This document shows, piece by piece, positions 1 through 32,388 of a stretch of 32,388 nt of DNA (the stretch's first letter is position 1; every line of letters begins with the position of its first letter). This DNA comes from Thiomicrorhabdus sp. (GTDB taxonomy: Bacteria; Pseudomonadota; Gammaproteobacteria; Thiomicrospirales; Thiomicrospiraceae), in assembly GCA_015487495.1 (NCBI GenBank), contig WFPP01000112.1:1-32388 (forward strand), written 5' to 3'. Under the pieces are notes generated by a model. The model was not told the origin of the DNA and searched no databases. It saw only the letters and a list, made by a program, of their open reading frames with translations. The position numbers were made by a program, and so were the translations under genes.

Positions 1-46
1 AAAGCCAGACTTCATTCCCTGTTAAAGAGATTGATAATCTGGCTTT
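1..46 (-). terminator. Candidate hairpin downstream of the initiator tRNA
   Basis: A perfect 9-bp inverted repeat (AAAGCCAGA at 1-9, TCTGGCTTT at 38-46) with a 28-nt loop lies just 3' of the minus-strand tRNA. The position and the closing T-rich arm would suit a terminator or processing hairpin. The loop is long, and the window edge hides any T tract that would follow, so the role is unproven. Confidence 0.35.
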
Positions 47-52
47 AGAATG

Positions 53-129
<77 letters not shown>

Positions 130-175
130 ACAATATAAGATTAAAAAGCATCTGTAATGCGTTCCAATGGGGCGT

Positions 176-203
176 ATTATAGGAGGTTTAAGAATTAAAG
201 CAA
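176..203 (-). promoter_or_regulatory. Probable sigma-70 promoter of the tRNA-fMet gene
   Basis: On the minus strand TTGCTT (203-198) and a consensus TATAAT (181-176) are separated by 16 nt. The -10 box is followed by a GC-rich discriminator (ACGCCCC), typical of stable-RNA promoters under stringent control. It lies between the DUF445 stop codon and the tRNA, giving a leader of roughly 40 nt. The element is seen directly; stringent regulation is inference. Confidence 0.65.
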
Positions 204-241
204 GTCTTGTACCGATTTTATTTTTATCTTAATCTTCTTTC

Positions 242-952
242 TTATCGAATACTTAAAATAATAGCTGAAAACAGACCAATAATTCCGCCAAATACGCCCC
301 CCCACACGACAAGCCAACCAAGATGTTCTTGAATCATGTGTTGCACCATTTCTTTTACCATTTTGGGCGTAAGTTCTTCAAGTCGGGTGTCAATGATCTC
401 AGCAACATGGGTTCGAATGTCAGCCATTACATCGGGTTGATCAATTTCATTTTGCAACAATTGCTTAAAGTCGTCTTTTTCAGTAATTTCAATCATGGAT
501 TCTTTCATGCTTTTTATAAAAGGGGCTTTTAATGGTGTTAAAGCGTCTGCTCCACCAAACATTCCGAGCATACTGCCAAAAGAGGATTCCATAATCACAG
601 TGACCAACCGGTCAAACGAGGGAGACAGATCTATTTTTTGAATCACAGGTGCTAAGGTTAATCTGGAACCGGTTTGGCTTCCTGAAACAAAACGGTCAAT
701 ATTTTCTTGTGTAAAAAATTGTTCCATCATTAGGGTTTTAACGGCTTCTTTAAAGGCTTCAAAACGATTTGGAATGACGCCTGAGCCAACTAAACCTGGG
801 ACTTTTTCAAATAACATGTGTACAGCTAACCAATTGGTTAATGCGCCAGACAGTGCAAACAGTCCAATCATCATAATCAAATCATTTTGTAAGCCCCAAC
901 CTAATGCCAGGATGGTTGCTGCAGTTAGGTTGGTTAAAATATTTTTATTCAT
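242..952 (-). CDS. DUF445 family membrane protein
   Basis: A 236-residue protein with two hydrophobic segments near the N-terminus (about residues 8-42) and one at the C-terminus (about 212-234), separated by a long helical, charged region. The stretch TNWLAVHMLFEKVP followed by GSGVIPNRFEAFK (about 39-69) is the hallmark of the DUF445/YheB family, whose biochemical function is not established. The topology suggests an inner-membrane protein with a large soluble middle domain. It follows acpS by about 100 bp on the same strand and may be the last protein gene of the lepA operon. The codons for W-G-G near the C-terminus contain a C7 run (297-303, + strand). Confidence 0.85.
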   Translation of the reverse strand: MNKNILTNLTAATILALGWGLQNDLIMMIGLFALSGALTNWLAVHMLFEKVPGLVGSGVIPNRFEAFKEAVKTLMMEQFFTQENIDRFVSGSQTGSRLTLAPVIQKIDLSPSFDRLVTVIMESSFGSMLGMFGGADALTPLKAPFIKSMKESMIEITEKDDFKQLLQNEIDQPDVMADIRTHVAEIIDTRLEELTPKMVKEMVQHMIQEHLGWLVVWGGVFGGIIGLFSAIILSIR

Positions 953-1035
953 TTTTAAACATTCTCAATCTATTTCAGGAAGCTTTAAGCAAATTCTTTA
1001 CAGGTTTTATTGGGGATCTTTTTTATCTTTCAATA

Positions 1036-1049
1036 GGGGGGAAAATTTT
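1036..1049 (+). repeat. G6A4T tract directly downstream of acpS
   Basis: Six G followed by A4 and a T run on the + strand, immediately 3' of the acpS stop codon (so A/T then C6 in the acpS mRNA). It is one of three places where this tract lies at or close after a stop codon (see also 2256 and 26352). There is no complementary partner nearby to form a terminator stem. Confidence 0.6.
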
Positions 1050-1433
1050 TTATTGTCGATTTTCGGCTACGACAAATGCAACCGTATGATGCTTTTCGTC
1101 ACTGACGCTGATCGACCAATCGGTAATGCCAAGTTCGTTGGCTTTTTGTTGAGTTGCACCTTCTAATAATAGAATCGGTTGCCCTGTGTCTTTATGCCCA
1201 ATGGTCATCTCTTTAAAGCAAACGCCTTGTGCCATGCCAGTTCCTAACGCTTTGGAAACGGCTTCTTTTAATGCCCAACGTTTGGCAAGAAACCGTTCGG
1301 GATAATGTTGTTGTTCCAGCTCAAGCTGTTCTCTTTTAGAGAGTACTCGCTTAACAAACGCTTGCCCTTGTCTTTGATAAACTCTGGCAATACGCTCTAC
1401 GTCTACAATATCCGTTCCAACGCCCACAATCAC
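1050..1433 (-). CDS. acpS: Holo-[acyl-carrier-protein] synthase
   Basis: This enzyme transfers 4'-phosphopantetheine from coenzyme A to a serine of acyl carrier protein, activating it for fatty acid synthesis. The 127-residue length is normal for AcpS. The Mg-binding motifs are intact: GTDIVDVERI with Asp8, and RFLAKRWALKEAVSKALGTG with Glu57. The start codon is GTG (1433-1431), preceded by a G-rich stretch (AGGGC) that can serve as the ribosome binding site. It lies 12 bp after pdxJ, the usual pdxJ-acpS pairing in gammaproteobacteria, and closes the lepA-to-acpS block. Confidence 0.97.
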   Translation of the reverse strand: MIVGVGTDIVDVERIARVYQRQGQAFVKRVLSKREQLELEQQHYPERFLAKRWALKEAVSKALGTGMAQGVCFKEMTIGHKDTGQPILLLEGATQQKANELGITDWSISVSDEKHHTVAFVVAENRQ

Positions 1434-1445
1434 AAGCCCTGCCCT

Positions 1446-2192
1446 CTACGTTAAATACGCTTGTTGACGTGCTTCAATCATCAAGCGTTTCATTTCACGA
1501 ATGGCCTCAGGTAGGCCTGAAAAAAGGGCTTGAGCAATAATGGCGTGGCCGATATTCAGCTCTTCAATTTCAGTCATGGCCGCAATGGGTTGTACATTAT
1601 GATAATGCAAACCGTGCCCGGCATTCACGATCAATCCTAAACGAGTGGCATATTCGGCAGCATGACGAATGCGTTTGAGTTCAGCTTCAATGTCTGCGGG
1701 TTTGGTCAATTCGGCATAAGTCCCCGTATGCAATTCAATGACAGGTGCACCCACTTCCTTGGCAGCTTCAATTTGTCGTTCATCGGGATCAATAAACAAT
1801 GAAACTCGACATTCGGCTTGCGCCAATCGCTGACAAACATCCGTTAAGTAAGGCATTTGCCCTACTACATCCAAACCACCTTCGGTGGTAAGTTCTTCAC
1901 GCTTTTCGGGCACAAGACAAACGTCTTCGGGGTGATAGGCACAGGCAATTTGAATCATCTCTTCAGTGGCGGCCATCTCTAAATTCACTTTAGTTTGGCG
2001 CATGGCAATCATACGCGCTACGTCTTCGTCCTGAATATGGCGGCGATCTTCTCGCAAGTGCAATGTAATGCTATCCGCGCCAGCCATTTCGGCATCCAAA
2101 GCGGCTTTAATGGGATCAGGGTAGCGTGTCCCTCGTGCTTGTCTTAACGTTGCAACGTGATCAATGTTTAGCCCAAGATAAACAGGGTTCAT
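1446..2192 (-). CDS. pdxJ: Pyridoxine 5'-phosphate synthase
   Basis: Condenses 1-deoxy-D-xylulose 5-phosphate with 3-amino-2-oxopropyl phosphate to give pyridoxine 5'-phosphate (DXP-dependent vitamin B6 pathway). The 248-residue protein opens with [17 protein letters not shown] and contains [15 protein letters not shown], both conserved in PdxJ; the later HTGTYAE and [12 protein letters not shown] segments carry phosphate- and substrate-binding residues. ATG at 2192 has AAGGA upstream on the minus strand with about 9 nt spacing. It is followed by acpS and preceded by a 90-bp gap holding a transposon-end relic and a G9 tract, so it may have its own promoter or be read through from recO. Confidence 0.97.
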
Positions 2193-2223
2193 ATCATTTT
2201 TTCCTTTTAGTTCAGCTTATGGA

Positions 2224-2251
2224 TTAAGGAACTTATTCAGAAATTCCTTAA
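2224..2251. repeat. Relic of an IS5-like element end (28-bp palindromic form)
   Basis: Perfect 8-bp inverted repeat (TTAAGGAA at 2224-2231, TTCCTTAA at 2244-2251) around CTTATTCAGAAA. It reads as TTAA, GGAA, then a terminal-repeat core like that of the three larger elements in this window, then TTAA. It looks like an element collapsed to its ends between flanking TTAA sites. It sits between pdxJ and recO. Confidence 0.5.
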
Positions 2252-2255
2252 ATAA

Positions 2256-2274
2256 GGGGGGGGGAAATTTTTTT
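2256..2274 (+). repeat. G9-A3-T8 tract between recO and pdxJ
   Basis: Nine G (2256-2264) followed by AAA and a run of T on the + strand, beginning right after the element relic and ending a few bases from the recO stop codon. In the recO mRNA it reads A-rich, T, then C9. It is one of the eleven runs of eight or more G or C in the window. Confidence 0.7.
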
Positions 2275-2282
2275 AATTATCA

Positions 2283-3008
2283 TCAAAAATGAGCAAACAG
2301 CTCACGTGTTTTAATCTCTTTATGCCCTAAATAAGGGTGTAACACCGACTTTAACAGGCGTTTTAACTGGGGTAATGCGGTTTCACAATAACGACACTCA
2401 GCCAGAGCCAATAAACTGCTGCCATCCACAAAAACGCCTGTTGCCAAACGGTCTTTTTCTGCCTTAACAGCACCTGTTTCTGGGTAAAAATAATAGGATG
2501 ATTCTGGTTCAATGGGGTGTTGCTCAATGTCCACATCACACACCACACCTTGCCCCAATTCTGTTAGCAAATGGTATTCAAACTGACGCAATGCCCACGC
2601 ATGTTCTTTACGGTTTTGGGCAGCCAGTATTTGATATAACGCGTGTTGATAGTGTTCAAATAATGGCTCAACAGCAACATGGTTAAACAACAGACGGTAT
2701 AACAGTTCATTAAGATACAGTCCACAAATATTGGCTTCTCCTGCCAATGGAAAAGACAAATGATCACGTTCAACCTGAACATTCGAAACAAGATCAGAGA
2801 GCTTGGCAGAACGCTCCCGCCACTGTAGCGTTAAACGCTGAAACGGCTGTAACAGCATTGCTTTTTGTGACGCACTTTTTCTCCCCCCCCTCACACCACG
2901 CATCACGGCATTAAACTTGCCATACTCTGGTGAAAAAAAAGTAACCAAGGCACTGGTTTCACGATATGGACGGCGATGCAATACAAAAGCAGGCTGTTCA
3001 ATATCCAT
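2283..3008 (-). CDS. recO: DNA repair protein RecO
   Basis: RecO works with RecF and RecR to load RecA onto SSB-coated single-stranded DNA and can anneal complementary strands. The protein has 241 residues, normal for the family. The N-terminal OB-fold region opens AFVLHRRPYRETSALVTFFS and includes a basic GVRGGRKSASQ loop; a helical C-terminal domain follows. In this protein Cys202 and Cys205 (ECRYCE) are the only paired cysteines visible. The gene starts 11 bp after era, the standard era-recO arrangement. The Arg-Gly-Gly-Arg codons contain a G8 run (2883-2890, C on + strand) followed by AGAAAAA. Confidence 0.95.
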   Translation of the reverse strand: MDIEQPAFVLHRRPYRETSALVTFFSPEYGKFNAVMRGVRGGRKSASQKAMLLQPFQRLTLQWRERSAKLSDLVSNVQVERDHLSFPLAGEANICGLYLNELLYRLLFNHVAVEPLFEHYQHALYQILAAQNRKEHAWALRQFEYHLLTELGQGVVCDVDIEQHPIEPESSYYFYPETGAVKAEKDRLATGVFVDGSSLLALAECRYCETALPQLKRLLKSVLHPYLGHKEIKTRELFAHF

Positions 3009-3019
3009 AAGCCACCCGT

Positions 3020-3994
3020 TTAACGACTGTGGTTATCGTCATACCCCAAACTGGCCAAAGCTCGTACATCATCCGACCAGTTGGCTTTGACCTTTACCCA
3101 AAGCTCTAAATGCACACGTGCTTCCAGTAAATTCATTAGATCCTTACGCGCCTGAATACCAATCTCCTTAATGAGAGCGCCTTTTTTACCAATCACAATT
3201 TGTTTTTGCCCTTTACGCTCAACTAAAATAAGCGCATTAATCAACCAGCGTGCTTCTTTTTCATCAAATTTGAATTGTTCAATTTCAACCGTTGAACCAT
3301 AAGGCACTTCTTCGCCCAACTCACGCATTAGTTTTTCACGAATCACTTCTGACGCTAAAAAACGCTGTGAACGGTCAGTAACATACTCTTCAGGAAACAT
3401 TTTGGCTTGGCGAGGCAAGTACTTTAACACTTCTTTTTTAATTAAATCCAACCCGCTCCTTTTGTAAGCAGAAATGGGAATTAAAGTGTCCATTTTAACC
3501 TTTTCACCTACGGTTTTCATAAAGGGAAACAAGTCTTCTTTATTTTTGTAGTTGTCAATTTTATTCATTAAGACCACAACAGGGGTATCCATATTGTGCA
3601 ATTTTTGCGCCACCGCTTCGTCTTCTTTGGTCCAACGCCCTGCTTCTACCACAAACAACACCACGTCCACATCAGCAAACGCACTGTTGGCCGTTCGGTT
3701 CATGTAATCGTTAATGGATTTCTCTCCCCCCAGGTGCATCCCTGGAGTGTCCACATAAATGATTTGGTATGCATCTGTGGTGCAAATACCATGAATCCGG
3801 TGGCGTGTGGTTTGAGGCTTGTGTGAAGTAATGCTGAGTTTTTGCCCAAGCAATTCGTTCATAATGGTGGATTTACCTACATTTGGACGACCAATCACCG
3901 CAGCAAATCCCGTTTGATAATCGGTTTCTTGCTCGGTTTCATCTGAATCAGTAGCCAAAATGGCTTCTAAATCCAATGTTTTTTTATCTGTCAT
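3020..3994 (-). CDS. era: GTPase Era
   Basis: Essential GTPase that binds the 3' end of 16S rRNA and assists 30S subunit assembly. In 324 residues it shows the G1 loop GRPNVGKST (about 35-43), G3 DTPG and G4 NKID motifs, and a C-terminal KH RNA-binding domain with IVIGKKGALIKEIG. An acidic N-terminal extension of about 25 residues precedes the GTPase core and makes it longer than the usual 300 or so. Start ATG at 3994 has AAAAGGA six bases upstream. It follows rnc by 39 bp, matching the conserved rnc-era-recO order. Codons for LGGEK hold a G6 run (3726-3731) followed by AGAGAAA. Confidence 0.97.
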   Translation of the reverse strand: MTDKKTLDLEAILATDSDETEQETDYQTGFAAVIGRPNVGKSTIMNELLGQKLSITSHKPQTTRHRIHGICTTDAYQIIYVDTPGMHLGGEKSINDYMNRTANSAFADVDVVLFVVEAGRWTKEDEAVAQKLHNMDTPVVVLMNKIDNYKNKEDLFPFMKTVGEKVKMDTLIPISAYKRSGLDLIKKEVLKYLPRQAKMFPEEYVTDRSQRFLASEVIREKLMRELGEEVPYGSTVEIEQFKFDEKEARWLINALILVERKGQKQIVIGKKGALIKEIGIQARKDLMNLLEARVHLELWVKVKANWSDDVRALASLGYDDNHSR

Positions 3995-4033
3995 GTTCTG
4001 TCCTTTTACCCTGTCACATCCAATTATACGGGG

Positions 4034-4747
4034 TTAAGCTTCACCCAACGCTTTTAATGCCGCTTCAGCGGCCTTTTGTTCAGCCTTGCGACGATTGGAT
4101 GCGGTGGCCTCAAATTTGAGGTTCAGTTTTTCTACAAAACATGAAACGGTAAATTCTTGTGCATGTGCCGCACCGTTAACAATAATAATACTGTACTCTG
4201 GCAAAGGTTGATTGCGTGATTGCAACCACTCTTGCAAACGGGTTTTAGGGTCTTTACCAATGCTTTTCGGGTCTAATTCTTGCAGGCGTTTAGCATAAAA
4301 ACGTTGCACCAAAGCACGGCATTCGTCCAACCCTCCATCTTCATATACCGATGCAATAATGGCTTCGACTGCATCGGCAATAATAGAATCGCGCCGAAAC
4401 CCGCCACTTTTTAATTCACCCGGTCCCAATACCAAGTAATCACTCAATGCATATTCACGACCAATTAAGGCCAACGTATCCCCTTTTACCAGGTGAGCCC
4501 GAACACGACTCATGTCCCCTTCGTGCAAACTTGAAAACTGATGAAACAGCACATCGGCAATCATAAAGTTGACCAGGCTGTCCCCTAAAAACTCCAAACG
4601 CTCATTATTTTTCGCCCCCACACTGCGATGCGTTAAGGCGTGTTGTAATAAACCAATATTTTGATAGCTGTAGCCCAGTTTTTTAGATAACTGACCCAAT
4701 TTAGCAAGGCGCTCTACTGACAACTTTGCCGATTTTTTACCTGCCAT
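4034..4747 (-). CDS. rnc: Ribonuclease III
   Basis: Double-strand-specific endoribonuclease that processes rRNA precursors and many mRNAs. The 237-residue protein has the RNase III signature NERLEFLGDS (about 48-57) with catalytic acidic residues, the second catalytic patch DAVEAIIASVYEDGG, and a C-terminal double-stranded-RNA-binding domain (about 165-235). Its ATG directly follows the lepB stop codon (TAAATG, no gap), so translational coupling with lepB is likely. In many bacteria RNase III cleaves its own operon leader; no convincing site could be picked out here. Confidence 0.97.
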   Translation of the reverse strand: MAGKKSAKLSVERLAKLGQLSKKLGYSYQNIGLLQHALTHRSVGAKNNERLEFLGDSLVNFMIADVLFHQFSSLHEGDMSRVRAHLVKGDTLALIGREYALSDYLVLGPGELKSGGFRRDSIIADAVEAIIASVYEDGGLDECRALVQRFYAKRLQELDPKSIGKDPKTRLQEWLQSRNQPLPEYSIIIVNGAAHAQEFTVSCFVEKLNLKFEATASNRRKAEQKAAEAALKALGEA

Positions 4748-5518
4748 TTAGTCGATCCCCTGACCAATTCGGTTAAAGTGAATGCCATTATCCCAATTCA
4801 TCCAAATACCAAACGCACGGCCTTTTAAGTTTTTCTCTGGAACAAAGCCCCAAAAACGGCTATCGTTACTGTGGTCTCGGTTATCACCCATCACAAAATA
4901 CTGACCTTCTGGTACTTTAATGGTCTGCATATCTAAACTTCTTTTATTCATGTCCAATAAAATTTCATGGCTACGTTCTTTTGAAAGCCACTCTTTAAGT
5001 ATGCTTGCACCATTCATAACCGATCCAGAATCTGTGCCACGGTATTTACCAATCATCTCAGTTTTAACCGGATTGCCATTAAGAAACAAGGTACGGTTAA
5101 GATAGGTAATTTCATCGCCCGGAAGACCAATCACGCGTTTAATGTAATCAACTTTTGGGTCTTCCGGATATTTAAACACCACAACATCCCCACGTTCAGG
5201 CTTACCTATCGGAATCACGGTGGTTTGAATCACTGGTAATTTAATACCGTAGGCAAACTTGTTTACCACAATAAAGTCCCCAATTTGCAAGGTTGGGTAC
5301 ATGGAGCCTGATGGAATTTTAAACGGTTCGACAATAAAAGAACGCAAAACCAGTACAATTAAAAAAATGGGAAACAAGGAGCGGGCGTATTCAACAATAA
5401 CAGGCTCTTTAACGGCTACCACAGCTTTTAGACGTTTTGGTCGCCAAATAATTCGATCAATGTAAGCGATCACCCCTGTGATGGCCGTGGCAATCACTAA
5501 AATTAATTCAAAACTCAT
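4748..5518 (-). CDS. lepB: Signal peptidase I
   Basis: Inner-membrane serine protease that removes signal peptides from exported proteins on the periplasmic side. The 256-residue protein has two N-terminal membrane segments (about 3-20 and 46-62), then the catalytic PSGSMYPTL with Ser72, the general-base Lys127 in DYIKRVIGLPGDE, and the box GDNRDHSNDSRFWGFV. The order Ser/Lys dyad and boxes B-E is intact. The lepB ATG overlaps the lepA stop (TAATG) by one base, and rnc starts immediately after lepB, so lepA-lepB-rnc form a tightly coupled translation unit. Confidence 0.97.
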   Translation of the reverse strand: MSFELILVIATAITGVIAYIDRIIWRPKRLKAVVAVKEPVIVEYARSLFPIFLIVLVLRSFIVEPFKIPSGSMYPTLQIGDFIVVNKFAYGIKLPVIQTTVIPIGKPERGDVVVFKYPEDPKVDYIKRVIGLPGDEITYLNRTLFLNGNPVKTEMIGKYRGTDSGSVMNGASILKEWLSKERSHEILLDMNKRSLDMQTIKVPEGQYFVMGDNRDHSNDSRFWGFVPEKNLKGRAFGIWMNWDNGIHFNRIGQGID

Positions 5519-7323
5519 TAAGACTCTCCCGTATCCAAAATGGCCAAAAAGGCTTCTTGCGGAAGTTCAATATTCCCAACCGACTTCATACGTTTTTTAC
5601 CTTCTTTTTGTTTCTGTAGTAATTTTTTCTTACGTGACACATCGCCACCATAACATTTAGCCGTTACATTTTTACGCAAGGCTTTTACATTGGTGCGACC
5701 AATAATTTTGGCACCAATACTGGCCTGAATAGCCACATCAAACATTTGGCGTGGAATCACACCTTTTAATTTTTCAATAATTAACTTACCACGTTGTGCC
5801 GCAAAACTACGGTGAACAATCACACCCAATGCATCTACTTTGTCGCCATTAATTAAAAAGTCCATACGAACCAAATCTGAGGCCTGAAAACGCTTAAACT
5901 CATAATCCATTGACGCATAACCACGACTGCACGATTTTAAACGATCAAAAAAATCCAGTACAACTTCATTTAAAGGCAACTCATAATGAATGGAGACTTG
6001 CCCCCCTGAATATTCCATATTTTTTTGCACACCACGCTTTTCAATACACAATTTCATAACCGACCCTACATATTCATTTGGCACAAGAATATTAGCTTGA
6101 ATAATGGGTTCACGAATTTCTTCTATCATCCCCATATCAGGCAGTTCGGATGGGTTATCAATTTTTAATGTTTTCCCCCCTTTGGTTAAGACTTCATAAA
6201 TAACCGTAGGTGCCGTCACAATTAAATGAATATTGTATTCACGTTCCAAGCGTTCTTGAATGATTTCCATATGCAACATACCCAGAAAACCACAACGAAA
6301 CCCAAATCCCAAGGCTTCTGAACTTTCAGGTTCAAAGTGCAGTGCCGCATCATTTAAACGCAACTTGCGTAATGATTCCCGTAAATCTTCATATTGTTCC
6401 GACGACACAGGAAACAAGCCTGCAAAAACACGCGGTTGTGCCGCACTGAATCCTGGTAGAGCCTCCACATCGGGTTTGGATGCATCCACCAACGTGTCGC
6501 CCACTGGGGCACCGTCAATGTCTTTAATGCCCGAGATAACATATCCCACTTCACCTGCATTTAAAAACGGCTTGGGGGTGCGTTTTGGTGTAAAGATGCC
6601 GACATCGTCTACTGAATATTCCTCTTGAGTCGACATCACTTTCATTTTGGTTTTTTTACCAATTCGACCATCAATGACACGAACTAAAGATACCACACCT
6701 AAATAGTTATCAAACCACGAATCAATAATAAGAGCTTTAAGCGGTGCATCCGGATCACCTTTAGGGGGGGGGATTTTTGCAACAATGTCTTCCAAAGTTT
6801 CTTCTATACCAATGCCCGCTTTCGCACTGGCATGTACAGCATCAACGGCCTCAATGCCAATAATTTCTTCCACTTCTTCAATCACACGCTCTGGCTCTGC
6901 GGCTGGCAAATCAATTTTATTTAGCACCACCAGCACTTCCAGACCTTGCTCTATTGCTGTGTAACAGTTAGCAACCGTTTGCGCTTCCACCCCCTGAGAA
7001 GCATCCACCACCAATAACGCCCCTTCGCAGGCGGCCAAGGAACGGGAAACTTCATACGAAAAATCAACATGTCCGGGAGTATCAATAAAATTCAGTTGAT
7101 AGGTTTGTCCATCTTTAGCCTTATAGCTAAGCGTAACACTTTGCGCCTTAATCGTAATGCCACGTTCTTTTTCAATGTCCATTGTGTCCAGCACTTGTGC
7201 TTCCATTTCGCGGTCAGATAAACCTCCACACAAATGAATAAAACGGTCAGCAATGGTAGATTTACCATGATCAATATGGGCAATAATCGAAAAGTTACGA
7301 ATTAATTTTAAATCATCTGACAT
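5518..7323 (-). CDS. lepA: Elongation factor 4 (LepA)
   Basis: Ribosome-associated translational GTPase (EF4) implicated in back-translocation and 30S biogenesis. The 601-residue length is normal. GTPase motifs run AHIDHGKST (15-23), the RGITIKA switch, DTPGHVDF and NKIDLPAA; the C-terminal part ends with the LepA-specific domain ([20 protein letters not shown]). The start codon lies only 24 nt beyond the stem of a strong terminator hairpin (7347-7371), leaving little room for a promoter. Three G-rich tracts fall in this gene: a G9 run on the + strand (6764-6772, the IPPPKGD codons) and two C6 runs (6001-6006, 6175-6180). Confidence 0.98.
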
Positions 7324-7346
7324 GTATAAGCGGCCTCAATCAATAA

Positions 7347-7371
7347 AAAAGGGGGCTACTTGCCCCCTTTT
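7347..7371 (-). terminator. Strong intrinsic terminator between mucD and lepA
   Basis: A perfect 10-bp stem (AAAAGGGGGC at 7347-7356, GCCCCCTTTT at 7362-7371) with a 5-nt loop. On the minus strand it is followed by a run of six T, so it should end the mucD transcript. Because the lepA start codon is only 24 nt past the stem, any lepA promoter must lie upstream of, or inside, the hairpin, which would make the hairpin an attenuator for the lepA operon. Confidence 0.85.
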
Positions 7372-7401
7372 ACTTTGCACTTTTTTTAAAAAATCAAATC
7401 A

Positions 7402-7445
7402 AGCGTAAGTGTTTGGTGTTCATTTAATGCCGCATATTTTACGCT
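7402..7445. repeat. Inverted repeat in the mucD-lepA gap
   Basis: AGCGTAA (7402-7408) and TTACGCT (7439-7445) are a perfect 7-bp inverted repeat with a 30-nt spacer, in the 157-bp gap between mucD and lepA. This is also where a lepA promoter would have to lie. Possible operator or weak structure; no function is shown. Confidence 0.3.
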
Positions 7446-7480
7446 AATTTCACAGCATTCGCATATATTTAATTTTGCCC

Positions 7481-8941
7481 CTAATCCGATAAAGTGATCG
7501 GTAAAAAGAGCGAACGTCCATCTCGAATGACTCTCATAGGCAGCGAACGATTTTTGGGCAATGAACGTAACAAGGCTTTAAGCCCCTTAACACTTTTAAC
7601 GGGTTTAAAATCAATGGTCACAAGAATGTCTCCACGTCGTAACCCTGCTTGCTCTGCTGGCCCACCTAATACGGCTTTAATACCAACCCCAAAAGGCAAC
7701 TGTAAATTACGTAAGGTAGCCTTATCCAAATCTTCAACCGTGGCGCCCAATGGATTATTTCGGCTGGGTTTTACTTTTTGGGTTCTTGGCTCATCTTCTT
7801 CACCCAAAGCGGCAAGGGTTACCTTAAACGTTTTCTCTTTACCCTGACGCAACACTTTAACCGTAACCGCTTCATCAATAGGAGTTACCCCTACAATCGG
7901 TGGCAAATCAGCTGATTTGCGAATGGGTTGTCCATCAAATTCCAAAATAATGTCCCCTGCCTGAATACCTGCTTTTTCCGCTGGGGTATCTGGAAAGGTT
8001 TCCCCCACCAATGCGCCTTTAGGCTTATCCAACCCAAACGATTTTGATAAATCACTGGTGACTTCTTGTACTGAAACCCCCAAATAGCCTCGAGTCACCT
8101 CACCATTGGTTTTCAGCTGATGAACAACATTCATGGCAATATCAATCGGAATGGAAAAAGATAACCCCATTGCACCGCCACTGCTGCTGTAAATTTGTGA
8201 ATTAATACCAACCACTTCGCCGTCCAGGTTAAATAAAGGCCCCCCAGAATTACCAGGGTTAATGGCCACATCGGTTTGAATAAAAGGCACATAAGTATCA
8301 TCAGGCAAAGCACGTCCCAAAGCCGAAATAATGCCATGTGTTACAGTGTAATCCAAACCAAAAGGCTCTCCAATAGCCAACACCCACTGTCCTACTTTAA
8401 GCGTTTCACGAGACCCTATCTTGGCAAAAGGCAACCCTGTTGCCTCTATTTTTAACAAGGCCACATCGGTGCGTTTATCCGAACCAATTAACGTCGCTTT
8501 TAATTCTTTTCGGTCATGCAGTGTCACAATAATTTCATCCGCGCCACTCACAACATGATGGTTGGTTAAAATGTAACCGTCTTCACTGATAATAAAGCCT
8601 GATCCAAGTGAATGAGGACGTTTTTTAGGTGAATTATCGGGATGACCTTTCGGCACCCCTCCACGAAATTCGTCCAGTTTGGAATTTGGGATACCAAAAA
8701 AATAGCGTAACATTTCATCAGGCAACCCTCTCAACTGAGGAGGACGGTAACTTTGTCCACCAACGTCTTTTGTCGTACTGATATTCACGACTACAGGATG
8801 GTTTTCTTCAACCAATGTAATAAAATCTGGTAAACCAGACACGGTTGCCTTATTTGTCGAATCACTCGCCAACACAAATGCTGGCTGTACAACCAAGAAT
8901 GCACTCAGCAATAAAGAGGCAAACAGTGAGATTTTTTTCAT
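7481..8941 (-). CDS. mucD: DegP/MucD-type periplasmic serine protease
   Basis: HtrA-family protease/chaperone that degrades or refolds misfolded envelope proteins. The 486-residue precursor begins with a signal peptide (KK, then a hydrophobic core, cleavage likely after VLA near residue 25). The catalytic triad is visible as His129 in TNHHVV, Asp159 in TDVALL and Ser232 in GNSGGPL. Two PDZ domains follow (about 265-365 and 390-480). ATG at 8941 has AAGGA 8 nt upstream. The position after rseC and before lepA matches mucD of Pseudomonas (algU-mucABCD), hence the symbol, although algU, mucA and mucB are not here. An IS5-like miniature element lies in the upstream gap. Confidence 0.95.
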   Translation of the reverse strand: MKKISLFASLLLSAFLVVQPAFVLASDSTNKATVSGLPDFITLVEENHPVVVNISTTKDVGGQSYRPPQLRGLPDEMLRYFFGIPNSKLDEFRGGVPKGHPDNSPKKRPHSLGSGFIISEDGYILTNHHVVSGADEIIVTLHDRKELKATLIGSDKRTDVALLKIEATGLPFAKIGSRETLKVGQWVLAIGEPFGLDYTVTHGIISALGRALPDDTYVPFIQTDVAINPGNSGGPLFNLDGEVVGINSQIYSSSGGAMGLSFSIPIDIAMNVVHQLKTNGEVTRGYLGVSVQEVTSDLSKSFGLDKPKGALVGETFPDTPAEKAGIQAGDIILEFDGQPIRKSADLPPIVGVTPIDEAVTVKVLRQGKEKTFKVTLAALGEEDEPRTQKVKPSRNNPLGATVEDLDKATLRNLQLPFGVGIKAVLGGPAEQAGLRRGDILVTIDFKPVKSVKGLKALLRSLPKNRSLPMRVIRDGRSLFLPITLSD

Positions 8942-9055
8942 TGTATTTATCCTTTTTTATGCACTTCAAAAAAACTGAATAGGAATACAAGGGTAGTAAT
9001 AACCCATTCTTTATTTTTCAACCCCTAATGACACGCTTTTAAAAAACGTTTTTCA

Positions 9056-9193
9056 GGAATCTCTGAATCACTCCCTTTTCTAGCAACGCCATTTTATTCA
9101 CATCAAGACAAATGACTGAAGCCATGTCTAGACCTTGCAAAGGCATTTAACGCCGAAGCAAAAAAGGGCTAAGCCCCGTAGATAAGCCTTCAA
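9056..9193 (-). mobile_element. IS5-like miniature element, copy A
   Basis: About 138 bp which, read on the minus strand, is strongly similar to the elements at 19850-20118 and 29149-29335. The shared core includes CGGCGTTAAATGCCTTTGC and ACATGGCTTCAGTCATTTG. The outer end GGAATCTCTGAATC (9056-9069, + strand) is the common terminal repeat. The other terminal repeat is absent: similarity stops at TTGAAGGC (9186-9193), where the rseC stop codon is. No transposase is encoded, so this is a non-autonomous relic. It fills most of the rseC-mucD gap. Confidence 0.75.
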
Positions 9194-9681
9194 ACAACCT
9201 TTAAAACTTGAGTCATCTTGGGTAACACTGGCTGGTATCGTTTATGAATGAAATACCAACCCGATAGCAACCCCACCCCTCCGCCAATAATCGTTGCCAA
9301 TTCCTGCCCACCTGAACTCAAAATAAAAACACTTAATGCCAACTGTTTAAAAAGTATCGCAAAAACAAACAACCCTAATAATGGCACACCATACGCCATA
9401 AAGGCCTGTTTAATTAAATGCGATTGATCCAGGCTCAATTCCACTTGATCACCCACTTGTGCCTTTAAGCGATTTTCAACTTTAATCAATCCACGTTTTC
9501 CCGTTTTAAAATAGCCAGCCAAGGCTGATATACCACAACTGGATGAGGCCGAACAACCGGAACACCCTGTCTGAGGCCTAACCTGCACATAAGCAAATGC
9601 GTCTTCAACCGAAACCACCTGACCCTGCTCAATTAAAACAACAGAATCAGGGGGGGGAGAATTTAAAGAGGTGTTTGACAT
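9190..9681 (-). CDS. rseC: RseC/MucC-type membrane protein
   Basis: Integral inner-membrane protein of the RseC/MucC family, linked in other bacteria to sigma-E regulation and, through its cysteines, to the Rsx SoxR-reducing system. A cysteine cluster GCSGCSASSSCG lies in the N-terminal cytoplasmic domain, and two membrane helices follow (about 95-115 and 122-142). The start is chosen at ATG 9681 because GAG precedes it by six bases; an in-frame ATG at 9699 has no visible binding site, so six more residues are possible. The rpoE-rseA-rseB genes normally upstream are missing and nadB is the direct divergent neighbour. The stop codon lies in the sequence of mobile-element copy A. A G8 run (9650-9657) encodes the PPP near the N-terminus. 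Confidence 0.88.
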   Translation of the reverse strand: MSNTSLNSPPPDSVVLIEQGQVVSVEDAFAYVQVRPQTGCSGCSASSSCGISALAGYFKTGKRGLIKVENRLKAQVGDQVELSLDQSHLIKQAFMAYGVPLLGLFVFAILFKQLALSVFILSSGGQELATIIGGGVGLLSGWYFIHKRYQPVLPKMTQVLKVV

Positions 9682-9709
9682 TTTACACTCGTACAACATG
9701 GATATGAAC

Positions 9710-9727
9710 TTTTACGCATACGTAAAA
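9710..9727. promoter_or_regulatory. Dyad in the nadB-rseC divergent region
   Basis: TTTTACG and CGTAAAA form a perfect 7-bp dyad around CATA, between the divergent nadB and rseC genes and next to overlapping TATAAT boxes on both strands (9740-9745 on +, 9738-9743 on -). No convincing -35 box accompanies either. It could be an operator for one or both genes; this is inference from position and symmetry. Confidence 0.35.
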
Positions 9728-9816
9728 TTCAATTTAAATTATAATCTTTCTTTATGCTACCATTCCAAAAAAGCATAACCTTTTAAAATGGCTTGAAAGA
9801 CGCTTTAAAAATGATT

Positions 9817-9821
9817 AAGGA
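9817..9821 (+). promoter_or_regulatory. Ribosome binding site fixing the nadB start
   Basis: AAGGA lies six bases before the ATG at 9828 but touches the in-frame ATG at 9822. The spacing favours 9828 as the true start. Confidence 0.75.
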
Positions 9822-9827
9822 ATGGGG

Positions 9828-11444
9828 ATGACCACACACAATCAAACTTTAACCACTGATATTCTAGTAATAGGAACAGGCATTGCCGGCCTAACGTCAG
9901 CCTTAAAACTGGCTCAAAAACACTCGGTAATTCTGTTAGCGAAATCTTCTTTAAAAGAAAGCAGCACCAGTTATGCCCAAGGAGGCATTGCCGGCGTTCT
10001 GGATCCCTTTGACAGCATTGAAGCTCATATAAAAGACACACTGGATGCCGGCGCAGGACTTTGTGACCCCAAGGCAGTTGCCGTGGTTGCTTCTCACGCC
10101 AGAGAAGCCATTCATGAACTCATTGAACTCGGTGTGCCATTTAGCAAACACACCCAGGCGAATAGTCGCTTTCCATTTCATCTAACCAAAGAAGGGGGAC
10201 ACAGCCATCGCAGAGTCATACATGTAGCCGACCATACAGGGGAATCGGTTATTAAAACCCTTCTTGACTCGGTTCAAAACAACCCCAATATTACCTTACT
10301 ACCCAATCACATTTCCATTGATCTTATTTTAAACAAAAAACACAATCAATGCTTGGGGGCATACGTTCTCAATAAAAAAGAGCAAGTAATCTACGGCATT
10401 GCTGCACACTTTACCGTTTTAGCCACAGGAGGGGCAAGCAAAGCCTACTTGTATACTAGCAACCCTGACACATCCACAGGCGATGGCATTGCAATGGCCT
10501 GGCGTGTTGGTTGCAATATTGGCAATATGGAATTTAATCAGTTTCACCCTACCTGCCTGTATCACCCTAAAGACCGCTCATTTCTTATTACCGAAGCTCT
10601 GCGCGGAGAAGGAGCCGTGTTGCAACTGCCTGATGGCACTGCATTTATGAAAACATATGATAAAAGAGGCGATCTTGCCCCACGGGATATTGTAGCGCGT
10701 GCCATTGACCAAGAGATGAAAAAACATGGAATAGACTGTGTTTATTTAGACATTTCCCATAAACCGAATGCATTCATAACAACCCACTTTCCAACCATTT
10801 ACGAACGCTGTTTAAATGTTGGTATTGACATCACAAAAGAACCAATTCCTGTTGTACCCGCAGCACACTATACCTGTGGTGGCGTAGTAACCGACCTTGA
10901 AGGGCAAACCTCTCTAAAGCATTTATATGCCATTGGTGAAGTGGCTTACACAGGATTTCACGGTGCCAACCGTCTCGCCAGCAACTCCCTTGCTGAAGGG
11001 TTGGTTTTTGCTAAAATGGCCGCTCAAAGTATCGAAAAAGCCTTGAATACAGAGGGGCACAAGCAACATGCAGAAATACGAGGTTGGGACAGTTCTGGCA
11101 CAAGCGAACCAAAAGAGAAAATTTTAGTCACACACGATTGGGATGAAATACGTCGGGTTATGTGGGACTATGTCGGCATAGTACGAAATAATAGCCGACT
11201 AAAACGCGCACGACAACGGCTTAAAAACCTCCATAAAGAAATTGATGAATACTATCATCAACACACCATTAGCAGCGATTTACTTGAGTTGCGTAATTTG
11301 CTAACCGTTTCTGAATTAATGATTATGAGCGCCCAACGACGTAAAGAAAGCCGGGGATTGCATTTTAATCTGGATTATCCGCACACGCACAAAAAAGCCA
11401 AACCCACTATTTTGCGTCCAAAACAAATTTTAAAAATGTATTAG
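9828..11444 (+). CDS. nadB: L-aspartate oxidase
   Basis: FAD enzyme that oxidises L-aspartate to iminoaspartate, the first step of de novo NAD synthesis. The 538-residue protein starts with the Rossmann FAD motif GTGIAGLTSALKLA, then SSTSYAQGGIAGV, and carries EFNQFHPTC and the C-terminal FAD loop FHGANRLASNSLAEG typical of the succinate dehydrogenase/NadB flavoprotein family. The helical C-terminal domain (from about residue 430) is complete. The start at ATG 9828 is set by AAGGA upstream. The gene is divergent from rseC; in Pseudomonas and Escherichia nadB is divergent from the sigma-E operon, so its position is conserved although the sigma factor genes are gone. Confidence 0.97.
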   Translation: MTTHNQTLTTDILVIGTGIAGLTSALKLAQKHSVILLAKSSLKESSTSYAQGGIAGVLDPFDSIEAHIKDTLDAGAGLCDPKAVAVVASHAREAIHELIELGVPFSKHTQANSRFPFHLTKEGGHSHRRVIHVADHTGESVIKTLLDSVQNNPNITLLPNHISIDLILNKKHNQCLGAYVLNKKEQVIYGIAAHFTVLATGGASKAYLYTSNPDTSTGDGIAMAWRVGCNIGNMEFNQFHPTCLYHPKDRSFLITEALRGEGAVLQLPDGTAFMKTYDKRGDLAPRDIVARAIDQEMKKHGIDCVYLDISHKPNAFITTHFPTIYERCLNVGIDITKEPIPVVPAAHYTCGGVVTDLEGQTSLKHLYAIGEVAYTGFHGANRLASNSLAEGLVFAKMAAQSIEKALNTEGHKQHAEIRGWDSSGTSEPKEKILVTHDWDEIRRVMWDYVGIVRNNSRLKRARQRLKNLHKEIDEYYHQHTISSDLLELRNLLTVSELMIMSAQRRKESRGLHFNLDYPHTHKKAKPTILRPKQILKMY

Positions 11445-11501
11445 CCATCAACAAGTACAGGCTCACAAATGAAAGCAAAAAATGGGAATTTGGCTTAGCT
11501 A

Positions 11502-11530
11502 TAGAAGTTCAGACTTATTCAGAGCTTCTA
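11502..11530. repeat. Hairpin with an IS5-like terminal-repeat core
   Basis: TAGAAGTTC (11502-11510) and GAGCTTCTA (11522-11530) pair over 9 bp with one G-U. The loop and right arm read GACTTATTCAGAGCTTC, the same terminal repeat as in the elements at 19850 and 29149. It lies between the convergent nadB and cheW-like genes. It may be a solo end relic that now acts as a weak structure between the transcripts; there is no T tract. Confidence 0.45.
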
Positions 11531-11532
11531 AC

Positions 11533-12105
11533 TTAACCATTGCCTGTTGGAACAGCCAAACCTTCCGTATCTCCTTCTTTTGTAATTGACTCAATTAACC
11601 CTTCTGCAACCAGCTTATCAATATCAATTAAAATCACCATACGGTTATGAGGAGAATGACGTTCTTGTTCATCATTCTGCCGTTGTTCGGCTTGATAGCC
11701 TAGCCCATGTTGCTCTTCAATGGTTGCCAATCCCAGCACAAACTGATCTTGCATCGAGCTTGCAATGTCAGGTGCTGGCTGCAACTTACTCACATCAAAA
11801 GAGTGCACATCTGAAACAGCATCCACAACCAGGCCAACAATACGCTCTCCTGTTGAGGTAATGACATGCACCACAATCACAACAGTTGTATCATCATACG
11901 AAACCTCTAGATGAAATTTTTTACGCAAATCAATAATTGGCACAACTGTGCCACGTAAATTCACAACCCCTTTGATAAAATCAGGAACATTTGGCAATGG
12001 ACTGGGCTCTTGCCACCCCCTGATTTCTTGCACTCGGAGAATTTCAACCGCATACTCTTCATGACCTATCACAAAGGTTAAAAACTCTTTCTTTGACTCT
12101 GACAC
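11533..12105 (-). CDS. CheW-like chemotaxis adaptor protein
   Basis: CheW proteins couple chemoreceptors to the kinase CheA. In 190 residues the CheW fold is evident: FVIGHEEYAVEILRVQEIRGW, then VPDFIKGVVNLRGTVVPIIDL and VGLVVDAVSDV are the conserved strands. A hydrophilic segment (about 139-158, containing QAEQRQNDEQERHSPHN) separates FVLGLATI from the last strand MVILIDIDKLV and makes the protein longer than the usual 150-170. The start codon is GTG, preceded by a strong GGAGG at six bases. It stands alone: no cheA, cheR, cheB or receptor gene is adjacent, so its partners are encoded elsewhere. It could equally act in a non-flagellar chemosensory pathway. Confidence 0.9.
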   Translation of the reverse strand: MSESKKEFLTFVIGHEEYAVEILRVQEIRGWQEPSPLPNVPDFIKGVVNLRGTVVPIIDLRKKFHLEVSYDDTTVVIVVHVITSTGERIVGLVVDAVSDVHSFDVSKLQPAPDIASSMQDQFVLGLATIEEQHGLGYQAEQRQNDEQERHSPHNRMVILIDIDKLVAEGLIESITKEGDTEGLAVPTGNG

Positions 12106-12111
12106 CTCTGA

Positions 12112-12116
12112 CCTCC
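12112..12116 (-). promoter_or_regulatory. Strong ribosome binding site of the cheW-like gene
   Basis: GGAGG on the minus strand, six bases before GTG at 12105; no ATG in this frame is as well placed, so it settles the GTG start. Confidence 0.75.
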
Positions 12117-12467
12117 AGTTTCATCAACCTAAGGCCTTTATACAACAATACAGGCCTTACCTATTCATTTATCACCCCATACTACTATATTGAACCGCTA
12201 TGGTGAACCGCTAATTAACTTATTCCGACAACATTGTTTTTATCTCAAAGCATTCCCCTAAAAAACGTTCGACAAAAATTCAAAATGACTCATCATAACA
12301 AGAAACGTATTTTGGCCTTTTTTATCCATGCCTCCTTTTATTTAAAGCCTTCTTCTCCCCTCCCTCTTTACGTAAAATTATAAAAAACCTGAAAAAATAC
12401 ATTTTCCAACGTCAATTTTTTATTTCTCAGGCATTTCCTAATGTATGATTTCCTGCAATGAAACAAT
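12117..12467. other. Divergent intergenic region between cheW-like and ygfZ-like genes
   Basis: An AT-rich stretch with no credible gene. It holds a 7-bp inverted repeat (AAGGCCT at 12131-12137, AGGCCTT at 12152-12158) and a 10-bp direct repeat TGAACCGCTA at 12191-12200 and 12204-12213, 13 bp apart. On the minus strand the repeat reads TAGCGGTTCA twice, just upstream of TATAGT, so it may be an activator or operator site for the cheW-like gene. No clear -35/-10 pair was found for the + strand gene. Confidence 0.45.
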
Positions 12468-12473
12468 AAAGGA
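12468..12473 (+). promoter_or_regulatory. Ribosome binding site fixing the ygfZ start
   Basis: AAAGGA lies seven bases before ATG 12481. The upstream in-frame ATG at 12445 has no such site, so translation is taken to begin at 12481. Confidence 0.75.
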
Positions 12474-12480
12474 TAAAAGA

Positions 12481-13566
12481 ATGTTGCAACCCCATACCTT
12501 AAATACAAAATGGTTAACCTTTTTAAACGACCAAAATGCTCAATTTGATGAAACAGGTAAAATCACCACATTTGGCCACGCCGAACTGGAACGTTTTTTA
12601 ATTAAAAACGGCCCTGTTTTAACCAGCCTTACCCATCAGGCACTCATTAAAGTAACAGGCAGTGAAGCCACTCATTTTTTACACGGCCAACTGACTACCG
12701 ACATCAATAAACTGTCTGATTCGCAGGCACAACTGTCTGCCTACTGCGATCCTAAAGGTCAAGTATTGGCAATTTTTCTGGTGTTTATGTATCAGGGAAA
12801 TATTTATTTAAACTTTGATGCTTCTTTAAAAGAGAGTATTTTAAAACGCTTAACCCTGTTCATTATGCGCTCGGATGTGCAACTAACCGATGCATCTGAA
12901 CATTTGATTCACATTGGCTTTGCTGGTGAATTTGGGGACTTGGAGGTTCAAAGGCGCTTAAGCACCAAAGTTAAAAATCTTTATGAAACAGGCTTGGTTG
13001 AAATGAACGACATGAAAGACGTCTGTGTGGTTAAAGTGCCAGGGCCTTACCATAAATACAGTCTATTTGGTCCAGAAGATCAAATCGAACGTGTCTGGAA
13101 ACATTTAAGAAGCAATGCCGATGTCACCAACTCTTATGACTGGAATTTGCTTAATATTACCGCTGGAATACCTGACATTACTTTAAAAACCAGTGGACAA
13201 TTTTTAGCCCAATTTTTGAATTTAGATAAGCTCAATGCCATTGATTTTAAAAAAGGCTGCTTTCCGGGACAGGAGATGATTGCACGCGTACATTACCGTG
13301 GCAAAGTTACCAAGCGAATGTTTCGCATTCGCTTAACCGAAGAACAAGTACTCAAAAAAGGGCAATCTCTTACGCTAAAGGATAGGGGGGGGAAAAATTA
13401 TAAATTAACCGTTATTTTAGCTAATTCAGGTGTACTTGATGGCACTCTTTGCCTAGCCATTGGCACATTAAAAAACCTGGAATCAGCAGAAGGCGATTTA
13501 TTTACTGAATCTGATAACGCTGCATTTATTGAACCCTTGCCCTATCCTGTCACTAATAATGATTAA
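12481..13566 (+). CDS. ygfZ: YgfZ/GcvT-family folate-binding protein
   Basis: YgfZ proteins bind tetrahydrofolate and help maintain some Fe-S enzymes, including the tRNA-thiolating MiaB in E. coli. From ATG 12481 the protein has 361 residues. The family signature KGCFPGQE is intact around Cys260, followed by RVHYRGKVTKRMF. The N-terminal part carries the GcvT-like FLHGQLTTDI segment. The gene is alone on its strand between two minus-strand genes and ends 22 bp before a strong hairpin terminator. Codons for Arg-Gly-Gly-Lys contain a G8 run followed by A5 (13385-13397). Confidence 0.92.
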   Translation: MLQPHTLNTKWLTFLNDQNAQFDETGKITTFGHAELERFLIKNGPVLTSLTHQALIKVTGSEATHFLHGQLTTDINKLSDSQAQLSAYCDPKGQVLAIFLVFMYQGNIYLNFDASLKESILKRLTLFIMRSDVQLTDASEHLIHIGFAGEFGDLEVQRRLSTKVKNLYETGLVEMNDMKDVCVVKVPGPYHKYSLFGPEDQIERVWKHLRSNADVTNSYDWNLLNITAGIPDITLKTSGQFLAQFLNLDKLNAIDFKKGCFPGQEMIARVHYRGKVTKRMFRIRLTEEQVLKKGQSLTLKDRGGKNYKLTVILANSGVLDGTLCLAIGTLKNLESAEGDLFTESDNAAFIEPLPYPVTNND

Positions 13567-13587
13567 AGAATAATGATTAGAGGCCAA

Positions 13588-13619
13588 AAAAAATGCCCCA
13601 ATCATTTGGGGCATTTTTT
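13588..13619. terminator. Bidirectional intrinsic terminator
   Basis: A perfect 14-bp stem (AAAAAATGCCCCAA at 13588-13601, TTGGGGCATTTTTT at 13606-13619) with a TCAT loop. T tracts follow on both strands, so it can end ygfZ on + and the cytochrome gene on -, which converge here. Confidence 0.92.
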
Positions 13620-13669
13620 AACTCAAATAAACGTTATTCAAAAACGGGCAAAGCCGTGATTGCAACTTT

Positions 13670-14353
13670 TTATTTTAATGTAACCACATACTCAGAAACC
13701 GCTTTAATTTCAGCATCGCTTAAATCTTTCGCAACGGGCGTCATCATACCAGACATAGGGCCAATTTGCTCACCCGCCTTATAACGATTTAATTTATCCA
13801 TTAAGTCTGCAACCGTTTGAGCGTTTAAGTTTGGACCCACACCACCTTCTGCTTTACTTCCGTGGCATCCAGCACAAGATGCAAAAACCTTGGCACCATC
13901 TACAGCCGCAGTTGTTACCTGCTCAGGAGCAGGTGATTCAACAACCTCTGTTTTTTCAACAACTGCCTCTTTCGCATTAGAAACCGCATTGGCTACTTTA
14001 TCTGTTGTTTCTGTCGCAACATCCGCTACTTTCGTAACAGTATCATTAACAGCCTCTTTGGTTTCTGTCGCAATATCCGCTACTTTGGTAGCCGTTTCAT
14101 CAATGGCCTCTTTTGCGTCCGTTGCAACCTCAGTTGCTTTCGTTGCGGTCTCTTCTACTGCATTTTTTGCACTGTCAACAGCGGATACCGCCGCCGAAGT
14201 TGTTTGCTCTAACAGGCTTTCTGAGGCTGTCTCACTCTGCTCTGTTGCACTATCATTGCCTTCTTTTGAACAACCCGTGCTCAATAACACCGCTGAACTT
14301 AATAGGGCACACGATAAAATATAAGGTGCTTTATTGTTTAGTGAGAAAGTCAT
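13670..14353 (-). CDS. Lipoprotein c-type cytochrome with LEA-like repeat linker
   Basis: Predicted membrane-anchored monohaem cytochrome c, probably an electron carrier on the periplasmic side. From ATG 14353 (227 residues) a signal sequence ends in the lipobox LLSTGC with Cys28. Residues about 63-134 are an Ala/Thr/Lys/Glu-rich series of four imperfect 18-residue repeats such as KEAIDETATKVADIATET, reminiscent of LEA or apolipoprotein-like amphipathic helices. A short Pro-containing hinge leads to a class I cytochrome domain with CAGCH (160-164) and Met ligand candidates in GPMSGMM (about 198-204). An in-frame TTG at 14362 is rejected because AGGA abuts it but sits nine bases before the ATG. 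The redox partner is unknown; no oxidase or Sox genes are adjacent. Confidence 0.88.
   Translation of the reverse strand: MTFSLNNKAPYILSCALLSSAVLLSTGCSKEGNDSATEQSETASESLLEQTTSAAVSAVDSAKNAVEETATKATEVATDAKEAIDETATKVADIATETKEAVNDTVTKVADVATETTDKVANAVSNAKEAVVEKTEVVESPAPEQVTTAAVDGAKVFASCAGCHGSKAEGGVGPNLNAQTVADLMDKLNRYKAGEQIGPMSGMMTPVAKDLSDAEIKAVSEYVVTLK
13952..14167 (-). repeat. Four imperfect 54-bp tandem repeats in the cytochrome gene
   Basis: The coding sequence for the linker repeats in 54-bp steps (18 codons). The second and third units are most alike (KEAIDETATKVADIATET and KEAVNDTVTKVADVATET). The reading frame is kept, as expected for unit duplication, and such an array could vary in copy number between strains. 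Confidence 0.7.
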
Positions 14354-14362
14354 AATATTCAA

Positions 14363-14368
14363 TCCTTT
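14363..14368 (-). promoter_or_regulatory. Ribosome binding site of the cytochrome gene
   Basis: AAAGGA on the minus strand, nine bases before ATG 14353 and directly against the in-frame TTG at 14362, which supports the ATG as start. Confidence 0.65.
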
Positions 14369-14443
14369 TTTGTAAAACGAAAAATTTCAGGCGCTATTCT
14401 ACTCCTAATTTTTACTTATTCATAATATTTTTTAAACCTTTTT

Positions 14444-17400
14444 TTAAACCAAGCTCATCATCCTTTTTTGAATACGCTTAATCGAAACGGGTTTCAATGT
14501 TTTCATCGGTTGTGCAAACAAGGACAAGCGTAATTCTTCAATCCACCATCTCAGCTCAATCAAATTCGGCAGCGTTTGATAAGCGGGCTCTTGAGACAAG
14601 CGTTGATACTCATCCAAAATGGGTTGAATTTGACGCACCAACAACAAGTCTTTATTGGGGTCTTGATCAAGTTTTTCCAGACGAACATCAATTCCTTTTA
14701 AATAACGTACTATTTGTTTAAACCAGACATCGGGGGTCTGGCGTACAAAATCTTTTGAAATCAACCCTTCTAACTGTATTTGAATATCTGCAACAGAGCC
14801 AAGCCAACGAGGATTCACCCGTCCACGTATACGTTTTGCAATACGTTGGTGTTGCGTCAAAATGGCCTGAACGTCCTTAGCAACCTCATGCGCCTGATGA
14901 ATCCAGTGTTGGCGAACCTGCTCCAATGTCTCTTCAAATACAGATTGCTTTCGGATGATTTCTGGCTCTGGCACTAATTGATTTAAAGCACGATCAATCA
15001 CCTGTTTGGTTAAATCTTGACACGTTCCATAAGGGGCATAACACAAACACGCTTTTTGCAAAGGTAGCTTTTTTTGTAAATACTTTAATTTATCTGCTAG
15101 CACTAATTTAATTAAGGCCAATACGGCTTGACCATGCGCTTGTTTCGCACGCTCTTGTTCACCAATCAGGGTTAAAACAATGCCTTTTGACGTTTGTTGC
15201 AGAGCGGGGTACGCCACCATATTGGATGCTTTGTTTTTAATCTCTCTAACCTCAGGCAAATCTCCAAAATCCCAACTAAAAACCGCCTTTTCATTCGAAG
15301 CCTTTTTGGATTGATGTTGTTGAATTTTGGCATCAACCAAATGTTGATAACGTATTTTTAGTGAATCTAAATCGGTCCCTTCTGCAATCGTAATCCCTTT
15401 TTCATCTTGTAATACAAAAAAGGGATTTAAATAATCTGGTAAACAAACGTCTGAAAAATCCTGAAGAGAAACAGGCTGGTTACCACGTCGATTAAGTGCC
15501 CACACCAGTTGATTAAGATACGATTTTTTTTCCCCCCCCTGTGTTTTTTCAGGAGACATTTCATCCAACACCAACGCCACATATTGAGGCACAGGAACAA
15601 ATTGCTTTCTTAACGACTTAGGAAGCGATTTAATATAAAAAGCGGTTTTTTCCTTTAAAAGTCCGGGAGTTAACCACTCAAAGTCCTGTGGTTTGACTAA
15701 GTTTAAGCTCGACAAAGGAATATGGTAGATTAAGCCATCTCGTGCTTTTCCTGGCTCAAAAGCATAATCCACTTCCAGATGTAGATGATTACTAATTGAA
15801 ACCTGATCAGGAAATTCATGCTCCAAACTGGAGCAGGCCGGTTGTTTCATTAAATCCGATTCAGTTAAAAAAAGAGCCTCTATTTGTTCCGGGTGTGTGT
15901 TTTGAGTTTGCTTTACCCATTTTTCAAATGCCGGTTTGTTATAAAGATGCCCTGGCAAACGCTCATCATAAAACTGATAAATCACTTCATCGTCCACTAA
16001 AAAATCAGGACGTCGTAGCTTATATTCTAATTTCTCAATTTTTTGTACCAATGCACGGTTATGAACAAAAAAAGCCACATTGGAAAACAGCTCTCCCTCC
16101 ACCAAACCATGACGAATAAATAATTTACGCGCCTCTTTTGGATTAATTGGCCCATAATTACAATGACGACGATTTACAATCGGCAAACCATACAATGTAA
16201 TGGACTCATAAGCTCCGACCTGCCCCCGTTTTTTCTGCCAATGCGGATCACTGTAGCTGTGTTTAATTAAATGTTTCGCCAAATGTTCTACCCAACGAAT
16301 ATCAATCACAGCATTATTACGTGCATAAAGTTTCGTGGTTTCCACCAATTCACCCGCTAACATCCATTTGGGTTTGCGTTTAAACAGGCTGGAACTTGGA
16401 TGAATAAATAATTTTGTATTACGCGCACCTAAAAACGACTTTTCATCCTCACGCATGGCAATATTACCCAACAACCCTGATAGCAAGGACTTATGAACCG
16501 CCACGCTGTGCAAGTCACTTAAACGCTCCAGTACCTCTTCCGTGGCCATACCCTGCTTATTCATTATGCGTTTTTCTTCAAACAAATGCAGTTTTCCCAC
16601 CCGCATTCCAATACGCTTTAAACTCTGCTCAAGTTGCATCGTTAATTCGTGCCACTCTCGCATTCTCATATAGGATAAAAAATGGGTTTTACACAGTTTT
16701 CTCAATTTATTTTGCGTTAAGTGACGACGCTGATGCTCATAAAAATGCCATAAATTTAGAAAGAATAAAAAATCCGAGCGCTCATCTTCAAAAACGCTAT
16801 GTGCCATCCGTGCCGCTTGCATGGTCGATTCATTAATTTCTCTGGGATCTTGAATACTTAACGCCGCTGCAATCACAATCACCTCAGCCAACACCCCATT
16901 TTTTTCTGCCTCAATCACCATTTTAGCCACACTTGGGTCAATAGGTAGTTTGGCTATTTGACGGCCTTCAGGCGTTAAACGCCGCTTCTCATCCAAAGCG
17001 CCCAGTTCATGTAACTGTCGAAACCCATCGTTAATGGACTTCTCTGCGGGCATTTCAATAAAGGGAAAACGCTGAACATCCCCCAAATTTAATTGCGCCA
17101 TCGTTAAAATAACCGATGAAAGTGCAGTTCGATGAATCTCTGGATCGGTAAACTCAGGCCGTGAACGAAAATCCTCTTCATCATACAAACGAATACAAAT
17201 CCCCTCACTCACACGTCCACATCGCCCTTTCCGCTGATTGGCAGACGCCTGGGAAATTTTTTCAATCGGTAAACGCTGTACTTTATTACGCACACTGTAA
17301 CGGCTGATTCGAACCAACCCAGGATCAACAACGTATTTAATACCAGGAACAGTTAAAGAGGTTTCTGCCACATTGGTGCTTAAAATAATACGACGTTTTT

Positions 17401-18445
17401 GTGATGGCTGAAAAATTTTCTGCTGTTCAGCCATCGAAAGGCGTGCATACAACGGTACAATATCAGTGTGTTTTAAATGACACTTGCGTAACACCTCTGC
17501 GGTTTCTTTAATATCACGCTCACCAACCTGAAAAACCAATACATCACCAAACGGGTCTTTAACGGACAGCTCTTCAATGGCATCCACAATCCCCATCGTC
17601 ACATCTTGCTCGATCTCATTCCCAGAACCGTCTTCATAGCGCACTAAAGGCCGATAACGCACTTCAACGGGATACGTTCGCCCCGACACCTCCACAACAG
17701 GAGGCCGTTTGCCATTTATCGTAAAATGTTCAGCAAAGCGTTGAGTATCAATGGTGGCCGAAGTAATAATAACCTTTAAATCAGGGCGTTTAGGCAGCAG
17801 CTGTTTTAAAATACCCAGTAAAAAATCAATATTAATACTGCGCTCGTGTGCTTCATCAATAATAATCGTGTCATACTGGGTTAAAAAGCGGTCATTTTGA
17901 ATCTCTGCCAATAAAATCCCATCGGTCATCACCTTAATTAAACTGTGCGCCTTAACCAAATCTAAAAACCGAACCTGATACCCAACCACCTCACCTAATG
18001 GAGAGCCAAGTTCCTCTGCAATACGTTCCGACACACTTTTTGCCGCCAACCGTCTTGGTTGGGTACAACCAATTTTCCCCCGAACGCCCTGCCCCGCTTC
18101 CAAACAAATTTTAGGAATTTGCGTGGTTTTACCTGACCCCGTTTCACCTGCAATCACCACCACTTGATTTTCACGAATCAACTGCACCAGCTCTTCTTTT
18201 TTGGCCGCAACAGGTAATGCTGCATCATATTGGATAAGTGGCACACGTGCCTTTCGGGTATTGACCTCATCCAAAGATGCTTGCAAAGCATTCACCCATT
18301 GTTGCCACGCAGTATCTGACTCAGATAACTGGCTAAAATCCAGTTTTTGCAACCCGCGTTTTAATCGAAAACGATCCTTTACCAAACATTGATTCAGCAA
18401 AGGGTAAAGCACTCTTTTTTGAGAAGGGAATAAAACAGAATTCAT
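14444..18445 (-). CDS. hrpA: ATP-dependent RNA helicase HrpA
   Basis: Large DEAH-box helicase; in E. coli HrpA acts on mRNA and in rescuing stalled or collided ribosomes. The 1333-residue protein matches the family length. Walker A is GETGSGKTT (100-108), motif II DEAH (197-200), motif III SAT and motif VI QRKGRCGRV follow, then HA2 and OB-fold regions and the long C-terminal extension typical of bacterial HrpA. The N-terminus (LVKDRFRLKRGL) resembles that of E. coli HrpA, supporting ATG 18445, although no binding site is visible. A C8 run (15532-15539) encodes QGGEKK on the minus strand, G8 followed by A8. It is a monocistronic gene divergent from the persulfide dioxygenase gene. Confidence 0.95.
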   Translation of the reverse strand: MNSVLFPSQKRVLYPLLNQCLVKDRFRLKRGLQKLDFSQLSESDTAWQQWVNALQASLDEVNTRKARVPLIQYDAALPVAAKKEELVQLIRENQVVVIAGETGSGKTTQIPKICLEAGQGVRGKIGCTQPRRLAAKSVSERIAEELGSPLGEVVGYQVRFLDLVKAHSLIKVMTDGILLAEIQNDRFLTQYDTIIIDEAHERSINIDFLLGILKQLLPKRPDLKVIITSATIDTQRFAEHFTINGKRPPVVEVSGRTYPVEVRYRPLVRYEDGSGNEIEQDVTMGIVDAIEELSVKDPFGDVLVFQVGERDIKETAEVLRKCHLKHTDIVPLYARLSMAEQQKIFQPSQKRRIILSTNVAETSLTVPGIKYVVDPGLVRISRYSVRNKVQRLPIEKISQASANQRKGRCGRVSEGICIRLYDEEDFRSRPEFTDPEIHRTALSSVILTMAQLNLGDVQRFPFIEMPAEKSINDGFRQLHELGALDEKRRLTPEGRQIAKLPIDPSVAKMVIEAEKNGVLAEVIVIAAALSIQDPREINESTMQAARMAHSVFEDERSDFLFFLNLWHFYEHQRRHLTQNKLRKLCKTHFLSYMRMREWHELTMQLEQSLKRIGMRVGKLHLFEEKRIMNKQGMATEEVLERLSDLHSVAVHKSLLSGLLGNIAMREDEKSFLGARNTKLFIHPSSSLFKRKPKWMLAGELVETTKLYARNNAVIDIRWVEHLAKHLIKHSYSDPHWQKKRGQVGAYESITLYGLPIVNRRHCNYGPINPKEARKLFIRHGLVEGELFSNVAFFVHNRALVQKIEKLEYKLRRPDFLVDDEVIYQFYDERLPGHLYNKPAFEKWVKQTQNTHPEQIEALFLTESDLMKQPACSSLEHEFPDQVSISNHLHLEVDYAFEPGKARDGLIYHIPLSSLNLVKPQDFEWLTPGLLKEKTAFYIKSLPKSLRKQFVPVPQYVALVLDEMSPEKTQGGEKKSYLNQLVWALNRRGNQPVSLQDFSDVCLPDYLNPFFVLQDEKGITIAEGTDLDSLKIRYQHLVDAKIQQHQSKKASNEKAVFSWDFGDLPEVREIKNKASNMVAYPALQQTSKGIVLTLIGEQERAKQAHGQAVLALIKLVLADKLKYLQKKLPLQKACLCYAPYGTCQDLTKQVIDRALNQLVPEPEIIRKQSVFEETLEQVRQHWIHQAHEVAKDVQAILTQHQRIAKRIRGRVNPRWLGSVADIQIQLEGLISKDFVRQTPDVWFKQIVRYLKGIDVRLEKLDQDPNKDLLLVRQIQPILDEYQRLSQEPAYQTLPNLIELRWWIEELRLSLFAQPMKTLKPVSIKRIQKRMMSLV

Positions 18446-18597
18446 GGTTGACGGGGTAACTTTATATAAGGATAATAATTCACAATTTTACTAACTTGTA
18501 CTTATATATTTATAAACACAGTTAATTACTACTCAATAATTAATTTCAAAAGCAAAGCCTTTTTATTATAACAAACAAAACACAGGGCTCTTAAAGC

Positions 18598-19302
18598 ATG
18601 AAAATCCGTCAATTATTTGATTATGAGACTTGGACATATACCTACTTAATTTGGGACGAAACCACCAAAGAAGCGGCTGTAATTGATAGCGTGCTAGAAC
18701 AGGTTAATCGGGATATGCAACATATTACCGAACTGGGTTTAACAGTCAAATACTTGCTGGAAACCCATATTCATGCCGATCACATTACTGGAGCAGGCCC
18801 TTTACGAGAAAAAACGGGCGCCAAAATTGTTATTCATAAAAACTCAGGTTCAAAATGCGCCGATATCCTGACTTCTGAAAATGACGTCCTTACACTGGGC
18901 ACCCAAGAAATCCGTATTATTCACACCCCCGGCCATACCGATAATGACAGTACCTATCTGATTAAGGGGGCTGCCTTTACAGGAGACACGCTCTTAATTA
19001 GAGACTGTGGGCGCACCGATTTTCAATTAGGTAACACTCAAGCTCTGTACCAGAGCATTACTCAAAAACTCTTTACGCTACCAGAAGAAACAGTGATTTT
19101 TCCTGCACATGACTATGAAGGCTTAAGTCAATCAACCATTGCGGAAGAAAAAGCATTTAATATTCGTATTGGAGCAAATAAATCTTTTGAAGAGTTTTCG
19201 AATATTATGGACAATTTAATGTTACCCGACCCCAAACGCATTCACATTGCCGTTCCAGGCAACTTAGCATGTGGCAATGTAAAGACAAACCAAAAAGCTT
19301 AA
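18598..19302 (+). CDS. ETHE1-type persulfide dioxygenase
   Basis: Non-haem iron enzyme of the metallo-beta-lactamase fold that oxidises glutathione persulfide to sulfite and glutathione (sulfur dioxygenase). The 234-residue protein carries THIHADH (iron ligands His57 and His59 region), HTPGHTD with His113, and FTGDTLLIRDCGRTDFQLGN with Asp130. The RDCGRTDFQ segment and the C-terminal IAVPGNLACG are characteristic of ETHE1/SdoA rather than glyoxalase II. Cytoplasmic, no signal peptide. In a sulfur oxidiser it would dispose of persulfide sulfur; that physiological role is inference. No clear ribosome binding site precedes ATG 18598. It could be confused with a generic MBL hydrolase, but the motifs argue against that. 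Confidence 0.9.
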   Translation: MKIRQLFDYETWTYTYLIWDETTKEAAVIDSVLEQVNRDMQHITELGLTVKYLLETHIHADHITGAGPLREKTGAKIVIHKNSGSKCADILTSENDVLTLGTQEIRIIHTPGHTDNDSTYLIKGAAFTGDTLLIRDCGRTDFQLGNTQALYQSITQKLFTLPEETVIFPAHDYEGLSQSTIAEEKAFNIRIGANKSFEEFSNIMDNLMLPDPKRIHIAVPGNLACGNVKTNQKA

Positions 19303-19392
19303 AAACATCCCAATACAGCTTTACAGCTTTTTCTAAAGTTGCTTTTTTGATTCAATTTTTTATCACCACAAGGCGGGACGAAAAAAACACAC

Positions 19393-19818
19393 TCAATGCA
19401 CTTCCAACACCTCCACCTTGTAATCCAGTGTTTGATCGGCTAAAGGGTGGTTGCCATCCAAGTACACCTTATCTTCCGTTACCTCAATAATTCGAAACGT
19501 AATCATCTCTCCCTCTGGATCCTCTGTTTCAACCGTTGAGCCAACTTCAATTTCAACATTGTCTTCAAAGTTTTCCGGGCCGGCAAACACAATTAAATTT
19601 TCATTAGTTACCCCATAAGCTTTTTCAGGCGGAAGGGTTATTTTTGCTTCAAATCCTGCACTTTCTCCCTCCATTAGTTCTTCAAGACCTTCAATAATTT
19701 CACCTTCTCCTTGAATATAAATAACGGGCTCACCACCAAAAGTGGAATCCACAACCTTGCCGCTGTCATCGCGTAACTCATAGTGAAATGTCACTCGACT
19801 GCCTTTTTTAATTTTCAT
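19393..19818 (-). CDS. FKBP-type peptidyl-prolyl isomerase (SlyD/FkpB-like)
   Basis: Cytoplasmic proline isomerase and chaperone of the SlyD/FkpB group. From ATG 19818 it has 141 residues: an FKBP half (VTFHYELRDDSGKVVDSTFG, then GEGEIIEGLEELMEGE), the inserted IF domain (about 70-120) and the DGNHPLADQTLDYKVEV segment characteristic of SlyD-like proteins. It lacks the His/Cys-rich metal-binding tail of E. coli SlyD. The start is set by AAAGGA six bases upstream; an in-frame ATG at 19833 would place the binding site inside the gene. A mobile-element copy begins about 32 bp upstream and must overlap or abut its promoter. Confidence 0.92.
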   Translation of the reverse strand: MKIKKGSRVTFHYELRDDSGKVVDSTFGGEPVIYIQGEGEIIEGLEELMEGESAGFEAKITLPPEKAYGVTNENLIVFAGPENFEDNVEIEVGSTVETEDPEGEMITFRIIEVTEDKVYLDGNHPLADQTLDYKVEVLEVH

Positions 19819-19824
19819 ACACCT

Positions 19825-19830
19825 TCCTTT
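19825..19830 (-). promoter_or_regulatory. Ribosome binding site of the FKBP gene
   Basis: AAAGGA on the minus strand, six bases before ATG 19818. It lies within the longer open frame that begins at 19833, showing the shorter start is the likely one. Confidence 0.75.
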
Positions 19831-19849
19831 CATATTTTTATCAGAGGGG

Positions 19850-20118
19850 TTAAAGAACCTCTGAATAAGTCCCTTAACATTCTGTGAGTCTTCAAGCCTT
19901 CCTATTCTAGGCCTGTTTCGCAGGGAATGGTTATTCCATTCACAAGAAGCATAACAACGAAGAGGAAGGCTTGAAGGCTCACCCCACAGGGCTTAGCCAT
20001 TTTATACGCCTCGGCGTTAAATGCCTTTGCAAGGTCTGGACATGGCTTCAGTCATTTGCCTTGATGCGAATAAAATGACGTTGCCAGAAATTAAACGACT
20101 TATTCGGAGCTTCCTTAA
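19850..20118. mobile_element. IS5-like miniature element, copy B (most complete)
   Basis: A 261-bp element flanked by TTAA on both sides (19850-19853 and 20115-20118). Its ends are 18-bp imperfect inverted repeats: AGAACCTCTGAATAAGTC at 19854-19871 and the complement of GGAAGCTCCGAATAAGTC at 20097-20114 (15 of 18 match). Inside is a second inverted repeat (19886-19903 with 19963-19980, 17 of 18) enclosing a small hairpin GAATGG/CCATTC at 19925-19941. TTAA target duplication (YTAR) and GGAA-type ends fit the IS5 group. No transposase frame is present, so it would need a helper element. It separates the FKBP gene from dnaQ and fills nearly the whole gap. Confidence 0.8.
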
Positions 20119-20160
20119 GGTAAAATAACGCCCTACAATTTTACAGAAAAGAGAATACAA

Positions 20161-20862
20161 ATGCGCCAAATTCTACTTGATACAGAAACCACTGGCTTTG
20201 ACCCTCACAACGGTGACCGTATTATTGAAATTGGTGCGGTTGAAATGAAAGAACGCCGTCTAACCCAAAATAATTATCACCAGTACATTTTTCCTGAACG
20301 CTCCGTACCACAAGACGCCATTGATGTTCACGGTATTACCGATGACTTTCTAAAAGACAAACCCCTTTTCTCCGAGATTGTAGATGAATTTATGGCATAC
20401 ATTAAAGGGGCTGAATTAATTATTCACAACGCCCCCTTTGATGTTGGCTTTATTAATAATGAGCTGGCACTCTTGCCTAATAACAAATGGGGAAAAATAG
20501 AAGACCACTGCACCATTACCGACTCCCTCAAACTGGCCCGTAAAGCCTACCCTGGACAACGAAACTCTCTCGACGCACTTTGTAAGCGTCTGTACATTGA
20601 TAATTCCAATCGAACGCTTCACGGTGCCTTGCTCGATTCAGAAATTCTGGCCGATGTCTATTTAAGCATGACAGGTGGACAAACTGCTCTCATGCTACAA
20701 AATCAGCCCAGTGCACAAAAAAGCAACCATTCAACTCAAACCATTAAAATAACCAAGCGTGCGCCCCTTAAAATCATTTATGCCAATGCCCAAGAACAAG
20801 AAGCACACCAACAAAAACTTTCTGAACTCACCAAAGCCTCTGGCAAAAACCTTAATTGGTAA
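20161..20862 (+). CDS. dnaQ: DNA polymerase III epsilon subunit (proofreading exonuclease)
   Basis: 3'-5' exonuclease of the replicative polymerase core. The 233-residue protein has all DnaQ exonuclease motifs: ExoI LLDTETTGFDP (Asp7, Glu9), ExoII HNAPFDVGFI (Asp94) and ExoIIIe HGALLDSEI (His154, Asp159). A C-terminal tail (about 180-233) should carry the alpha-subunit contact. The 42 bp between the mobile element and ATG 20161 include TACAAT (20134-20139) as a possible -10 box; a -35 box would fall in the element end. rnhA, which normally sits beside dnaQ, is absent. Confidence 0.96.
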   Translation: MRQILLDTETTGFDPHNGDRIIEIGAVEMKERRLTQNNYHQYIFPERSVPQDAIDVHGITDDFLKDKPLFSEIVDEFMAYIKGAELIIHNAPFDVGFINNELALLPNNKWGKIEDHCTITDSLKLARKAYPGQRNSLDALCKRLYIDNSNRTLHGALLDSEILADVYLSMTGGQTALMLQNQPSAQKSNHSTQTIKITKRAPLKIIYANAQEQEAHQQKLSELTKASGKNLNW

Positions 20863-20950
20863 TATTCAAAAACAGTTTCACCCCCTTCTTGTTGTTACTG
20901 TTGTAATAGCCTTTAAATTAACCTGTTAAGGCGGACTCATAACTGACACC

Positions 20951-21751
20951 TCAAGTTTCTTTTGAAGTGTCTTCACTTTTTTTCATACGCGGATTCTGCG
21001 CCACAGAAACCGGTTTATTTGGAATAATACGCCACTTGGGCATGTGCCATTTTGCACCGACCAAGGTAGGGCTGTCTACGCGTTTTTTTGCGACCAAACA
21101 GTACACATTTCCAAACTGCAATCCCCATTTTGACAACCGTTGCTCTATCCATTCCAACAAAGCAATTCGGCGTGTCTTTTGTTCTCTTTGTGCAAAACAG
21201 GTAACCGTGCTGTAACGCTGCAACTGTATGTCATACCCTAATACCTCCAACCACATTTTAATTTGGCTCAAACGCGTCAGCTGTGCTTGCCTAAAAAGCG
21301 TCTCTTTTTTAAAAAAACGAAAACGCATGACCAAGCAACCAAATGGATTAAATCCCGTAATCACAATGTGCCCTTCTGGTCGCAACATTGCATCCACCTG
21401 CCTTAATAAATAGTACGGATCGGCGGCAATTTCCAAACTGTGAGGCAGCAAAACCACATCCACACTCTCTTTGGCAATGGGCAAGTAATCTAAATCGGCT
21501 TTTATAAAATGACAATGGGGGTCCAATTGTTCTCCCCCCTCCTCTTTTAGCTCCGAAGCCAACAACACTTTATATTGAATACGGCTTTCTGACATCATAC
21601 TTTTTAGGGTTGGGGCACCCAACTGCACACAATAATAGCCAAATAAGTTTTTAATGGCATCGCCTAATAATATTTTTTCTTGTTCAAAAACGGCTCGCCC
21701 ATTTAATGTAAACGCCCAGTGATTTAAAGCCTGCTGAAATCCTTGATTCAC
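20951..21751 (-). CDS. YafS-like SAM-dependent methyltransferase
   Basis: Class I methyltransferase-like protein of the YafS group, encoded in gammaproteobacteria next to gloB and dnaQ; the substrate is unknown. In 266 residues, ADLDYLPIAKESVDVVLLPHSLE and the later RPEGHIVITGFNPFG form methyltransferase motifs II-IV and post-motifs, while the glycine-rich SAM loop (motif I) is degenerate, around KVLLASEL. The start codon is GTG at 21751, with AGGAG six bases upstream. It converges on dnaQ and is divergent from gloB. A G6 run followed by AGAA (21534-21539) encodes EEGGE. Motif I weakness leaves catalytic activity uncertain. Confidence 0.82.
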   Translation of the reverse strand: MNQGFQQALNHWAFTLNGRAVFEQEKILLGDAIKNLFGYYCVQLGAPTLKSMMSESRIQYKVLLASELKEEGGEQLDPHCHFIKADLDYLPIAKESVDVVLLPHSLEIAADPYYLLRQVDAMLRPEGHIVITGFNPFGCLVMRFRFFKKETLFRQAQLTRLSQIKMWLEVLGYDIQLQRYSTVTCFAQREQKTRRIALLEWIEQRLSKWGLQFGNVYCLVAKKRVDSPTLVGAKWHMPKWRIIPNKPVSVAQNPRMKKSEDTSKET

Positions 21752-21757
21752 ATCACT

Positions 21758-21762
21758 CTCCT
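21758..21762 (-). promoter_or_regulatory. Ribosome binding site of the yafS-like gene
   Basis: AGGAG on the minus strand, six bases before GTG 21751, which supports a GTG start where no in-frame ATG is available. Confidence 0.7.
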
Positions 21763-21799
21763 AAGGAAGCTCTTTTCAAAATCCTGCATTTCCAAGCAG

Positions 21800-21828
21800 T
21801 TTAGGTATAAAATACTCCAAATTATAAC
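21800..21828 (+). promoter_or_regulatory. Candidate gloB promoter
   Basis: TTTAGG (21800-21805) and TATAAC (21823-21828) with a 17-bp spacer. Transcription would begin near 21835, leaving a leader of only about 14 nt before ATG 21849. That matches the lack of a clear ribosome binding site. Confidence 0.45.
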
Positions 21829-21848
21829 AATTGCGCTGTTTTTTCGAT

Positions 21849-22628
21849 ATGAAAATCATTGGAATTCCTGCTCTCGTTGGCAGCTATGACAACTATATTT
21901 GGGTACTTTACCAAGACGCTGACGCATGGGTCATTGACCCAGGTGAATCGCAGCAAATCATCGATTTTCTGACTCAGCATCATTTAATACTAAAAGGGAT
22001 TTTAATTACCCACCACCACTTTGATCATACCAATGGGATTGCAGCACTAAAACAGCACTGTCCAACGGCTACGGTATTTGGCCCTCAAAAAACGAGGAAC
22101 AACCCCTTCATTCAAGTTCGTCTTAAAGAGAACGATACCATTCCTATTTTTAAGGACTTTATTCTAACGGTGCTGGATACCCCTGGTCACACACCAGATC
22201 ACATTAGCTATTACAATGAGCAAGCATTATTTTGTGCCGATACCTTATTTACAGCGGGATGTGGGCGTTTGCTAGGCGGAACAATAGAAGAATTCAGTCA
22301 ATCCTTGCTTAAATTAAGGGCTCTACCAGATGCAACGCCTATCTATTGCGCGCATGAATACACCGAAGACAACCTTAACTTTGCGATTCAAGTCGAACCA
22401 AACAACCCTATACTGCAACAGCGATTAGCGGATTTCAGCACACACTATCCCGCACCACTCACCCACTCTCAAGGCCAATTAAAAACAGAAAAAGAGACCA
22501 ATCCCTTTTTACGTTTTGACCAACCCGCTATAAAACAAACACTATTGCAACGTGGGGCAGAAGAGACCCCTGCCAGTTTATTTGAAACCTTACGTCTTTG
22601 GAAAGACCAATATGACCGACAACCTTAA
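21849..22628 (+). CDS. gloB: Hydroxyacylglutathione hydrolase (glyoxalase II)
   Basis: Second enzyme of the glyoxalase path: hydrolyses S-lactoylglutathione to lactate and glutathione. From ATG 21849 it has 259 residues with the binuclear metal motif THHHFDHTNG, a HTPDHISYY segment in place of the usual TPGHT continuation, CADTLFTAGCGRLLGGT with the bridging Asp, and CAHEYTEDNL for the C-terminal metal ligand and substrate pocket. The longer open frame begins at a TTG (21831) and is not preferred. mltD starts within the last codons of this gene, so the two are probably co-translated. Confidence 0.95.
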   Translation: MKIIGIPALVGSYDNYIWVLYQDADAWVIDPGESQQIIDFLTQHHLILKGILITHHHFDHTNGIAALKQHCPTATVFGPQKTRNNPFIQVRLKENDTIPIFKDFILTVLDTPGHTPDHISYYNEQALFCADTLFTAGCGRLLGGTIEEFSQSLLKLRALPDATPIYCAHEYTEDNLNFAIQVEPNNPILQQRLADFSTHYPAPLTHSQGQLKTEKETNPFLRFDQPAIKQTLLQRGAEETPASLFETLRLWKDQYDRQP

Positions 22629-24339
22629 AATGATGATGACTTTATTCTGTTTAAAAAACAACCCATTACAGCAAACTATCCCTGTTTCACCCCCGAAATA
22701 TCTCTTGGGTATTGTTGTCTTTAGTTTGCTTTTTTTATCAGGCTGTGTATTAGCCCCCTTTACCTCAAGTGCGCCCAGTAACTATCAAGCGCTTGAGAAA
22801 AAACCGTACTTTAAACCAACCTTGATTTCTCAGACTCAACCTTATAATAAAGATTCACACTCTCAAAACACAACCTATCGTCAAGCCCCTGATCTCACAC
22901 CAGAAGAGCACTCTTCTGCGGATATCAACCGTAGCTTTCACCCTGTTATCTGGAACGAAATGCAACATCAGTTTCATCTATCTATTGAGCATCTGGGGCA
23001 GTATGAAAGCCAAATTGAATACTTTAGAAAGAACCCAAATTATTTAAGCGCGGTCAGCAAGCGTGCTCAACCCTACTTACACTATATTTTAAGTCAGGTA
23101 CAACTGCGAAACATGCCTTATGAAATTGCACTTTTACCAATCATTGAGAGTGGTTTTCAACCAACGGCCCGTTCCAATAAAGAGGCAGGAGGGTTGTGGC
23201 AATTTATTCCAAGTACCGCACGAATATTTGGCTTAAAACAAGATGAATGGTATGACGGGCGTCAAGATATTCAACAAAGCACACAAGCTGCTTTAGACTA
23301 CTTGCAAGAACTGTATCAACTCAATAACAATGACTGGCTACTGGCCTTAGCCTCCTACAATGCTGGCCCAGGCACGATTCAACGAGCCATTAAAAAATAC
23401 AACCAAAAACAGGGGGGAGAAATAACCAACAGTCAACCTGATTTTTGGGAGATTCAACCCTACTTACCACAAGAAACTCAAGATTACGTTCCTAAATTGC
23501 TTGCTGTATCACATGTTATCAATCATATTGATCATTTTGATATTACATTAGAGCCGATTGAAAACGCCCCCTTTTTTGCCGAAGTGCAACTTCCCAAACA
23601 AGTACACCTTACAAAAGTAATGCAACTGGCACAAATCCCTAAGAACACCTTTAAGCAACTGAACGCGGGTTATTTAGCTCAAACTACACCACCCGATGGC
23701 CCTCACACAGTGCTGCTACCAAGACACAAAGTAGAAGCTTTTCAAAAAAAGGTTGGGGCAACAAGCGACCTGTTTAATATCCAGTGGGTAAAGCATAAAA
23801 TTAAGATGGGCGAAAGCTTAAGTGTGATTGCACAGCGTTATCACACCACACAAACCGCCATTAAAAAAATTAACCAAATGAAAAGCAGTCGGCTTCGTGC
23901 AGGTAAAACCTTATTGATTCCAATTCCAGCTCAACCAAAGACAGTGTTAGCAAAAGCCTCTTCTAAAAAAGCAGATAAAAAATTAAAAACGCCAACACCG
24001 TCTAAAAAACACGTTATAAAACATACAGTTAAAGCGGGGGATTCACTATGGAGTATTGCTCAAAAATACAAAATAAGCTCGCATACCCTAGCCAAGTGGA
24101 ATCAGCTCAAACGCAAAACACCCCTTAAAATAGGACAAACCTTATCCATTTATGTCTCTCAAAAACCGACTCAAGCCAAACCGCGTTTTGCACGTTATAA
24201 AATTAAATCAGGAGACAGCCTCTGGAAAATTGCCAAAAAAAATAAAGTGTCTACAGAAGCGCTGGCCTCGTATAATAACTTATCACCCAACGCCTACTTA
24301 AAACCAGGGCAAATTTTAAAGATTCCAATTCGAGGGTAG
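22612..24339 (+). CDS. mltD: Membrane-bound lytic transglycosylase D with three LysM domains
   Basis: Murein lytic transglycosylase that cleaves the MurNAc-GlcNAc bond to give anhydro-muropeptides, anchored in the outer membrane as a lipoprotein. From ATG 22612 (575 residues) the lipobox LFLSGC places the lipidated Cys at residue 45, after an unusually long n-region. The SLT domain has catalytic Glu179 in LLPIIESGFQP, then GGLWQFIPSTA and ASYNAGPGT. Three C-terminal LysM modules (each with GESL or GDSLW, about 410-575) bind peptidoglycan. It overlaps the end of gloB by 17 bp, as in the E. coli mltD-gloB neighbourhood. The start could instead be one of the ATGs at 22630-22638. Confidence 0.93.
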   Translation: MTDNLKMMMTLFCLKNNPLQQTIPVSPPKYLLGIVVFSLLFLSGCVLAPFTSSAPSNYQALEKKPYFKPTLISQTQPYNKDSHSQNTTYRQAPDLTPEEHSSADINRSFHPVIWNEMQHQFHLSIEHLGQYESQIEYFRKNPNYLSAVSKRAQPYLHYILSQVQLRNMPYEIALLPIIESGFQPTARSNKEAGGLWQFIPSTARIFGLKQDEWYDGRQDIQQSTQAALDYLQELYQLNNNDWLLALASYNAGPGTIQRAIKKYNQKQGGEITNSQPDFWEIQPYLPQETQDYVPKLLAVSHVINHIDHFDITLEPIENAPFFAEVQLPKQVHLTKVMQLAQIPKNTFKQLNAGYLAQTTPPDGPHTVLLPRHKVEAFQKKVGATSDLFNIQWVKHKIKMGESLSVIAQRYHTTQTAIKKINQMKSSRLRAGKTLLIPIPAQPKTVLAKASSKKADKKLKTPTPSKKHVIKHTVKAGDSLWSIAQKYKISSHTLAKWNQLKRKTPLKIGQTLSIYVSQKPTQAKPRFARYKIKSGDSLWKIAKKNKVSTEALASYNNLSPNAYLKPGQILKIPIRG

Positions 24340-24383
24340 TTAAAACAGACATGACTGGTCGACTGCTTCAAGCGCAATACCCC

Positions 24384-26345
24384 ATGCAAAACACGCTTAT
24401 CTTAATCAGCCTCCTTGTTTTGCTTTTCAGTCATACCAGTCAACTGATGGCACAACCAAAATCGTTGAGCCAATCGCAACAAGATTTCTTAGATGCCTAT
24501 CAAGCCATTAAAAGCAATGACCGTAAAGCAATTGCCTACTATAAACGCAAGCTCAAAGATTACGCTCTCTACCCCTACGTGCTATACCACGACTATCGTC
24601 TTCATTTAAATGAAACACCAAAACCACTTATTAAAGCATTTATTAAAGACAATCAAGACACTTACATTGGCAACGCACTGTACCGTAAGTGGCTGACTCA
24701 TCTTGCAAAAACAGGCGATTGGACAACTTATTTAGAAGAGTACACACCACAAAAAAGCCTAACATTACAATGCTATCACATTCAGGCTTTAGCACACCGT
24801 AAGCAACTCAAAACAGCTTTAAAGTATGCTAAAACCATTTGGGTGAACACCGTTACACTAAACAGAGCATGCCGTCCAATTGACACATTACTAAGAAAAA
24901 ACAAACACTTGACAGGCACAATGGTTTGGAACCGCATAACACTTGCCATGCACAAACGAAAACCAAATGTTGCTAAAAAATTAAGCAAAGATCTCTCTAA
25001 AAAAGACCAAAAAATGCTTCAATACTGGCTAAAGGTGTATAAAAACCCGCGATTGGTTGCCAAACCGTTACCCCAATATTTATCCCCCCCCATCCGTAAA
25101 AAAATCTTTACCCAAGGCGTTCGCTACCTTGCCTCTAAAGATGCAGCACTGGCTAAACAAACATTAGAAAAATATTACAAGCAATATGGCCTCAATCGAG
25201 ATCAATATTTGGCCTTAAACCAGAAAGTGGCTTTAAGGGCCGCTTACCGCTACGCGCCTCAAGCCAAAACATTATTACAAGAAGTGAACACCAATGGCCA
25301 TAAAAACGAGGAAACCCTGCGCTGGCAAGCACAAATTGCCATCAGACATTCACAATGGCTAGAGTTACTCGACATCATTGAACTGATGCCAGAAAAAGAG
25401 CAAAATAACAAACAGTGGTTATATTGGAAAGCGCGTGCCTTTGATGCCACCAAGCAACCTGAACGTGCTCATGCACTCTATCAAAAACTGGCCAAACAAC
25501 GAAACTACTACGCCTTTCTGGCTGCCGATCATTTAAACCTGCCCTATCAGTTTAATCCTAGCCCTGTCAAACAAGTTGATACTCAAGCCCTGATTAAAAA
25601 ATACCCCGAACTGGTTCGCATACAAGAACTTTTGGCAATTGACTGGCCTTTAAGCACCAAGCGTGAGTGGTATCAACTGCTAAATAAAGTTGATAAAAAT
25701 GAATTTCAGGCCGTGGGCGTATTAGCCAACCAATGGCAACAGCACGCACAAGCCATCCGTTCTATGGCCAAAGCCAAAGAGTGGAACGCACTGCATTTGC
25801 GTTTTCCTACCCCTTATAAAGAACCCGTAATGCAACATGCCGAAAAAAATAAAATTGATCCTGCCTGGATCTACGGCATTATGCGTCGAGAAAGCGCCTT
25901 TTCTGTCGATATAAAATCTCCCGTTGGAGCAACAGGATTAATGCAAATCATGCCCAAAACAGCTAAATATATCAGTCAAAAACTAGGGGGGGGAAATATT
26001 TCTTATAAAAAATTAACGCAAGCAGAAAATAATATTGAACTAGGCAGCGCTTATTTAAACTATTTAAATGAAAAATACAAAGGCAATAAGGTACTCGCTA
26101 CTGCCGCCTACAATGCTGGTCCCAATCGCGTTGATCACTGGCTACCCAAAACAGGTACCCTGCCCGCAGATCAATGGATAGATTCCATTACCTTCAGTGA
26201 AACTCGCGCCTATGTTAAAGCCGTTTTGGAATACACCACCATTTTTAAATCACTACTCAACCAGCGATACGACCGGTTAAAAGACGTTATGCCCGATATT
26301 GGCAACCATACCGTTGTTCAGAAAACCGATCCAAACCACCCTTAA
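24384..26345 (+). CDS. slt: Soluble lytic murein transglycosylase
   Basis: Periplasmic Slt70-type lytic transglycosylase. From ATG 24384 (653 residues) a signal peptide (MQNTLILISLLVLLF, cleavage likely after LMA) is followed by a long alpha-superhelical U/L domain (about 40-470). The catalytic domain has Glu503 in IMRRESAFS, then SPVGATGLMQIMP and TAAYNAGPNRV. An in-frame ATG at 24351 would add 11 residues ahead of the signal peptide; neither start has a clear binding site. It follows mltD directly and is probably co-transcribed. Two poly-G tracts fall in this gene: C8 at 25084-25091 (SPP) and G8 at 25986-25993 (LGGGN), both next to A/T-rich stretches. Confidence 0.93.
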   Translation: MQNTLILISLLVLLFSHTSQLMAQPKSLSQSQQDFLDAYQAIKSNDRKAIAYYKRKLKDYALYPYVLYHDYRLHLNETPKPLIKAFIKDNQDTYIGNALYRKWLTHLAKTGDWTTYLEEYTPQKSLTLQCYHIQALAHRKQLKTALKYAKTIWVNTVTLNRACRPIDTLLRKNKHLTGTMVWNRITLAMHKRKPNVAKKLSKDLSKKDQKMLQYWLKVYKNPRLVAKPLPQYLSPPIRKKIFTQGVRYLASKDAALAKQTLEKYYKQYGLNRDQYLALNQKVALRAAYRYAPQAKTLLQEVNTNGHKNEETLRWQAQIAIRHSQWLELLDIIELMPEKEQNNKQWLYWKARAFDATKQPERAHALYQKLAKQRNYYAFLAADHLNLPYQFNPSPVKQVDTQALIKKYPELVRIQELLAIDWPLSTKREWYQLLNKVDKNEFQAVGVLANQWQQHAQAIRSMAKAKEWNALHLRFPTPYKEPVMQHAEKNKIDPAWIYGIMRRESAFSVDIKSPVGATGLMQIMPKTAKYISQKLGGGNISYKKLTQAENNIELGSAYLNYLNEKYKGNKVLATAAYNAGPNRVDHWLPKTGTLPADQWIDSITFSETRAYVKAVLEYTTIFKSLLNQRYDRLKDVMPDIGNHTVVQKTDPNHP

Positions 26346-26385
26346 AAAATTCCCCCCCCCTATCAAAAGTATGAAGGGGAGGAAT
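26344..26385 (-). terminator. Terminator of cysS, containing a G9 run
   Basis: ATTCCCCCCC (26349-26358) pairs with GGGGAGGAAT (26376-26385) over 10 bp with one mismatch and a 17-nt loop. On the minus strand it ends in a T6 tract, so it should terminate cysS; on + it lies directly after the slt stop codon. The C-rich arm belongs to a C9 run (26352-26360), one of the recurring poly-G tracts. Confidence 0.65.
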
Positions 26386-26387
26386 AT

Positions 26388-27755
26388 TTAAACTCTACGC
26401 CAAGTTGTACCTGATGCAGAATCCAATAACTCAATTCCTTGCTCACCTAAACGTTCTCTAATATCATCTGAACGGGCAAAATCTTTATTCGCCCTCGCTT
26501 TTTTACGGGCCACAATCAGCTGTTCAATGTCTTCATCACTCAGTTCAGAGGTACTGGGTTGAGATTTAAAAAAAGCCGTCGCCTCTTCTTCTAATAACCC
26601 AATTTGGTTGGCTAGTTTTATTAATAGCCCAGCCAACGCTGGCGACTTGGTCTTATTCACTTCCTTGGCCAAATCAAATAAAACCGCCATCGCTTTTGGG
26701 GTATTAAAATCATCATTCATCACCGTCATAAATGCACCCTCAAATGCACTTTCTTTTTCGGCCTCAGCAGGGACAATGCCTTCTAAAGCAGAATACAAAC
26801 GTCCCACACTGGCTTTTGCTGACTCCAGATTTTCTTGAGAGTAATTGACTGGACTACGATAATGACTTGCCAATAAAAAATAACGCACAACTTCTGGGTG
26901 AAAGGCCTTTAATACTTCACGAATAGTAAAAAAATTATTCAATGATTTAGACATTTTTTCATCATCAATTCGAACAAACCCACAATGCATCCACGTATTT
27001 ACATACTGTTCACCCGTCGCACATTCCGATTGTGCAATTTCATTTTCATGGTGCGGAAACGATAAATCCATTCCCCCTCCGTGAATATCAAAATGATTTC
27101 CCAAACACTGCGTGGCCATTGCCGAGCACTCAATATGCCAACCTGGGCGACCCGCACCCCAAGCTGACTCCCATGCTGGCTCATTTTCTTTAGAGGCTTT
27201 CCACAATACAAAATCCATAGGATCTTGCTTTATTTCATTCACATCCACCCGAGCACCCGCTTCAAGATCATCAATGTTTTTGCCTGACAAGCGCCCGTAT
27301 TGTTCAAATGACTTGACCTTAAAATACACATCTCCATTCTTCGCAGGATACGCAAAACCTTTTGCCACCAAGGTTTCAATCATCTGCTTAATCGTTTCCA
27401 TATACTCCGTCGCTTTGGGTTCAATATCTGGACGCAGCACATTCATTGCATCTTCATCTGCATGCATTTCATCAATCATTCGAGAAGTCAACGCCTGAAT
27501 AGACTCCCCCTTCTCCAAGGCACGCTTAATGATTTTGTCATCAATATCGGTAATATTTCGCACATAATTAACCTCATACCCCAATGCACGCAAGTGACGC
27601 ACCACCATATCAAATACCACCATGACACGTGCATGTCCAATATGACACAAGTCATACACCGTAATGCCACAAACATACATACCCACCTGATTTGGCTTAA
27701 TCGGAACGAAGGTCTCTTTTTGACGTTTTTCAGTATTGTAAATTTGCAAACTCAT
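26388..27755 (-). CDS. cysS: Cysteinyl-tRNA synthetase
   Basis: Class I aminoacyl-tRNA synthetase charging tRNA-Cys. The 455-residue length is normal. HIGH is at residues 38-41 and KMSKS at 267-271; the zinc ligands that recognise cysteine correspond to Cys29, Cys210, His235 and Glu239. The C-terminal anticodon-binding part ends in the conserved TTWRRV. It is divergent from ppiA and converges with slt, sharing the terminator between them. cysS next to ppi and lpxH is the same order as in E. coli. Confidence 0.98.
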
Positions 27756-27851
27756 GTAATATCCTATGGCTTAAAAAAGGTAAAACACCCTCTGAACTCC
27801 AAAAAACCATGCATTGCACCCTCGTTATTTTAATATGCTATAAATGGTTTT

Positions 27852-27880
27852 TTTATCTGGGGAATTAGGGAAGTTATAAT
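27852..27880 (+). promoter_or_regulatory. Candidate promoter of ppiA
   Basis: A consensus TATAAT (27875-27880) with a weak TTTATC (27852-27857) at 17-bp spacing, upstream of ppiA and within the divergent cysS-ppiA gap. The -10 box is convincing; the -35 box is poor. Confidence 0.5.
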
Positions 27881-27930
27881 GCCTTAGTGTTAAAATGCGC
27901 ATATTGTAACTTAAAACAAAGGAATGAACG

Positions 27931-28548
27931 ATGACAAGACAGCTCTTTTTAAGCTTTAAAATACTACTGATCACCCTCTTTATGGCAACCAATGCCTTGG
28001 CACAACCTGACAGCAATGCCAACCCAAAATCCGAAGCCACAAAACAAAACCCCCAGGTTCTATTTGAAACCAATGTAGGAAATTTTGTCATGGAGTTATA
28101 TCCTGATAAAGCACCCAATACCGTTAAAAACTTTTTAACCTATGTTAACGATGGTTTTTATAATGGCACAATCTTTCACCGAGTCATTCCAAACTTTATG
28201 ATTCAAGGGGGGGGCTTTGATGAAAATTTACAAAAAAAACCAACACGCCCACCCATTTCTAACGAAGCCGATAATGGTTTACGCAACACAGTCGGCACCG
28301 TTGCAATGGCTCGCACCAGTAAACCTCATACAGCCACGTCACAATTCTTTATTAATGTTGCTAAAAATGGCTTTTTAGATTACCGCGAAAAAACAGATCG
28401 TGCTTGGGGATATGCCGTATTTGGCCGTATTATTAAAGGTATGAAAACCGTTAATAAAATCCGCACAATCCCAACAGGTAAAACCAAGGGGATGATTGAT
28501 GTCCCTAAAAAAACCGTTACCATAATCAAAGCAGAACAAATCAAATAG
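27931..28548 (+). CDS. ppiA: Periplasmic cyclophilin-type peptidyl-prolyl isomerase
   Basis: Proline cis-trans isomerase exported to the periplasm. The 205-residue precursor has a signal peptide (basic start, hydrophobic core, cleavage after NALA near residue 25), a charged linker and a cyclophilin domain with [13 protein letters not shown], then NTVGTVAMARTSKPHTATSQF and the GYAVFGRI strand. AAAGGA sits upstream of ATG 27931. The next gene encodes a cytoplasmic paralogue, so the pair looks like a duplication with one exported copy. A G8 run (28207-28214) encodes the invariant GGGF turn; unlike most of the tracts here it is followed by CTTT rather than A. Confidence 0.93.
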   Translation: MTRQLFLSFKILLITLFMATNALAQPDSNANPKSEATKQNPQVLFETNVGNFVMELYPDKAPNTVKNFLTYVNDGFYNGTIFHRVIPNFMIQGGGFDENLQKKPTRPPISNEADNGLRNTVGTVAMARTSKPHTATSQFFINVAKNGFLDYREKTDRAWGYAVFGRIIKGMKTVNKIRTIPTGKTKGMIDVPKKTVTIIKAEQIK

Positions 28549-28610
28549 TATAAATTAGGTAACCTGAGCATATAACCACTCGTTTCACCTAAAAACAGAA
28601 AGGAAAAAAC

Positions 28611-29120
28611 ATGTCAAAAGTAATTATCTCCACCACCTTGGGCGATATTACCGTCGAACTGAATGATGAAAAAGCCCCGATTGGAACAGAAAACTTTATT
28701 CACTACGTTATGGAACACTTTTTTAATGGCACCCTGTTTCACCGTGTCATTCCAAATTTCATGATTCAGGGAGGTGGGCTATTACCCGGCATGGAAGACA
28801 AACCCTCTGGTGACCCTATTGAAAATGAAGCCGATAATGGTTTAAAAAATGAACGTGGCACCTTAGCTTATGCTCGAACAGGTGACCCACATTCTGCAAC
28901 CACACAGTTTTTTATTAACCTGAAAGACAATGCTTTTTTAGACCATACGGGCAAAGACCCACAAGGCTGGGGCTACGCTGTATTTGGTAAAGTCATAGAC
29001 GGAATGGACACCGTAGATGCCATTGCGAATGTTGAAACCACCACTCGTCGCGGCCATCAAGATGTCCCTGTTGAAGATATTTTAATTACAAAAGTCACGC
29101 TCGTTGAAGAGGAAAACTGA
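28611..29120 (+). CDS. ppiB: Cytoplasmic cyclophilin-type peptidyl-prolyl isomerase
   Basis: Cytoplasmic proline isomerase. The 169-residue protein lacks a signal peptide and is a single cyclophilin domain with [38 protein letters not shown] and [14 protein letters not shown] lies about six bases before ATG 28611. It follows ppiA by 62 bp and precedes lpxH, as ppiB does in E. coli. The Gly-Gly-Gly codons of the same turn that form G8 in ppiA are GGAGGTGGG here, so the poly-G tract in the paralogue is not forced by the protein sequence. Confidence 0.95.
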
Positions 29121-29148
29121 ATTACAACAAATAACAAATATAATGCCT

Positions 29149-29335
29149 TAACTCACCTCTAAAAAAGCCCAACAACGAAAAGAAAGACTTGAAGGCTCTC
29201 TCTACGGGGCTTAGTCATTTTATTCGCCTCGGCGTTAAATGCCTTTGCAAGGTCTAGACATGGCTTCAGTCATTTGCCTTGATACGAAAAAATGGCGTTG
29301 CCAGAAATTAAGCGACTTATTCAGAGGTTTCTTAA
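29149..29335. mobile_element. IS5-like miniature element, copy C
   Basis: A 179-bp element flanked by TTAA (29149-29152 and 29332-29335). The right end GACTTATTCAGAGGTTTC (29314-29331) matches the family; the left end (29153-29170) is degenerate, 12 of 18. It shares the core with copies A and B but lacks about 80 bp of the palindromic left part found in B. A separate perfect 12-bp inverted repeat, CCTCTAAAAAAG (29157-29168) and CTTTTTTAGAGG (29342-29353), spans it. The element sits between ppiB and lpxH, and no gene is present in this 315-bp gap. Confidence 0.75.
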
Positions 29336-29435
29336 TTTACCCTTTTTTAGAGGCCATTGAGTCATCCCCCTAAATTAAACGCTAAGTGCTAAAAAACACG
29401 CCCCTCACGCCTCAAACACTGCTAAAATCAGAAGT

Positions 29436-30188
29436 ATGAAGCCTTATACCCTAATCATTGCCGATGTTCATCTGCAACCTGACCCCACCCATCCCATTAA
29501 TCAGGCGTTTGAACAATTTTTGCTCACCAAAGCCCCTCAAGCAGAAGCGCTTTACATACTCGGTGATCTATTTGAAATGTGGGTAGGAGACGACATTGGG
29601 CTAACGCAATACCACCCCATTATTCAACGCTTTAAACACCTAACCAATCAAGGACTTCCTATTTATTTACAGTATGGAAATCGTGATTTTTTAATGCGCC
29701 AAGCCTTCTGGCAAGCCACCGGTATTCAGCATTTACCCGACATTACAAAGCGCTCTCTCTACCAAAAAAATTACCTGTTTTTACATGGCGATACTCTTTG
29801 TACTGATGATAAAGCCTATCAACGAATGCGAAAACTGCTTCGAAACACCATCATTTCCTGGGCTTTTTTACAACTCAGTCAAACACACCGTTTAGCCATT
29901 GGGCAACGTATGCGACAAAGCTCAAAAAAACAAAGCGAAACCAAACCAAAAGAGATTATGGATGTAAACTCACAAGCGGTGTACACACTGTTTCAGGCGT
30001 TTCCAACCGTGCAACACATGATTCATGGCCACACACACCGTCCACAGCACCACACAATCGAAACCGAATACAACACTCTGCACCGCTGGGTTGTTGGGGA
30101 TTGGAAACCCCCTTCTACCACACATTCCACAACCCAGTACCTTAAAATCACTCCATCAGGCCCTGAATTAATGACATATATGAGTTAA
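29436..30188 (+). CDS. lpxH: UDP-2,3-diacylglucosamine diphosphatase
   Basis: Calcineurin-like phosphoesterase that hydrolyses UDP-2,3-diacylglucosamine to lipid X in lipid A synthesis, at the inner face of the inner membrane. The 250-residue protein shows the metal-binding motifs IADVHL (Asp10, His12), LGDLFEMWVGDD, YGNRDFLM, HGDTLCTDD and IHGHTHRP. The position after ppiB is conserved with E. coli. No obvious ribosome binding site precedes ATG 29436. Gram-negative lipid A synthesis fits the other outer-membrane features of the window. Confidence 0.95.
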   Translation: MKPYTLIIADVHLQPDPTHPINQAFEQFLLTKAPQAEALYILGDLFEMWVGDDIGLTQYHPIIQRFKHLTNQGLPIYLQYGNRDFLMRQAFWQATGIQHLPDITKRSLYQKNYLFLHGDTLCTDDKAYQRMRKLLRNTIISWAFLQLSQTHRLAIGQRMRQSSKKQSETKPKEIMDVNSQAVYTLFQAFPTVQHMIHGHTHRPQHHTIETEYNTLHRWVVGDWKPPSTTHSTTQYLKITPSGPELMTYMS

Positions 30189-30246
30189 TGACATTAAACG
30201 TATAATCATCCCTGTTTTTTATTCAAACAAACCTCCTCAATAGACA

Positions 30247-30263
30247 TTAAGGAATCTCTAAAG
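30247..30263. repeat. Relic of an IS5-like element end
   Basis: TTAA followed by GGAATCTCTAAAG, close to the outer end of copy A (GGAATCTCTGAATC). No partner end lies nearby, so it is a solo relic between lpxH and the rhodanese gene. Confidence 0.35.
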
Positions 30264-30286
30264 AAAGCGCTGATTAAATCGCTTTC
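30263..30286. terminator. Candidate hairpin between convergent lpxH and rhodanese genes
   Basis: GAAAGCG (30263-30269) and CGCTTTC (30280-30286) form a perfect 7-bp stem with a 10-nt loop. Position between convergent genes suggests transcript ends. The T tract is poor on both strands, so efficiency is doubtful. Confidence 0.45.
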
Positions 30287-30303
30287 CTAAAACATTAACA
30301 ACG

Positions 30304-30735
30304 CTATTTACTTTCAATCGGATAGCCAGCAAAAGACCAGCCTGGAAAGCCTTCACGATAAAAATACACATTGGTGTACCCAAGACTGACCAAATCTGCC
30401 GCCATTTGCGATGAACGAGTGCATATTTCTCCATAACAATACGTTACTAAAGGGGCATCCTTTTGAAACATGGTGCTCACATTTTCACGTGTATACACTT
30501 TGCGATCCCCACGATCTAAATGAATCGCTTTAGGGATATGCCCATCCGCCCAATCTTCTTTTTTACGAGAATCAATAAACGTCGCACCCGACTCCCAAAG
30601 TTTTTTGGCTTCTTCCGTATTGATTGTTGTTGCTCCAGGCACACTTAAAGGCGCCGCAGCCTGAGCAAAAGAAGCCATTGCCAACACACTGGCAGCCATT
30701 AATCCTGTTGCAATTTGTTTTAAATAAACACTCAT
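30304..30735 (-). CDS. Periplasmic rhodanese-like sulfurtransferase
   Basis: Single-domain rhodanese exported by a signal peptide (MSVYLKQIATGLMAASVL, cleavage after AQA near residue 26). The mature domain of about 117 residues has FIDSRKKEDWADGHIPKAIHL (CH2A-like motif, seen as two short blocks around DSR and GHIPKA) and an active-site loop YCYGEICTRSS with two cysteines, Cys100 and Cys105; Cys100 is in the usual catalytic place. The paired-Cys loop is found in a subgroup of bacterial periplasmic rhodaneses. GAGG lies seven bases before ATG 30735. A role in handling thiosulfate or persulfide in the periplasm is inference from the family and from the persulfide dioxygenase in the same window. 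Confidence 0.88.
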   Translation of the reverse strand: MSVYLKQIATGLMAASVLAMASFAQAAAPLSVPGATTINTEEAKKLWESGATFIDSRKKEDWADGHIPKAIHLDRGDRKVYTRENVSTMFQKDAPLVTYCYGEICTRSSQMAADLVSLGYTNVYFYREGFPGWSFAGYPIESK

Positions 30736-30899
30736 TTTTTAACCTCTTATCTGTTTCCATGCAAGACCCTTACACTGCCCAACCCCTTATATAGAAACAT
30801 AAAAAAGAGTATAAGCATTGAAGGCCCTTAATTAATAAAAAAACTAACGGCATTCATTGTATACGCTTTAACGCAAGTATAAAAGAAAGCATCCCCCCC

Positions 30900-30914
30900 A
30901 AGGAATCTCTGATT
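30900..30914. repeat. Relic of an IS5-like element end beside a C7 run
   Basis: AAGGAATCTCTGATT resembles the terminal repeat of the miniature elements and directly follows a C7 run (30893-30899). A perfect palindrome ACTCCTAGGAGT (30920-30931) is close by, between the rhodanese gene and the 3' end of the ABC exporter gene. Nothing else is recognisable in this 220-bp gap. Confidence 0.35.
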
Positions 30915-30955
30915 CTTAACTCCTAGGAGTCTGCCAGACTTAAGAAAATGCTAAA

Positions 30956-32388
30956 CTAGCGATACAATTTACTGTACACCCCTCCTTGTGCTAATAAACC
31001 TTCATGACAACCCGATTCAATGATTTGACCATCTTCAAATACCAAAATCCGATCCGCTTGCCTAATTGAACTCAATCGATGCGCCACAATAAGCGTGGTT
31101 CGATTGGCTAAAAAAGGCATCAGATGTTGGTAAAGTTGACGCTCCGTTTCCATATCCAGCGCCGAGGTAGCCTCATCCATAATCACCACCTTTGGATCTT
31201 GTAAAATCATTCGGGCAATCGCCAATCGTTGACGTTGCCCACCTGAGAGTTTAATCCCATTACGTCCAACCACGGAATCCAGTTGTTGATCCAGCTTTCT
31301 TACCACCGATTCCATCTGTGCCAGTTTTAATGCCTGCCACATTTTTTCTTCCGAAATATCCGCTCCCAATGTTAAATTAAATCGAATACTTTGGTGAAAT
31401 AAAACAGGGTGTTGCAAAACCGTTGCCACATGTTGACGCACAACAGACTGCCCAATATCTTCAATCGAAACGTCACCATACAACACCTTGCCAGAAGTTG
31501 GCTCATAAAAACCAAGTAACAGCTGAACCAGAGTTGTTTTTCCCCCCCCACTGGCACCAACCAAAGCCAGTTTTTCGCCCGCTTTTATTTCAAAACTCAA
31601 ATGGTTTAATACCTTATCATCCTTACTTGGGTATTGAAACGAAAGCGCTTGCACAGCAACAGATACCGGCATTCCTGCCTTAAATGGATTTATTTTAGAA
31701 GGGTATTGTGGCTCTTGCTCTAAATCTAACACCTCATTCACTCGCTGTAACGCCCCACTGGCCGCACTATAACCATACTGAATCGCCAAAACTTCCTGAA
31801 CAGGGCCCATCATAAACCAAAGATAACCAAAAATAGCCATCATCTCACCAATAGACAATCCAGAAAAAACCACAAACAACATGCTTGCACCACGAAACAG
31901 ATCAAACCCAACCAAAAACACCATAAAAGAGAAACGGCTCGCCGCATCGCTCTTCCATGTATACGCCTCAGACTGTTGGCGAATGCTGTCGGCATGACCA
32001 CGAACACGATCAAAAAAAGCCCTATCTTGATTAGCGGCACGAATCTGTTGCAACGCGTCCAACGTTTCTGTCAGCGACTGCTGAAATACATCCAGCGCCG
32101 TATTTTCCTCTTTTTTAAGCCGCTGAACATTGCGACCCAAACGCATCGTAAAATAAATAACCAACGGATTCAGCAGTAAAATAAACAGCGCCAATTGCCA
32201 ATGCAACCAAAATAAAACAATCGAAATCCCCACCAACGAGAATACCGCAATAATGATTTTACCCACCGTTGTGCCCAAAAAACTATCAATGGTATTCACA
32301 TCATTCACCATCGTTGCCGACACACTGCCACTGCCCATCGTTTCATACTGCGCCATCGACACCCCTTGCACCCGCGCCAATAAATCAC
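30956..32388 (-). CDS. ABC exporter with fused membrane and ATPase domains (5' end outside window)
   Basis: The C-terminal 477 residues or so of a type IV ABC exporter (MsbA/LmrA-like half-transporter). The frame stays open to the window edge (GTGATTTATTGGCG reads D-L-L-A, as in the family's DLLARVQ), so the gene is partial and the first ATG-like position at 32380 is not its start. At least four membrane segments remain. The nucleotide-binding domain has Walker A GASGGGKTT, a Q-loop (VLQHPV), signature LSGGQRQR, Walker B VVIMDEATSALD and the H-loop IVAHRL. A C8 run (31542-31549) encodes the Walker A glycines. The substrate cannot be told; family members export lipids, peptides or drugs. Confidence 0.93.
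   Translation of the reverse strand, partial: DLLARVQGVSMAQYETMGSGSVSATMVNDVNTIDSFLGTTVGKIIIAVFSLVGISIVLFWLHWQLALFILLLNPLVIYFTMRLGRNVQRLKKEENTALDVFQQSLTETLDALQQIRAANQDRAFFDRVRGHADSIRQQSEAYTWKSDAASRFSFMVFLVGFDLFRGASMLFVVFSGLSIGEMMAIFGYLWFMMGPVQEVLAIQYGYSAASGALQRVNEVLDLEQEPQYPSKINPFKAGMPVSVAVQALSFQYPSKDDKVLNHLSFEIKAGEKLALVGASGGGKTTLVQLLLGFYEPTSGKVLYGDVSIEDIGQSVVRQHVATVLQHPVLFHQSIRFNLTLGADISEEKMWQALKLAQMESVVRKLDQQLDSVVGRNGIKLSGGQRQRLAIARMILQDPKVVIMDEATSALDMETERQLYQHLMPFLANRTTLIVAHRLSSIRQADRILVFEDGQIIESGCHEGLLAQGGVYSKLYR

Follow-up and report, generated by a model that had tools for sequence, protein, structure and literature searches.

Why would a predicted monohaem cytochrome c carry a lipid-attachment site at one end and a long repetitive arm before its haem domain, and is it the repeat or the tether that matters? 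We considered this for a gene on the minus strand (13670–14353) of a 32,388-nucleotide stretch of Thiomicrorhabdus sp. DNA, here called the window, which corresponds to contig C112 of a 2.04-Mb genome (132 contigs, 93.8% complete). The sequence, the list of open reading frames and the orthologues agree on a complete gene of 227 codons followed by a stop codon at 13670–13672. We placed the start at the ATG at 14353; the list gives a TTG three codons upstream.

Residues 1–28 (14270–14353, minus strand) form a putative signal peptide closed by the lipobox LSTGC, with Cys28 at 14270–14272 and serine at position +2. Serine at −3 of a lipobox is allowed by the PROSITE pattern, if less usual than leucine. 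Residues 149–227 (13673–13909, minus strand) form a c553-type haem domain, which matched Pfam family PF00034 (Cytochrom_C) with an E value of 6.5e-10 and a score of 40.6 bits, the cut-off being 21.3. By sequence, the nearest solved chains in the PDB are cytochromes c, c555, c553, c4 and c552. The only CXXCH motif is CAGCH (residues 160–164, 13862–13876), as in class I c-type cytochromes. The distal ligand is probably one of M200, M203 and M204 in the segment GPMSGMM (residues 198–204); M200 and M204 are invariant in an alignment of only four rows. The unusual combination on which the original prediction was built, namely a lipobox, a repeat arm and a monohaem domain, is thus present in a single frame according to the sequence and Pfam. 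For this predicted lipoprotein cytochrome we infer both lipid attachment at Cys28 and haem attachment. The arm itself (residues 29–148, 13910–14269, minus strand) was delimited by its hydrophobic periodicity and by low-confidence AlphaFold2 helices. Its length had been put at about 70 residues, a figure that covers the repeats; C28 and C160 lie farther apart, at 132 residues.

The repeats fall in a register of four 18-residue units on the minus strand: residues 51–68 (14150–14203), 69–86 (14096–14149), 87–104 (14042–14095) and 105–122 (13988–14041). The periodicity is real, as self-similarity of the arm at lag 18 stood 9.2 s.d. above 500 composition-preserving shuffles. The first unit looks degenerate by eye, and it would be fairer to count three good units plus a poor one than four equal repeats. 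Tandem Repeats Finder reported a single array in the window, at 14007–14113 in the region of the third and fourth units, with 2.0 copies of 54 bp and 84% matches; from so few and imperfect copies the duplication does not appear very recent. The arm consists of Ala (19%), Thr (16%), Glu (15%), Val (13%), Ser (8%), Lys (8%) and Asp (7%) among other residues, and its hydrophobic power peaks at 98–102 degrees per residue with a z of 11.4, a value reached by none of 300 shuffles. A periodicity near 100 degrees is as for an amphipathic helix, in which 18 residues would complete five turns at 3.6 residues each. AlphaFold2, run on a three-row alignment, predicted helices at residues 37–90 and 95–136 with low confidence (mean pLDDT 47.8); if placed in line, these (about 96 residues at 1.5 Å) would reach roughly 145 Å. 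The arm had also been described as LEA-like. It shares Ala/Lys/Glu/Thr-rich helical repeats with LEA proteins, whose repeat unit, however, has 11 residues and not 18, and LEA families were absent from the 14 Pfam rows at E ≤ 1, so that the likeness is one of composition only.

A terminator-like hairpin noticed by eye, TGCCCCAA-TCAT-TTGGGGCA with flanking A and T runs (13587–13619, no strand assigned), sits between the cytochrome gene and a convergent ygfZ-like gene and lies outside the three sites obtained by scanning. A promoter scan gave no usable signal (2 sites against 2.0 expected). The upstream neighbour is hrpA (14444–18445, minus strand), which served as an anchor of synteny and has no place in the mechanism proposed below; its product belongs to an RNA helicase family, and we know of no redox link. 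No gene for an electron-transfer partner adjoins the cytochrome gene, and hrpA, its constant neighbour, gives no redox hint.

To see what is conserved, we turned to 62 genomes of the family; a search at the level of the order returned the identical 62. A haem-domain match of some kind was found in all of them. Loci were examined for 59 genomes, the window's included; the other three, G033–G035, gave only weak best matches (E 1.1e-8 to 1.9e-7) and were left out for that reason. A search for the architecture of a lipobox, an arm no shorter than 40 residues and a CXXCH motif, which had been proposed as a check, found it in 55 of the 59, again counting the window's genome, with a lipobox pattern that admits STGC. 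These 55 proteins include one with its haem domain split over two frames (G030), one truncated by a contig end (G025), one with a masked stretch (G057) and one distant protein of uncertain orthology (G032). The split in G030 (L079) points to a disrupted gene or to a fault of the assembly; its relatives have intact copies. Only the soluble form was seen in the loci examined of G053, and the tethered form was absent from the two loci examined in each of G014 and G020. In G045 the cysteine is absent, but the N-terminus is still hydrophobic and the arm still long.

A relative of HrpA (over 35% identity) accompanies the cytochrome gene in 44 of the 55 orthologous loci. In all 42 cases measured it is upstream and on the same strand, at a distance of up to about 510 bases in 33 and of 1.6–3.8 kb in 9. 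It was not found in 11 of the 55 loci within the stretch examined, some of which are cut by contig ends. This synteny indicates that the orthologues mostly represent one locus in which the arm has been rebuilt. Other proteins were also observed around it. G002 and G015 (L052, L065) have a second lipoprotein-like cytochrome in tandem, with only 33 residues from Cys to CXXCH. Several relatives encode exported W/K/T-rich helical-repeat proteins nearby, those of cluster 13 at 6 loci and those of cluster 17 at 5; the one in G014 (L064, about 4770–5357) gave a weak YtxH match, below the cut-off. Outside the family, a Sulfurovum MAG (L037:4739-5212) has a lipoprotein-like frame with about 66 residues from Cys to CXXCH, counted by eye, which indicates that the layout is not confined to the family of Thiomicrorhabdus. 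A literature search, for which most subscription journals were beyond reach, found no report on Thiomicrorhabdus together with cytochrome c and lipoprotein.

Comparison of the 55 proteins revealed that the arm differs greatly from genome to genome. The distance from Cys to CXXCH ranges from 57 to 136 residues with a median of 90. Self-similarity at lag 18 is strong in the window's clade of six (G000, G018, G019, G023, G024, G025; z 4.5–9.2) and reaches 4.5 in only 2 of the 49 other arms, G036 (4.9) and G043 (4.7), both from one other genus. A strong amphipathic-helix period, defined as a hydrophobic power z of at least 4 near 100 degrees (a cut chosen after the values had been seen), was present in 14 of the 55 arms; among the remaining 41, six had a weaker z of 2.0–3.7, the highest in L060. 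Prolines divide the arms in a similar way: 11 of the 14 helical arms have no more than two, and 38 of the other 41 at least five. An essential role for the repeats, as had been supposed, finds no support in these counts. In several other arms, those of G036, G050, G051 and G028 among them, lag 11 was the strongest of the three lags tried, which makes the 18-residue unit one of several solutions. When the helix label was placed on a HrpA tree (41 rows, with 11 of the 14 helical arms), at least four changes were required, meaning that helical arms were gained or lost several times. They are also longer (median 114, n = 14, against 81, n = 41; Mann-Whitney p 1.3e-5), but a tree-aware paired test with 4 pairs gave a median p of 0.5, and a link between helix and length is therefore not established.

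The original prediction held that orthologues with unrelated, non-repetitive linkers would speak against it. Such linkers are what most relatives have, and this counts against the repeats and not against the tether, which is kept. The best reading of these comparisons is that the repeats are one clade's version of a conserved tether in front of a conserved haem domain. In a tree of the haem domain, built from 75 columns and with 31 of its 58 forks open, two changes between tethered and soluble forms were needed, one of them forced by starred branches.

Within the clade the number of repeats does vary, as had been anticipated: some close relatives differ by steps of exactly 18 or 11 residues. 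Gaps of 18 residues separate G025 from G023 and from G018. Gaps of 11 were seen for the window protein against G024, G019 against G024, G019 against G025, and G025 against G018, where the gap falls behind the repeats. At a lowered score threshold, Tandem Repeats Finder detected the 54-bp period in G019 (2.5 copies) and in G025 (3.8 copies), and no such array in the G018, G023 and G024 loci. As raw counts from 15 pairwise alignments of six close relatives, in which the pairs are non-independent, 7 of 13 gaps of at least 10 residues measure 11, 18 or 36, and the other six measure 10, 13, 14, 16, 17 and 23. Gaps of 11 or 18 are of a size that keeps a predicted helix in phase; the other sizes in 6 of the 13 would break it. 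This bears on one alternative, that the repeats are incidental low-complexity sequence in a drifting linker which grows by slippage or unequal crossing-over and whose function is length alone. Turnover of the arm between genera while the haem domain stays, its variable length and the six gaps out of phase are what this alternative would lead one to expect. Against it, all six members of the clade retain the 100-degree period (z 4.0–11.4) although their residues have diverged, and seven of the large gaps have the sizes given above. We regard it as possible, if on balance unlikely.

Arms without a haem domain were found next to some of the cytochrome genes. In G036 (L082:4571-4801) the cytochrome is directly preceded by a lipoprotein of 77 residues that comprises a signal, a lipobox and a helical arm; it shares 25 of 76 residues with the N-terminal part of the cytochrome (E 1e-11 in a single comparison). 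Similar proteins follow the cytochrome in G041 and G046 (L087:5730-5963 and L092:5765-5998). These forms of 77–78 residues thus occur in three genomes of one genus, which is not that of the window. A scan of 61 loci returned the same three and an Ala/Pro-rich candidate in G057 (L103:5506-5709). With the G041 protein as query against 60 of the 62 genomes, the short form was again found in G036, G041 and G046; weak matches in six more genomes (E 2e-5 to 8e-4) all lay in frames of 188–193 residues. The similarity suggests that the arm may be a module that was copied locally.

The membrane to which the protein is anchored may be read from the residue at +2, which is Ser in 38, Gly in 16, Thr in 1 and Asp in none of the 55 proteins. 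As a background, Asp occupies this position in 5 of 29 other lipoprotein-like frames of the loci, four of them from one family. By the Lol rule of E. coli, a residue other than Asp at +2 directs a lipoprotein to the outer membrane; the rule fails in some bacteria. LolA was found in the window's genome. LolB was detected with PF03550 in none of 32 genomes of the genus; this model matched E. coli alone among 14 controls and may be too narrow. Judged by the +2 residue, anchoring in the outer membrane is somewhat probable. The proposed reach across the periplasm requires such an anchor, to which the +2 residue is the one pointer. In G045 the hydrophobic N-terminus would mean the inner membrane; perhaps the lipid anchor was here replaced by an N-terminal helix, by analogy with a tetrahaem cytochrome of a purple bacterium with the species name 'globiformis', as described in an excerpt of PMC10968294. 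Taken as a single case, G045 would favour selection on tethering.

These observations could be combined in a further account, in which an outer-membrane cytochrome has to reach partners in the inner membrane and its arm is rebuilt either as a helix, with steps of 11 or 18 that keep phase, or as a shorter Pro-rich coil, the length being set by the reach of each material. We consider this account doubtful. If it were true, the locus would offer a natural length series for a redox arm that spans the periplasm, and the tandem arm-only lipoproteins would represent the arm module copied with or without its haem domain.

A different role for the helix was also considered, namely that of a coiled-coil stalk like the alanine zippers of Lpp/OprI, in which bundled copies keep their haem domains at a constant spacing from the membrane. 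The hydrophobic power near 100 degrees (z 11.4) would fit, as would the helical arm-only lipoproteins adjoining the cytochrome in three genomes, those of G036 and G041 being weakly similar to NCBIfam Ala_zip_lipo (E 5.2e-6 and 3.9e-6, both below the cut-off). The whole window protein resembles the same family weakly (E 0.0022, below the cut-off), but its arm without the signal peptide gave no match at E ≤ 0.1, which indicates that the resemblance leans on the signal region. Moreover, 41 of the 55 counterparts lack the strong period, so that bundling cannot be the shared function, and the stalk appears quite improbable. Membership of the Lpp/OprI alanine-zipper lipoproteins (NF040598) was rejected: the two share a lipobox followed by an alanine-rich amphipathic helix, but the whole protein scored 18.5 bits against a curated cut-off of 43 bits, and Lpp has no redox domain. 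An arm lying flat along the surface of the lipid like an apolipoprotein, with the haem domain held near the membrane, is very unlikely. Its amphipathic five-turn unit and a weak match to the Apolipoprotein family (PF01442, E 0.004), which scored 17.3 bits where the cut-off is 90, would speak for it; against it, any amphipathic repeat would probably give such a match, a face of mostly Ala, Val and Thr should bind lipid weakly, and most counterparts lack the strong helical period.

We return to a conserved tether carrying a c553-type carrier, and to its possible partners. The window's genome encodes a soluble paralogue of 101 amino acids, 50% identical in the haem domain. A candidate for a co-occurring oxidase is a run of a COX1-family gene and frames with one and two CXXCH motifs, which is the layout of ccoN-ccoO-ccoP; the names ccoO and ccoP follow from this layout. 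There are two additional COX1-family matches, and cbb3 need not be the only partner for that reason. Cytochrome b of bc1 and a SoxB match above the cut-off are present as well. Thioalkalimicrobium cyclicum, of the same NCBI family, has bc1 and apparently a single oxidase of the cbb3 type, according to an excerpt of PMC4891895.

With these components the protein would be a periplasmic monohaem c553-type carrier, fixed to the membrane by its N-terminal lipid. A long arm with little call for any particular sequence would keep the haem domain close to its partners and let it swing between a donor, the bc1 complex and/or the Sox system, and the cbb3 oxidase. It may be the tethered member of a pair with the cell's soluble c553, comparable to cytochrome cy and c2 in Rhodobacter. 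The arm of the window's clade would be a long amphipathic helix of 18-residue units (11 + 7, five turns), and a change in the number of units would alter its length. This lipid-anchored carrier on a variable arm, swinging between bc1/Sox and cbb3 and paired with a soluble c553, is the reading we find fairly probable from the sequences.

The closest parallel considered is cytochrome cy (CycY) of Rhodobacter capsulatus. According to an excerpt of PMC7876108, it is likewise a membrane-fixed monohaem cytochrome c on a long linker, which coexists with soluble c2 and serves bc1 and cbb3. It consists of a 30-residue helix, a 69-residue linker and a 100-residue haem domain; rapid transfer to the reaction centre requires 69 residues, and about 45 are enough for the oxidase. 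Its anchor is a transmembrane helix and not a lipobox, and that excerpt does not mention a repeat arm. Filing the window protein as a cytochrome cy was rejected on account of the lipobox that replaces the transmembrane anchor, a hydrophobic N-terminus without Cys being seen only in G045; the two may nevertheless work alike. An excerpt of a review (PMC8361435) states that diffusion times become shorter for a carrier confined to the surface of the membrane and that the linker of cy is too long to tell two-dimensional from restricted three-dimensional diffusion.

Two other small redox proteins were compared as well. Heliobacteria have no outer membrane and their cytochrome c553 has a photosynthetic role; Laz of Neisseria is a copper cupredoxin and not a haem protein, and its low-complexity H.8 arm has another sequence. 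What Laz shares, according to an excerpt of PMC6277709, is that it is a small lipid-modified redox protein of electron transport which is not surface-exposed. A lipid on the heliobacterial c553 is not mentioned in the excerpt of PMC7143216.

Tethered cytochromes, and the effect of linker length in cytochrome cy, are already known. In the present set a single haem domain, encoded mostly at the same locus, is carried by arms of 57 to 136 residues that are helix-like or coil-like. Such a set of arms could show what a redox tether must supply: length alone, stiffness, or a given membrane of origin.
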